Shown here: piece after piece, positions 1 to 43,187 of the stretch | Layout of the letters: each line of letters starts with the position of its first letter | Numbering within the stretch: position 1 is the first letter of the stretch | IMG/VR virus record: IMGVR_UViG_3300042923_001270 | Location: 1 to 43,187 of that record | Source: a virus | Reading direction: 5' to 3' (one strand) | DNA: 43,187 nucleotides | The notes under the pieces: model-generated | Database searches by the model: none | The model's input: the letters and a program-made list of their open reading frames with translations, nothing else | Told to the model about the DNA's origin: nothing | Program-made: the position numbers and the translations under genes

Positions 1-105
1 AGGCACACCTTTTTGAATGGCATACTCTCTTAATCTTTCAAGATTCTTCATAATCAACCTCCTAATGCTTTCACGCGTTTATATAGATCTGCGTTTGCTT
101 GGATA
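1..105. repeat. Terminal direct repeat, left copy
   Basis: These 105 bases are identical to 43083..43187. The copy covers the end of the receptor-binding protein gene and the start of the 72-residue gene. The simplest reading is assembly overlap of a circular or circularly permuted genome; a true packaged terminal repeat is less likely because the repeat sits inside tail coding sequence, far from terminase. Confidence 0.9.
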
Positions 106-2480
106 AGGATTGAGACAGCTGTCTCTATATCAGTTACATCCTCAACCAATTTGTCCTGAACTGATTTAGGTGAGGTTTCATAAAATGCCTTTACTTCCGT
201 TGCGTTGTTCGTAAATTGATGACGGTCTAGGATTAAGTATGTGACTGTGTATTCGGCTGTTGAATCAAAGTCTGACGATACAATAGCCGCATGCGATTTC
301 CCATTCACTGCTGCCAATACAGAATTATTATAAATAGTCCATTTTGTATCCACTATTCCATTCTTATGAATACTTATAATTCTATCCACTTTATTTTTGG
401 CAAAACTGACTGCTTGATAATTAAAGTACTGCACCCCGGCATTTATATATGGTGTTGGCATTTTCTCCCTCACCACAACCCCACTAGTCACCTCAACTTG
501 CGTAGCCCCACTTACAGAAATATCACCTTCATAAGGGATTGGCTGCGGTTTGTCAGGAGTTGCCAACACATAGGAAAGCTTGTATGGTGTGAAGTTTGGT
601 GCTAGGTTCGCTTTAACATAAGCTAGTGTCTGCGTTGGTGCGTCTGTTCCATCTACTAAGTTTCGCCACGCAGTAGGTTTACCATTTGCGTCTATTGTCT
701 TAACCTGCCATCCGTACATAATAGCTTTTAACTCGTCTGCTGTAGGTGTGTAAGATTCACCAAACCCTGTGTCTGTGTCGGGTATGGACAAGGCAATAGT
801 ACCGCTAGAATAAAGATATACCTCATTTGAAAGCAAAGTTACCGATTTTTTTAGAACTTCACCATTATACTTTGTTATAATATTTCCAGTGTTTTCTGTA
901 GCACTAGAGAAATAAGAGTTTAACCTTACTGTCTTATATCCTGGGTTATCGCTAACAAACGTCCATGGTAAACTACCATCCAACACCACATCCTTCTTCA
1001 CTCTCTCAACTAACTGCCATTGTCCATCTTGCTTGAATAAACTGTCTTTCACTGTACCTATTTGACCTAGTTTGACAGGTGCAAATAGGTAACTTGGGTT
1101 TCTTGGTACGAATGGTTTGGCTGTTGAGCCTAGGGTTAGTATTGGTTGAGAGAATGAGAATGTCCCTGCGCCATTCCCCCTTAACATATATTTGAGATAA
1201 GCCACACCCACTGGAACTGTTACGGTGTACGACTGGGTTATTGTCGCCCCAGTATTCCCAATAGTATTTTTATTACTATCTAACCATTCTACATAGTGTT
1301 GACCGCCGTTAGTTTTCGTGCACGAAAATGTGTATTGCTGTCCTGGAAAAACAGGAATCGAGACGTTTGAAGTCTGCCCTGTTGATGTTGCATTTAACTC
1401 CAACTCATACGGACTAATCATCTTAGCATTAGCATGTAACGTCCACTCACTAAATGGCGGTAACAAATTCTCACCCTCGGCGATGACTGCTAGATTCTGC
1501 AAATGCTTTACCGCATCAACATAGGGAAATCGCTTGGCAACTTCCTCATCATTCCACTCTACGCCTATCTTTGCGTACTCTTCTGCCGTAACTTCGTAGA
1601 GACGAGCACCGTCGAATTGAACCCAGCCGTTTCCTGAATAAAGAATAAAAGAAATATCCGCATCTGCAGTTGGATTAAATTTCCGATAAACTGTTTTATA
1701 AATAGCTGAAGCGCTTATTATTTGTGAACCGTATCCCTCTAATGCAAGTATCGATGTAGCTATACCATCACTTTTAAAATCACAAATCGCAACATAGTAA
1801 TTTCCAGCTTTCACATTAATTTTCTTTTTAATGCTTCTTGTTGTATTCGTATGGGTTATTCTTTGAGCCTTTGTTCCATTAGTAAAATCACTGACAATTG
1901 AAGCAGCTGCATCTATAAGAGAGCTATCCCACCCATTCGCAACCCCATCGCCGTTACTATCCCTTTCAAAATTCCCATCATATGCTAGTAAATTAACTAG
2001 TGTTCGTCCTTGAATCTCAAACTCTACTGGACTATTTTGAGAAGCATTAATTACTTGCAAACCATGAGTTAGAATTTGATTAACCCGATCAGCATCAATT
2101 AATTTAGCATGCATTTCACGGATAAGAATACCTAGGGTAGCTCGAGCAACGTTATCTGCACCCATACGTCCATCCACAATTTCCGAATTACTATTTCCAG
2201 TATTACCTACAAGATTATTTAATTGTGATAGTAAGGCTTCAAGTGCTGCCTTAACGTTTAGAACATTTACAATGGAGCCTGTATACTCAATATTTTCAGC
2301 TTTATGGGCTTTCGTATTGTTTTTATGGTCATTGTCTCGGGTAATTGAATCCTGTTCTACTGTAGTAATACGTGAACTATTAGCCTTTATATCTGTATCT
2401 ACTTGATCAAAGTTATCATCCAATTGTTTTCGATAATCTCGACCTAGCAATAATCCTAGAAAGCTTTTATATTTCCCCAC
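54..2480 (-). CDS. Tail fibre / receptor-binding protein (808 aa)
   Basis: This is probably the adsorption protein, carried at the tail tip and acting outside the host. It starts at GTG (2478-2480), 6 bases after a strong AGGAGGTGG-type site. Residues 1-150 are helical and coiled-coil-like, as in tail-attachment regions of Gram-positive phage fibres. After that come beta-rich segments resembling carbohydrate-binding modules (roughly residues 165-310 and 330-450, with conserved aromatic and Gly/Asn patterns), then a long C-terminal beta region. It follows the distal tail protein by 11 bases. The next gene overlaps its stop across the circular join. The exact ligand cannot be inferred. A baseplate upper protein (BppU-like) role for the N-terminus is an alternative. 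Confidence 0.75.
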   Translation of the reverse strand: MGKYKSFLGLLLGRDYRKQLDDNFDQVDTDIKANSSRITTVEQDSITRDNDHKNNTKAHKAENIEYTGSIVNVLNVKAALEALLSQLNNLVGNTGNSNSEIVDGRMGADNVARATLGILIREMHAKLIDADRVNQILTHGLQVINASQNSPVEFEIQGRTLVNLLAYDGNFERDSNGDGVANGWDSSLIDAAASIVSDFTNGTKAQRITHTNTTRSIKKKINVKAGNYYVAICDFKSDGIATSILALEGYGSQIISASAIYKTVYRKFNPTADADISFILYSGNGWVQFDGARLYEVTAEEYAKIGVEWNDEEVAKRFPYVDAVKHLQNLAVIAEGENLLPPFSEWTLHANAKMISPYELELNATSTGQTSNVSIPVFPGQQYTFSCTKTNGGQHYVEWLDSNKNTIGNTGATITQSYTVTVPVGVAYLKYMLRGNGAGTFSFSQPILTLGSTAKPFVPRNPSYLFAPVKLGQIGTVKDSLFKQDGQWQLVERVKKDVVLDGSLPWTFVSDNPGYKTVRLNSYFSSATENTGNIITKYNGEVLKKSVTLLSNEVYLYSSGTIALSIPDTDTGFGESYTPTADELKAIMYGWQVKTIDANGKPTAWRNLVDGTDAPTQTLAYVKANLAPNFTPYKLSYVLATPDKPQPIPYEGDISVSGATQVEVTSGVVVREKMPTPYINAGVQYFNYQAVSFAKNKVDRIISIHKNGIVDTKWTIYNNSVLAAVNGKSHAAIVSSDFDSTAEYTVTYLILDRHQFTNNATEVKAFYETSPKSVQDKLVEDVTDIETAVSILIQANADLYKRVKALGG

Positions 2481-2491
2481 AATCCCACCTC

Positions 2492-3334
2492 CTAGAGATA
2501 ATAAAATCTAAATTCGAAATCTATAATAAAAGCCCCTGTGGTTCCGATGACTTCAAAATCATTCGGTATCCCAGGAGCTATGGAGATTAATTTTTTATTG
2601 GTATCTTTTAGAACGGATACATCGTTTTTTAGAGAACGAATTCCATCTAGTTTTATTACATCACTACTTGTGGTTGTTGACATATAAGACCAAATATCAC
2701 CTGTAGTAAGATTCTTTATTGTTAGATTAGTGGATGGTCCTTTGAATGTAATAAGTAGTGGCATACTTCTTGGATCCACCATCACATCGCCAGCGTTATA
2801 AATTGGAAACGTCGTGGTATTGTGACTGTATTTGATCTCCAGATCCATTGGAATCCCTTGACCTATTTGCCATTTATCAGATTCAAAGGTGAATGGGTCT
2901 AAGGTGGTTCCTGTAGATTCTAAGAACGTTGAATGAATAACAAAATCAAGTTCAAATTCACCATCTTCTAATGTAATGTATTTCAGGTCAAAATCATCAT
3001 AGACAGCTACTTCCATCCTTTTGCCCGGCTGTAAATCTCTAATAATATAAAAAGTCTGTAATGGATTAAAAATACGAAACAATTCATCTCGTAATAAATC
3101 AAAATCTAAATGATCATATCCTTCAACAGAAAAACTAGCTCTTATTTTTCTTTCGAGGAGGGTAGTTCCTAATAAAACAGAACCATGTCTCCCATCTATT
3201 CTCTCCGTTACATGTTCAGGGGTTGGAGATAGAATACGAAAAGAGCTAACCCATATATTCTTATCTTCGTGGAGATCAATGGATGTCCCATCTTTATATT
3301 GGATTCTAAAGTTAAAGATACTCTTCTCGTTCAT
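2492..3334 (-). CDS. Distal tail protein (Dit, Sipho_tail family)
   Basis: The 280-residue length, the N-terminal region (IDGRHGSVLLG near residue 45, then a beta-rich stretch with FRIFNPLQTFYIIRDLQPGK-type sequence) and the position right after the tape measure fit the Dit family. Dit forms a hexameric ring joining the tail tube to the tip. The start ATG overlaps the tape-measure stop by 4 bases (ATGA), so translation is probably coupled. The C-terminal 130 residues look like the galectin-like domain found in SPP1 gp19.1-type Dit proteins. That last point is inferred from length and beta content. Confidence 0.85.
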   Translation of the reverse strand: MNEKSIFNFRIQYKDGTSIDLHEDKNIWVSSFRILSPTPEHVTERIDGRHGSVLLGTTLLERKIRASFSVEGYDHLDFDLLRDELFRIFNPLQTFYIIRDLQPGKRMEVAVYDDFDLKYITLEDGEFELDFVIHSTFLESTGTTLDPFTFESDKWQIGQGIPMDLEIKYSHNTTTFPIYNAGDVMVDPRSMPLLITFKGPSTNLTIKNLTTGDIWSYMSTTTSSDVIKLDGIRSLKNDVSVLKDTNKKLISIAPGIPNDFEVIGTTGAFIIDFEFRFYYL

Positions 3335-6300
3335 CGTTCCTTCACCCCATTTGTTAACATGTCATTTTGATACTTTGTGGTCATCATACCTTCAATGTAG
3401 TCGAACTGATTTCGTGCAACTTCATAACCGTCTAGCTCACTTACTACCGTAATTTGTATAGGTTGAGTAGCTAAAGCAACCTCTAAATTATTTCGTAATT
3501 GTCCTGACATATCGAATGTACTACCATCAAGTTGTAGTTTAGGTATGGAACTATTAGCTAATATTTTTAATGCATTTCTCATGGCAGATGTTACTGTTTT
3601 AGCAATAGCGTCTACCTTCGTCTTCAATGGTCCTTCCATCACTGCTAGTCCATTCATTAAACTTTTTATAGCGTCCTCACCGATTTGGCGCATGTTAGCT
3701 GTTACTGGATTAAAGGCATCTTCTACACCGCTACGTAATTCAGTTGTCTTTTGAATCCAAACAGCCCTATATTCATCCAACTCAATAGCAACCTTTGTTC
3801 GTAAGTCTTGTATTTGATTTGCAGTACGTGCTTTAAGAGGAGCAAGCTCTGCCTCAGCTTGTTTTGCAGCTAATGAATGTTTCTCTTTCCATAGGTCTGT
3901 ATATTGAGATAACTGGCTATTTGTCATATTTGCTAAAGCTGAAATTTCTGCTTGAGCTTTTGGACCCATTGCCGTTAACTCTTCAATCAGTCCTGCATCA
4001 GCACCACGAAGTGATAATTGCTGTAAACTAGCTTGCCACGTTTTAAAGGTGTCTACTTGTCCTGTAAGGTTCTTTAATAGTCCCTCGCCTGTTACACCTT
4101 CCTTAGGTTGCATCTCGTCAAATAACCCAGCAAAGTTTGTTAGAGAAGAGGTTCTGTCTTTTAACGTCTGTTCATAAGCATCGTTTAATTTTTTCTCTTC
4201 CTCGATTAACTTGGAATTAATGTCCTGAACATTTTTTAAATAGTCATCGTTAATATTCTTCAATTCTCCATGAATGGCAATCTTGGTATCTGCTATTCTA
4301 CGATCAATTTCAAGCCATTCTTCACTGCCTTTTTTGTACTTACCATGTAAATCTCTTAAAGCATCCAATTGCTGACCTAACGAAATGTTATTGTACTTTA
4401 CCAAGTCATCGATGGCTGCTTTACCTTTTTCAAAATCACGTTTACGGATTTCTTCCTTAACTCTGAATACATTCTTCTCAGCATCAATCCGTTCTTCGCT
4501 TCCCTTTTTCGTAATAGCCATAATGTTCTTCCAACGCTTTAACTCTTCTTCTAGCGATAACTGGCCATAATATTTTTTCTTATCTATTACCGCTTTTTCA
4601 TTATCAATCTTTTGAAGTGATGTTTTCTTAGCCTCTTCAACTGCAATCTTTTGAGCCTTTTGAATTTCTAAATCAACGGTGCGGATCTGTTCTGGAAGTT
4701 TAGCATATACAGTTTTTACGGCATTTAACGAAGCAATGTATTCTTTGGTGTCAATTCTCCCTAATTTGTAGTTATCTTTGCTCTTGTCTAATTCTTCACT
4801 GAATCTTTTCTTCATGGTAGCTGCTGTTTCTTTAGCAACCTGTTCTGCCGACTTTTTAGGCTTATCACCATTTTTCTCGATACCGATTGCAAGACCTTCA
4901 TCTATATCTTTCCCAGCATCCATCATACGACGGGACGGGGATTTGATCTTGAAGAATCCAATTATAGCGTCAGCTACACCCTTAGCAACGTCCTTAGCCG
5001 CTCCTGCCGCTTTCCCTGCCAACCCCTTGATTCCGTTGATTAATCCTTGAATTGCATCCTTCCCCAGCGTTTTAAGATTGCCTGGTAACTTCACAAAGAA
5101 ATCGACTATCTTGTTGACAGTATTATCGACGATTTTCCAAATTTGAGGTGCCCCATTGTTCCAAAGGTTTTTAATGCCATCGATTCCACCCTTGAAAAAC
5201 CCACCAACTTTGGACATGCCACCCTTAAATAAAGTACCCATCATTGTCATTAGACTTCCAATACCTTTGAGTAGTCGACCTACGAATAATAGTTGGAAAC
5301 CATTCCAAATGAGCTCCCATGCTCCTTTAAGGATTTGCTGTATTCCTTCCCAGACACCTTTCCAATCACCTGTGAATAATGCAGCAAAGGTTTTAACTAA
5401 CCCTAGAATGATATTAAGAGCACCGTTAATTACGCCTTTAATATTGCCCCATATAGACTTAATAACCCACAAGACGGCTGGCATGATGAAATCAATTACT
5501 GCTTTAATTGCTTTAAATACATTAGAAATAGCCTTTAAGATTTGAGCTCCATTAGCTGCCCAAAACAATTGAATTTCCAAAACTTTATCCTGGAAAAATT
5601 GTGTTACCTCATACATTACGGATGATATGATTTGTTTAACCTTTTGGAAAACCTTCTGTACTCCATCTCTGAACGGTTCTATCTTGGCATAGGCAACCGC
5701 GAATACCGCACCTAACGCTAGGACTGCTGCTATTGCCGCTGCTATTGGTAATCCAATTGTGCCTATGGCGGTCACAACACCACCTATTCCCATTAGGAGG
5801 AATCCAATTACTGCTACAACACCGGTAAGAATACCTATAAGTGCAGCTCCAATTGCAATAAACTTTTGAGTGTTAGGAGATAAGCTATTAAACTTATCCG
5901 TTATAGATTGTAAAGCACTAGCAATCGCAGCAATAGCAGGAGCTAGAGCAGTACCAATACTGATCTGCATCGTTTCAAATGAACCTGACAATTCATCCAA
6001 TGTTCCTTTTAAATTATCTTTCATTTTTGCGGCAGCTTCAGCTGATGCACCAGCGCTGTTTTCAAGAGCTGCTGTCATTTTATCAATTTCTGCTGGACCT
6101 GCAGACATTAGTGATAGCATACCCGAAACAGATTCTTTTCCAACTAACTCAGCTAAGACTGCAGCCTTTTGTGTTTCCGTATAGCCCTCCATCGATGCAG
6201 AGAGGTTTTCAATGGTTTTTGATATTCCCACAAACTCATCGTTCTGGTCTCTCACTGACAATCCCATGGACTTCATCATTTTTCCGTTAGCCGTTGAAGG

Positions 6301-7341
6301 ACTTAATAAACTAAGTAAAGCTGATCTTAGAGTAGTACCGGCTTGTTCGCCTTCCATACCTGCATTTGTCATAATACCAATGGAAGATGATAATTCCTCT
6401 AAACTCACACCCAGAGCAGCAGCTGGTGGACCAGCATACTTTAATGCATACTGCATATCGGTTAAATTTGCTGCCGAGATATTGGCTGTTTTTGCTAAAA
6501 TATCAGCCACATCAGTAGCTTTACTTGCTTCCAACCCGAAAATATTCAATGTTGAAGCCATAACTTCAGCAGTTTGCGCCATATCAGAACCCGATGCTTC
6601 GGCAGCTGAGATAACACCTGGCATTGCCCCGATAATTTCCTTAGCAGTAAAACCAAGAGCGGCTAACTCTTCTTGACCTTGAGCAATCTCTGTAGCCGAT
6701 TTGGAAGTGCTTGCGCCTAGCTCTAGAGCAGAATCTCTAAGTGCTACTAATTCTTTATCTGTAGCATCCGCAATGGCTCCTACACGGTCTAATTGAGATT
6801 CAAAATCTATTGCCTTTTTAGCTGCTACTCCTAACCCTGCCCCAATAGCAACCGTAGCTACTCCGAAGGAACTTGCCATTCCCTGTCCAGCTGCTTGCAT
6901 CTTGCCACCAGCATCTTGCATTTTATTACCGATATTATCGACGGCATTACCCGTTTTATCAGCTTGTGTTTCCTGGGCTTTTAACTTAGTATTAGTTTCT
7001 GTTATTTGGTTAGCTAGCTTTTGTTCTGCAGTTTGAGCACTTAATAATCTTCTAGTGAGAATATCCGCTTCTCTTGAATTTTCACCGAATAATTGTTTTG
7101 CACGATCTAGTTGTTCTTGAGTAGCTTTTATTTTTTGCTTCGCTAGTACTTCTTCCTGACTTAAGTATTTCAACTTAGCGTTAAATTTGTCAGCCTCAGT
7201 GCCATTATGCTTAAGCTGTTCCTCTTGAAGTTTAAATTCACTACGCAAGGTGGAGCTTTTGTTTTTCATTTCGTCCAGGGCTTTATTAAAGTCCGAGTTA
7301 AATGCTTTGAATGTTATTTTAGTTTCGTTATTATTCGCCAT
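3331..7341 (-). CDS. Tail tape measure protein (1336 aa)
   Basis: The longest gene in the genome. Residues 1-145 are coiled coil (repeated K/E/Q-rich heptads). About residues 175-350 match the TP901 core region of tape measures (GASTSKSATEIAQGQEELAALG and AGMEGEQAGTTLRSALL motifs). Residues about 490-560 are strongly hydrophobic (GILTGVVAVIGFLLMGIGG and following), as expected for a segment that crosses the host membrane during DNA entry. About residues 640-800 contain repeated amphipathic helices ending in KSPSRRM. The C-terminal third is again coiled coil. At about 0.15 nm per residue the protein predicts a tail near 200 nm. No peptidase domain is visible. Confidence 0.95.
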   Translation of the reverse strand: MANNNETKITFKAFNSDFNKALDEMKNKSSTLRSEFKLQEEQLKHNGTEADKFNAKLKYLSQEEVLAKQKIKATQEQLDRAKQLFGENSREADILTRRLLSAQTAEQKLANQITETNTKLKAQETQADKTGNAVDNIGNKMQDAGGKMQAAGQGMASSFGVATVAIGAGLGVAAKKAIDFESQLDRVGAIADATDKELVALRDSALELGASTSKSATEIAQGQEELAALGFTAKEIIGAMPGVISAAEASGSDMAQTAEVMASTLNIFGLEASKATDVADILAKTANISAANLTDMQYALKYAGPPAAALGVSLEELSSSIGIMTNAGMEGEQAGTTLRSALLSLLSPSTANGKMMKSMGLSVRDQNDEFVGISKTIENLSASMEGYTETQKAAVLAELVGKESVSGMLSLMSAGPAEIDKMTAALENSAGASAEAAAKMKDNLKGTLDELSGSFETMQISIGTALAPAIAAIASALQSITDKFNSLSPNTQKFIAIGAALIGILTGVVAVIGFLLMGIGGVVTAIGTIGLPIAAAIAAVLALGAVFAVAYAKIEPFRDGVQKVFQKVKQIISSVMYEVTQFFQDKVLEIQLFWAANGAQILKAISNVFKAIKAVIDFIMPAVLWVIKSIWGNIKGVINGALNIILGLVKTFAALFTGDWKGVWEGIQQILKGAWELIWNGFQLLFVGRLLKGIGSLMTMMGTLFKGGMSKVGGFFKGGIDGIKNLWNNGAPQIWKIVDNTVNKIVDFFVKLPGNLKTLGKDAIQGLINGIKGLAGKAAGAAKDVAKGVADAIIGFFKIKSPSRRMMDAGKDIDEGLAIGIEKNGDKPKKSAEQVAKETAATMKKRFSEELDKSKDNYKLGRIDTKEYIASLNAVKTVYAKLPEQIRTVDLEIQKAQKIAVEEAKKTSLQKIDNEKAVIDKKKYYGQLSLEEELKRWKNIMAITKKGSEERIDAEKNVFRVKEEIRKRDFEKGKAAIDDLVKYNNISLGQQLDALRDLHGKYKKGSEEWLEIDRRIADTKIAIHGELKNINDDYLKNVQDINSKLIEEEKKLNDAYEQTLKDRTSSLTNFAGLFDEMQPKEGVTGEGLLKNLTGQVDTFKTWQASLQQLSLRGADAGLIEELTAMGPKAQAEISALANMTNSQLSQYTDLWKEKHSLAAKQAEAELAPLKARTANQIQDLRTKVAIELDEYRAVWIQKTTELRSGVEDAFNPVTANMRQIGEDAIKSLMNGLAVMEGPLKTKVDAIAKTVTSAMRNALKILANSSIPKLQLDGSTFDMSGQLRNNLEVALATQPIQITVVSELDGYEVARNQFDYIEGMMTTKYQNDMLTNGVKER

Positions 7342-7358
7342 GTCCTCACCTACCTTTC

Positions 7359-7981
7359 TTAACGAGGACTATTTTTCCAGCCATCAAACGAAAGCTTCCC
7401 TTCATATATCCGTTCAACCGATACAATAGGTTCGTGCCAAAAGGTTGCCGCATCGATTCCAGAAATTAAAACGTAGAGAACATATTTGTCCTCTACGCAT
7501 TCGATATTTATGATTGGGGCTTCAATTTTTTTTTACTCTTTTTTGTACTTTTTTGTAATCCTTTGGCGAATTGATTAGGATCCCGTTGAATAAGCCCTGT
7601 TACCAGATTGGTATAAAGTCCAACAAGAGATTCGTAGTCTTCGTGGAATTGAGAAACAAACCCATCAAAACTTAAATCAAATTTTGGATTAGCTCCTAGA
7701 CATCCAAGATAAACTACAGCTAACATCTTTACTTCATCGAGATTACTAAATGCTTCAGCATCCGCCTCATCCATATTTTTCACCTTGGTTAATGCATTTA
7801 ATTTCATGACATCTGCAATTAATGATCCATCCAATAAGCCCCACTCTTTACCTCGTTTTAAGGAGAAGTTTGTAAGGAAACATGGGACAGTTCTTTCTTC
7901 TCTGACGACGATTAAAAATTCACCATCCTCACTTTCAACAACCTCAGATTCTTTCAAATTAACTTTTTCAATTTTTATCAT
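7359..7981 (-). CDS. Tail assembly chaperone, -1 frameshift (G-T type) fusion product
   Basis: The upstream frame runs into nine A's (minus strand, 7526-7534; codons AGT AAA AAA AAA TTG). A -1 slip there continues for 55 further codons beginning I-E-A-P-I-I-N-I-E and ending at TAA 7359-7361, giving a 207-residue fusion. That extension fills the otherwise empty gap before the tape measure. Lambda gpG/gpGT and SPP1 gp17.5* use the same arrangement. The T-like tail is thought to bind the tape measure. An earlier A AAA AAG heptamer lies 12 bases upstream, but a -1 slip there meets TAA after one codon, so the A9 run is the useful site. Seen: continuous reading frame. Inferred: that slippage occurs. 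Confidence 0.75.
7508..7981 (-). CDS. Tail assembly chaperone, unshifted (G-type) product
   Basis: 157 residues between the major tail protein and the tape measure, which is the invariant place of the tail chaperone. The protein is helical, has a conserved-looking core with NFSLKRGKEWGLLDGS near residue 40, and ends in a lysine-rich tail (KKSKKKLK) encoded by the slippery A-run. It starts at ATG 7979-7981 behind AGAGGAAG. It acts in the cytoplasm during tail assembly and is absent from virions in the well-studied relatives. Confidence 0.8.
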   Translation of the reverse strand: MIKIEKVNLKESEVVESEDGEFLIVVREERTVPCFLTNFSLKRGKEWGLLDGSLIADVMKLNALTKVKNMDEADAEAFSNLDEVKMLAVVYLGCLGANPKFDLSFDGFVSQFHEDYESLVGLYTNLVTGLIQRDPNQFAKGLQKSTKKSKKKLKPQS

Positions 7982-8012
7982 GAAGGCTTCCTCTTTCCAA
8001 CAATTTATTTAA

Positions 8013-8594
8013 TTATGGAGTTGCCACTTTCACTAGCGTTGGATTAAACTCTGTGTGCCATTTAGTAGCTACGGTTGCATCAGATAATTCAGCAACCAAT
8101 GCTTCATAATAAAAATTATTTAATGTGTCTTTTAATGCTGTAAATTCTAGTTCAAGCATGGCCACTTCGTCGGAACCATTTTCCACACTGATTTTAAAAC
8201 CAGTACTATTGCTACAATTGGAGAAAGCAATAAGCTTTACGACATCTTCAAACTCATCAATAACATCAGCTGTAAAAACAAAATCATCACCGCTGGAAAG
8301 GGTACCATATGCCCAGATGCCAGGCTTCAAGTCTGTATTCTTTAGTCCAAAAAAATCACGAGCCACTTGAACAGGGATGTGTGCCGAGACTGTCATATTC
8401 ATTTTTAATGGCTTTGTTTTTCTTTTTACTTCAATTCCCTCAGCTTTTTTAACAATTTCAACAAGTTCAGTTTCTCCTTCAAGAGATCCTAGCGCTCCAA
8501 ACTTTTTACCAGCTTGCTGTACACCAGCTTTAATGAATTGGATACTTGCGTTTTTAATTGTGACTGCATCGAACTCTTGTATTACTGTTGTCAT
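8013..8594 (-). CDS. Major tail (tube) protein
   Basis: 193 residues, beta-rich, placed between the connector genes and the tail chaperone. It has the features of Gram-positive siphophage tube proteins: an N-terminal FDAVTIKNASIQFIKAG, a central DLKPGIWAYGTLSSGDDFVF beta segment, and a C-terminal EALVAELSDATVATKW. It should polymerise as stacked rings around the tape measure. Its ATG overlaps the upstream stop (TAATG) and is preceded by GAGGAGGAATTGTA, a strong ribosome site suited to a highly expressed structural protein. Confidence 0.85.
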   Translation of the reverse strand: MTTVIQEFDAVTIKNASIQFIKAGVQQAGKKFGALGSLEGETELVEIVKKAEGIEVKRKTKPLKMNMTVSAHIPVQVARDFFGLKNTDLKPGIWAYGTLSSGDDFVFTADVIDEFEDVVKLIAFSNCSNSTGFKISVENGSDEVAMLELEFTALKDTLNNFYYEALVAELSDATVATKWHTEFNPTLVKVATP

Positions 8595-9025
8595 TACAAT
8601 TCCTCCTCAATAACTTTTTCAATTTTATTGCTCAACCTATGCAAAATCTTTGGTGTAGCATTTTTTATACCACGTTCCATAAAACGCTGTTCCAATGGAT
8701 TCGAAGGTCCACGTCCTTCATTCGGGAATACAAGATAACCGAAAGAACGAGGTCTATTTGCAGCTCCACCTCTGGATTTAATAGTAAATCCTAAATGATG
8801 ATTCTCGCTTCTTGACCATTTAACGTCTCTTGCATGACGTTTATTCAATCTATGATCCTTCCAAGATGAGTTTGGAATGAGAATTGTGATTTCTTCGGTA
8901 GCGATTTCGACCCCTTCTGTATGAAGAAATTCATTCACTATTTTTTCTAGTTTGTTGGGAAGGCGACCAAGATTTTGTTCCAATTTTGTGAACGTGTCAT
9001 AGTAGATTTCAAACTTAACTGTCAA
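8594..9025 (-). CDS. HK97 gp10-family head-tail / tail completion protein
   Basis: 143 residues. The start is TTG (9023-9025) behind AAAGGATGATTCCAA. The middle region (FGYLVFPNEGRGPSNPLEQRFMERG) is the motif that recurs in the HK97 gp10 / YqbI-type family, which takes part in head-tail joining or tail completion. It sits immediately before the tube protein, where a tail terminator is more common, and its start overlaps the upstream gene by 11 bases. The family call is based on that motif and on the neighbourhood. Confidence 0.65.
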   Translation of the reverse strand: MTVKFEIYYDTFTKLEQNLGRLPNKLEKIVNEFLHTEGVEIATEEITILIPNSSWKDHRLNKRHARDVKWSRSENHHLGFTIKSRGGAANRPRSFGYLVFPNEGRGPSNPLEQRFMERGIKNATPKILHRLSNKIEKVIEEEL

Positions 9026-9425
9026 TTGGAATCATCCTTTGAAAAACGATATTTACCCGATCTATGAAGCGGTCAGTCTCCTTCACTTTTAGTCGCTCTT
9101 TAACAGTACGGTTAAAAGTGACTGCCTTCACTGAACTAATTAACGAGATAATATCAATTGTTTGTTCATCGACATCATCTCGATTTTCGGAATAATAACA
9201 AACAATGATTTCTTGACTTAAACTTCGACCGCTTTCACCGGGAACCATGTCTCCAGTTTCATAAACAATACAGTTATAAGAATTGGAATCTATTAGTTTT
9301 TCATCTTCATCTTCCGCAATCTCATCTTCAAAGACAGGTAGGGAAAATTGAGTTTTTAATTTATTGGATATCCCACTTATTTGATCATTCATTATCCGTC
9401 TGGACTTCTCGTTCACTTCCCCCAC
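9015..9425 (-). CDS. Putative tail terminator or minor head-tail protein
   Basis: Up to 136 residues. The first possible start is GTG 9423-9425; ATG 9390-9392 (125 residues) overlaps the preceding gene by only 8 bases and is equally plausible, with a weak ribosome site in either case. The sequence has an acidic N-terminal third and then alternating beta and helix (SQEIIVCYYSENRDDVDEQTIDIISLI). That size and pattern fit tail terminators of the lambda gpU / HK97 gp10-gp11 neighbourhood. The assignment comes mostly from position, as one of four small genes between the capsid and the tube. Confidence 0.5.
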   Translation of the reverse strand: MGEVNEKSRRIMNDQISGISNKLKTQFSLPVFEDEIAEDEDEKLIDSNSYNCIVYETGDMVPGESGRSLSQEIIVCYYSENRDDVDEQTIDIISLISSVKAVTFNRTVKERLKVKETDRFIDRVNIVFQRMIPIDS

Positions 9426-9765
9426 CTACCTTTTGTAAATAAAAATAAAGATGACTTTTTTGATTATTCGAATCCACCTTAATCACGTCATATTCAACGG
9501 TGGATATAATAACCTTTAGTTTGCTTTTATTAATGGTTCTAAAGGCAGGAGGGTAAAGAGTTTTGACTTTTAAATCAAGACTTGCACTCATTATCCCTGC
9601 CAATTGAAAATCACTTTCCCGTGCTGATAATTCTTTAAAAGCAAGCTTGCCTGCAGAAACGAACAATTCACCAATTCTTTTTCCTTTTTCTGTTCGCTTG
9701 GTTTGCTTATGGCCATATTCTAGAAAACCATCGTTGAATGTTTCTCTATATTGTTTAAGTGCCAT
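9385..9765 (-). CDS. Head-tail stopper / adaptor-type protein
   Basis: 126 residues from ATG 9763-9765. Upstream TTG/GTG codons at 9768-9777 are also open, but the ATG follows GGGAAGG and begins the recognisable MALKQYRETFNDGFLEYGH start, which resembles stopper proteins (SPP1 gp16 / YqbH type). The protein is beta-rich with a C-terminal strand (VEYDVIKVDSNNQKSHLYFYLQKVG). Such proteins close the connector after DNA packaging. It overlaps both neighbours, which shows a tightly coupled operon. Confidence 0.6.
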   Translation of the reverse strand: MALKQYRETFNDGFLEYGHKQTKRTEKGKRIGELFVSAGKLAFKELSARESDFQLAGIMSASLDLKVKTLYPPAFRTINKSKLKVIISTVEYDVIKVDSNNQKSHLYFYLQKVGGGSEREVQTDNE

Positions 9766-10042
9766 CAATAACACCAACCTTCCCTACGGCAACTTGAAGA
9801 ATCAAACGGGATAGCTCATGTTTAAAGTTTTCTTCAAACTCATCAGCTGCATTGTTATACACATAACGGCAGCGTTCTAGAAGAATTTCTTTTGGCCATT
9901 CCTCTTGTGAGAAATCAAAAGACGCACTTGTCAAACTTGACAAATACGCCTTTGCTCTTTCTATGAGTTTCATGAGGTCTTCATCTTCTTCATCCCATGT
10001 AATTCTGAGATGATTCTTTACATCCTTTACTAATTCATCCAT
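9755..10042 (-). CDS. Head-tail connector, gp6-like adaptor
   Basis: 95 residues, nearly all helical. It begins MDELVKDVKNHLRITWDEEDEDL, the usual start of the HK97 gp6 / phage DNA-packaging adaptor family, and continues with a helical bundle (LIERAKAYLSSLTSASFDF ... YVYNNAADEFEENF). Adaptors of this family form a 12-fold ring beneath the portal. The position after the capsid gene and the length both match. Confidence 0.8.
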   Translation of the reverse strand: MDELVKDVKNHLRITWDEEDEDLMKLIERAKAYLSSLTSASFDFSQEEWPKEILLERCRYVYNNAADEFEENFKHELSRLILQVAVGKVGVIDGT

Positions 10043-10053
10043 TAATTACACAC

Positions 10054-10314
10054 CTACTTTTTTGTAGATGATTTATTTTTTGAAGTAACGTTAGAAACTT
10101 TTTCTTTCTTCTCTTCCTTAACTTTGGTTAATTCCTTTTCTTCTTCTACTGAAAGAAAAGGAACACCATAGGTAGGATGTTTTTTCGATAAAAAAGAGAC
10201 ACGCTCCGCATCAGCTTCAAATCCTTCAGCTGGGTAGATGTCCCCTTCGTTATAGATATGATCATTATGGGAAATCTCACGGAATTGTCTAATTACTTTA
10301 AGTTTCTTTGCCAT
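10054..10314 (-). CDS. Small head-module protein, function unknown
   Basis: 86 residues with a beta-like N-terminal half (LKVIRQFREISHNDHIYNEGDIYPAEGFE) and a lysine/glutamate/serine-rich, probably disordered C-terminus. ATG is preceded by TTAAGGAGGGATAATAC. Proteins of this size between capsid and adaptor are common in Gram-positive siphophages and are often described as possible head fibre or decoration proteins. No motif here settles the role. Confidence 0.55.
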   Translation of the reverse strand: MAKKLKVIRQFREISHNDHIYNEGDIYPAEGFEADAERVSFLSKKHPTYGVPFLSVEEEKELTKVKEEKKEKVSNVTSKNKSSTKK

Positions 10315-10327
10315 GTATTATCCCTCC

Positions 10328-11548
10328 TTAAGGTGTTGGCACCTCTAGGTTTGTAATGTCAAACACAGTGAATGAATCAGAATCAAGAGGACGGCCATTA
10401 GCTAGTTGACGGACTAAGTATAAACGTTGATCCTCGATCATACGAAGGACATCAGTAGTTTCCAATGTTTGTTTAGAGGCTACTCCCATAAAGTAATCCT
10501 TTGGTTTACCGGACACAACCGTGTTTAAAGGCATCGCTGGAGTTTGCACAATTGTTAAGCCAGGTACCCCGAAATTGTCGTATGTCCAAGTACCATCATC
10601 TTTTCGCTTTGCCCCAATCGGGAAAAACTTCAAAGCATAATCTAGAGGATTTACGATTAAAGTAACACCTGTGTAGCGACGAGTACCACCCTTTGTGGTT
10701 GGAGCTAAGATTTTCTCTCCGATTGTCTTTGGAGATAAATCGTTTAATGCAACCTTTGCCTTCATAGGATATACCCCGGCAACCACAGATCCATCTAAAT
10801 CACGAAGCATACCAATTGGTTTCTTATTACCGTCACCACTTACAATTGCATTCTCTAATTCCTCAGAGATAATTTCCTTCATGAAAGTTCGAACATAACG
10901 ATCTAACCATTCTGGTCCAAGCTCAAACATCGCCTTAGATACAACAAGGAACCCGCTCAATTTGAACATACCTTGTTCAACAGTACGGAATCCTTCATCT
11001 AGAATTTCTTGAATAGAAGCTGTGACATCTCCCCAGAAGGCAGCAGGATTACCAGGTACTCTTAACACCCACGCAGTTGTTGCGCCCGTTTGCTGGAAAT
11101 TAACGAGAGACAATAGAGGATGCTCTCTTTCAAGGTCTTCGAAAACACGCTCGAAAACTGTTGGAGGTACTAACTTGTAGACCTCATCAAATGATTGTGC
11201 TTCAATAGCTTGGTTATAAAATTTCTTCTCTTCAGTAGTTAAGATACGAACTCCTCGAGAAGCCAAAACTTGAGCGTCCCAATTTTCTTCATTAGCACGT
11301 CGAGCTTCCTTAACTGTGTCATTCATTAATGTTTGAATGTGAACCATGTTGGTTTCAAAGTTAGTTACAATGCGTTCTGCTACCGCTTGTGCATCACCAC
11401 TTTCAAACACTTCCTGAATAGACTGTATTTGCTCATCCTTGTTTAGAATTACTGCTGGTTTCTGATCTAAGTTTTTAATGCCACCACCAAAAAATTGAAG
11501 GTCTAGAGCTAATGGGAATTTCGGTTTAACTGTTTCTACTGGCTTCAT
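10328..11548 (-). CDS. Major capsid protein, HK97 fold
   Basis: 406 residues. The N-terminus includes the LALDLQFFGGG motif seen at the start of many Gram-positive capsid precursors. It is followed by a helical region to about residue 115 that probably serves as the built-in scaffold (delta) domain. Residues about 130-400 look like the HK97 shell (ATTAWVLRVPGNPAAFWGDV, the long spine-helix region, GGTRRYTGVTLIVNPLDY near the end). It follows a separate ClpP-type protease gene, which would remove the N-terminal part. A strong AGGAGGAATTGTAA ribosome site precedes the ATG. Confidence 0.93.
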   Translation of the reverse strand: MKPVETVKPKFPLALDLQFFGGGIKNLDQKPAVILNKDEQIQSIQEVFESGDAQAVAERIVTNFETNMVHIQTLMNDTVKEARRANEENWDAQVLASRGVRILTTEEKKFYNQAIEAQSFDEVYKLVPPTVFERVFEDLEREHPLLSLVNFQQTGATTAWVLRVPGNPAAFWGDVTASIQEILDEGFRTVEQGMFKLSGFLVVSKAMFELGPEWLDRYVRTFMKEIISEELENAIVSGDGNKKPIGMLRDLDGSVVAGVYPMKAKVALNDLSPKTIGEKILAPTTKGGTRRYTGVTLIVNPLDYALKFFPIGAKRKDDGTWTYDNFGVPGLTIVQTPAMPLNTVVSGKPKDYFMGVASKQTLETTDVLRMIEDQRLYLVRQLANGRPLDSDSFTVFDITNLEVPTP

Positions 11549-11570
11549 TTACAATTCCTCCTGTTTTTGA

Positions 11571-11604
11571 AAAATAAAAAAACGCCTACTCATTTGAGTT
11601 GCGT
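11571..11604 (-). terminator. Stem-loop between protease and capsid genes
   Basis: On the minus strand AACGCAACTC-AAAT-GAGTAGGCGTT is followed by seven T's. The stem has two small internal mismatches. The protease stop codon TAG lies inside the 3' arm. It may act as a partial terminator, or protect the 3' end of an upstream message or the 5' end of the capsid message. No clear promoter is seen in the 37 bases before the capsid start. Confidence 0.5.
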
Positions 11605-12293
11605 TTAAATTTGTTTAAGATATTGGTTGGATTCGGTTTAGTGCCTTTATTGCGTATCCTGTTAAGAACACGGTTTTTGAATTCCTCAGCACCTTCTTCT
11701 TCCTCTTCCGAAACATCGTTCACTTTATCTGCAAGCCCTACATCAACTGCTTCGCTGGCAGTAAACCACGTTTCATTAGTAATCATGGTTTCGATTTCGG
11801 AACGATCTCCATTGAACCTTGTCATGTAAATATCGGCAATGGATTTGTCAATTCCTTCAAGTGCATTGAGAGTTTTTCTGATATCATGCTTTGTTCCCCA
11901 AGCCCAAGTAGATGCCTCGTGAATCATAATCATCGAACCAGTATTCATTATTAATTCATCCGCTGCCATTGCAATTAAGGATGCAGCTGAAGCAGCTAAA
12001 CCATCTACATGAACAACCACCTTGGCTGAATGGTTCTTTAGTTGATTGTAAATAGCAATTCCATCAAATACATCACCACCAGGGCTATTTAAGCGAACGG
12101 TAATCGTGCTAGCTGTTGTCCCTTTTAAAGCATCCTCAACATCCTTTGCAGAGGTAGAATCATACCACCAAGATTCACCTATATCTCCATAGATGGTTAG
12201 TTCAATGGATTCGGCACTCCCAGAAGCTTCGGCTTTAAATTGGTGTGGAAGAGCAGCCATATGATCATATTTTTCGTTCTTGAATCTTTTCAA
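11586..12293 (-). CDS. Prohead protease, ClpP-like serine peptidase
   Basis: 235 residues with the ClpP/SppA-type fold. Residues 69-75 contain NSPGGDV, residues 98-103 contain the nucleophile region GLAASA (Ser102 is the likely nucleophile), and residues 123-127 contain MIHEA (His125). These are the elbow, Ser and His elements of ClpP. In HK97-like phages of Gram-positive hosts this enzyme matures the capsid inside the prohead. The ATG overlaps the portal stop by 4 bases. The last 40 residues are charged and probably disordered. Confidence 0.9.
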   Translation of the reverse strand: MKRFKNEKYDHMAALPHQFKAEASGSAESIELTIYGDIGESWWYDSTSAKDVEDALKGTTASTITVRLNSPGGDVFDGIAIYNQLKNHSAKVVVHVDGLAASAASLIAMAADELIMNTGSMIMIHEASTWAWGTKHDIRKTLNALEGIDKSIADIYMTRFNGDRSEIETMITNETWFTASEAVDVGLADKVNDVSEEEEEGAEEFKNRVLNRIRNKGTKPNPTNILNKFKRNSNE

Positions 12294-13459
12294 TCTCCTT
12301 CACCTCCTTTCTCAGTCTCCTCTACACTTTCAATAGTTTGATAGTTTTTCGTGACAAAACGCTGTTCTGCCCAATCTTCACTTAGGGTTTCACGACCTAC
12401 CATTCTTAGGTTGTCGTTTATGCTATTCACACCAATAGCAAAGAACTTATCAGCTGCCGTAGCTAAATCAACAATGTCCAAAATCTTAATCATCGAGGTA
12501 TCTATTTTCATGTAAGTGCGGTTAAGATAATCCTGTTTCTTATAAAATTTCCGATTGTACTCATCCGCAATTAACTCAGCAAGAGGTTTAATTCTAAACA
12601 TTAAATAGTTGTCTGTTACCTTTTCAACATCGGCTAAATCCCCCTTGATTAATGACCTGGGCATTAGAAATCCCATTGCTACGAAATCAAAAATATCATC
12701 AATCAACGCTCGTATATCTCGGCTGTTTTTATTGGCATTTGTTCCTTTTTCTTCTGCACTGATATCACGAAGAGTGTACCCGCTCTGCAATTGAAATACT
12801 GCACCAGCACCATCAGCCTCAAACCAAGTTTTAAATTGACTATCAAACAGGTCATTTATGGCTTTTTGCTCTTCATCCGTTTGAGGTCGAAGGAAATCCC
12901 CCTCTAACACTACCCGCTTCGCATTGGACCGTTTATAAATGTTCATGGCTGAGGAAATTAGCTTCCCATAGCTTTCATAAAGGCTATCGATAACTTTCTT
13001 GATGTTTGTATCATTCAGCTTAATATGAAGGACCTCAGACTCTTTAAAAGATTTATCAAACTTAAGAGTTTTGACTGTAATATTCTTGTAGATATTTTCA
13101 TTCAATGCCGATTCAATTGTTTCAAAATCGTCTGCCACATAAAGCTTGTCATTTTGCATAATAACGAGTACCTCATTTTTATGGATCAAGCGACTGACAA
13201 AACTTTGCATAAATTCACTAGCGTTTTGATTTTGGTTGGGAGCGACATTAAACAAGTAATAGTTTTCACCACGCTTCTCTTTACCGTTTTCATATGTCTT
13301 AAATTCGCATTGCGATAGAGTGTTTGCTATCATGCTTACACAAGTTTCTATCGCTAGCTTTTTGTAATGATATTCCACATTCAAAAGAAAGAGTTCATCT
13401 TTAAGTTTCCAAATGCCATCCGTATCAAAAAAACCTTTAATCCAATTGAAAAATCCCAA
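12290..13459 (-). CDS. Portal protein, HK97 family
   Basis: 389 residues beginning MGFFNWIKGFFDTDG, a typical HK97-family portal start. Characteristic elements follow: AIETCVSMIANTLSQCEF at about 37-54, a central SAEEKGTNANKNSRDIRALIDDIFDFVAMGFLMPRSLI-type region containing the crown/clip transition, and NRKFYKKQDYL towards the C-terminus. Twelve copies form the DNA entry ring and bind the terminase. The gene lies between TerL and the protease. Confidence 0.9.
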   Translation of the reverse strand: MGFFNWIKGFFDTDGIWKLKDELFLLNVEYHYKKLAIETCVSMIANTLSQCEFKTYENGKEKRGENYYLFNVAPNQNQNASEFMQSFVSRLIHKNEVLVIMQNDKLYVADDFETIESALNENIYKNITVKTLKFDKSFKESEVLHIKLNDTNIKKVIDSLYESYGKLISSAMNIYKRSNAKRVVLEGDFLRPQTDEEQKAINDLFDSQFKTWFEADGAGAVFQLQSGYTLRDISAEEKGTNANKNSRDIRALIDDIFDFVAMGFLMPRSLIKGDLADVEKVTDNYLMFRIKPLAELIADEYNRKFYKKQDYLNRTYMKIDTSMIKILDIVDLATAADKFFAIGVNSINDNLRMVGRETLSEDWAEQRFVTKNYQTIESVEETEKGGEGD

Positions 13460-13474
13460 CTAATCTCACCTCCC

Positions 13475-15157
13475 CTAATAAGTTCTTACTTTGAACATTC
13501 CTGGCTTTATTGGCGCAAGTTCTTTTAATTCGTCAACTCTGTATAATCCACAAACAAAAGCTTGGAAACCATCCGTTTTTCTACGAATCGGCTCTATCTT
13601 TTGATATTCTTTATTACCATCTTTTTTGATTACAACAAGAACGTTATTGGTGTACCAACGCATTAAAGGATTATCTCCAAATATAAACAGTTGGTTAGCA
13701 AACCCAATTTCAATTCTCGGGGCTAGTAAACTGTGAATGGCTTTCGGATTCCTAATGACTTCCACTTCAAATCCTGCCTTAACAAATAATGGCTTCAGGA
13801 TTTCCATTCGGAAATTATCCCCAATGACTTTTTTGATTTTGTAGTACTTTCGTTTCTCAACAAACCAGTCTACAATCTTCTGAGGATCTATCGTTTCTCC
13901 ATCAAGAACTGTAAGGAGACCATCCTCTTCCCATTTGCGGATTGGAGCAAATTTTTTCTTGCCTGCCGTTTCTGCATCCTGCTTTTTTGAATAACTATAA
14001 AACTTATCTACAAACTCTTTTCGAACATATGAATGCGTGATAAATGGATATTTCCCTTCTTGCTTAAACACAAGTCCACATGCTGCAAAATCTCGAATAC
14101 TAGCATAGTCTATACAACCAATACATTCTTTTCCTAACAAATCCGGAACAGTTTGGTTAGTTGCTTCGATTTCTTCCCATTTAGCTACAGCACGCTCCAA
14201 GTCAGTGATAGGTAAATTCATGCGCTTAGTCATAAATTCTTCACGGTTACTTGGATCGTCTTCTAGAGCTTCGTACTCTTCCATGATGGTATCGAGTAGA
14301 CCTTGAGCGTATTCTGTTAATGGCTTCGAAAGCATCGGGTTTGCTAATTCCCAATTGTCAGGATCATTTACTTCATTTTCATCGTTAAGTTTACAGATGA
14401 AAGGAAATAAGGCGTTGGGGCGAGCTTCACCTTTCAACACTTTCATGGCCAATGCCTTCATGTTATCTAGGAAACCGTCTCGAACATAACCATCGGTACC
14501 AATATAAAACTCTCTTGGGTTCGCCTTTTTACCAAGACCAGATATATGAACTCTAACATCTTTATTACTTTCAAACTGGTGAATCTCATCAAAGACAACA
14601 GCACCATCACGCAAACCGTCTTTTGTTTCTCCGTTCGAGGTTCTGAACTTTAAAATAGCATTCATAACCTTGTTCGTTATTTTCTCTTTTGTCCTAGCAA
14701 ACATGGCTTTTAATGGGCCACTTTTACCGATAACATTATAAGTTTCTTCAAAGGAGGTTTTTGCTTGTTCTTCTGAGTTCGCAACGATTGACACGTTGTA
14801 TTCTTTAATTCCATGAAGTGGACTAATTAAGAAATGTGTGATAACCGAAATTAAACCGTTCTTTCCAGCACCACGCGCAATAAGCCAAAGATGCTTACGG
14901 TAAAATACACGATTGTTTTTTTTATAAAATAAAAAGACGAAAGCTATGAGAAACTTATCAAATGAGACCAGTGGAAAATACCACTTCTCACCAAATCGGA
15001 TACAGTTCTCTATCATTTCGTCATCAAAATATAAATCATCACGACTGAACACATGCTCCTCTAAATATTCGATAAGCATGATGCGTTCTTTATTCAGTTT
15101 TATCTTTCCAGATTTCCAGAGATTAATATATTCTTCAACATACTTGTTAATAATCAA
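13475..15157 (-). CDS. terL: Terminase large subunit
   Basis: 560 residues. The ATPase domain has a Walker A-type loop RGAGKNG (95-101) and Walker B VVFDEIH (187-193, with the catalytic acidic pair). A nuclease domain follows with an acidic strand CIGCIDYASIRDFAACG near residue 350, and DNFRMEILKPLF further on. Together these match the phage TerL_ATPase/TerL_nuclease architecture. The start is TTG 15155-15157, overlapping the small-subunit stop (TTTGA), with no good ribosome site, so translation is probably coupled. It cuts and pumps DNA into the prohead. Confidence 0.95.
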   Translation of the reverse strand: MIINKYVEEYINLWKSGKIKLNKERIMLIEYLEEHVFSRDDLYFDDEMIENCIRFGEKWYFPLVSFDKFLIAFVFLFYKKNNRVFYRKHLWLIARGAGKNGLISVITHFLISPLHGIKEYNVSIVANSEEQAKTSFEETYNVIGKSGPLKAMFARTKEKITNKVMNAILKFRTSNGETKDGLRDGAVVFDEIHQFESNKDVRVHISGLGKKANPREFYIGTDGYVRDGFLDNMKALAMKVLKGEARPNALFPFICKLNDENEVNDPDNWELANPMLSKPLTEYAQGLLDTIMEEYEALEDDPSNREEFMTKRMNLPITDLERAVAKWEEIEATNQTVPDLLGKECIGCIDYASIRDFAACGLVFKQEGKYPFITHSYVRKEFVDKFYSYSKKQDAETAGKKKFAPIRKWEEDGLLTVLDGETIDPQKIVDWFVEKRKYYKIKKVIGDNFRMEILKPLFVKAGFEVEVIRNPKAIHSLLAPRIEIGFANQLFIFGDNPLMRWYTNNVLVVIKKDGNKEYQKIEPIRRKTDGFQAFVCGLYRVDELKELAPIKPGMFKVRTY

Positions 15158-15471
15158 ATCAGATCAGCATCCGAATACGTTTCTTCTTTAGTACGAGGGG
15201 TGTCCCCTTCACTTATAAAGTTGAATGATTTTTCGATTGCCAATAGCTGCTGGTTTACTTTCATTTTGTCATTAACGGCTGGGTGGCTTTTTACGAACTT
15301 TTGAGCCCCGTTTTCTGTTATAACGGTGGCACCTTTTTTTATTTCTTTATCCAGCTGTTTATTAAGTTTTACCAGGCTAATGTATCTCTCTACTTTTTCA
15401 ACTTCAACCAAATCATCTTTATCAATTCGGCTCATTAATTGCTTTTGAAGATCTGAAATATTTACTGCCAT
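15154..15471 (-). CDS. terS: Terminase small subunit, P27 family
   Basis: 105 residues, mostly helical, with the features of the P27-type small subunit: an N-terminal helical part with KVERYISLVKLNKQLDKEI and a conserved FVKSHPAVNDKMKVNQQLLAIEKSF segment. It should recognise the packaging site and load TerL. ATG 15469-15471 is preceded by a run of twelve G's then AAAT, which serves as an extreme but workable ribosome-binding sequence. The neighbours HNH upstream and TerL downstream support the call. Confidence 0.88.
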   Translation of the reverse strand: MAVNISDLQKQLMSRIDKDDLVEVEKVERYISLVKLNKQLDKEIKKGATVITENGAQKFVKSHPAVNDKMKVNQQLLAIEKSFNFISEGDTPRTKEETYSDADLI

Positions 15472-15475
15472 ATTT

Positions 15476-15588
15476 CCCCCCCCCCCCTTATGTGAAGATT
15501 TTCCACTGGAAATCTGGACGGAACACTACCCCTTCCCGTTAAATGTTCCCCCTAAAAAAGGCGAAACTTTTGACCCGGGGGGTATGTT
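15476..15588. other. G/C-rich packaging-region block, candidate cos
   Basis: In an otherwise AT-rich genome this gap between TerS and a 36-residue gene holds a run of 12 C's (15476-15487), an imperfect hairpin AGATTTTCC-ACT-GGAAATCT (about 15496-15515), several C-runs and CCCGGGGGG (15573-15581). Cohesive-end sites of Gram-positive siphophages are often G-rich and lie beside terS, with an HNH gene next to them. A cos site here is inferred, and the cut position cannot be read from the sequence. Confidence 0.4.
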
Positions 15589-15699
15589 TTACTGCTCAAT
15601 AATAATCGTTCCACACTCGATTTGAATCTGTTCACCATCAATGGTAATGCTACTAAAGTTTTGTTCATCTTTTACTTCCAGCTTTATAGCAGAGCTCAT
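15589..15699 (-). CDS. Small protein of 36 aa, unknown function
   Basis: The reading frame begins MSSAIKLEV and ends CGTIIIEQ. ATG 15697-15699 is preceded by AGAGGTGGTGAAATAA, which includes the HNH stop codon. The spacing and the ribosome site are convincing, and the product is a compact beta-type peptide rich in Ile and Glu. Nothing in it indicates a function. It belongs to the HNH-terminase transcription unit. Confidence 0.6.
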   Translation of the reverse strand: MSSAIKLEVKDEQNFSSITIDGEQIQIECGTIIIEQ

Positions 15700-15704
15700 T
15701 TATT

Positions 15705-16031
15705 TCACCACCTCTCCTCATTCACAAACTTAGGTTTACCTTTTGGCTTATTCAACTCCCAAACACTCAACCGATCATGCACTTCGTTATGACACGTATT
15801 ACATAGGCACTGAAGATTATCTAAGGTCAGCGCAAGCTCTGGATGAGGTTTAACTTCTTTCATGTGATGAACACAATCCGCTTTACGATACTTACCTTTA
15901 GCCTTACATAACTGACATTCGTTGTTGTCTCTTAGCAACGCTTTCTTGCGTAAGGCTTTCCATTCCTTTGACATATAAAAGGTTATAAGCTTATCGGATT
16001 GGATTAACTTAATGATGTCTGATGTTTTCAT
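15705..16031 (-). CDS. HNH endonuclease beside terminase
   Basis: 108 residues. Two zinc-binding CxxC pairs (ECQLCKAKG at about 38-46 and QCLCNTCHNEVHD near 75-87) bracket the HNH core (DCVHHMKEV, then LDNLQCL and HNEVH). HNH proteins next to the terminase genes are needed for cos cleavage and packaging in HK97-type phages, so this enzyme probably works with TerL rather than as a homing enzyme. ATG is preceded by TTTGGAGATGTTCTAA. Confidence 0.9.
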   Translation of the reverse strand: MKTSDIIKLIQSDKLITFYMSKEWKALRKKALLRDNNECQLCKAKGKYRKADCVHHMKEVKPHPELALTLDNLQCLCNTCHNEVHDRLSVWELNKPKGKPKFVNEERW

Positions 16032-16048
16032 TTAGAACATCTCCAAAC

Positions 16049-16073
16049 AAAAAGCACCCCATTACTGGAGTGC
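16049..16073 (-). terminator. Intrinsic terminator overlapping a stop codon
   Basis: Minus strand: GCACTCC-AGTAAT-GGGGTGC then TTTTT. The TAA stop of the zinc-ribbon gene lies in the loop. It stands between that gene and HNH/terminase, so HNH expression needs readthrough or antitermination. Confidence 0.8.
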
Positions 16074-16376
16074 ATCGGCAATATCATATTTTTCTCTTAA
16101 GGCTTGCATTTCTTGTTTATTAAGCAATACTAACTTATCAATTTTCTCGATGAGTTTCTTATGTTTTTTATGATTAGCGTTTGTTCTAATTTCAGCATAG
16201 GTTTTTTTAATCTTATCCTGCCTAGTTCTAATCTTTGCATTGGTATAGAAGGATTTATATTCTCTACTACAATGCGGACAATGAAAGAAAGCAAGGTGAA
16301 CATCTCTTTCAACTACCCTAGTTTGCAACTCAGGTAATTCAAATTCAGTTTCACATGAATCGCATTGTATACTCAT
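16062..16376 (-). CDS. Zinc-ribbon protein (104 aa)
   Basis: The protein starts MSIQCDSCETEFELPEL and has two CxxC knuckles (IQCDSCE near residue 4 and HCPHCSRE near residue 35). A basic helical tail follows that resembles a coiled coil (DKIKKTYAEIRTNANHKKHKKLIEKIDKL). This could bind DNA or RNA. I chose ATG 16374-16376; a longer frame up to 16475 is open but would run through the promoter. Similar short zinc-ribbon proteins occur near terminase in Bacillus phages. Its specific role is unknown. Its own promoter and terminator make it a single-gene unit. Confidence 0.7.
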   Translation of the reverse strand: MSIQCDSCETEFELPELQTRVVERDVHLAFFHCPHCSREYKSFYTNAKIRTRQDKIKKTYAEIRTNANHKKHKKLIEKIDKLVLLNKQEMQALREKYDIADALQ

Positions 16377-16418
16377 TTCCAAACACCACTTTCTTAGGCA
16401 ATATAAAAAGCACCTATG

Positions 16419-16471
16419 ATTATACACATTAAAAATAATTAATAATCTTACCTTGTAAAAACATTTACAAG
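16419..16471 (-). promoter_or_regulatory. Extended -10 promoter with upstream palindrome
   Basis: Minus strand: TGTGTATAAT (TATAAT at 16419-16424) 43 bases before the zinc-ribbon start. No good -35 box is present. CTTGTAAA-TGTT-TTTACAAG, an 8-bp perfect inverted repeat (16452-16471), is centred about 50 bases upstream of the predicted start of transcription, where an activator or repressor dimer would bind. Confidence 0.55.
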
Positions 16472-16485
16472 ACATATATATATTT

Positions 16486-16566
16486 CTTTTCTTTTCTTTT
16501 CTTTTGTGTACTTATTGCATACAAAAACCCTAGTTATTGTTACATAAATGTAGGTTATTGTTACAT
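16486..16566. repeat. CTTTT tandem and 13-bp direct repeats at 21-bp spacing
   Basis: CTTTT occurs four times in tandem (16486-16505). Just beyond, GTTATTGTTACAT occurs at 16533-16545 and again at 16554-16566, exactly 21 bp (two helical turns) apart. Both lie between the tRNA-like element and the zinc-ribbon promoter, so they may be phased protein-binding sites. Confidence 0.6.
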
Positions 16567-16584
16567 TAACTATTTTTTTAGGTA

Positions 16585-16804
16585 TTTGCGGGTAAGGATT
16601 TGCACCTTACATGGCTAACATTCCTACAACAGGTAACACCATCAGATACTTACCAAAACCCTACTTCAGCTTCTTTCAGCCTTCAGGTCCTATAATAAAT
16701 ATCCCTAACAGGTTCCTCTACAGCCTTATTCATTCCGTAGCTTGTTCCTAACCAAAGTGTATTTAGCCTTATGTTTAAGCGTCTACCTATTCCGCCACCG
16801 CAAA
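16585..16804 (-). ncRNA. Structured RNA with tRNA-like ends, about 220 nt
   Basis: No convincing gene occupies this stretch. On the minus strand the two ends form a tRNA-like body: an acceptor-like helix TTTGCGG (16804-16798) with CCGCAAA (16591-16585); then TG and a D-arm GCG-GAATAGGTAGA-CGC (16795-16779) with the D-loop GG; then a helix GGCTAA (16768-16763) with TTAGCC (16618-16613), extended by CAT/ATG; then a T-arm TAAGG-TGCAAAT-CCTTA. The D-arm closely resembles a tRNA-Leu. About 150 nt of extra sequence sit where the anticodon arm would be, including hairpin GGTAA...TTACC (16632-16654). There is no tmRNA tag, no encoded CCA and no group I core. T-loop position 55 is G, and one extra C lies between the T-stem and acceptor. 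Seen: pairing. Inferred: a functional RNA. Confidence 0.65.
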
Positions 16805-16806
16805 TT

Positions 16807-16832
16807 AAAAAGCACCCTATAAAAAGAGTGCT
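16807..16832 (-). terminator. Intrinsic terminator just before the tRNA-like element
   Basis: Minus strand: AGCACTC-TTTTTATA-GGGTGCT followed by TTTT. It starts directly at the stop of the 93-residue gene and ends three bases before the acceptor-like helix of the tRNA-like element. Confidence 0.75.
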
Positions 16833-17113
16833 TACTTGCTATTGCTTATTAAATTATATTGATCGATTAAACCATTTAACCATTTAATATCTTCTCGGTT
16901 TTTTATACTCGAGCAATGATTCAACATATTCTGAAGTAAGGTTATTTGTTGTTCATATTTCAAAGCTTTTTTACTACTTTCTGACCCACTTGTTTTCCTA
17001 TCTGGATTAGTAATTATCATTCCTAATAACCTGTTTTTAATTTCGAGCTGATTGTTTAGATAATGCATGAATTCATCTCTTTGTCTTTTATCGAAAAATA
17101 GAAACTTCTGCAA
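16832..17113 (-). CDS. Hypothetical helical protein, possibly lacking its N-terminus
   Basis: 93 residues from TTG 17111-17113, with AAGGACGGTG about ten bases upstream. The sequence is helical and charged (DKRQRDEFMHYLNNQLEIKNRLL), with a Ser/Lys-rich turn and a second helix. The same frame stays open for about 25 codons upstream with protein-like content (YQFVSNEIIIIENKDGANL) but offers no ATG, GTG or TTG before running into the upstream terminator. This suggests that the gene has lost its original start. Function unknown. Confidence 0.5.
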   Translation of the reverse strand: MQKFLFFDKRQRDEFMHYLNNQLEIKNRLLGMIITNPDRKTSGSESSKKALKYEQQITLLQNMLNHCSSIKNREDIKWLNGLIDQYNLISNSK

Positions 17114-17178
17114 GTTAGCACCGTCCTTGTTCTCAATGATAATAATTTCATTCGATACAAATTGATAATTTCCTGCAT

Positions 17179-17200
17179 AAAAAAAAATCCTCGAAAGGAT
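17179..17200 (-). terminator. Intrinsic terminator with UUCG tetraloop
   Basis: Minus strand: ATCCT-TTCG-AGGAT followed by nine T's, two bases beyond the stop of the HEPN-like gene. The stable UUCG loop and long T-run make this one of the strongest terminators in the window. Confidence 0.85.
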
Positions 17201-17202
17201 GC

Positions 17203-17913
17203 TTAAGATATTAATTCTTTAACCATGCATTCTAAACTATTAAGATATTGGTCAACTTTCCCTTTTACTAGTCTCATGTCTGTGCTACTGTTTGTATGTC
17301 CCATATGATTTCTTATCCATGTATATATCGTTTCATTAACAGTTATTTGATTTCCTTTAATATCTTTTGTTCTTTCACACATTTCAATACTTGGAGAATG
17401 TTTAATGATATAGCTTTCAACTTCTTGTTGAGTTTCCAAAATACCATATAAAATACTATATAAAAACATATATCTTCCAAAAGGATCTGAAACATTCATT
17501 GCAGATTTATACAATCTAAAATTAATGTTATTTCTTAATTTATCAATTAACTCAACATTATTTATACTTTTCTGCAATTCTCCATATCCATCACCTAAAA
17601 TGCCATGAGAAGAAACTGAAATATTGGAATAAAGAAATACTTGGTTATTATATCTTTCTAATTCAAGATTTTTAATAACATGCCCATATAGAAATAACAT
17701 TAGATTAATTACGTCACCAAGAGGCTGAGCTGTTATTTTTTTAGCATGGTCTATATCATCATTTAAATCATTTTTAAGATTAAACTTAATATAAATATAT
17801 TTTTTCTCTTTGGTGTAAATTTCAATAGTATCAATCCCCTCTATGTAATAACTTAAAGAGATGGGTTCTATTGAATAATCGGTAAAGGTCCCACAATATT
17901 GTATAAAAGACAT
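17203..17913 (-). CDS. HEPN-type protein, possible RNase (236 aa)
   Basis: The start is ATG 17911-17913; the upstream GTG would leave no spacing to AAAGGAGA. The N-terminal 100 residues are beta-rich (DTIEIYTKEKKYIYIKFNL). The C-terminal half is helical and ends with ETIYTWIRNHMGHT, where R-x4-H matches the RNase motif of HEPN domains, especially the MauJ/ApeA-like group (RNxxGHT). HEPN RNases often serve in abortive infection. The gene has its own terminator and lies between ArpU and terminase, a usual place for cargo genes in prophages. A defence role against competing phages is inferred. The N-terminal half may be the sensor. Confidence 0.6.
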   Translation of the reverse strand: MSFIQYCGTFTDYSIEPISLSYYIEGIDTIEIYTKEKKYIYIKFNLKNDLNDDIDHAKKITAQPLGDVINLMLFLYGHVIKNLELERYNNQVFLYSNISVSSHGILGDGYGELQKSINNVELIDKLRNNINFRLYKSAMNVSDPFGRYMFLYSILYGILETQQEVESYIIKHSPSIEMCERTKDIKGNQITVNETIYTWIRNHMGHTNSSTDMRLVKGKVDQYLNSLECMVKELIS

Positions 17914-17971
17914 TTTTCTCACTCTCCTTTAGTAAGCATTCTACTTAAAGAGATAATTTCCTCCTTTTTAC

Positions 17972-18133
17972 AAATAAAAATAGCTGATGCTTCCACCCTA
18001 CTCCTACCGGCTGGGCCATCAGCTGCTTTTAGTTATTAAACAGAGGCATAAGAAAAAGACGATGCATCCCGCTCAGGTACACCGTCTTTTCCAGCAACTA
18101 TATTCTCATAGAGCAACTTTCCACATTACTCTA
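17972..18133 (-). ncRNA. Three-hairpin transcript ending in a terminator
   Basis: Downstream of the iteron promoter come, in transcription order, hairpin C (18133-18109, TAGAGTAA/TTGCTCTA), hairpin A (18090-18054, AAAAGACG/CGTCTTTT around a GC-rich loop) and hairpin B (18024-17982, AGCTGATG/CATCAGCT). B is followed by ATTTTTATTT and resembles a terminator. No gene of more than about 20 codons with a ribosome site is visible. This could be a short stand-alone RNA or a structured leader of the HEPN-like gene. Confidence 0.45.
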
Positions 18134-18134
18134 C

Positions 18135-18205
18135 AATATAAATTTAACACATTTAAACCCTAATGCTCTGCCGTCTTTCTGCCATTTTTCTGCCTTTTGT
18201 CTGCC
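18135..18205 (-). promoter_or_regulatory. Iteron-type activated promoter: four GGCAGA at 11-bp spacing
   Basis: Minus strand GGCAGA occurs at 18205-18200, 18194-18189, 18183-18178 and 18172-18167, each 11 bp from the next. A TATATT -10 box at 18140-18135 has a poor -35 (TTAGGG) 17 bp upstream, and the last iteron abuts that -35. This geometry is typical of an activator stacking on one face of DNA next to RNA polymerase. The nearby ArpU-like regulator is the natural candidate for that activator. Confidence 0.55.
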
Positions 18206-18210
18206 AGTAA

Positions 18211-18840
18211 TTATTTTTTTCCTGTTATTTCTTTGGTTAATGATTCGTATTCGTCGCTAAGTCTTCTTTCGTGTTTATCTAATTTCGACATCAATTCATC
18301 AATAAAGGTTTTTTCTATAAAATCTAAGACTTCTGGGTTCTTTTTATCTGACCTAATTTCTTCCCATACCGCATTGATAAAAGATTGGATGTCATTGAAT
18401 ATATACCAATCAATATCCGCTGAATCCTCTAAAAGCTTATTAAACTCGTCTAAGAATTCAATTAAAATCTTATGTGCATCTTCCTCTATCCTCTTTTCAA
18501 TTTTTTTATAATTTTCATCAAAACCAATGTCCCATTTTGATATTTTCCCACTTGTTTTATGGATTATATATTTAACTGACTTTAATTTACTTATTTTTAT
18601 CCCCATGTTTTGTAAAGTATTAATTTCTTGTTGTTTTTGTAAACTTAGTATTATCGATTGTTGTGATGACTTAATGGTGTATTGAACACCGATTAAAGTA
18701 ATTACTCCGCCTGTTATGGACCCCACAAAAGCTAGCACGTCAACTTCACCTAATTTGAAATTAAAAAGTATCATTAGTAATACATTAGAAAAAACTAAAA
18801 CTAAGATTATGCCTTTGTAGATTTCTTCATGAATCTTCAT
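18211..18840 (-). CDS. Two-pass membrane protein with coiled-coil domain
   Basis: About 209 residues from ATG 18838-18840; an ATG four codons earlier would abut its AAAGG. Two hydrophobic segments (GIILVLVFSNVLLMILFNFKL and VLAFVGSITGGVITLIGVQYTI) lie in the first 65 residues. A cytoplasmic helical domain with many Lys, Glu and Asp residues follows. I do not recognise a family. The design (two membrane helices plus a charged helical tail) resembles small phage exclusion or sensor proteins. It precedes the iteron promoter and a HEPN-type gene. A link between the two proteins is possible but unproven. Confidence 0.6.
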   Translation of the reverse strand: MKIHEEIYKGIILVLVFSNVLLMILFNFKLGEVDVLAFVGSITGGVITLIGVQYTIKSSQQSIILSLQKQQEINTLQNMGIKISKLKSVKYIIHKTSGKISKWDIGFDENYKKIEKRIEEDAHKILIEFLDEFNKLLEDSADIDWYIFNDIQSFINAVWEEIRSDKKNPEVLDFIEKTFIDELMSKLDKHERRLSDEYESLTKEITGKK

Positions 18841-18888
18841 TTTATATTTCATCCTTTAATGTTATATTTTTGATATTTATAGAATACC

Positions 18889-18913
18889 AAAAAAACACCC
18901 AATTAAGGGTGCT
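18889..18913 (-). terminator. Intrinsic terminator overlapping the ArpU stop
   Basis: Minus strand: GCACCC-TTAATT-GGGTGT then seven T's. The TAA stop of the ArpU-like gene is in the loop, the same design as at 16049-16073. Confidence 0.8.
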
Positions 18914-19355
18914 CTTCATTCTTGTAAACTTCAATTCTTAAAATAAATGCTAATTTATAAAATATCCTTGCCTTTAATCGATAGTATTTCCGCTCACTAT
19001 ATCCAGTATCATTATAGAGCTCATAATCATAAACTTCCTCATCGCTAAGGTATCTTTTAATAATAAGCTCCCGTTCTTTAAAAGCTAAACGATTAACAGC
19101 CTTACGGATCCATTCAATGTACTTATCACGTTCCCTTTCAAAATCCACTTTTTCAATCACTGCACTTTCTGTAGATGAATGAAACTGGTTGCTAAATGCA
19201 GGAGGACTAAGAGAATAGGATGCAGTAATCTTTGGTAGCTTCTCTTCTGGAACAGTAAGTAAATAAAAACGATATTTTTCTAATGCAGCTTCCACAGCCA
19301 TTTTTGTTTTTTCTCTATCGATTTCTGGAAGCTTAAAAGATAATTGTTCACTCAC
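18903..19355 (-). CDS. ArpU-family late transcription regulator
   Basis: 150 residues. The N-terminal part (PEIDREKTKMAVEAALEKYRFYLL) and the C-terminal sigma-70-region-4-like helices (LAFKERELIIKRYLSDEEVYDYELYNDTGYSERKYYRLK) are the two hallmarks of the ArpU family, which controls packaging and lysis genes in Gram-positive phages. Placement between the early genes and terminase is standard. The start is GTG 19353-19355, 8 bases after GGGAGG. TATTATAAC at 19371-19379 is a possible -10 box. It may act at the iteron promoter at 18.14 kb or at the 16.42-kb promoter. Confidence 0.85.
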   Translation of the reverse strand: MSEQLSFKLPEIDREKTKMAVEAALEKYRFYLLTVPEEKLPKITASYSLSPPAFSNQFHSSTESAVIEKVDFERERDKYIEWIRKAVNRLAFKERELIIKRYLSDEEVYDYELYNDTGYSERKYYRLKARIFYKLAFILRIEVYKNEEHP

Positions 19356-19393
19356 CTAGATCCCTCCCGTGTTATAATAATGTTACCGACTTT

Positions 19394-19418
19394 GCTGGGA
19401 GAAATCCTGGCTTTTTTT
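19394..19418 (+). terminator. Plus-strand intrinsic terminator
   Basis: GCTGGGA-GAAA-TCCTGGC followed by seven T's. It would stop plus-strand transcription entering from the antisense side of the ArpU gene. On the minus strand the same stem lies just upstream of the ArpU promoter region, so it could also be part of an operator. From here to 19610 I see no gene. Confidence 0.6.
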
Positions 19419-19610
19419 ATTTATATATATTTTTTCCCAAAACCATTTTTCGTGATATTCCATTTTAGTAATCCTTTTCTTAGTCATATATTCCTACTAT
19501 TTTGTAATATTTTTAGAAGTTTTGTCGAACCAGTAGTATTTTTTACCCAAATTCCGCATAATAAATTTCATGATTTAAAAATTACGTAAAACGAAATAAG
19601 AGGTTTAACT

Positions 19611-19784
19611 ATGTGTAAATTAAAACAATGTGATCTTTTAATTCAAATTAATAAATTACGAAACAAAATGATTGAAACTGGTTTAACAAAGGGCCTGAAT
19701 AACAAGGAAACGATCAAGCTCAGTAGAGATTTAGACCAATTGCTTTACACATATCAATTACAATCCCAAAGAATATTAAGATGA
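19611..19784 (+). CDS. Spo0E-family aspartyl-phosphate phosphatase
   Basis: 57 residues: MCKLKQCDLLIQINKLR at the start and LSRDLDQLLYTYQ near residue 39. This matches the Spo0E helical hairpin with its S-x3-D signature (S-R-D-L-D). Spo0E proteins dephosphorylate Spo0A~P and so delay sporulation. ATG is preceded by AGAGGTTTAACT. The gene faces the opposite way from the early and late operons and has its own strong terminator (19910-19950), so it may be expressed in the lysogen. Keeping an infected or lysogenic cell out of sporulation is the inferred purpose. Confidence 0.8.
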   Translation: MCKLKQCDLLIQINKLRNKMIETGLTKGLNNKETIKLSRDLDQLLYTYQLQSQRILR

Positions 19785-19909
19785 ATTAGCACCAGGTATG
19801 AAAGACTATAAATTTGTATATTCCGTGAAGTCTATTTACAATGACAAGGTAAATGATAAAGTCAAGTTGAGGTCTTTACTATAAACAAAGTCCTCAACTC
19901 CTATAATCA

Positions 19910-19950
19910 CCCAAGAGCGTCTTCCAGGACTATCGCTCTTGGGGATTTTT
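19910..19950 (+). terminator. Plus-strand terminator after the Spo0E-like gene
   Basis: A 10-bp perfect stem CCCAAGAGCG...CGCTCTTGGG (14-nt loop) is followed by GATTTTTTATTT. It terminates the Spo0E-like transcript. The minus strand lacks a T-run, so the early operon, whose last gene ends at 19957, is not clearly stopped here. Confidence 0.85.
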
Positions 19951-19956
19951 TATTTA

Positions 19957-20445
19957 TTAAAATGGATCGTTTTCATCTAGTTCATTATCAAGAGAGTCAT
20001 GATTGGTAAATGGATTGATAGGTTCGTCCTCGACATCATCAATAGTAAGTTGGTCCTTGTTTACCTCTACGGTACCATCTTTACCAACATTGTATTTAAC
20101 ACCTTCATGAGGCTCTTCGTAAAACTCATCAATACTCATTTGAGATTCTACGATATTCAAAGTTACATCTGATCCAGCTTTTTTATAAAAGTTAAAGGAC
20201 TGTTCTGCAGAGGTATCACCTTTAACGATGAATTCCAAAGTTGTCTTTTTGCCGTCTTTAGTTGTTTTGCTAAACTCACAAGTTAGCTTTTGGTCAACAC
20301 CTTCAATTTGCAGTTCAACAACTTCACGGGTCATTTGATTGAGCTCTTGTTTCTTTTCATCCTCACCTTTGACATAAAACTGGACTAGCTCTTTTTTGCT
20401 ATCCTTTGTTTGCTTGTTGAAATGTGCTTTTACTGTAACTTGCAT
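19957..20445 (-). CDS. Early protein with SSB-like acidic C-terminal tail (162 aa)
   Basis: Residues 1-105 look like two repeated beta modules (KKELVQFYVKGE and KKTTLEFIVKGD align with each other). Residues 110-162 are acidic and end ELDENDPF, which resembles the SSB tail motif (acidic residues then PF) used to recruit replication and repair proteins. No OB-fold signature is obvious, so it may be a divergent single-strand-binding protein or a mimic of the host SSB tail. It is the last gene of the early operon, next to the RuvC-like resolvase. ATG follows GAAGGGAGAGAAAATAC. Confidence 0.6.
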   Translation of the reverse strand: MQVTVKAHFNKQTKDSKKELVQFYVKGEDEKKQELNQMTREVVELQIEGVDQKLTCEFSKTTKDGKKTTLEFIVKGDTSAEQSFNFYKKAGSDVTLNIVESQMSIDEFYEEPHEGVKYNVGKDGTVEVNKDQLTIDDVEDEPINPFTNHDSLDNELDENDPF

Positions 20446-20469
20446 GTATTTTCTCTCCCTTCATTGTCA

Positions 20470-20742
20470 CTATCGTTTATTTCTACGATTCTTCTTTTTA
20501 CGAGTATTCTTTGGAACTTTAGGAAGCATGGTTCTACGTTTCTTCCAGAACTCCAATTCACTATCTAACTTGTTACTTAACTGTTGAAACCGTAAATGTG
20601 CATGGTCTAAATCGTTAATAGCTGATGTTTGCAAGTCGTACTTCTTGTCTAGCTGTTGAATCTTTTGGTCAAAGATTTTACTAGAGTGGTAGATAAATAG
20701 GACGGCGATAATTAAAATCGTTGCTAAGATTACGATCATCAT
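20470..20742 (-). CDS. Small single-pass membrane protein (90 aa)
   Basis: The N-terminal hydrophobic segment is MIVILATILIIAVLFIYH, followed by a coiled-coil stretch (KIFDQKIQQLDKKYDLQTSAINDL) and a very basic C-terminus (NTRKKKNRRNKR). It is probably anchored in the inner membrane with the charged part in the cytoplasm. A nucleic-acid or phospholipid contact by the basic tail is possible. AAGGAGAAGG precedes two consecutive ATGs. Function unknown. Confidence 0.65.
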   Translation of the reverse strand: MMIVILATILIIAVLFIYHSSKIFDQKIQQLDKKYDLQTSAINDLDHAHLRFQQLSNKLDSELEFWKKRRTMLPKVPKNTRKKKNRRNKR

Positions 20743-20768
20743 AGTTTTACCTTCTCCTTTTTAGCTTT

Positions 20769-21320
20769 CTATTTAGGTTCTGGAAATAGAATAGATTGAA
20801 TAACTTCTGCCTGGTAAGAGGGTAACAATCGATAGTGATTCACTTCTACCCATAACTCCTGGGCAATTTGGGCCAATATGTAGGCATCCACAATGTTGTC
20901 GCTTTTATCTCGAAAACCATAATGATCGATAACCGCATCTTTCACAGCCTTTTTCTTTGCAGGACCTTTTAAACGCTCCTTACTGCCTTTTTCTCCTGTC
21001 CATCCCGACACATTCACGAATTTTTTAACGGCATTTGGAGCAGCTTCGTAATATTTAAACTTGCTTTTGAAGAGCTCATTTCGGATTCCATGATGGATGC
21101 CACCTGCAAACATCGCTTTTTGTGTGTCATAAGGAAACCCTTCAATACAAATGATGTCGCCTGGCTTAATATGAGCGATAATTTCATTGATTAATGTAGT
21201 CATTCTTTTTGGATCTACATCACCTATTCCTGTTAACTCTTTAGCTCGGACAACATTCCCAAGGTCATCCAAAGCTACAAATCCAGTTTTAGTTGATGGA
21301 TCAATTCCAACGAACCTCAT
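20769..21320 (-). CDS. RuvC-like Holliday junction resolvase
   Basis: 183 residues with the RNase H-fold acidic residues in RuvC order: FVGIDPSTKTG (Asp7), ICIEGFP (Glu60, strand 4) and DNIVDAYILAQ (the C-terminal Asp pair, about 140-145). RuvC-type enzymes resolve four-way or branched DNA before packaging, which fits the RecT recombination module upstream. The ATG overlaps the preceding small gene (ATATGAGG). Confidence 0.85.
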   Translation of the reverse strand: MRFVGIDPSTKTGFVALDDLGNVVRAKELTGIGDVDPKRMTTLINEIIAHIKPGDIICIEGFPYDTQKAMFAGGIHHGIRNELFKSKFKYYEAAPNAVKKFVNVSGWTGEKGSKERLKGPAKKKAVKDAVIDHYGFRDKSDNIVDAYILAQIAQELWVEVNHYRLLPSYQAEVIQSILFPEPK

Positions 21321-21460
21321 ATCCTTATTCCCCTCCTCTTTTTAGATCTTCTTACTTGCAACTCTCGTACAGCTACATAACGATCAATCATTCTATTTTT
21401 TTCATTCGTTGCAATTTCATATAGTTGTTGACTTTTGGCTTGAGAGAAATTTATTAACAT
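21317..21460 (-). CDS. Small basic protein of 47 aa
   Basis: It starts MLINFSQAKSQQLYE, is a single helix with a very basic end (VRRSKKRRGIRI) and its stop overlaps the ATG of the RuvC-like gene by 3 bases. The ribosome site is moderate (AGGATGTGGTGTC). Translational coupling to the resolvase is likely. Unknown function; nucleic-acid binding is possible from its charge. Confidence 0.55.
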   Translation of the reverse strand: MLINFSQAKSQQLYEIATNEKNRMIDRYVAVRELQVRRSKKRRGIRI

Positions 21461-21581
21461 GACACCACATCCTATTTTCCTTCATCTAATAACTAGCCCA
21501 TACCAATGAAATAAAAGAGGAATTACCTCAGTTTATGTCGAATTGTCAATTAGCATTATTTTAATAAAGGAGAAGATTTTG

Positions 21582-22292
21582 ATGAAAAGTTGTTTTTTTG
21601 TTAGCCCGATAGGAGCCGAAGGCACACCTCAACGTCTACGTTCAGACACTGTTTTAGAATTCATTATTGTGCCAGTATGTGAAGAACTAGGGTTCAAAGT
21701 TACTCGTGTTGATAAACTATTTAGCGTAGACAGAATTGATAACACTATATATGAACATTTAACAAAAGCTGATCTTGTAATTGCTGATATGACAGAACAT
21801 AATCCCAATGCTTTTTACGAGATGGGGTTTCGTCATGCCTTAGGAAAACCATTAATTCCTATTATGGAAGAAGAAACAAAGATCCCTTTTGATGTTGCAA
21901 ATTTAAGGACAATCTCTTATGTTACTAATGATTTAAAAAAAGCTAGTGATGCTAAAAATCGATTAAAAGAAACAATTATTTCTTTCAATATCCAAGAAAA
22001 GGATAACGATCAAGACTCAACAGAATCTCATAATGAACAACCCCTTACTAACGTAGTACCATATTTACTCAACATCCAAGACAGCCTTTCAGAACTTAAA
22101 TCGCTTATAAAAGAGCGGAATCATGAAATGGCAGCCCAAACAATCGATTTAGCTATGGGACAGATTCAAAAAAACACATCAACACCAGAAATGAAAATAG
22201 CTGAATTAATATTCTCTAAAGCATTTGAAAACCCTAATGAGATGGAAAAATTCATAAATATTGCCCAAAAATTTCAAAACACAAAAAGTTAA
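21582..22292 (+). CDS. Nucleoside 2-deoxyribosyltransferase / TIR-like protein
   Basis: 236 residues from ATG 21582, preceded by AAAGGAG. The N-terminal 115 residues form a Rossmann-like domain: CFFVSPIGAEGTPQRLRSD, then ADLVIADMTEHNPNAFYEMG, then IPFDVANLRTISY. This is the signature of the deoxyribosyltransferase-like family found in many immune-type operons; Glu80 in NPNAFYEMG is at the catalytic position. Such domains act on nucleosides or NAD, and some are TIR-related. A charged linker follows, then a C-terminal helical region that may oligomerise or sense. It is the only plus-strand gene within the early operon and has its own terminator, so it looks like acquired cargo. A defence or exclusion role is inferred. 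Confidence 0.6.
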   Translation: MKSCFFVSPIGAEGTPQRLRSDTVLEFIIVPVCEELGFKVTRVDKLFSVDRIDNTIYEHLTKADLVIADMTEHNPNAFYEMGFRHALGKPLIPIMEEETKIPFDVANLRTISYVTNDLKKASDAKNRLKETIISFNIQEKDNDQDSTESHNEQPLTNVVPYLLNIQDSLSELKSLIKERNHEMAAQTIDLAMGQIQKNTSTPEMKIAELIFSKAFENPNEMEKFINIAQKFQNTKS

Positions 22293-22426
22293 ATAGACAA
22301 TTTTGTTTTGATTGACTGGATAAAGCCTAAAAGATAAGCTATTTGGGCTTTATCTTTTTTCTGTTGCTCCTCTAAATCCTTAATACGGTTTTCCAATTCA
22401 ATAATTCTATATTCAATCAAATTCAT
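22289..22426 (-). CDS. Small coiled-coil protein of 45 aa
   Basis: ATG 22424-22426 follows GAGGAGATAAGTA, an excellent ribosome site. The product begins MNLIEYRIIELENRIKDLEE, is entirely coiled-coil and ends TKLSI. Its stop overlaps the stop of the plus-strand deoxyribosyltransferase-like gene by 3 bases, tail to tail. The terminator of that gene lies inside this coding region. Function unknown. Confidence 0.6.
   Translation of the reverse strand: MNLIEYRIIELENRIKDLEEQQKKDKAQIAYLLGFIQSIKTKLSI
22319..22360 (+). terminator. Plus-strand terminator inside the opposing gene
   Basis: GATAAAGCC...GGCTTTATC (9-bp stem, with extra A-T pairs inside) followed by TTTTTT. It ends the deoxyribosyltransferase-like transcript while encoding part of the 45-residue minus-strand protein. 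Confidence 0.8.
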
Positions 22427-22496
22427 TACTTATCTCCTCGCCATTTATTTTTTATCTCTTATTACGTTAAACAATACAATTAGTGTTTTAGTAACT

Positions 22497-22601
22497 TTAT
22501 TTTCTACAAACATGACAAATCCTTTTATGTTCAATTACTACCGTTTGCTTTGGTCTAACAACCTTCATACAAACACTGCAGCTCACTAACTTGCTACTCA
22601 T
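22497..22601 (-). CDS. Small zinc-finger protein of 34 aa
   Basis: It starts MSSKLVSCSVCMKVV and ends ICHVCRK, so two CxxC pairs sit about 20 residues apart, a mini zinc-ribbon. ATG 22599-22601 overlaps the DnaB stop (ATGA). In this position it might be a helicase accessory or only a small regulator. The 70 bases between it and the 45-residue gene could encode a 22-residue peptide (MFVENKV...), which is too short to claim. Confidence 0.6.
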   Translation of the reverse strand: MSSKLVSCSVCMKVVRPKQTVVIEHKRICHVCRK

Positions 22602-23896
22602 TGTTCTCTCACTTCCTTTGGTATTTCTTGAAATTTTTGTTTCCAGTTTAGGAAGAGTAACTTGAATTCATTTACACCAATGTCTCGGCCTTTTGCGAAT
22701 GTTTGATTAACGATTTTACCCTGGGAAGTAGTTTCACCTTCACTCCAAAGAAATTCCACCACATCAGCATCTTGTTCTATGGAACTGGATTCCTTTAGAT
22801 CAGAAAGCTGTGGTCGTCCTCTTTTTTCTGAATCCCTTGTCATTTGCGATAACATCATGAAGCAGCAGTTAATATCCATAGCAATTTGTTTTGCTTGACC
22901 AGTAACTCGCCCAATCGCAAGAGCTCTTGTATCTCCTTTTGTTTGTGGAATGCTCATGATTTGAAGGTAATCCACTACAATCATGGCTACTTTTCCATAT
23001 TTCTTTTTAAACTGCTTTGCTGTAGCTCTTATTTCATCGATGGTGACGCCGGAGCTATCTTGCATAAAGATTGGTAAATATTCAAAGATTGCATATGATC
23101 TATCAAGTAAGGCTTGTTCTGCCTCATTTAGGTTTTTCATTTTGATTTTTGCAAATGGGATTCCAGTTACAGCTGACAGCATGCGATCCTTTAATGAATT
23201 CCTTTTCATTTCTTGGCTCCATACCAGGACAACACCTTGCTTTTGTTGAGCTACTCCAAATATCCTTTGTAAGGCAATGGCTGTTTTTCCTACTGAGGGA
23301 CGTCCTGCGCTTATGAAAAGCCAACCTCTCCATAAACCTTGAGCCCATTTATCAAACTCTGAGAAACCTGTTTTAATGTACTCTGCTGGTGTTTTAAGAT
23401 GTAAGTAGTATTCATCCTTTGTCTCTGAAAAACTAAGCATTTTAGAGTTACCCTCTGGTCGCATTTCTGTAACGAGCGCTTCAATGTATGAAAAGTACTC
23501 TTCATCGGTTTCGTAATCGTCCCGGGACATTCCCTTGATAATTTCGCCCATGTTTTTAGTTCTTCGTTCCAGGGCTTTTGATCGAATAATTTCTGCATAA
23601 TATTTAACATTGGCTGCGCTTGGACATGAAGCTGCTAGTTGTGAGAAGTAAGAAACTCCCCCTTCATCCATTCGCCCGCCTTTCATATAGGTTTCTGTTA
23701 CAGTGATAATATCAATTGGCTTTCCTTTCTCTTCTAGCCATCTCATAACCTTGTAAATTTCTTGATGTTTAGGAATATAAAAATCTCTTTGTTCTAGAAA
23801 AGTAATTTCATCCAAAACACCTGAATCAAGAAACACTGCTCCAAGAACAGATTGTTCAGCTTCTACAGCTATTTCAGCTTCCCCAATCGAAATCAT
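22598..23896 (-). CDS. dnaB: Replicative DNA helicase, DnaB family
   Basis: 432 residues. The N-terminal domain (AEQSVLGAVFLDSGVLDEI, DFYIPKHQEIYKVM, GGVSYFSQLAASCPSAAN) is DnaB-specific. The C-terminal RecA-like domain has Walker A GRPSVGKT (198-205), Walker B MIVVDYLQIM and the DnaB4-type SDLKESSSIEQDADVV motif. It unwinds the replication fork and is loaded through the initiator encoded next to it, with which it overlaps by 23 bases. ATG is preceded by GAAGGAGGTAACC. Confidence 0.95.
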   Translation of the reverse strand: MISIGEAEIAVEAEQSVLGAVFLDSGVLDEITFLEQRDFYIPKHQEIYKVMRWLEEKGKPIDIITVTETYMKGGRMDEGGVSYFSQLAASCPSAANVKYYAEIIRSKALERRTKNMGEIIKGMSRDDYETDEEYFSYIEALVTEMRPEGNSKMLSFSETKDEYYLHLKTPAEYIKTGFSEFDKWAQGLWRGWLFISAGRPSVGKTAIALQRIFGVAQQKQGVVLVWSQEMKRNSLKDRMLSAVTGIPFAKIKMKNLNEAEQALLDRSYAIFEYLPIFMQDSSGVTIDEIRATAKQFKKKYGKVAMIVVDYLQIMSIPQTKGDTRALAIGRVTGQAKQIAMDINCCFMMLSQMTRDSEKRGRPQLSDLKESSSIEQDADVVEFLWSEGETTSQGKIVNQTFAKGRDIGVNEFKLLFLNWKQKFQEIPKEVREQ

Positions 23897-24761
23897 CTGG
23901 GTTACCTCCTTCAGCTAGGAATTTTTGAAACTCAATATCCTTATCTCTAGGATCTACTACTTGCTTTTTTGGTTTGTCAGATGTTTTTTGTTGCGTGCGA
24001 ATGTTAGCCAATAAAACCTCGTATTGTTTTCGAAGTTTCGCTGGGCTCATAACGTTTTTCCACCAAAAAATATCGGATTGTACCCATTTGATGACTTTAG
24101 CTATTTGCTTAGGGTCACGCTTATCCAGTTCAACAATCTTACGCATTTCCTCTGACCAGGCTTGCATGTTAGGTTCCTTATGTTCAGGTAAATTCTTCTT
24201 AATAGCATCATGCAAATATTTTGCTAATCTATAAGGGATGGATTCCTCGTCATAAACTTGTTTCTGACTTAAATCTTTTTTTCTTTTAATTTCTTTTTCT
24301 TTCTTTTCTTTTGGGGTGTTAATGTCAACATTTTCGAAGTTAATGTCATCAATAACTGGGGGTTTGTCAGCAGAAACTTCTTCAATAAGGTTAAAAGAGT
24401 CTTTTATTTGAATACCTTTTCGTCTATTGGCAGCTAACATGAACCTTTTTTGAAACCCTTTAGAAGTCAGAATATCGTAGGCCACAAAAATCTCTTGATG
24501 AAAGAATCCCCACTTCATGCATTCCTGAACAACTTCATTAACGTATTCAACAGGCTCGCCGACTTTCATCGAAAAGATATATTGTTCCTTTTCGGACCAA
24601 TGATAGTAATATCCGTTTTTATAAATCTCCATCATTAGACGTACGATAACTCCAAAACCCTTCATTCCGAATTTGGCGACAACCACAATGATTTTTTCGT
24701 CCTGATCTATATCAGTATCTAGAGGAAAATATTCAAGTCCTTCCTTAGTCGGCCTAGCCAT
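23874..24761 (-). CDS. Replication initiator / replisome organiser (Lin1244/Lin1753-type N-terminus)
   Basis: 295 residues. The N-terminal 110 residues (FPLDTDIDQDEKIIVVVAKFGMKGFGVIVRLMMEIYKNGYYYHW) match the Lin1244/Lin1753-type domain found in phage origin-binding proteins related to DnaD. The C-terminal part (about 180-260: YRLAKYLHDAIKKN, WSEEMRKIVELDKRDPKQIAKVIKWVQ) is DnaD-like. Next to dnaB it should bind the phage origin and deliver the helicase. In many relatives the origin lies inside such a gene, but I cannot pick out iterons here. Confidence 0.8.
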   Translation of the reverse strand: MARPTKEGLEYFPLDTDIDQDEKIIVVVAKFGMKGFGVIVRLMMEIYKNGYYYHWSEKEQYIFSMKVGEPVEYVNEVVQECMKWGFFHQEIFVAYDILTSKGFQKRFMLAANRRKGIQIKDSFNLIEEVSADKPPVIDDINFENVDINTPKEKKEKEIKRKKDLSQKQVYDEESIPYRLAKYLHDAIKKNLPEHKEPNMQAWSEEMRKIVELDKRDPKQIAKVIKWVQSDIFWWKNVMSPAKLRKQYEVLLANIRTQQKTSDKPKKQVVDPRDKDIEFQKFLAEGGNPDDFDWGS

Positions 24762-24765
24762 GTCA

Positions 24766-25191
24766 TCACCCGTTCTGTTTTGCAGTTTCTCTTAGAATTG
24801 CAATAGCTTCACTGGAAGCTGATAAACCAATACTTAACGCAGATACGCAGAATTCAAGTTTTTCAATTTCTGCATTTTTCTTAACTATTTGCTGCCCGAG
24901 AGTTGCAACCATCTCAATGGCTCTATCCTTTGCTGCTCGTTCCTTATCCAATAATGCCTTGTAGTAATTCTCAATGGATTTTACTTGATCTGTGGTGAAC
25001 ATCTTCTCGTTTGAATGTTCAACTGCATATTTTCTTGGTATCATGTGTCCAGAGTATTTGCCTTCAATTACTTGGAAAGGAGCATTAAACTCCATGAACT
25101 GGGTTACTAAAACTCGAACCTTACAAATCTCTCCTTTGGGAATGATTGGACCGTTTTGAATATTTATATCTTTAATAACCTTTACTTCCAT
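24766..25191 (-). CDS. Early hypothetical protein (141 aa)
   Basis: The N-terminal 65 residues form a small beta domain (VKVIKDINIQNGPIIPKGEICKVRVL) and the rest is coiled coil (ALLDKERAAKDRAIEMVATLG), with a weakly hydrophobic segment near the end (ALSIGLSASSEAIAIL). It lies between the recombination and replication genes, with ATG after GAGGTGGTTTAG. I do not recognise the family. A scaffold role in the replisome would be only a guess. Confidence 0.6.
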   Translation of the reverse strand: MEVKVIKDINIQNGPIIPKGEICKVRVLVTQFMEFNAPFQVIEGKYSGHMIPRKYAVEHSNEKMFTTDQVKSIENYYKALLDKERAAKDRAIEMVATLGQQIVKKNAEIEKLEFCVSALSIGLSASSEAIAILRETAKQNG

Positions 25192-25935
25192 CTAAACCAC
25201 CTCAATCTTGTAATCTACTCCTGCCTTAAACCCTTTTTTAGCTAAAGCTCTTTTAACCGTCATTTCAGCGAGCGCAGGCATGTTATTTGAGCTCGATAAG
25301 TGTGTAAGGTATATTTGCTCTCCTGTGCCTGTAATGAGCCTAGAAAGAGTTCCTGCGGTTTGTTCGTTGCTTAGATGCCCGATGTTAGAAAGTACCCTTG
25401 CTTTCACGTTGTCTGGATAGTTAGAAACCTCAACCATATTAGGTTCATGATTACTCTCTATGATGTATGTAGTGGATCCTTCCATTTTGGTTAGCATTTG
25501 ATCATCAACATGGCCAGTATCCAAACAGATTGATGTCTTGTTTCCTTCGTAGTCGCTTAATACGTAACCTACTGAATCGTAGGCATCGTGGTGGGTTCTA
25601 AACGTTTCAACGTAATATCCCTCGAGTAAAATGTCATGTCCTGACCTGAAAGGTTTCTTAAGTTCCTCATCTACACCAGTAATCGATTTCCACTCATCAT
25701 CAGCTGCATAAACAGGAATCTTATATTTATTGGCTAGCGGTAGCCCTTTTACGTGATCTCCATGAGCATGAGTAATTAGAATGGCTGCTATTGAATCTGG
25801 TCGTATACCCGATTCTATTAACCGTTTCTCAATTTTCGTTTTGGCTATTCCGATATCTACTAGAATGGTAGTTTCACCAGAGGTTAGGGCGATACAGTTA
25901 CCGCCCGACCCTGATGCTAGAATATTAACCTTCAT
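25192..25935 (-). CDS. Metallo-beta-lactamase-fold nuclease (YycJ/WalJ-like)
   Basis: 247 residues. The metal-binding motif ITHAHGDH is at 54-61, a leading LASGSGGNC at 6-14 and later His/Asp ligands (CLDTGHVDD, YLTHLSSSN) are also present. This pattern is that of the YycJ group, whose studied members are 5'-to-3' exonucleases. Directly after recT in many Bacillus phages, such a protein probably produces the single strands that RecT anneals. The pairing with RecT is conserved; the nuclease activity here is inferred. Confidence 0.85.
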   Translation of the reverse strand: MKVNILASGSGGNCIALTSGETTILVDIGIAKTKIEKRLIESGIRPDSIAAILITHAHGDHVKGLPLANKYKIPVYAADDEWKSITGVDEELKKPFRSGHDILLEGYYVETFRTHHDAYDSVGYVLSDYEGNKTSICLDTGHVDDQMLTKMEGSTTYIIESNHEPNMVEVSNYPDNVKARVLSNIGHLSNEQTAGTLSRLITGTGEQIYLTHLSSSNNMPALAEMTVKRALAKKGFKAGVDYKIEVV

Positions 25936-25938
25936 GAT

Positions 25939-26853
25939 TTACTCCAATGAATCATTATCTGAAGCCTGGGCTTCGTTCATGTCGATGTGCATTTCAATAA
26001 TGTTTAGAAGTCCTGTTAATTGAGCTAGCGTTGGTTTATCTCCCATTTTAGGAGCGTGTTGAGCGATATATTCGGCAGTTGCTTCCTTACCCTCAACCCC
26101 GATTTGCTTCAATTTTTTCGTGATATCCGAACGAAGTTTTTTAACCTGCTTTTCCTCTTCACTTTGTTCTGGTTTAGGTTGCTTCGGTGCTTCGATGATT
26201 TCCTGATTAGGAGTAATATCTTTTCTTTGTTGTGTTTGATATTCTGGAATGCCTGAATCAGCTTGATTTTCAACCTGTCCATCATCAAAATTTAAACCGA
26301 AAGCTGCTTTTAGAGCTCTTCTAACCATGTGCTTTTTGAACATGTCATTGAAGTTGTTGGTCCACATTGTTTTTTGCATACCAATATTTGATTTTTTGTA
26401 ATGCTCAACCTCATCAACTTCCATAATCACGGAGAAAGGTTTGAATCCTTCTTTATAAGCAATGGCATAACCAGCTATTACCTTTCCTCTTGGGAAACCA
26501 AATGAATGATCATCAATCACGATGTAGTAACGGCCATCTTCATCTCGTTCCTGGTGCATCTTAATTTCATCATTTTCATGGACCAGCTGAACATCGTAAC
26601 CAAGAAAACCTTCAGCTTCTTTTGCCTTTCTCACATAAAAATCAATACCGAATTGAACCGTTAATTTCCCACCAAAAACACTAGGGAAGATTTCATTTAG
26701 GATAGGGTTTGCATTAGCATTTTGAGCAATTGCCATATATAATTTGAATTGTGATTCATTGCAATCCTTAGCGATAGTCTCGCGGATTGTTTGAATATCT
26801 TCCGGATTAAAACTTGATAATGCTGTTTGTGAAACGATAAGTTGATTTGCCAT
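25939..26853 (-). CDS. recT: RecT single-strand annealing protein
   Basis: 304 residues. The core (MAIAQNANANPILNEIFPSVFGG, then DVQLVHENDEIKMH, then FGFPRGKVIAGYAIAYKEG and MWTNNFNDMFKKHMVRRALKAAF) is the RecT/Redbeta fold in its usual order. It anneals homologous single strands and drives phage recombination and replication restart. The C-terminal 90 residues are acidic and Pro/Gln-rich, probably an SSB-interaction tail. ATG overlaps the preceding gene's stop. Confidence 0.92.
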   Translation of the reverse strand: MANQLIVSQTALSSFNPEDIQTIRETIAKDCNESQFKLYMAIAQNANANPILNEIFPSVFGGKLTVQFGIDFYVRKAKEAEGFLGYDVQLVHENDEIKMHQERDEDGRYYIVIDDHSFGFPRGKVIAGYAIAYKEGFKPFSVIMEVDEVEHYKKSNIGMQKTMWTNNFNDMFKKHMVRRALKAAFGLNFDDGQVENQADSGIPEYQTQQRKDITPNQEIIEAPKQPKPEQSEEEKQVKKLRSDITKKLKQIGVEGKEATAEYIAQHAPKMGDKPTLAQLTGLLNIIEMHIDMNEAQASDNDSLE

Positions 26854-27086
26854 TATCTAACGCCTCCTTGTGGTTTTTCTAACATTTTTATATCAATCAA
26901 TTGATCAATTGCATTTCTTAAATCCAATGCTTCAGAAATAGATAATTTAAAATTTGGTGTATCTTCATGAAACGGAAACGCTATATCAATTTCTGTGGAT
27001 CCTCTATTAACCATCCTAAGGACCATGCAGTCATTCTTTTCTTCTGATAAGAAATAACCTCGTACCGTAACAACTTTTACAGGCAT
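26853..27086 (-). CDS. Early hypothetical protein (77 aa)
   Basis: Starts MPVKVVTVRGYFLSEEKNDC at ATG 27084-27086, 8 bases after AGGAG; an upstream TTG is open but has no ribosome site. The sequence looks like a small beta-alpha domain (VLRMVNRGSTEIDIAFPFHED, then ISEALDLRNAIDQLID). It is next to recT and overlaps its start. Unknown function. Confidence 0.6.
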   Translation of the reverse strand: MPVKVVTVRGYFLSEEKNDCMVLRMVNRGSTEIDIAFPFHEDTPNFKLSISEALDLRNAIDQLIDIKMLEKPQGGVR

Positions 27087-27220
27087 TAATTTGTCTCCTC
27101 GCAATCTTCACTTGTTCTTGGATATCCAGGGATGGGAGACTTTTCAGTTACATCTTCCATTAATCCTCCGCAAATCTGGCATAGAATCCCTTCTAAAATC
27201 ATTTCTGCTATATCTCCCAC
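27086..27220 (-). CDS. Small zinc-finger protein of 44 aa
   Basis: Starts at GTG 27218-27220 after TTTAGGAGTGACAACT and continues MGDIAEMILEGILCQICGGLMED; the end is GYPRTSEDC. CxxC and a later C fit a short zinc-finger family widespread in Gram-positive phages. The stop overlaps the next ATG by one base (TAATG). Confidence 0.65.
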   Translation of the reverse strand: MGDIAEMILEGILCQICGGLMEDVTEKSPIPGYPRTSEDCEETN

Positions 27221-27231
27221 AGTTGTCACTC

Positions 27232-27384
27232 CTAAAGTAAGATGTATTTGGTGTCACCAGACACTCGATGGACTAAAACCATTTGGTGCGATTCATTTTT
27301 AACAATCAACCAATCCTTAGGATCTAATCCTTGTGATTGAATGAATATGGACTGGTTTTTAGTTGGCTTTTTACCGCTTTTCAT
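27232..27384 (-). CDS. Small DUF6906-like protein (50 aa)
   Basis: The sequence KSGKKPTKNQSIFIQSQGLDP and then WLIVKNESHQMVLVHR follows the pattern of the short DUF6906-type phage proteins (basic start, helix, then two beta strands). ATG 27382-27384 overlaps the upstream stop by one base. Function unknown; it is a conserved small early protein. Confidence 0.65.
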   Translation of the reverse strand: MKSGKKPTKNQSIFIQSQGLDPKDWLIVKNESHQMVLVHRVSGDTKYILL

Positions 27385-27980
27385 TAAACTTCACCATCCA
27401 GTGCAGAAGCCTTTTCCTGTAAGCTCTCTAACATTTTAGGAATGTTTAATCTATTGATAATATCTACTGATAACTGCTCTTTGAGGTTATTTTCAAGTGC
27501 TCTTACGATAGTTTCCTCTGCATCTTTTCGTGCCTTCTGAATCATTCCACTTACTTTAGAAGAAAGTTCTTTTTCGAGATAATTGTGGATGAAATACTCA
27601 CTCATAGATAACTTTGCGTTACTACTGTTTCTAGGGATTTCCCCGTAACTATCAAATCGTTTCTCATTCAAATAACGCTCATACTTCAATCCAATAAATT
27701 GGCTTATAGGCATCATTTTAATTTCAGAGGTCCAACTATTTTCCTTGTGGGGAATCATTAGATCCTCAACTTTTGCTTTTAAAGTTTCTTCAATGAAACT
27801 ATCTGTAACCTTGTTGGCGATTCCTTCTAAAAGTCCATTTAATTTAGCTGTAATTTGATTTTCTGCATTTTTAATTAATCTGTTTTGCAGGTTTGCAAGA
27901 ACTTCTTTTTTGATGGATTCATCAAGTGATTCATCTTCATTTAACCAATCAAGCTCTAATTCTATTTTTACAACTGCCAT
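27384..27980 (-). CDS. Coiled-coil early protein (198 aa)
   Basis: Almost entirely helical with heptad patterns (LNEDESLDESIKKEVLANLQ, VRALENNLKEQLSVDIINRL). It has no membrane or catalytic motif. Its ATG overlaps the stop of the SbcC-like ATPase gene, so the two are probably co-produced, and it could be the partner of that ATPase. Unknown family. Confidence 0.6.
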   Translation of the reverse strand: MAVVKIELELDWLNEDESLDESIKKEVLANLQNRLIKNAENQITAKLNGLLEGIANKVTDSFIEETLKAKVEDLMIPHKENSWTSEIKMMPISQFIGLKYERYLNEKRFDSYGEIPRNSSNAKLSMSEYFIHNYLEKELSSKVSGMIQKARKDAEETIVRALENNLKEQLSVDIINRLNIPKMLESLQEKASALDGEV

Positions 27981-29497
27981 TATTTATCCACCCTTTCAAT
28001 GGTTAGTTCTTTTCCAGCAACTACCCTGCTTGTTATGAGTTGACCCGTAGGCTTTTTGAAGCTTGTAATCGATTCGGCATTATCGATAAAGCACGGGATA
28101 ATCACATTGCTTTGCTTCGACAACACCTCACGAAGTTCTAAACCGGCACGGATCCCTTCTGAAAGAGAAAGTTTACTGTAATCTTTACCGTCCATCTGGA
28201 CCTCAAAATCAGGTTTAAATTCACCGTCACCTTTGTTTTGCTTGAAGAGCCTGATAGATAAAGTGGTGAAAAGTGCTTGTACTTTTTCAGCCTGTAATTC
28301 TGCCTCTTTTGCACGGAATGCTTTCACACAATCTAATACAAAAATAGAATCGTTTAAGGACTGTAGGGTTTCGTTTTCTTTTACCCTTGCTTCATCAACT
28401 TGCTCTTGGCGTTGCTTGTATTGTTCAAGATTTTGAAGAGCGTTTAATAACGGTTGCCTTCTTTCTTCAATTTCACGGACCTTCTCGATTTGTTCTGATA
28501 CATCGACATATTCCATTTCTTTAATTTGTGCTTTTATTTGGTCACGTTGCTTAATCAATGCGTTATGATTTGCTTTATATTGTTCAATGCGAGTTTCCTT
28601 ATCAACTTTAACAGCCCCAATTGATCCTTCATCCAGAGGACGTTTACAAGTTCTGCAAGTATCTTCAATAACCTCATTTTTGAGTGGTGGCCATTTTAAT
28701 TTCGACATTTCGATTTGCTCTTGTAAGGAGTTAATTTTTGAAAAAGTATCATTATAGATTCTGTTTTTCTCACTGGCTGAATCTATAACACTATTTATCT
28801 CCTTGATTTGCTTATCAAATTGGGCGATTTCAGCCTTTAAAGATTCGGCAGGTACATTTACCTCTCCAAGTTGTTCTAACTGTTCTCTGAGCGTTTTTGT
28901 GCGGCTCTGTGCGGCAATATATTCTTTATCCTTTTTGTTCTTGTTATCCTTATGGATTTTCTCGATATCATCTAAAGAATGCTTTTTAAGTAACGTTCCT
29001 AGCTTGTCAGCTTGTAGCTCAGGTAAATGCTTCAGTATTTCCTTATTAGCAGGAGCTGTTACATATTGCAGTAACATGGACCGTTGTTTATCCCACTTCA
29101 AAGTAAAGAAATAATCTGGATTAAATAGGGAGAAAAACAGGTCTTTATCAAATAGTTGTTCAACAATTTCATTGAATGCTGTAGCCTTTTGAGGTACATC
29201 GTTTATGTAGAACTCAGCTTTACCTTTCTTTTGTCCACGACCTAAAAGTACTTGTTTTCCATCAACCTCTAAAAGAAGTTGTACTAACGTTTCATCAGCT
29301 GCATAAGTTATTGGGGTTGGGTCCATCTTGCTACCCAACGTGTCATTCGAGTACAATAACCATGTAACAGCTTCACCAATGGAGCTCTTACCTTTTCCGT
29401 TATCACCAGTGATCTCTGTCATCTCGCCAAAGTTAACAGTGAGATCCTGGTGATTTTTAAAGTTTTTTAATTTAAGAGAAATAAAGTCTACTAGCAT
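27980..29497 (-). CDS. SbcC/Rad50-like ATPase
   Basis: 505 residues. Walker A GDNGKGKSS (31-39) follows a typical Rad50/SbcC N-terminus (FISLKLKNFKNHQDLTVNFG). Two coiled-coil arms flank a zinc-hook-like CRTC (281-284). The C-terminal lobe has the ABC signature region (LSLSEGIRAGLE) and Walker B (NVIIPCFIDNAES). It should tether or process DNA ends together with the RecT/MBL module. No SbcD-like nuclease gene is next to it, so the partner may be the MBL-fold protein or a host enzyme. Confidence 0.85.
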   Translation of the reverse strand: MLVDFISLKLKNFKNHQDLTVNFGEMTEITGDNGKGKSSIGEAVTWLLYSNDTLGSKMDPTPITYAADETLVQLLLEVDGKQVLLGRGQKKGKAEFYINDVPQKATAFNEIVEQLFDKDLFFSLFNPDYFFTLKWDKQRSMLLQYVTAPANKEILKHLPELQADKLGTLLKKHSLDDIEKIHKDNKNKKDKEYIAAQSRTKTLREQLEQLGEVNVPAESLKAEIAQFDKQIKEINSVIDSASEKNRIYNDTFSKINSLQEQIEMSKLKWPPLKNEVIEDTCRTCKRPLDEGSIGAVKVDKETRIEQYKANHNALIKQRDQIKAQIKEMEYVDVSEQIEKVREIEERRQPLLNALQNLEQYKQRQEQVDEARVKENETLQSLNDSIFVLDCVKAFRAKEAELQAEKVQALFTTLSIRLFKQNKGDGEFKPDFEVQMDGKDYSKLSLSEGIRAGLELREVLSKQSNVIIPCFIDNAESITSFKKPTGQLITSRVVAGKELTIERVDK

Positions 29498-29506
29498 AAA
29501 AACCTC

Positions 29507-29755
29507 CTATAATTCTTCTAAATTTTTTTCAAGTACTTCAATTTCAGAATTAACTAATTCCACATACACAGCCTTTAATTCTTCTGTGAAACCACCTAAT
29601 TTTGAATAAAAATCTGGTCCGTAATTATTGATGAATTTCACATTATTAACTGAACTGATTTGCTCGATGTGCTTCTTAAGAGTGTCAATCTTTTCAACAA
29701 TCTCCCTAGCTTTCTTGGTTCTAGCTTCCATATACTCCAATGTTTTTCTGTCCAA
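29507..29755 (-). CDS. Coiled-coil early protein (82 aa)
   Basis: Starts at TTG 29753-29755 behind an excellent AGGAGGGATTATC. The protein is charged and helical (LEYMEARTKKAREIVEKIDTLKKHIEQISS). It lies just upstream of the SbcC-like gene. No family recognised. Confidence 0.6.
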   Translation of the reverse strand: MDRKTLEYMEARTKKAREIVEKIDTLKKHIEQISSVNNVKFINNYGPDFYSKLGGFTEELKAVYVELVNSEIEVLEKNLEEL

Positions 29756-29766
29756 GATAATCCCTC

Positions 29767-29991
29767 CTATTCTCCCGCAGTTTTACAAACCGCCATTTCT
29801 CCAACATAACTCATACAACAACTACCATTTTGATGAACCCAAACGGTTTCGCCGTGAACATCCTGAAATTCATACACTTCTTCACCCTCAGTGATGTCTT
29901 CCTGGCATCCAACACAATCACCCAATACCTTTGGCTCTTGCTCCTTATGTGTCCAAAGCAAGTCATTGACCATTGGATTTTCTACTGGCAC
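29767..29991 (-). CDS. Zinc-finger-like early protein (about 74 aa)
   Basis: CVGCQED near residue 26 and NGSCCM near residue 55 form probable metal-binding knuckles. I chose GTG 29989-29991, 8 bases after GAGG; GTG 29998-30000 or a later ATG (29971-29973) are also possible. The gene overlaps the preceding one by 29 bases. Role unknown. Confidence 0.55.
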   Translation of the reverse strand: MPVENPMVNDLLWTHKEQEPKVLGDCVGCQEDITEGEEVYEFQDVHGETVWVHQNGSCCMSYVGEMAVCKTAGE

Positions 29992-30151
29992 TATTCTCAC
30001 CTCTATTCTTTTTAGGCTGATTAAAATTAGAATCAGTTAAGTTTGCAAAAACGGCTTCGGTTGGCATCTTTGTAGGAACGATTGGATGCTTTTCGATATA
30101 GGCTAGACGCTCCTCCTCAGTCATTTTCCATTCGGTTACTTTTCCATGCAT
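29963..30151 (-). CDS. Early hypothetical protein (62 aa)
   Basis: Starts MHGKVTEWKMTEEERLAYIE after AGGAGGTAAGTTTC. The C-terminus is basic and Asn/Ser-rich (QPKKNRGENSASRKSNGQ), probably disordered. The MTEEERLAYI stretch resembles MTVEERLIAI in the next small gene upstream (30164..30247), so the two may share an origin. Confidence 0.6.
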   Translation of the reverse strand: MHGKVTEWKMTEEERLAYIEKHPIVPTKMPTEAVFANLTDSNFNQPKKNRGENSASRKSNGQ

Positions 30152-30163
30152 GAAACTTACCTC

Positions 30164-30247
30164 CTATTTCCGTTTTGATGCTGCATAGATTGCAATTAGA
30201 CGTTCCTCAACTGTCATTGCTAACCACTGTTTTGGTTTGATTTTCAT
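30164..30247 (-). CDS. Very small protein of 27 aa
   Basis: Starts MKIKPKQWLAMTVEERLIAI at ATG 30245-30247 with a textbook GGAGGTGAGACAC, ends AASKRK at TAG 30164-30166, and its stop leads straight into the ribosome site of the next gene. The strong ribosome site and the resemblance to its neighbour suggest that it is real. Function unknown. Confidence 0.55.
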   Translation of the reverse strand: MKIKPKQWLAMTVEERLIAIYAASKRK

Positions 30248-30282
30248 GTGTCTCACCTCCTTCAAATGTAGATAAAAGGTTA

Positions 30283-30417
30283 TTAATCTTGTGGATTCTC
30301 AATCATGTAACCTACCGTGACAACTTCTCGTATGCTTGTTGAATATTCAACGGCAGCAAGTCTTGCATGACGATCTCCGTCTGCTACATAATCTATAAGT
30401 TCTTTACTGAATTTCAT
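30283..30417 (-). CDS. Small protein of 44 aa
   Basis: Starts MKFSKELIDYVADGDRHARL at ATG 30415-30417 after GGGGAGGTTAGACTT and ends GYMIENPQD. It is mixed helical and acidic. It lies 35 bases below the antirepressor gene. Function unknown. Confidence 0.6.
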   Translation of the reverse strand: MKFSKELIDYVADGDRHARLAAVEYSTSIREVVTVGYMIENPQD

Positions 30418-30452
30418 AAGTCTAACCTCCCCTCATAAGGCTACTAAAGCAT

Positions 30453-31223
30453 TTATGCGCTAACCCCTTTTAGAAATTTATTAATGAAATACTGCTGCCC
30501 TTTTCCAGTTACCTTGGTAGTTTTTGAAACCGTTACATGACCATCTGAATGAGTAACTGCAGTTTCTTTAACCTCGAACAATCCTAGTTCCATCGCTCGT
30601 TGAGTAGGACTGTTATAATCTGTCCCTTTACGTCTAATGAGGTAACCCTTTTCCCTTAACTCCTCATACAATCGGTTTTGACCTGTGTGGTACCCGTTTT
30701 GTTTAAGTATTTTTGCCAATTCTCCAATTAAGATAGAAGTCTTGGATGCACTAACCGCATCAGCGAATATCACTTTTGGTTTATCCATCTGAATCTGTTG
30801 CTCAGCTACAATTCGTTTTTGCTTTTCATCCTTCAAGGCGGTAATAACACCGATTATGTAATCAGGATCCTGCAGTGTTTTTTCTAGAGCATCATCCGTT
30901 AGATATGCGCCGTGTTTGCGGATGGTTGGTAATACCTCGTGTGTGACCCAACGCTTGAATTGTTTCGCTTCAGGCTTACGACTAGTTAATATCAACGAGT
31001 AAAGACCTGCTTCATTGATAGCGGACATTTCTTGTCTTCCACCAAGGGTGTCCACTAATACCGACTCCCTTTCATCTTCATCCAATCTACTAACCGCATC
31101 TCTGTGCTTACTAATTTCCAAAACTACACAAACATCTTTAGCAACAAACCAAGGTTCGTTGTTCAATAGAATAGTTCTTACTTGGTTTGAACCGAATTGA
31201 AATACCTTTGAAATTTGATTCAT
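30453..31223 (-). CDS. Antirepressor, BRO-N plus KilA-C domains
   Basis: 256 residues. The BRO-N domain spans about 1-105 (VRTILLNNEPWFVAKDVCVVLEISKHRDAV, INEAGLYSLILTSRKPEAKQFKRWVTHEVLPTIRKHG). The KilAC domain spans about 145-250 (SILIGELAKILKQNGYHTGQNRLYEELREKGYLI). Such proteins antagonise the CI repressor or otherwise tip the phage to lytic growth. It lies early in the cro transcript, as usual. Confidence 0.9.
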   Translation of the reverse strand: MNQISKVFQFGSNQVRTILLNNEPWFVAKDVCVVLEISKHRDAVSRLDEDERESVLVDTLGGRQEMSAINEAGLYSLILTSRKPEAKQFKRWVTHEVLPTIRKHGAYLTDDALEKTLQDPDYIIGVITALKDEKQKRIVAEQQIQMDKPKVIFADAVSASKTSILIGELAKILKQNGYHTGQNRLYEELREKGYLIRRKGTDYNSPTQRAMELGLFEVKETAVTHSDGHVTVSKTTKVTGKGQQYFINKFLKGVSA

Positions 31224-31353
31224 ACATTCCCCTTCTTTCTACAACATTTTCAACTTAATAACCTATTAAACTAGCTATTTCGTAGCGCTTCACCAGCAAT
31301 CTACTAATATCGACAACATTTCCGCCACGAAGCCCAAAAAAAATAATGAATTA

Positions 31354-31887
31354 CTAGTTAGCTATTGTCTGTTTATACAAAAAGTAGCGTTTTTCAGCTT
31401 CGTTACGAGCTTGCCTAGCATCATTTGTATTTGAAAAATATCCGAGAAACTTTCTCTTACCATTAATGTGTATCGCTGCAAACCATTTATTCTTTTGTTT
31501 GGACCAATATACTCCTCTATGACCACTAACACTTTGGGATGAATCAAGTCTATTTTGTTGGTTTTCAGAATGTGTTACCTTATTTAAGTTATCCTGAGTA
31601 TTTCTAAGAGTATCGTGATTTACATGGTCTACGTGAATGGTTGGATCATCAACGCCTAGTATCCAGCGATGTAAAGCTATTCCGGTTTGTTTACCATTAG
31701 GCTTTCGAATATTCCCATAGGCGTAAAAGGTGTTAGATTTTGAATCAAACAATGCGTACCATGTTCCAGTGTACTTTTGTACAACGTGAAGATCTTGAGT
31801 GTTAATAATCGTTTCTAAAGACCCATGTTTTTTGTTATTGAGAAAGATTGCGGTTATTTCTCCGCGGATTTCGTATTTGTTCTTCAT
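31354..31887 (-). CDS. HNH homing-type endonuclease with AP2 DNA-binding domain
   Basis: About 177 residues from ATG 31885-31887, with other starts up to 31929. HNH core: LHRWILGVDDPTIHVDHVN then NTQDNLNKVTHSENQQN. The C-terminal AP2 domain is GVYWSKQKNKWFAAIHINGK followed by RKFLGYFSN and ARQARNEAE. This is a selfish-element type, unlike the terminase HNH. It follows a terminator and interrupts the early operon. The 130 bases after it hold only gene-like scraps (an open frame reading LRGGNVVDISRLLVKRYEIA), which could be the remnant of a gene hit by insertion. Confidence 0.85.
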   Translation of the reverse strand: MKNKYEIRGEITAIFLNNKKHGSLETIINTQDLHVVQKYTGTWYALFDSKSNTFYAYGNIRKPNGKQTGIALHRWILGVDDPTIHVDHVNHDTLRNTQDNLNKVTHSENQQNRLDSSQSVSGHRGVYWSKQKNKWFAAIHINGKRKFLGYFSNTNDARQARNEAEKRYFLYKQTIAN

Positions 31888-31936
31888 TTTCCCCACCATT
31901 TCGACAGTGTTAATTGACAATTTTCGCAAGTAAGCT

Positions 31937-31961
31937 AAAAAAGAATGAGGCTATTAACCTC
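31937..31961 (-). terminator. Weak intrinsic terminator before the HNH-AP2 gene
   Basis: Minus strand: GAGGT-TAATA-GCCTC then ATTCTTTTTT. A short stem (5 bp, one G-U) with a clear T-run lies between the zinc-finger gene and the HNH-AP2 gene. Confidence 0.55.
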
Positions 31962-31978
31962 GTTTATAGAATCGGTTA

Positions 31979-32176
31979 TTACAGTTCATAGCCACAGCCG
32001 TGGCATATAGTAATGGTTTCCAGTGTGCCTGGGACGTTCAAAGTTTCATATTCATTATGTTTGCAAACATTATTTTGTTGATTCAATTGATCAGTATGTT
32101 GAACCTCGCAGTCGATATCACAAAAATATTTGAAATTTGATATTTCCTTGCCGCAGTACTTACATGTTTTTTTCAT
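31979..32176 (-). CDS. Zinc-finger early protein (65 aa)
   Basis: Starts MKKTCKYCGKEISN at ATG 32174-32176 and contains CKYC, FCDIDC and ICHGC, so three metal-binding pairs. The last part resembles a zinc-ribbon. Its start lies inside the stop region of the previous gene, with a weak ribosome site, so coupling is likely. Unknown function. Confidence 0.6.
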   Translation of the reverse strand: MKKTCKYCGKEISNFKYFCDIDCEVQHTDQLNQQNNVCKHNEYETLNVPGTLETITICHGCGYEL

Positions 32177-32178
32177 AA

Positions 32179-32679
32179 TCAATACCAGCAACCGCGACGG
32201 TCATAATGCCACCAGATGTCTTCGTAATACACCTTCAGGCAATCTTTCGCTGAATCCCAAATAACGTTTTGAACATTATATAAAGCATATTTCTTTTGGT
32301 TTTCAGCCCCCATTGCTGCCATATGGCTTTTATGAATATTTAAAAACATTTCCGCTTGTTCTTGAGTAAGACCGAATTTAACCATGTGCCTTCCAACTCT
32401 TCTACAAACATTGAAGGGATATCCCTTTCTTAAATTATTTAAATACTTTTGTACGTCATAAAATTTGTCCGTAAGTTCCTTAATTTCCGCACGTTTTTTC
32501 TCTAAAACTTTTACAACTTCTGATTCGAAATCTTTAATTTGATAACGATCCATAATCATTTCATGTAGCAATTGAGCCTTAGCGCAATAGGCATCGAACT
32601 TTTCACGTACTTCTTCATAGTCGTTCTGAAAATCAATAGTTAATCCCTCAAATGACCAATTTGTATTAGTAGCTGGCAT
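32179..32679 (-). CDS. Early hypothetical protein (166 aa)
   Basis: Helical protein starting MPATNTNWSFEGLTIDFQND behind GAAGGAGGACTGAGA. Charged helices fill residues 20-95 and an aromatic-rich end closes it (CLKVYYEDIWWHYDRRGCWY). No family recognised. It is an early gene just after the Cro-like repressor. Confidence 0.6.
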   Translation of the reverse strand: MPATNTNWSFEGLTIDFQNDYEEVREKFDAYCAKAQLLHEMIMDRYQIKDFESEVVKVLEKKRAEIKELTDKFYDVQKYLNNLRKGYPFNVCRRVGRHMVKFGLTQEQAEMFLNIHKSHMAAMGAENQKKYALYNVQNVIWDSAKDCLKVYYEDIWWHYDRRGCWY

Positions 32680-32692
32680 TCTCAGTCCTCCT

Positions 32693-32845
32693 TCAACTAA
32701 CTTCTTTACAATTAATTTTTAAGTCTCCGATAGTTAGATCAACAAACTTTATTTCTTTTCCGTATTTCCTGGAAAGTATCTTTTCAAATATAGGGATTAA
32801 TTTTTGAACTTTTTCCTCAGTTAGTTCATAGCCATTTAAACCCAT
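32693..32845 (-). CDS. Small early protein of 50 aa
   Basis: Starts MGLNGYELTEEKVQKLIPIF at ATG 32843-32845 after GAGGTGATAAAAC and ends GDLKINCKEVS. Probably one helix and a beta hairpin. Unknown function; its stop precedes the next gene's AAGGAGG. Confidence 0.6.
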   Translation of the reverse strand: MGLNGYELTEEKVQKLIPIFEKILSRKYGKEIKFVDLTIGDLKINCKEVS

Positions 32846-32929
32846 GTTTTATCACCTCGTTACAGCCTATGCTGTAGGGACAGTTGGACAATTCTCAGAT
32901 TTATAACAATTTATAATTGGGAATAATAA

Positions 32930-33205
32930 CTAAGCGGTACATTCTTTAAGTTTTTCTAGTACCTCACTAGGAATTTTTTCACGATATGCCGCTACTTTTA
33001 GTTCGAGTGGATCTATCCCTAAAACTTTTGCGAGAGCATTATTCAGCTCATCACCTGCAGGTGGAGTTCTCCCATTTTGCAGTCTACTTAGATATTCCTT
33101 AGTGGGCTTACTTCCTGTAATGTCCTCGATAAGTTCTGCAATTTTATTTAGTTTTAAGCCGCTGTCATTTATTGCTTTCAAGAGAATTTCAGCATATTTT
33201 AACAT
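32930..33205 (-). CDS. Cro-like XRE-family repressor (91 aa)
   Basis: Helix-turn-helix protein: LNKIAELIEDITGSKPTKEYLSRLQNGRTPPAGDELNNALAKVLGID. It aligns along its whole length with the N-terminus of CI (shared EHLSRLQNG/EYLSRLQNG, PPA, NxALA, DP). The two repressors are therefore paralogues that probably bind the same operators. It is divergent from cI and first in the early operon. Confidence 0.85.
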   Translation of the reverse strand: MLKYAEILLKAINDSGLKLNKIAELIEDITGSKPTKEYLSRLQNGRTPPAGDELNNALAKVLGIDPLELKVAAYREKIPSEVLEKLKECTA

Positions 33206-33217
33206 GATGATGTTTTC

Positions 33218-33355
33218 ACCTCACTTTTATGTGAGGTTTTTACCTCACATTTATTTGATTTGATAATATCACTAAAAAATATAATCTGTCAACAAAATGT
33301 GAGGTAAAAATATCACTTTTATTTTGTTGATGTAAAAATATCAAAATGAGATAAT
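33218..33355. promoter_or_regulatory. CI/Cro operators and divergent promoters
   Basis: Operator O1 is the palindrome ACCTCAC-TTTTAT-GTGAGGT (33218-33237). A 16-bp perfect inverted repeat pair (TTTTTACCTCACATTT near 33237-33252, and its reverse complement near 33295-33310) forms two more half-operators around the early promoter. That minus-strand promoter is TTGACA (33287-33292) with TATTAT (33263-33268), 18 bp apart. The plus-strand cI promoter is TTGATG (33327-33332) and GATAAT (33350-33355), 17 bp apart. GTAAAAATATCA is also repeated directly. Confidence 0.85.
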
Positions 33356-33393
33356 TTATTATGAAATAACTTAGTATTTATGGGAGGTGGAAT

Positions 33394-34260
33394 ATGATGA
33401 CATACGCGGAATTATTAAAACAATATATAAAAGAATCCAGGTACACATTAGAAGAGATTTCAAAAATTCTTTTGAATAAAGGTTTATCAGCAAGCAGGGA
33501 ACATCTTAGTCGTCTACAAAATGGAAAGGTTCCTCCTGCCACTGATGATATAAATATCGCTTTAGCAGAAATTACTGGCGGAGACCCAGATAAACTTATT
33601 TTGTATTCTTATATTGAAAAAGCTCCAGAAGGATTAAAAGATTTACTATCTTTCCTAAAAGACGAAGAAATAAAAGATTACCTTATACTTACAAAGAAAT
33701 TTTCAGGAGCATCTTTAAGTGAGGAACAAAAACAAGATCCCGATTATATAAAATTGTTTAATTTATCACTTAGTCTTTTTGAACGCGGTGTTGAAAAAGG
33801 AATAGTAAAAAGGGGTAAAGCTGGGGAAACGATTGAAGAAAACAACCTAAAGAATTTACATAAAGTAAATTACACTTTAAACGTTCCTGTTCTTGGTTAT
33901 ATTGCAGCTGGTGCACCAATACTTGCTGAAGAACACATAATTGATTACATGGAGATTCCTAATCCTGATAAATATTCACCTGACGAATTATTTTCATTAG
34001 TTGTAAAAGGTGATTCAATGACTGGTAGTCGGATATATGAAGGTGACAGGGTAGTAGTTCGAATTCAGAGTGAAGTAGAAAATGGTGAAATTGCTGTAGT
34101 TAACGTAGACGGTGAGAGTGCAACATTAAAAAAAGTTAAGAAGTATGATGATGGTTCCGTCTGGCTAATATCTACAAATGAAAAATATGCACCTATTCCA
34201 TTAACAAGTGAAAGAGCAAGAATCATAGGAAAAGTCATACAGGTTATATTTGAACCTTAA
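33394..34260 (+). CDS. CI-type repressor, LexA/S24 self-cleaving
   Basis: 288 residues: HTH at about 15-60, linker, and an S24 peptidase domain from about 165. The catalytic Ser is in KGDSMTG (Ser208) and the Lys in ATLKK (Lys246); a probable cleavage bond is Ala172-Gly173 (AAGAP). DNA damage should trigger RecA-assisted self-cleavage and induce the prophage. The start is ATG 33394 or 33397 after GGGAGGTGGAAT. Confidence 0.92.
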   Translation: MMTYAELLKQYIKESRYTLEEISKILLNKGLSASREHLSRLQNGKVPPATDDINIALAEITGGDPDKLILYSYIEKAPEGLKDLLSFLKDEEIKDYLILTKKFSGASLSEEQKQDPDYIKLFNLSLSLFERGVEKGIVKRGKAGETIEENNLKNLHKVNYTLNVPVLGYIAAGAPILAEEHIIDYMEIPNPDKYSPDELFSLVVKGDSMTGSRIYEGDRVVVRIQSEVENGEIAVVNVDGESATLKKVKKYDDGSVWLISTNEKYAPIPLTSERARIIGKVIQVIFEP

Positions 34261-34293
34261 TACCCTAGTTGCCTAGTTTCGGTAACTAGGGTA
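34261..34293 (+). terminator. Hairpin between cI and integrase
   Basis: TACCCTAGTT...AACTAGGGTA, a 10-bp perfect stem with a 13-nt loop and only a short T-rich tail (TTTATT). It is probably a partial terminator that reduces integrase expression from the cI promoter. Confidence 0.6.
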
Positions 34294-34311
34294 TTTATTG
34301 GAGGTAATACC

Positions 34312-35730
34312 ATGAGAGCAGCATTATACGTTCGTGTCTCCACAGAGGAACAGGCTAAAGAGGGTTATTCGTTAGATGCCCAAGAAGAGAAATTAGAAGC
34401 ATTTTGTTTCTCTCAGGGATGGGTGGCGGTGAAAACATTCAGAGAAGAAGGTCAATCTGCTAAAAATTTAAACCGGACAAAGTTACAGCTCCTATTAAAT
34501 GAGTTACATCTTTATGATGTTGTACTTGTATATAAATTAGACCGCCTCTCCAGAAGTGTCTCAGACATAAATAGCCTACTCCAAACATTCGATAATAATA
34601 ATGTATCTTTTAAAAGCGCTACAGAACCTTACGACACGACCACATCACAAGGGAAGTTACTCATTAATATATTTGCCTCCCTTGCACAATTTGAGCGTGA
34701 ACAACTTTCAGAACGTGTAACAATGGGTATGGAAAAGAAAGCTAAATTAGGCTTATGGCCAGGTGGTATGGCTCCTTACGGTTACAAGGTGGTCAATAAG
34801 AACCTAGAGGTTAACAAGGATGAAGTAGAAGTAATTAAAAAGGTTTTTCTTCTATCTAAAAAATACGGATTCTTCACTGTTGCTAGAACCTTAACTGAAT
34901 TAGGATATAAGACCAGGAACGGGGATAATTGGCATGTAGATACGGTTAGAGGAATTGCGAACAATCCGGTTTATGCTGGTTATTTAACTTTTAATGAAAA
35001 TTCAACTCAATACAAAAAATCAGCAAAAGAGAAGGAACTTTTTGAAGGTAATCATCTTAGGATCATACCGAGAGAAGAGTTTTGGGAACTACAGGATATT
35101 TTGGAGAAAAGAAGAGGATCTGGGGGCAAACGAGAAACAAGTAATTACTACTTCTCTTCTATCCTAAAATGCGGAAGGTGTGGTCACTCCATGTCTGGGC
35201 ATAGGAGTCCTAACGGTAAGACCTATCGATGTTCTGGAAAAAAAGCAGGAAAAAAGTGCACTAGCCACATTATTAAGGAAGAGTACCTACTACGTACTGT
35301 TTTGTCTCAACTCGATGATCTATTTAATAAAATTAATAGCAATACAGAATCGACAAATGTGACCGAATCAAAAATCGAACAATTAGAACAAGAGTTAAAA
35401 TCGATTCAAAAGTTAATAAAAAAACAAAAGTCTATGTATGAAGCTGATATTATTGATATAGATGAACTTATAGAGAAAACTGAATCTCTCCGTGAGAATG
35501 AAAAGAAATTAATATCTGAGTTAAAACAATATAAACAAAGTAATCCTACTAAGACAGATGAAATTCTATATATATCCGAAAATATTAATAGCATGTGGCA
35601 ATATGCTGATGACATGGAAAGAAAACAAATGGTAAATACTTTATTTACACAGCTTGTTGTGGATACTGTGGATGATTATAAAAGAGGCACCGGTATTCCC
35701 CGTGAAATAATAATTGTATCAGCAAAATGA
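34312..35730 (+). CDS. int: Large serine recombinase (integrase)
   Basis: 472 residues. Resolvase-type catalytic domain: YVRVSTEEQ with nucleophile Ser10, then DRLSRSVSDI, EPYDTTTSQGKL and LAQFEREQLSERV. The recombinase domain follows (APYGYKVVNKNLEV, YAGYL). A zinc-ribbon is at about 284-320 (CGRCGHSMSG ... RCSGKK ... KC), and a coiled coil at 355-415. Such enzymes integrate between short attP and attB sites without host factors. ATG follows TTGGAGGTAATACC. Confidence 0.95.
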   Translation: MRAALYVRVSTEEQAKEGYSLDAQEEKLEAFCFSQGWVAVKTFREEGQSAKNLNRTKLQLLLNELHLYDVVLVYKLDRLSRSVSDINSLLQTFDNNNVSFKSATEPYDTTTSQGKLLINIFASLAQFEREQLSERVTMGMEKKAKLGLWPGGMAPYGYKVVNKNLEVNKDEVEVIKKVFLLSKKYGFFTVARTLTELGYKTRNGDNWHVDTVRGIANNPVYAGYLTFNENSTQYKKSAKEKELFEGNHLRIIPREEFWELQDILEKRRGSGGKRETSNYYFSSILKCGRCGHSMSGHRSPNGKTYRCSGKKAGKKCTSHIIKEEYLLRTVLSQLDDLFNKINSNTESTNVTESKIEQLEQELKSIQKLIKKQKSMYEADIIDIDELIEKTESLRENEKKLISELKQYKQSNPTKTDEILYISENINSMWQYADDMERKQMVNTLFTQLVVDTVDDYKRGTGIPREIIIVSAK

Positions 35731-35733
35731 AAT

Positions 35734-35777
35734 ATGTCTATTGTCTACAGAGGAACACTTCTGTAGACAAAAGACAT
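35734..35777. other. Long palindrome just after int: candidate attP or terminator
   Basis: Two 18-base arms, ATGTCTATTGTCTACAGA and its reverse complement with one mismatch, flank 8 bases (GGAACACT). Serine-integrase attP sites are about 50 bp, imperfectly palindromic and next to int, and the gene order (int end, then accessory genes, then lysis) also points here. A weak T-run (TTTT) means that a terminator is the alternative. Confidence 0.45.
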
Positions 35778-35806
35778 TTTGTAATCGTGGTTAAAAATCG
35801 AGGATA

Positions 35807-36067
35807 TTATGAAGCTCTTCTTAAATCGATTTGCCTTTTACATCTCGAACATTGATATAAATCTTTTTGTATTTCTTTGTGACTTTTTATTTTTCTACAT
35901 GTCTGACAGTAGGTTTTTACATGTCGGGTTGAAAAATCATTTATCTCAATTTCATCTTCTTCAGTCATTACTTCTTCTGTACCATCATCTTCTTTATTAG
36001 TCGTGAATAGGAGATAGGCAAATAATATGGTAATACCACCCGTTATGAAGCTCCCCCACTGCATCAT
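35807..36067 (-). CDS. Membrane-anchored zinc-finger protein (86 aa)
   Basis: The N-terminal segment GSFITGGITILFAYLLF is a membrane anchor. An acidic linker follows, then a zinc-ribbon with YCQTCRK and YQCSRCK near the C-terminus. ATG 36065-36067 overlaps the upstream RHH gene stop by 4 bases after AGGGAGGACCT. This is the third gene of the accessory minus-strand operon. Unknown function. Confidence 0.6.
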   Translation of the reverse strand: MMQWGSFITGGITILFAYLLFTTNKEDDGTEEVMTEEDEIEINDFSTRHVKTYCQTCRKIKSHKEIQKDLYQCSRCKRQIDLRRAS

Positions 36068-36336
36068 AGGTCCTCCCTACCGGAAAGAACATAGTTAAGT
36101 TCCCCTTGATTGTTTATGAAGACAAGCCTATATGCTTTTTCAGTACAGTATTCCTTTTGGAGCTCTGATACTAACCTTGGATCATTTAGACACCTTTCTA
36201 TTAGCAATCCCGCAAGTGAGGTTGGTTTCATGTTGCATGCTGTTGCCAACCGATTTAGCTTAAGACTTAACTTGTTTGTCATCGATACATTCACTCGATT
36301 AACTTTCTTTCCTCCTAATCCTTTTCCTTCTATCAC
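36064..36336 (-). CDS. Ribbon-helix-helix DNA-binding protein (90 aa)
   Basis: The segment VNRVNVSMTNKLSLKLNRLATACNM-KPTSLAGLLIERCLND (about residues 12-55) follows the beta-strand/helix/helix pattern of CopG/Arc-like regulators. It starts at GTG 36334-36336 behind GGGGATG. It probably binds a palindrome such as ATTGTAATTACAAT 27 bases upstream of its start and autoregulates. Confidence 0.65.
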   Translation of the reverse strand: MIEGKGLGGKKVNRVNVSMTNKLSLKLNRLATACNMKPTSLAGLLIERCLNDPRLVSELQKEYCTEKAYRLVFINNQGELNYVLSGREDL

Positions 36337-36363
36337 TTTTTAAACATCCCCTTTCGAAAAACA

Positions 36364-36377
36364 ATTGTAATTACAAT
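36364..36377. promoter_or_regulatory. 14-bp perfect palindrome, candidate RHH operator
   Basis: ATTGTAATTACAAT lies between two ribbon-helix-helix genes, just upstream of the second. RHH repressors bind such short palindromes. Confidence 0.55.
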
Positions 36378-36409
36378 GTGTAATCGAGTTACTTAGTTAC
36401 TCTTCCAGC

Positions 36410-36631
36410 CTAGAGGGGAGGGGTACTACCAGTTGGAATAATATATTTAATACCGCCTCTTTCGCTTTTCTGGACAATTCTTAGACCTTGGTTTCTTTTT
36501 TGCATATCCCCCAGAATAAGTTCCTTCACATAACCGCTAAAGTTCGCATCTCCTATGTGCTCTAAGATCTTAAAATCCTGTTCATTAGTGATGTTAAATG
36601 ATACAGATTTAATTACTTTATTTTTTCTCAT
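36410..36631 (-). CDS. Ribbon-helix-helix-type protein (73 aa)
   Basis: Starts MRKNKVIKSVSFNITNEQDF after AAGGAGTGAGAAG. The strand KSVSFNI and the helices DFKILEHIGDANFSGYVKELILGDM fit the RHH fold (first element of copG-like regulators). It leads the three-gene minus-strand operon, opposite the XRE regulator. Similar RHH/zinc sets accompany plasmid-style maintenance modules in some Bacillus phages, but no such partner is present here. Confidence 0.6.
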   Translation of the reverse strand: MRKNKVIKSVSFNITNEQDFKILEHIGDANFSGYVKELILGDMQKRNQGLRIVQKSERGGIKYIIPTGSTPPL

Positions 36632-36660
36632 CTTCTCACTCCTTTATTTGATTTAATATA

Positions 36661-36680
36661 TGGTATGAGCGCTAATACCA
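36661..36680. promoter_or_regulatory. 20-bp near-perfect operator between divergent regulators
   Basis: TGGTATGAGCGCTAATACCA is palindromic except for one base pair. It lies between the RHH gene (minus) and the XRE gene (plus) and next to TATATT (36655-36660 region, minus), so a repressor here would block the RHH operon. Confidence 0.6.
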
Positions 36681-36758
36681 CTCTATGACTTTCAATCCAA
36701 AAAAATTGTGAAAGGTTTTTGAGTTTAATTTGTAGAAATAGTTAACGAGGTGTTTATC

Positions 36759-36974
36759 ATGTTGCGAAGTCATATAGGAAAGTTGTTACGGGTTTCAAAA
36801 TACAGAAGAGAGTTTATAATACAACAATTAGGTATTACTCAAAATACTCTTTCGAATTGGTGTACTGGCAAAACATTCCCGACAGTAGATAAAGCGTTTA
36901 TTTTAGCTGATTTATTAGAGGTTAGCATTAATGATTTATACGAAAGAGTGGAAGATAATGAGAGCATCGATTGA
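36759..36974 (+). CDS. XRE-family transcriptional regulator (71 aa)
   Basis: MLRSHIGKLLRVSKYRREFI leads into a compact HTH: QQLGITQNTLSNWCTGKTFPTVDKAFILADLLEVSINDLYE. ATG 36759 is chosen because GAGG lies just upstream; a GTG three codons earlier overlaps it. It is divergent from the RHH operon and coupled to the next gene. Confidence 0.85.
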   Translation: MLRSHIGKLLRVSKYRREFIIQQLGITQNTLSNWCTGKTFPTVDKAFILADLLEVSINDLYERVEDNESID

Positions 36975-37227
36975 CGTACATTTAATAGTGAATGGTACCA
37001 GGACGTTAAAGCGCGGGGATTTTAATGTATTACGGACAGAGGATATACCGAAGGTAGCTCATGAATGGATTCGTAGGATCAGAAGGGAAACAGGTTATTA
37101 CGGTAACGATTCAATTATCGAAAAGGTTATTGTGGACGGAGATCAGGATATAACGTTTGAAGTAAAAGTATTAGACGAAACTCCTCAAGTCCAGAGTAAA
37201 GGTTTTCGTTTTGAGGTACTTTTCTAA
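36958..37227 (+). CDS. Hypothetical protein coupled to the XRE regulator (89 aa)
   Basis: Starts MRASIDVHLIVNGTRTLKRGDF at ATG 36958, inside the end of the XRE gene, with TGGAAG nearby. It has an alternating beta/helix pattern (VAHEWIRRIRRETGYYG, KVIVDGDQDITFEVKVL). It probably works with the regulator, for example as a modulator. No family recognised. Confidence 0.6.
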   Translation: MRASIDVHLIVNGTRTLKRGDFNVLRTEDIPKVAHEWIRRIRRETGYYGNDSIIEKVIVDGDQDITFEVKVLDETPQVQSKGFRFEVLF

Positions 37228-37281
37228 AAAATTGTGCCAAAATGACAGAGTTTTGACATCGGTAATGGCAAATAAAAAAGC

Positions 37282-37409
37282 AAAACTTGCCTCAGTATTG
37301 GCGAGTTTTCTTTATAAGAAATACCGGTTCCTAATTGAATTAAAGCTCTCCGTTTGTTCCATAAAAAAAATAAAAGGGATGCTTAATAAGCCTAACTGGA
37401 TCTCTTTTT
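37282..37409 (+). terminator. Two plus-strand terminators after the XRE operon
   Basis: AAAACTTGCC...GGCGAGTTTT (37282-37309, followed by CTTTAT) and AAAAGGGAT...ATCTCTTTTT (37372-37409). Both end transcripts from the XRE pair. The 303 bases between 37228 and 37530 hold no convincing gene. Confidence 0.65.
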
Positions 37410-37530
37410 AATTAAAAAAACGAAGAAATGTACTATAATTAGCAATACCCTTCATATATAAATACTTATGTAAATTAACAAGGCAATAAGCAACAAAAAA
37501 GGAGCTGGAATTAAAATATCCTCGCTCCTT

Positions 37531-38028
37531 TCATATCTCGTTTCCTTCTTTATTTATAAAAATTAGATCGTTGTTTTTAAAATATTTTCGAGTAGTATTA
37601 TGAAGTATCCAAATTTGCATACTTGTCCCATCTAAAGGTATCAATTCAGCTTCTTTTGTTCCTAATTTAACTTTTGAAATGTTTGACAATACACCTCCCA
37701 TATAGAAATTTTTACTCCCTATATAATCTCCAGTTCTAAATTCATTTTCAAGTCCTAAGCCAATTATGTCAGCATATTTCCAGCCAAATATATTCCTATC
37801 AAACCTTGCAACTAAAATCATGTCATCCGCTGTGTGAAAAATTACATAGGATGTATTTGTTTCATCAATTATTATTGTTTCGACCACCTCTTCTACTTCT
37901 TTCTTTGGATTGTTTATATTTCTAAGGGCTTCCTCTGGTGTAGAATATGAATTTGTTAATTCTAAAAATATGAAAACACTTGTTATCAAGATAACAGTCA
38001 ATGCCGTAATAACTATCCCTTTTTTCAT
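37531..38028 (-). CDS. Membrane-anchored or secreted accessory protein (165 aa)
   Basis: The N-terminal VITALTVILITSVFIFLEL is a signal or anchor. The rest is a beta-rich extracellular domain (SYVIFHTADDMILVARFDRNIFGWKY, DYIGSKNFYMGGVLSNI). It has its own AAGGAAGGG ribosome site and sits between the lysogeny and lysis modules, a usual place for genes expressed from the prophage. Resembles host-type Bacillus surface proteins. Function unknown. Confidence 0.65.
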   Translation of the reverse strand: MKKGIVITALTVILITSVFIFLELTNSYSTPEEALRNINNPKKEVEEVVETIIIDETNTSYVIFHTADDMILVARFDRNIFGWKYADIIGLGLENEFRTGDYIGSKNFYMGGVLSNISKVKLGTKEAELIPLDGTSMQIWILHNTTRKYFKNNDLIFINKEGNEI

Positions 38029-38444
38029 AAATATTCCCTTCCTTACTCATGTTCTGGTGTTAATATTGCACTGATTAATATACCTGACCTAAAGAACCTA
38101 CATTATAAACAACTAATTTTCTATCCACTTATAATCGACACCATCTTCCCATTAAAAGATGATCAATATCATTTATATCCTAATTCAATAAACAGGGATG
38201 TTTTTCCTTCTTGAGAACTAATGTGTATGCGTTCAAAGAATCGCAACCGAAAATCAAGTCCTAAATAAAATATTCTTCATTAATTTTCTTTGCACTATCA
38301 TCAAGTTTGGAAGGTAATTCATTGATGGAAAATATTTTAAATCCAAACTTTCACCGTCATTCATAGCTAACTCACGACTTGTTTCTTCTGCTTAAACATT
38401 GAAATATGTTTGCTTTTTCTATGGATATCATTACTGAATAGGCA
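38029..38444. other. Gene-poor stretch upstream of the microsatellite
   Basis: Six-frame reading gives only short interrupted frames. The region is AT-rich with no obvious strong promoter or hairpin. It may be the decayed remains of an accessory gene. Confidence 0.5.
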
Positions 38445-38491
38445 AATACTAATACTAATACTAATACTAATACTAATACTAATACTAATAC
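38445..38491. repeat. Hexanucleotide microsatellite, AATACT x 7.8
   Basis: AATACT is repeated in tandem, 47 bases in all, ending 36 bases before the start of a 60-residue membrane protein gene. Copy-number change would alter spacing upstream of that gene without changing its reading frame. Confidence 0.95.
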
Positions 38492-38527
38492 AAGACTTCG
38501 TAGTCTGGAAAAAAGGACGGTGATTTC

Positions 38528-38710
38528 ATGAAGAAATTTATTATACTAATGCATTTAATTTCAGGTACTTTTGCAGCTTCCTTCGTTTTACACTTTGTTA
38601 GGAAAAACTCATCCGAACATAGAAGAATTCTGACATCTGTTATAGGAACTCAACTTCTATCGTGGGTATTTCTTTTTATTAGCTCTATGAAAGAAAAAGC
38701 GAAATATTAA
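38528..38710 (+). CDS. Small membrane protein (60 aa)
   Basis: MKKFIILMHLISGTFAASFVLH is hydrophobic, then RKNSSEHRR, then a second hydrophobic stretch ILTSVIGTQLLSWVFLFISS. ATG follows AAAGGACGGTGATTTC, and the microsatellite lies directly upstream. Two-pass topology with a positively charged loop could fit exclusion or toxin-like functions, but nothing specific shows it. Confidence 0.55.
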   Translation: MKKFIILMHLISGTFAASFVLHFVRKNSSEHRRILTSVIGTQLLSWVFLFISSMKEKAKY

Positions 38711-39099
38711 AGATATCGCATTTTTACGCCATTTAAGCGCATTTTTTATATTCAAATTCTTTTTTCCGAGCTAAATCCCTAAGATCTAATCGTTCAGGAA
38801 CACCCCGACTATTTTATCGAATTCCACTCAAATTCACTAGTTTTGACTTCGGCGAGAATTGTTATTAGATTTACATCCAGTTATAATCACTAAACATAGT
38901 AATATTCATCAAATTCGTAAAAACCCTTATATATAAATGCAATGACGTATGCCTATTTCATACGTCATTCCTTGTGTCATTTATTAAGAAAGCTCTAAAA
39001 AACGGAACCCTTTACTTGCGTGAGTTGGGCTTTTATTTTTCAGTAAAATTGAATGAAACTATAAGCCTACGGGAATATAATTAATGGAGGTGTGTGAAA
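38711..39099. other. Gene-free stretch with an 11-bp palindrome
   Basis: No coding region. At 38941-38969 AATGACGTATG-CCTATTT-CATACGTCATT is a perfect inverted repeat with no T-run on either side, so it is more likely a binding site or structured element than a terminator. Confidence 0.55.
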
Positions 39100-39216
39100 A
39101 TGGATGAAGTGTCTGACTATTTTTTAGAGCTCGAAGAATTAGAATTCGAAGAGATGCTGCAAAGTATTGAGGAAGCACTTGAACTTGCCGATTTAATAGG
39201 TTTGCTTGAAGATTAA
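39100..39216 (+). CDS. Small acidic protein of 38 aa
   Basis: MDEVSDYFLELEELEFEEML, ending ADLIGLLED; strongly acidic and helical. ATG 39100 follows GGAGGTGTGTGAAA, a very good ribosome site, and a strong terminator follows the stop by 5 bases. A complete single-gene plus-strand unit next to the lysis genes. It could be a nucleic-acid mimic or an inhibitor. Unproven. Confidence 0.6.
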   Translation: MDEVSDYFLELEELEFEEMLQSIEEALELADLIGLLED

Positions 39217-39221
39217 TCTTT

Positions 39222-39248
39222 AGCCCCTCCAAACGGAAGGGCTTTTTC
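39222..39248 (+). terminator. Plus-strand terminator facing the lysis genes
   Basis: AGCCCCTCC-AAAC-GGAAGGGCT then TTTTTCTT. It ends the 38-residue gene. The same stem, without a T-run, ends the lysis operon on the minus strand. Confidence 0.8.
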
Positions 39249-39815
39249 TTATCCTTCCATAACGTGGACTATTTTCCATCCGTACTTTTCTTTTAATTCA
39301 ACCGCAATCTTCTCTGCTTGGTCAATTGGCATGGATCCAGTTTTTATATAGGCGTATTTCTTTTGTACCTCTTTAGATTTCGGAATTGGCTTATCGAATA
39401 AGGCTTGCTCCCCATTTCTTCTTTTTATTAATCCCGCTAATTCCTTTCCGTTACCTTTATTCCATCTATCAAACTCGGCGGAGGCTTTAGAAAATTCTTT
39501 ACCATTCACATATTTTAATAATGTGGATTTTCGTAAAGCATCGACCCCGCAGTTGTAAGCGAAAGATACCAAAGCATCAAACTGATTTTGGTTTACTTCT
39601 ACTTTTACCAATTCATTTACCCCATCCACAAATCTCTGAATGTCTTTATCAAATAAAGCATCAGCCTGGGCTTGAGTAATAACTTGTCCTTGTTTAACTC
39701 CACCTGTATGTCCCCAGCCGATTGTCCATTTATTTGCAGGACATAAATAGGCTTTTAATTTACAACCTTCATATTTTTTGATTAAATCTGCTCCAACTTT
39801 AGATAATTTCATCAT
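39249..39815 (-). CDS. Endolysin, GH24 lysozyme
   Basis: 188 residues. Catalytic core KKYEGCKLKAYLCPANKWTIGWGHT with Glu16 as the general acid; the usual Asp is Cys25, as in the CPAG-type GH24 subgroup. Further GH24 motifs: VNQNQFDALVSFAYNCG and GLIKRRNGEQALF. The C-terminal 40 residues (YAYIKTGSMPIDQAEKIAVELKEKYGW) look like a SPOR-like wall-binding unit. It should degrade peptidoglycan at the end of infection. It overlaps the holin by 17 bases. Confidence 0.9.
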   Translation of the reverse strand: MMKLSKVGADLIKKYEGCKLKAYLCPANKWTIGWGHTGGVKQGQVITQAQADALFDKDIQRFVDGVNELVKVEVNQNQFDALVSFAYNCGVDALRKSTLLKYVNGKEFSKASAEFDRWNKGNGKELAGLIKRRNGEQALFDKPIPKSKEVQKKYAYIKTGSMPIDQAEKIAVELKEKYGWKIVHVMEG

Positions 39816-40281
39816 TATTTATCACCCTTTCTTCCTTTCGTTTTACTGCTCTACTTACTTTCGAATCGATTTCTGACCCAACCCATTCAATTAATTTTTC
39901 TAGAATCTTAACTGGAACCCAGTCAATCCAACCTGCTCGAATCGTATTCGCAGTCATAGACTGTAAAACATGATAAAGCACACCAAAAGATAATAGTCCA
40001 AAGAATATACCTGGTAGTCTGGAGGCCATATCAAGTAGATGACCACCTGCGGGAAGTAAGAGTATAAAGAATGTGCGGAACACACCATCAATTCCATACT
40101 TACTTCCATAAGAATCGTCTTTCTTTGAAGCCCTTGTACCAGTAAGCCAGTCCATCAAAATAAAAAAGGCGAGGGCTGCCATTACTGCTCTCACAGTTTC
40201 ACCATTCCCATAGAGGTTTTCAAACAGTGGAGTAAATAAAGCTCCTGCTACTGCAGCCCATATTTTTTGTGATTGTTCCAT
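39799..40281 (-). CDS. Holin
   Basis: 160 residues with three or four membrane segments (VRAVMAALAFFILMDWLTG, FFILLLPAGGHLLDMA, GIFFGLLSFGVLYHVL). The MDWLTGTRASKK motif and the SKYGIDGVFR stretch are typical of the toxin-secretion/phage-lysis holin family. The C-terminus is charged. It forms the pore that releases the endolysin. The ATG overlap with the endolysin couples the pair. Confidence 0.85.
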   Translation of the reverse strand: MEQSQKIWAAVAGALFTPLFENLYGNGETVRAVMAALAFFILMDWLTGTRASKKDDSYGSKYGIDGVFRTFFILLLPAGGHLLDMASRLPGIFFGLLSFGVLYHVLQSMTANTIRAGWIDWVPVKILEKLIEWVGSEIDSKVSRAVKRKEERVINNDEII

Positions 40282-40303
40282 CTTTTTTCACATTCTTCCC
40301 AAT

Positions 40304-40329
40304 AAAATTAGCCCCGATCGGTTCGGGGC
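40304..40329 (-). terminator. Hairpin between FN3 gene and holin
   Basis: Minus strand: GCCCCGA-ACCGA-TCGGGGC then TAATTTTATT. It is a GC-rich stem with a modest T-run between tail and lysis genes, so probably a partial terminator that tunes lysis gene levels. Confidence 0.65.
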
Positions 40330-40332
40330 CAA

Positions 40333-41238
40333 CTAAGTAATAGAGTTAAGTGCATTTTTTAAAGCAACTAATTTTGAATAGAACCCACTAGGTTGTAGAA
40401 CGGTCGCCATTGGACTAATCGCATTAACTGCTTGTTGGTACATCGCATCTGTAAATTCTGCTCCTGAGTTTGCGGAACTAAAGGATATATTTGCTAGGTT
40501 TTTATAAGTACGAAACTCGTTAATTCTTGTGGTAAAACTATTCCATTCACTTGCATTAACGATAGCCAAAGGAATGACACCTCTGTAAGTCACGTTAGGA
40601 TCAGTTGCCCTCGAACTAACTAAGCTTGTCCATGCCCAATTGGACGGTCTAGTTGGAGCGATAGGTAACGTACTGAAATTTTCAAAATCCGCAGTACCTG
40701 AACCTACAGCATTGTTCGCATATACCTTTGCTGTGTAAGCTGTATTAGGTGACAATCCGTCTATTACAGTACTTGTCCCATTAAATAAGTAACTGGCTGA
40801 CACAGGGTTTGACGATGTGCCCTGCAAGTATATCTCTGCCGAATAACTGGTTGCCCCACTTGCACCACTCCACGACAAGTAAACACCACTAGTACTAGGA
40901 CTGGCTGATAAGTTTGTTACTGCAGCTGGTACTTGTGGTGGAGGTTCGGGATTATCAGTTGTGACTGTTATTGTTCCAACGTGAGTTCTAGTACCGCCAC
41001 TAGGTTTTACAAATCCTTTTATGGTATATGTCGTCCCAGATGCGAGCCCTGAGAAGTCGATATACGAGTAATTATTAGACGATGAATCTATCCAATTATG
41101 TGCGTAATAATACGTTGTAGCATTGGAGTTCCATAACTCGATTTCAAAATAGTCGTAATAACTTGCTGAAAAGGCTAACCCTTCAATAACCCCTCTGAAC
41201 GAGGTTTGATTTATATTGGTTGCTCTAATATTAGGCAT
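40333..41238 (-). CDS. Tail protein with fibronectin type III-like domains
   Basis: 301 residues. Two FN3-like domains (about 10-95, GTTYTIKGFVK, and about 105-195, TNLSASPSTSGVYLSWSGASGATSY...TVIDGLSPNTAYTAKVYANNAVGSG) and a helical C-terminus (EWNSFTTRINEFRTYKNLAN). FN3 domains decorate tail fibres and tips and bind cell-surface sugars. It directly follows the tail-tip protein and precedes the holin. No collagen-like repeats. Confidence 0.7.
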   Translation of the reverse strand: MPNIRATNINQTSFRGVIEGLAFSASYYDYFEIELWNSNATTYYYAHNWIDSSSNNYSYIDFSGLASGTTYTIKGFVKPSGGTRTHVGTITVTTDNPEPPPQVPAAVTNLSASPSTSGVYLSWSGASGATSYSAEIYLQGTSSNPVSASYLFNGTSTVIDGLSPNTAYTAKVYANNAVGSGTADFENFSTLPIAPTRPSNWAWTSLVSSRATDPNVTYRGVIPLAIVNASEWNSFTTRINEFRTYKNLANISFSSANSGAEFTDAMYQQAVNAISPMATVLQPSGFYSKLVALKNALNSIT

Positions 41239-41246
41239 CTAATCAC

Positions 41247-42776
41247 CTACCCGAAAGTCACTACAACATTTAAACCTGTAATTTGATTACCTGTGAAATC
41301 TACGACACTATCTCCAAAGCTCACAGCACCACCATCAAGTACGATTTCTCCACCATAAGTGCTTTGAATAGCATATATGTTTGCAAAATTCCCCTGCTCA
41401 AGTAATAACCTCAATGTACCGCCTTGAACCCTATCAGCACTCATTATCCCTGTAGTGATGTTACCTGCGTCAATTATGGTTGCCCCTTTGGTTAATAAGT
41501 TTTTAAAGGTAACAATACCTTCCATGTCTATGAGGGTGTTTTTTATCTTCGTAGTCCCTGGAGTCATGTTAATTAAAGCGACTATAACATCACCATTAAA
41601 GTCAGTGCTTGATACTTTAGCTTCGATTTCTCCAGCTTGAACATCTAATTCGCCCCTTAGGGTCTTCACCTTTGTCCCTAAACCTTCGACAGTCATTGCA
41701 ATTCCATCTGCAGTTTGTTCGAATGTTGACTTAGCTTGGCTAATACTATCGTCCAATCTTTCAACCTCTAATGTAATCTTTTCATTCGTTTGGTCTATCT
41801 TAGACCTGGTTTCTTTTTTAGCTTCTTTTAGCTCTGATCTAGTTTTTGCAACTAAGTTAGTGATGGTTTCTTTTTTATTCGATAATACAACCGCTGGACT
41901 TCTCTTTTGGAATGGATAGTGTTTATAAGCCATGACACGAGTTTCAAATTCAATTCTTAGTGGCTCGTAAATTAACCAAACCTTATCCCCTAAATGAGCG
42001 TCAAATCCTAATTGAATGACTTCTAGCTCTATTGAAACTTCGGGAACATCCAGGATAGTTTCTTTTAATTTTTCAAGTAAACTTTCAGCATTAGTATATC
42101 GATCATCTCGTATAGGTTCCCCGTGTTTTTCACCATAAATATCAGCTTTGGGAGAACGATACTCAACCTCTAAACCATCAGCGCCAAAACCTTTAAGAAC
42201 AGTTGCAAATTTGGTTGTATCTACTGTACGACTAAGTGTTTTAATATTGTGTTTGTAGCGAAACTGGAAGTCTTGATCAGTACCAATCTCTTTACTGAAT
42301 TTCAGATGACGGTTAGGCTCGATTTTATATTCGCAACCAAATTCCTCACAGATTTTCTTAACCAATGAAAGCGAATTATCTTCTCCGAAATTCGGTAGCA
42401 ATTTAGTTTCTAATACGTCCTCACTTTCAAAAGTCCAACCTGAACCACTTAATGTGAATGCTGCAGCATCATTTAATGTTAGTGTTCCTCCATTGATGCC
42501 ATAGACAGGATTATCAATTAACTCGAAAAAAATGTGTTTGGCTAAAGAAACTACTTTTCGATTCCTTGTCTCAACCATCTTCTTTATTCTAAATTCAAGA
42601 CCATCCAATTCCACAATCGATTCTTCTTGGATCAAGTGAAAGGAGTGTTTGTTCTTCTCTGTCAAAAAACAAGTGAACGATAACGATAAGTCACCGTTCA
42701 CTTCTTCAATCACTTCTACCCCTTGAAAGTCAGTTAATGCTTCGGAATTGCCGAATACATCAGTAATAATAAGCAT
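41247..42776 (-). CDS. Tail-tip protein, tail-associated (Tal-like) N-terminal family
   Basis: 509 residues. The first 330 residues (TDFQGVEVIEEVNGDLSLSFTCF, IVELDGLEFRIKKMVETRNRKVVSLAKHIFFELID, HLGDKVWLIYEPLRIEFETRVMAYK) match the Gram-positive phage minor structural protein / Tal family that caps the Dit ring. A coiled coil (KTRSELKEAKKETRSKIDQ) follows, then a short tip region (GGEIVLDGGAVSFGDSV). No peptidase domain is visible. It lies downstream of the receptor-binding genes, not directly after Dit. Confidence 0.8.
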   Translation of the reverse strand: MLIITDVFGNSEALTDFQGVEVIEEVNGDLSLSFTCFLTEKNKHSFHLIQEESIVELDGLEFRIKKMVETRNRKVVSLAKHIFFELIDNPVYGINGGTLTLNDAAAFTLSGSGWTFESEDVLETKLLPNFGEDNSLSLVKKICEEFGCEYKIEPNRHLKFSKEIGTDQDFQFRYKHNIKTLSRTVDTTKFATVLKGFGADGLEVEYRSPKADIYGEKHGEPIRDDRYTNAESLLEKLKETILDVPEVSIELEVIQLGFDAHLGDKVWLIYEPLRIEFETRVMAYKHYPFQKRSPAVVLSNKKETITNLVAKTRSELKEAKKETRSKIDQTNEKITLEVERLDDSISQAKSTFEQTADGIAMTVEGLGTKVKTLRGELDVQAGEIEAKVSSTDFNGDVIVALINMTPGTTKIKNTLIDMEGIVTFKNLLTKGATIIDAGNITTGIMSADRVQGGTLRLLLEQGNFANIYAIQSTYGGEIVLDGGAVSFGDSVVDFTGNQITGLNVVVTFG

Positions 42777-42793
42777 AAAAAATACACCATCCT

Positions 42794-42913
42794 TTATTCA
42801 GTAGGTGCCTCGTCTGTGTAGCCTAAATCTCTTAATTGTGTTTGGTATGGTTCTGGAACTGTTGATAATTCCATCATTCCCCTATCCACTTTGTAACGGT
42901 AGTAAGTAAGCAA
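42794..42913 (-). CDS. XkdX/CD1375-like short tail protein (39 aa)
   Basis: Starts TTG 42911-42913 after AAAAGGAGGTATTTAA and reads MLTYYRYKVDRGMMELSTVP, ending LGYTDEAPTE. The compact size, the VPEPYQTQL stretch and the location next to tail-fibre genes match the short XkdX/CD1375-type proteins that sit at this point in many Gram-positive phages. Their role is unknown, perhaps fibre assembly. Confidence 0.7.
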   Translation of the reverse strand: MLTYYRYKVDRGMMELSTVPEPYQTQLRDLGYTDEAPTE

Positions 42914-42914
42914 A

Positions 42915-43133
42915 TTAAATACCTCCTTTTATTTCAGCAACTTGTGCTTTTAGATCATCAATTTCCATCATCATCATGACTAGCATCTCACCAATGCTGT
43001 CATCATTCATAAGGGATAAAGCTAATCCCTCACCAATATCACGAATGATTGGAGATTCCACAAACTGATCAAACTCTTCTGCAGGCACACCTTTTTGAAT
43101 GGCATACTCTCTTAATCTTTCAAGATTCTTCAT
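42915..43133 (-). CDS. Small protein after the receptor-binding gene (72 aa)
   Basis: Starts ATG 43131-43133, 6 bases after AGGAGG; an earlier TTG at 43139 would abut the ribosome site. The same start appears at 49-51 in the left copy of the terminal repeat. MKNLERLREYAIQKGVPAEE, then a methionine-rich segment (MLVMMMMEIDDLKAQVAEI). Helical, possibly a fibre chaperone. No family recognised. Confidence 0.6.
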   Translation of the reverse strand: MKNLERLREYAIQKGVPAEEFDQFVESPIIRDIGEGLALSLMNDDSIGEMLVMMMMEIDDLKAQVAEIKGGI

Positions 43134-43187
43134 AATCAACCTCCTAATGCTTTCACGCGTTTATATAGATCTGCGTTTGCTTGGATA
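43083..43187. repeat. Terminal direct repeat, right copy
   Basis: Identical to bases 1-105. It holds the start of the 72-residue gene and the last codons of the receptor-binding gene, so both genes are complete only when the circle is closed. Confidence 0.9.

What the first reader, a model, noticed from the sequence alone, without database searches (positions are those of the whole stretch)
16581..16804. Novel tRNA-like structured RNA (about 220 nt) in the control region before terminase
The stretch has no gene, yet its ends pair as a tRNA: acceptor TTTGCGG/CCGCAAA, a tRNA-Leu-like D-arm, a T-arm TAAGG-TGCAAAT-CCTTA, and a long-range helix GGCTAA/TTAGCC in the anticodon-arm position. That helix closes an extra domain of about 150 nt with further hairpins. 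The layout recalls tmRNA (a tRNA-like head on a large insert), but there is no tag peptide, no CCA and no group I intron core. It sits between a terminator and the zinc-ribbon/HNH/terminase genes. Possible roles are antitermination, tRNA mimicry or decoy, or recruitment of tRNA enzymes.
Basis: partly seen in the sequence, partly recalled or inferred. Interest (0 to 1): 0.88.

Follow-up and report, generated by a model that had tools for sequence, protein, structure and literature searches.

The report
Phage tRNA-like RNA with swappable insert
Many phages of Gram-positive bacteria carry, at the start of their late genes, an undescribed RNA folded like the corner of a transfer RNA but with its decoding part replaced by an insert that differs from phage to phage; the structure is real and widespread, its function is not yet known.

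Summary
The RNA is on the minus strand (16804→16585), co-directional with zinc-ribbon/HNH/TerS/TerL. A covariance model built without the window finds it at 63.9 bits, E 6e-15. I collected 233 distinct relatives in Bacillota phages and prophages, none in Rfam 15 and none found by ARAGORN. The acceptor stem pairs 93.5% in register against 30-45% out of register, with all four Watson-Crick pairs at most positions. The T-stem has 6 bp, making a 13-bp acceptor/T stack. D-loop base 17 and T-loop base 55 covary, which supports a tRNA elbow. The GGCTAA/TTAGCC helix covaries, but as an enlarged variable arm beside a vestigial anticodon hairpin. Inserts of 8-232 nt are unrelated between phages and are exchanged inside a conserved shell. 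The element sits between the late activator (ArpU/RinA/Alt) and HNH/terminase, often with tRNAs, listerial rli62/rliG and mcrA RNA. A terminator follows within 400 nt in 44% (9% in shuffles). Best mechanism: a late, trans-acting phage RNA whose tRNA-Leu-derived shell serves for processing and stability while the insert is the effector. A cis-acting late leader and a tRNA decoy remain rivals.

The parts
16798..16804 (-). acceptor stem, 5' strand (TTTGCGG)
   Evidence: pairs with 16585-16591; covariation over all 7 pairs in relatives
16779..16797 (-). UG linker (positions 8-9) and tRNA-Leu-like D-arm TGGCGGAATAGGTAGACGC, 3-bp D-stem
   Evidence: near-invariant in relatives; D-stem pairs 10 and 11 covary
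16768..16779 (-). mini-hairpin CTTA-AACA-TAAG in the place of the anticodon arm
   Evidence: same CTTA N3-6 TAAG hairpin in 23 distinct relatives
16763..16768 (-). long-range helix (enlarged variable arm), 5' strand GGCTAA
   Evidence: pairs with 16613-16618; 91% paired at this register in 23 relatives
16619..16762 (-). insert domain (144 nt) closed by the long-range helix; hypervariable between phages
   Evidence: more stable than shuffles (z -2.5); related only to a minority of members, e.g. L095, L291, L004, L112
16613..16618 (-). long-range helix, 3' strand TTAGCC
16592..16612 (-). AU linker plus T-arm with 6-bp stem GTAAGG/CCTTAC and loop UGCAAAU
   Evidence: 6th T-stem pair formed in 186 of 200; base 55 covaries with D-loop base 17
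16585..16591 (-). acceptor stem, 3' strand (CCGCAAA), no CCA
16805..16840 (-). intrinsic terminator AAGCACTC-TTTTTATA-GGGTGCTT-TTTT abutting the 5' end of the element
   Evidence: sequence; terminator scan, hairpin -10.5 kcal/mol ending 6 nt before the element
18137..18205 (-). probable activator-dependent late promoter: four GGCAGA iterons 11 nt apart (18205-18167) followed by GTTAAATTTATA
   Evidence: pattern search, expected 0.00; 81% conserved over 72 nt in two viral contigs L347/L348
18903..19355 (-). ArpU-like late transcription activator
   Evidence: phrog_248, E 1.7e-39
16062..16376 (-). zinc-ribbon protein directly downstream of the element
   Evidence: phrog_1315, E 7.6e-23; weak Zn_ribbon_4
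15705..16031 (-). HNH endonuclease
   Evidence: phrog_119/144, Pfam HNH
15154..15471 (-). small terminase subunit
   Evidence: phrog_2343, E 6e-35
13475..15157 (-). large terminase subunit
   Evidence: phrog_9, E 1.2e-133; Pfam TerL domains

Best explanation
SHOWN (comparative): a structured non-coding RNA with a tRNA-Leu-derived shell: 7-bp acceptor, U8/A14, D-arm, 6-bp T-arm and a D-loop/T-loop contact, with no standard anticodon arm. The shell holds a hypervariable insert (8-232 nt), in the window's subfamily closed by a covarying helix in the variable-arm position. SHOWN (position): it usually lies between the late activator (ArpU/RinA/Alt) and HNH/terminase, usually co-directional with them, and is often followed by an intrinsic terminator. 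INFERRED: late in infection it is transcribed from the activator-dependent late promoter; the shell makes the nascent RNA fold like a pre-tRNA, so host tRNA-end processing (RNase P at the 5' end, RNase Z at the 3' end, as for CCA-less Bacillota tRNAs) frees and stabilises it. It acts in trans: the constant elbow is the handle for a common host partner, and the exchangeable insert is the effector or specificity part, swapped between phages by recombination at the conserved D- and T-arms.
For: Structure; elbow contact 17:55, A-G 63 and G-U 9 against 2 exceptions. Discrete RNA: intrinsic terminator within 400 nt downstream in 94/215 against 19 in shuffles; tandem or repeated copies in one phage (L167, L175, L176). 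Not tied to one operon: 42/193 lie within 600 nt of ordinary tRNAs; Goe3 and Lenus carry it inside tRNA arrays; the phi3T element recurs at about 82% in unrelated Goe3-like myophages. Insert swapping: PSA and LP-101 are near-identical through rli62, acceptor and D-arm, then diverge; the same insert occurs with other acceptors (L007/L141, L164/L168). Transcription of the region: rliG and rli62, listed as L. monocytogenes sRNA candidates from transcriptomics (PMC3556495), lie 5' and co-directional, 4-50 nt before the element in vB_LmoS_188, LP-101 and PSA.
Against: No RNA-seq was available for the element itself. Acceptor base 1 shows no G preference (about one third G) and position 73 is A in only 60%, weaker than expected for a canonical RNase P/LeuRS substrate. 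No universal motif in 130 non-redundant inserts. No complementary target in the phages' own genomes. The close protein relatives of this phage lack the element, so it is dispensable. A terminator directly 5' of the window copy means it is reached only by read-through there.
Confidence: 0.42

Rival explanations
1. Cis-acting late-operon leader: the folded element and the terminator after it decide how much late transcript reads through into HNH/terminase, comparable in layout to the lambda late leader (Q) or the HK022 put RNAs.
For: Position between late activator and TerS/HNH; downstream intrinsic terminators strongly enriched; iteron-type late promoter upstream in the window; terminator fused to the 5' end in the window and a few others.
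Against: Also found in tRNA arrays of lytic myophages, in tandem and as separate multiple copies; absent in close relatives that still have ArpU, HNH and terminase. A cis-regulator would not need exchangeable inserts of 8-232 nt or a tRNA elbow.
Confidence: 0.24
2. tRNA mimic/decoy: a tRNA without anticodon that titrates a host tRNA-binding factor or a tRNA-targeting defence, the inserts being under diversifying selection.
For: Full tRNA elbow with tRNA-Leu D-arm (A14 invariant, U8, A15/U48, U54/A58, G19/C56); association with tRNA genes; insert hypervariability between near-identical phages.
Against: Most known tRNA-targeting nucleases read the anticodon loop, which is missing (own knowledge); 13-bp acceptor/T stack and free acceptor sequence fit poorly with one fixed tRNA target.
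Confidence: 0.2
3. Packaging RNA acting with the terminase/portal motor, as pRNA does in phi29.
For: Adjacent to HNH/cos/TerS in many phages and near portal genes in Goe3.
Against: Sizes from about 60 to 280 nt, unrelated inserts in phages with near-identical neighbourhoods; absent from close relatives with the same HNH; no RF00044 match.
Confidence: 0.05
4. A decaying tRNA-Leu gene, possibly with an intron.
For: D-arm is tRNA-Leu-like; ordinary tRNA-Leu genes are the likely source of the weak hits (28-36 bits) of the model in bacterial genomes.
Against: Decay does not keep compensatory pairs at every acceptor position, a 6-bp T-stem or the coupled 17:55 change across many phages; no group I/II intron match.
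Confidence: 0.03
5. A DNA element (recombination or attachment site made of inverted repeats) rather than an RNA.
For: Inserts are exchanged inside inverted repeats.
Against: G-U pairs, conserved loop bases with tRNA tertiary logic, and predominant co-orientation with neighbouring genes.
Confidence: 0.04

Closest known systems
tRNA-Leu (class II tRNA)
   Same: 7-bp acceptor, U8-G9, GCGGAA..GG..AGACGC D-arm with A14, T-arm, variable-arm-like helix
   Different: no 5-bp/7-nt anticodon arm, 6-bp T-stem (13-bp stack), mostly UGCAAAU T-loop with A at D-loop 17, insert up to 232 nt, not called by ARAGORN or Rfam tRNA
tmRNA (RF00023)
   Same: tRNA-like head on a large insert closed by a long-range helix; phages can carry it (one real tmRNA in L219)
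   Different: has a D-stem, no tag reading frame, no conserved pseudoknot core, U3-A70 instead of G3-U70, no tmRNA model match
bacterial Y RNAs (YrlA), tRNA-mimicking module
   Same: D- and T-loop mimicry in a non-translating RNA (own knowledge)
   Different: here the ends form an acceptor stem; no Rfam match; phage-borne; no Ro/Rsr gene seen in the families listed for neighbours
GOLLD and ROOL RNAs
   Same: phage/prophage RNAs of unknown function near tRNA islands, GOLLD raised during lysis (PMC12286853)
   Different: those are large (GOLLD members often over 800 nt) ornate RNAs with their own Rfam models; this one is small with a tRNA shell and gives no match
Listeria phage RNAs rli62 (RF01486), rliG (RF02415), mcrA RNA (RF03010)
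   Same: same late control region, same strand, adjacent
   Different: separate families; none covers the element itself

Membership tests
tRNA | 7-bp acceptor and T-arm in coaxial register | tested here: met
   but the T-stem is 6 bp
tRNA | D-loop/T-loop elbow contacts (18-55, 19-56, 8-14, 54-58, 15-48) | tested here: met
   invariant or covarying bases
tRNA | 5-bp anticodon stem with 7-nt loop and anticodon | tested here: not met
   window has a CTTA-AACA-TAAG mini-hairpin; the shortest member (L062, 60 nt) has an 8-nt linker
tRNA | recognised by ARAGORN / Rfam tRNA model | tested here: not met
tRNA | 3' CCA and aminoacylation | not testable with these tools
   no CCA encoded, but many Bacillota tRNAs lack it and add it later; charging not tested
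tmRNA | tag reading frame ending in a degron | tested here: not met
   no tmRNA called; inserts share no frame or sequence
tmRNA | G3-U70 alanine identity pair | tested here: not met
   window pair 3:70 is U-A; relatives mostly UA/AU/CG/GC
tmRNA | long-range helix below a tRNA-like head | tested here: met
   (subfamily) and 56% vs 15% in the whole set
group I intron in tRNA-Leu | conserved catalytic core | tested here: not met
   no Rfam intron match in the window or 20 related loci
phi29-type pRNA | match to RF00044 / conserved size and fold | tested here: not met
   no match; length varies from 60 to over 280 nt
GOLLD / ROOL | match to Rfam model | tested here: not met

The most novel reading that the evidence does not exclude
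Gram-positive phages share a natural 'tRNA scaffold' system: a tRNA-Leu-derived shell, matured by the host's own tRNA enzymes, that displays exchangeable RNA effector domains late in infection. The domains are swapped between phages like cassettes, in competition with host defences or other phages.
Probability: 0.25. Interest if true: 0.93.

Novelty: categorically new. Interest (0 to 1): 0.82.

Why it matters
A covariation-supported RNA family present in hundreds of phages and prophages of Bacillota, including standard laboratory phages (Listeria PSA, Bacillus phi3T), has apparently gone unannotated. It combines a highly conserved tRNA elbow with an insert that is replaced wholesale between otherwise near-identical phages, a pattern I know from no other RNA family. 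It gives a concrete entry point to why late control regions of these phages are packed with non-coding RNAs (rli62, rliG, mcrA, skipping-rope, DUF3800-VIII RNAs and tRNAs), an open question that simple deletion and RNA-seq in model phages could now address.

Tried and rejected
Rfam at gathering and relaxed thresholds on the window: only chance-level hits. Plus-strand reading: folds no better than shuffles. Conserved reading frame: none, inserts not homologous. Universal motif or extra T-arms in inserts: none. Antisense target of the insert in its own phage genome (window, LP-101, PSA, vB_LmoS_188): no complementarity beyond shuffles. Element in close relatives found through ArpU or HNH proteins: 0 of 63 loci, which limits the claim that it is part of late control as such. 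Iteron promoters as a general feature upstream of elements: only slightly above block shuffles, so claimed only for the window. Listeria A118: rliG present, element absent. Literature searches found no description; the 2017 paper on 224 candidate RNAs is not held, so prior mention there is not excluded.

Full report
Check of the observation. The 224-nt stretch folds better than shuffles on that strand only (z -2.17, against +0.43 for the plus strand), which alone would not convince. ARAGORN finds no tRNA in the window and Rfam 15 no family at gathering score; relaxed matches are chance level.

Relatives. blastn in annotated phages and plasmids returned short unannotated matches to the D-arm and T-arm in phages of Leuconostoc, Bacillus, Geobacillus, Enterococcus, Lactiplantibacillus, Weissella, Listeria and Paenibacillus. 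A T-arm-only scan of one genome per species gave 96 stretches, nearly all Bacillota, and almost all contain the complete element by covariance model. In all, 233 distinct elements were assembled. In 399 genomes of the Bacilli, 9 have it, a lower bound because few candidates per genome were scored: an accessory, phage-borne RNA.

Structure. For elements located by loop sequences only, acceptor pairing is 93.5% at the expected register and 30-45% at others; acceptor positions 1-6 use all four Watson-Crick combinations. On 73 genome loci not used for the model the covariation score is 0.608 against 0.169 in shuffles and at most 0.153 in slid structures. The T-stem has a sixth pair (186/200), so acceptor and T-stem stack over 13 bp. 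D-stem pairs covary. U8, A14, A15, U48, U54, C56 and A58 are invariant or nearly so. D-loop base 17 and T-loop base 55 change together: A with G in 63, G with U in 9, two exceptions, in loci found by the D-arm alone; the swap recurs inside one insert subfamily (L038 against L254, L001 against L095). This is what a tRNA elbow predicts, although the counts are not phylogenetically independent.

The long-range helix. In the subfamily of the window, a mini-hairpin CTTA-N3-6-TAAG follows the D-arm and the helix starts at its last G. Across 23 distinct relatives the helix is 91% paired in register (shuffled partners 61%, other registers 25-52%). In the whole collection 56% of elements have a 6-bp helix ending just before the AU that precedes the T-stem, against 15% in controls. 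Position and neighbours make it an enlarged variable arm; the anticodon arm is vestigial or, in a 60-nt member, absent. Some members carry a second, covarying hairpin inside the T-loop.

The insert. Inserts range from 8 to 232 nt; 130 non-redundant ones share no motif and are modestly more structured than shuffles (mean z -0.71). Near-identical phages differ in insert: PSA and LP-101 match almost perfectly through rli62, acceptor and D-arm and then part. The same insert occurs in different acceptors and in unrelated phages, such as phi3T and Goe3-like myophages. Within one insert type the sequence is conserved. This is cassette exchange in a constant shell.

Context. In the window an ArpU-like activator (18903-19355) is followed by four GGCAGA iterons at 11-nt spacing and a -10-like sequence (18205-18137), a probable activator-dependent late promoter. 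Two extra genes, a terminator abutting the element, the element, then zinc ribbon, HNH, TerS and TerL follow. Elsewhere the gene before the element is often a late regulator (PHROG 36 in 15, 248 in 12, 2198 in 5 of 46 scanned; families overlap), and the genes after it include HNH and terminase. In Listeria phages the element lies 4-50 nt after rli62 or rliG, and mcrA RNA follows in LP-101 and PSA; rli62 and rliG are reported sRNA candidates of the EGD-e A118 prophage (PMC3556495). In 42 of 193 cases an ordinary tRNA lies within 600 nt. An intrinsic terminator follows within 400 nt in 94 of 215, against 19 in shuffles. Sixty-three loci chosen by the window's ArpU or HNH protein have no element, so it is optional.

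How it most likely works. Shown: structure, position, exchange. Inferred: co-transcription with the late genes, excision by RNase P/RNase Z, action in trans with the insert as effector. Tandem copies, tRNA-array locations, own terminators and transfer between unrelated phages favour trans action over a cis leader, but a leader role in late read-through is not excluded. The invariant tRNA-Leu D-arm against free acceptor and insert suggests that a host partner reads the elbow. Against a simple charged tRNA-Leu mimic: no CCA, A73 in only 60%, no preference for G1.

What it is not. Anticodon arm and tRNA calls fail; tag, tmRNA model and G3-U70 fail; intron, pRNA, GOLLD and ROOL models do not match. 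It resembles tmRNA in layout and GOLLD/ROOL in setting, but is a member of none. I therefore treat it as a new RNA family, with the caveat that only part of the literature could be searched.

Noticed in passing
window 18137-18205 (-): Four GGCAGA iterons at 11-nt spacing followed by GTTAAATTTATA, a probable ArpU-dependent late promoter, about 80% conserved over 72 nt in L347/L348; GGCAGA iterons also upstream of the element in L220.
   Followed up: partly
window 17203-17922 and 18211-18852 (-): Two genes between the ArpU gene and the element (one with a weak MauJ domain match, PF17419) look like inserted accessory genes in the late control region.
   Followed up: no
L022, L026, L030, L035, L053, L065, L086: Variant elements with an extra hairpin inside the T-loop (UGACUAU-[ACGAG..CUCGU]-CAAAU), the hairpin covarying (ACTAG/CTAGT in L022, ATAGT/ACTAT in L035).
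   Followed up: partly
L341 1335-3015 (SPBc2 59153-60833): About 1.7 kb without annotated genes between yonN and yonK of SPbeta, part of it conserved in phi3T downstream of the element; holds a DUF3800-VIII RNA match and further hairpins.
   Followed up: no
L219 4252-4603 (-): A tmRNA gene (62 bits) in a viral contig with about ten tRNAs and a copy of the element.
   Followed up: no
L167 7602-7811; L176 22-876; L175; L135; L220: Two different copies of the element in one contig, in L167 only 10 nt apart, with unrelated inserts.
   Followed up: no
L006 2145-2235: Directly downstream of the Enterococcus element another long-range helix TAGCAAC/GTTGCTA closes an unannotated structure.
   Followed up: no
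L339 2501-2633 (Listeria phage P70): Degenerate copy in a lytic Homburgvirus: D-arm and T-loop altered, insert still recognisable.
   Followed up: partly

Follow-up and report, generated by a model that had tools for sequence, protein, structure and literature searches.

How does a virus open its late genes from a promoter that lacks a good -35 box, and why should hairpins stand directly behind such a promoter? These questions are raised by a locus in a 43187-base virus record (hereafter the window, i.e., the whole stretch of DNA that was analyzed), whose late genes lie on the minus strand. At the entry to these genes, the minus strand carries four copies of GGCAGA (18200-18205, 18189-18194, 18178-18183, and 18167-18172), and from 18205 to 18167 it reads GGCAGACAAAA GGCAGAAAAAT GGCAGAAAGAC GGCAGA. 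An earlier reading of the sequence alone, hereafter the sequence-only reading, had described four copies spaced 11 bp apart, and this description was borne out: all four are exact, and exact four-copy arrays of any 6-mer, at periods of 7-30, arose in none of 60 dinucleotide shuffles. On its own, the hexamer GGCAGA is not overrepresented in the window (15 occurrences against an expected 13); the array is the only one of GGCAGA type, and the only other exact 6-mer array of four copies is an AATACT-type one at 38445, with a period of 12. The features of the locus are collected in Table 1.

Table 1. Features at the entry to the late genes of the window, in order of position.
Feature	Position	Strand	Basis
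Large terminase gene, follows the small terminase gene	13475-15157	-	
Small terminase subunit	15154-15471	-	Weak match below the Pfam gathering score
HNH gene, precedes the small terminase gene	15705-16031	-	
MauJ-like ORF, 239 aa, first after the hairpins	17203-17922	-	Pfam PF17419, 1.4e-8
Second terminator-like hairpin, stem 18024-17982, tail ATTTTTAT	17975-18024	-	Folding
Terminator-like hairpin 1, core 18089-18055, T-rich tail	18048-18092	-	Folding; counterpart in 80/91 loci
TATATT, possible secondary -10	18135-18140	-	Sequence; not the position conserved in relatives
Extended -10, TGT-TAAATT	18141-18149	-	Exactly 17 nt past the last repeat unit, spacing as in relatives
ArpU operator (predicted), GGCAGA x4, 11-bp period	18167-18205	-	Sequence and counterparts downstream of relatives' arpU
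ORF between arpU and operator, 213 aa, without known family, likely cargo gene	18211-18852	-	
arpU, 150 aa, late transcriptional activator	18903-19355	-	TIGR01637, 131.6 bits (cut-off 43.1); PHROG 248, transcriptional activator

The arpU gene, which is the only part of the window for which a search found DNA similarity to named phages, lies about 0.7 kb upstream of the array, with one ORF between them. Downstream, the order is MauJ-like ORF, small ORF, zinc-ribbon ORF, HNH gene, and terminase genes, the HNH and terminase genes being the start of the late operon proper. In addition, two ORFs on the strand opposite to the late genes deserve mention: a small one (19611-19784, plus strand) resembles Spo0E-like sporulation regulators (PF09388, 1.1e-12), and another (21543-22292, plus strand) matches a TIR effector model of PADLOC (8e-17) and is possibly defense cargo.

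The sequence-only reading had suggested looking for GGCAGA arrays of 11-bp period near arpU in related phages. Loci containing arpU were gathered from phages, viral contigs, and bacterial genomes, and the 142 left once redundancy was removed, which are related and thus not independent of each other, were scanned for four-copy arrays with periods of 8-25, in which the four copies had to agree in 6 or more of 11 columns. Such arrays were found: those with a period of 11 occur downstream of arpU in 39/142 loci, any other period accounts for 0-2, and upstream of arpU the same scan gave 3 with period 11. A relaxed array score returned the same picture, with period 11 dominant. A scan weighted for GGCAGA, in which the selection ignored the hairpin, gave 91 loci with both an array and a -10, and these have in common a module composed of the array, 17 nt, and an extended -10 (TGN-TATnAT), with the consensus GGCAGA-17-TGnTATgATGgTA. 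In 81 of the 91 loci, TGN follows the last unit at a distance of exactly 17 nt. Among the carriers of the module are PK5.2 and NIIg3.2, phages that infect Geobacillus or Parageobacillus. One locus, L115, has two period-11 arrays downstream of a single arpU, of GACAGA type at about +1165 and of GGCAGA type at about +3117.

The protein that reads the array was approached through covariation between the letters of the repeat and 79 aligned ArpU proteins, with scores that are inflated by shared ancestry. For repeat position 2 (G or A), the ArpU column that tracks best is residue 122; for position 5 (G or C), residues 121, 123, and 105 tie. Residues 121-123 fall within the C-terminal helix-turn-helix, and the region of residues 120-123, which is S-E-R-K in the window, lies in the C-terminal portion, which is similar to sigma region 4 and matches sigma factors weakly. 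The pairings are SER with GGCAGA, SES with GACAGA, and both S-Q-R-S and S-H-R-H/N with GGCACA; the GGCACA form is found in two separate clades of the tree, and the substitutions differ between them (Q-R-S versus H-R-H/N). A few loci break the rule, namely L101, L145/L147, L115, and L160. SERK is the likely specificity segment, and a contact segment that ranks at the top and has arisen convergently argues well for recognition of the repeats by ArpU. To judge from these comparisons, the array is almost certainly the operator of the adjacent ArpU.

As for the promoter, the sequence-only reading had taken TATATT for the -10 and had placed the start of transcription near 18128. The alignment of relatives moves both, because the -10 that it identifies is one hexamer upstream, at TGT-TAAATT (18149-18141), and the start is accordingly predicted near 18134. 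Given the 17 nt up to TGN, the last repeat unit falls at about -38 to -33, and in this way it fills the usual place of the -35. A scan with consensus promoters listed no sigma-70-type promoter at the array, as expected for a promoter with no -35. The more general proposal, of an array for activator stacking beside a promoter without a good -35, as the target of the ArpU-like protein, is supported by the comparative data, and it is very likely that the promoter depends on its activator.

Past the promoter, the leader (17960-18130) folds with z = -3.9. The three consecutive hairpins proposed for it, the last with a T-run, were recovered in part: two are strong (18055-18089, z -4.6, and 17982-18024, z -2.1), and both have a T-rich tail, while the first of the proposed three is weak. 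A search of the window and the leader against Rfam gave no match at gathering score and none that was convincing at a relaxed E-value.

The hairpin turns out to be a general property of these loci. A terminator-like hairpin with a U-tract lies within 120 nt past the -10 in 80 of 91 loci (none was detected within this distance in the other 11), compared to 6 for shuffled sequences, 8 upstream of the array, and 14 further downstream. Hairpins of -12 kcal/mol or better are present there in 72/91 loci, and the interval between arpU and the array has 0.04 per 120 nt; in 55/89 loci, the window among them, that interval holds no strong terminator. The U-tract starts at a median of +44 from the predicted start (quartiles 42-51), and the window is an outlier in that its hairpin comes later than usual, at an offset of 57 from the -10 versus the typical 23-37. 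In 73/80 loci, at least five of the 6 nt that follow the core are T, and 40/80 combine this with at most two A opposite, so that the U-tract is not merely a longer stem. The 80 loci have 57 distinct cores, with several pair types per stem position, as judged by counts of pair types and not by MAFFT alignment, which means that structure and U-tract persist while the sequence changes. Terminator-like hairpins also lie past the promoter of the streptococcal ArpU phages CHPC926 and L182, although generality among streptococci rests on few sequences, as the broad Streptococcus scan gave 3 loci; in TP901-1 and in Listeria B054, no hairpin terminator was found close to the promoter. The earlier idea of an activator-dependent short RNA or leader is hence half settled, in that a promoter-proximal, terminator-like hairpin is general. 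That this hairpin is a promoter-proximal terminator is probable, and its most likely role would be to insulate the late genes. No report of such a terminator at this place was found in the literature searched, and an earlier description is possible.

Comparison reveals that array, spacing, -10, hairpin, and U-tract are conserved and that ArpU covaries with the repeats; from this we infer binding, activation, termination, and the manner of read-through as follows. The array would substitute for the missing -35 by bringing the host RNA polymerase to TGT-TAAATT, and late transcription would begin near 18134, heading for the terminase genes. The intrinsic terminator would halt early or basal transcripts ahead of the late genes, with release of a short RNA, some 80-90 nt long here and about 45-55 nt in most relatives, and the polymerases that pass it would express the late genes. 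The near-fixed place of the terminator just downstream of the promoter suggests that it acts on, or has to be passed by, the promoter's own transcripts; if early transcription were its sole object, a site upstream of the promoter would serve better. The simplest reading is partial read-through under strong activation. Taken as a whole, this combination of an ArpU-operator array, an activated late promoter, and an intrinsic terminator passed by some polymerases is the account that we favor, as reasonably likely.

Other accounts of the same elements have to be weighed. The hairpin might be a 5' stabilizer or a processing site of the late mRNA instead of a terminator, in agreement with its position close to where the late transcript is predicted to begin; a stabilizer needs no U-tract, but one is present in 73/80 loci, often unable to pair with upstream A, which makes this reading rather unlikely. 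A second possibility, on the unlikely side as well and given slightly less weight, is antitermination in the manner of lambda Q, in which ArpU, or a promoter-loaded complex containing it, rides the polymerase past the terminator. The near-fixed downstream distance, which makes the terminator unavoidable for a late polymerase, speaks for it, as do the weak matches of ArpU to sigma-factor sequences and the sequenced rinA-to-terL RNA of phage 80alpha, whose transcripts cross the corresponding region (PMC10686824); however, activation alone can explain the array, there is no constitutive -35, unlike in pR', and in TP901-1 the promoter occurs with no such terminator behind it. The broader form of this proposal, that the ArpU family comprises late activators that are also antitermination factors, with an array-loaded polymerase passing the terminator, is slightly more doubtful still. 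If it holds, the textbook strategy of lambdoid phages, and lambda Q itself, would have a counterpart in phages of Gram-positive hosts.

Third, the promoter might serve mainly to make a functional small RNA, the late genes being transcribed from another promoter further down, and the two terminator-like hairpins past the promoter of the window would suit this proposal. It is nonetheless improbable, given that the late genes of phi13 are driven by a repeat-dependent promoter, and that the hairpin sequences are unconserved, unlike those of most regulatory small RNAs. Lastly, the repeats might be the iterons of a replication origin, which tandem spaced repeats bring to mind, or else a chance array, and both were rejected as exceedingly improbable in view of the shuffles (0/60), the fixed distance from array to -10 in relatives, and the place of the array between arpU and the terminase genes. 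With ArpU-activated transcription and partial read-through as the favored account, the conserved layout of promoter plus terminator at the late-gene entry raises the question of how the late polymerase passes.

The same region holds other structured RNAs. A tRNA-like RNA is located at 16585-16804 (minus strand) of the window and is present in loci L184-L221 as well; it is made of a 5' part similar to leucine tRNA, a long insert, a T-arm GGTGCAAATCC, and a matching acceptor 3' end, and it has no normal anticodon arm. A 26-base pattern of it occurs in 38 viral contigs, where the conservation of the 5' part is partly forced by the pattern itself, and compensatory changes preserve the pairs of the acceptor and the T-stem. 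None of the elements in these 38 contigs was called a tRNA by ARAGORN, and in the 9 loci that were tested against Rfam none was detected. Possibly, it represents an undescribed family of phage RNAs. Just past it, ATGTAACAATAAC occurs twice, about 21 bp apart (16532-16573, minus strand). Structured RNAs recur between the late activator gene and terminase in other phages, at 1986-2563 in L175 (TP901-1), 4193-4586 in L177, and 3500-3680 in L179; their kinds include a tRNA plus a tRNA-like stretch (TP901-1), an annotated GOLLD (phiARI0285-1), and a tRNA-like RNA (the RinA phage PK3.5).

Regarding known systems, the statement that operators of this kind are little studied was right in part only, because direct repeats that lie upstream of the late promoter are reported to be the sites through which Alt (TP901-1) and Ltr (phi13) act (PMC13123087). 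In phi13, deletion of the repeats or mutation of ltr abolishes the activity of the late promoter, and the Alt site of TP901-1, reported to span -76 to -32, is made up of four imperfect repeats (PMC13123087). Directly after alt, the gene of a proven activator, we read, with the register set by eye, four imperfect 11-bp repeats, 17 nt, and TGA-TATACT, a layout that is the same as that of the window and fits the reported Alt site; the units are degenerate (GGGATA, GACACG, GGCACG, and GGAGTG), and the promoter-proximal terminator was not found. The Ltr/P23 pair of phi13 (LtrC family) likewise has the activator gene directly upstream and a late promoter that needs four repeats, but these are of 18 bp, and its paper mentions no terminator or hairpin. 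In the window, direct repeats upstream of the -10 replace the -35, and the promoter points into terminase and structural genes on its own strand (HNH, small and large terminase). Because of the comparative module, the ArpU covariation, and the TP901-1 layout, the array joins the Ltr/ArpU kind of late promoter.

A further parallel is offered by 80alpha, whose activator belongs to the RinA family. Two GGCAG units 11 bp apart follow rinA, together with a -10-like TATTATGAT, and three leader hairpins, the last terminator-like with T6, lie between the RinA-type promoter and terS; it differs in having only two clear units and a hairpin about 70 nt from the -10. RNA sequenced from this phage spans rinA into terL (PMC10686824). 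Its transcripts must therefore cross the terminator region, by whatever means.

Finally, in phage lambda, the late promoter pR' is followed by the terminator tR', which late transcription must pass; pR' does not need Q for its activity, and the step that Q affects is elongation. The window resembles this arrangement in the terminator-like element downstream of its late promoter and departs from it at the promoter, where the activator array takes the place of a -35 and activity without the regulator is not expected. For ArpU, a widely annotated phage regulator, these results supply a predicted operator, a rule for its spacing, and a specificity code of three residues that can be tested, set within a layout that recalls, at its downstream end, the pR'-tR' pair of lambda.
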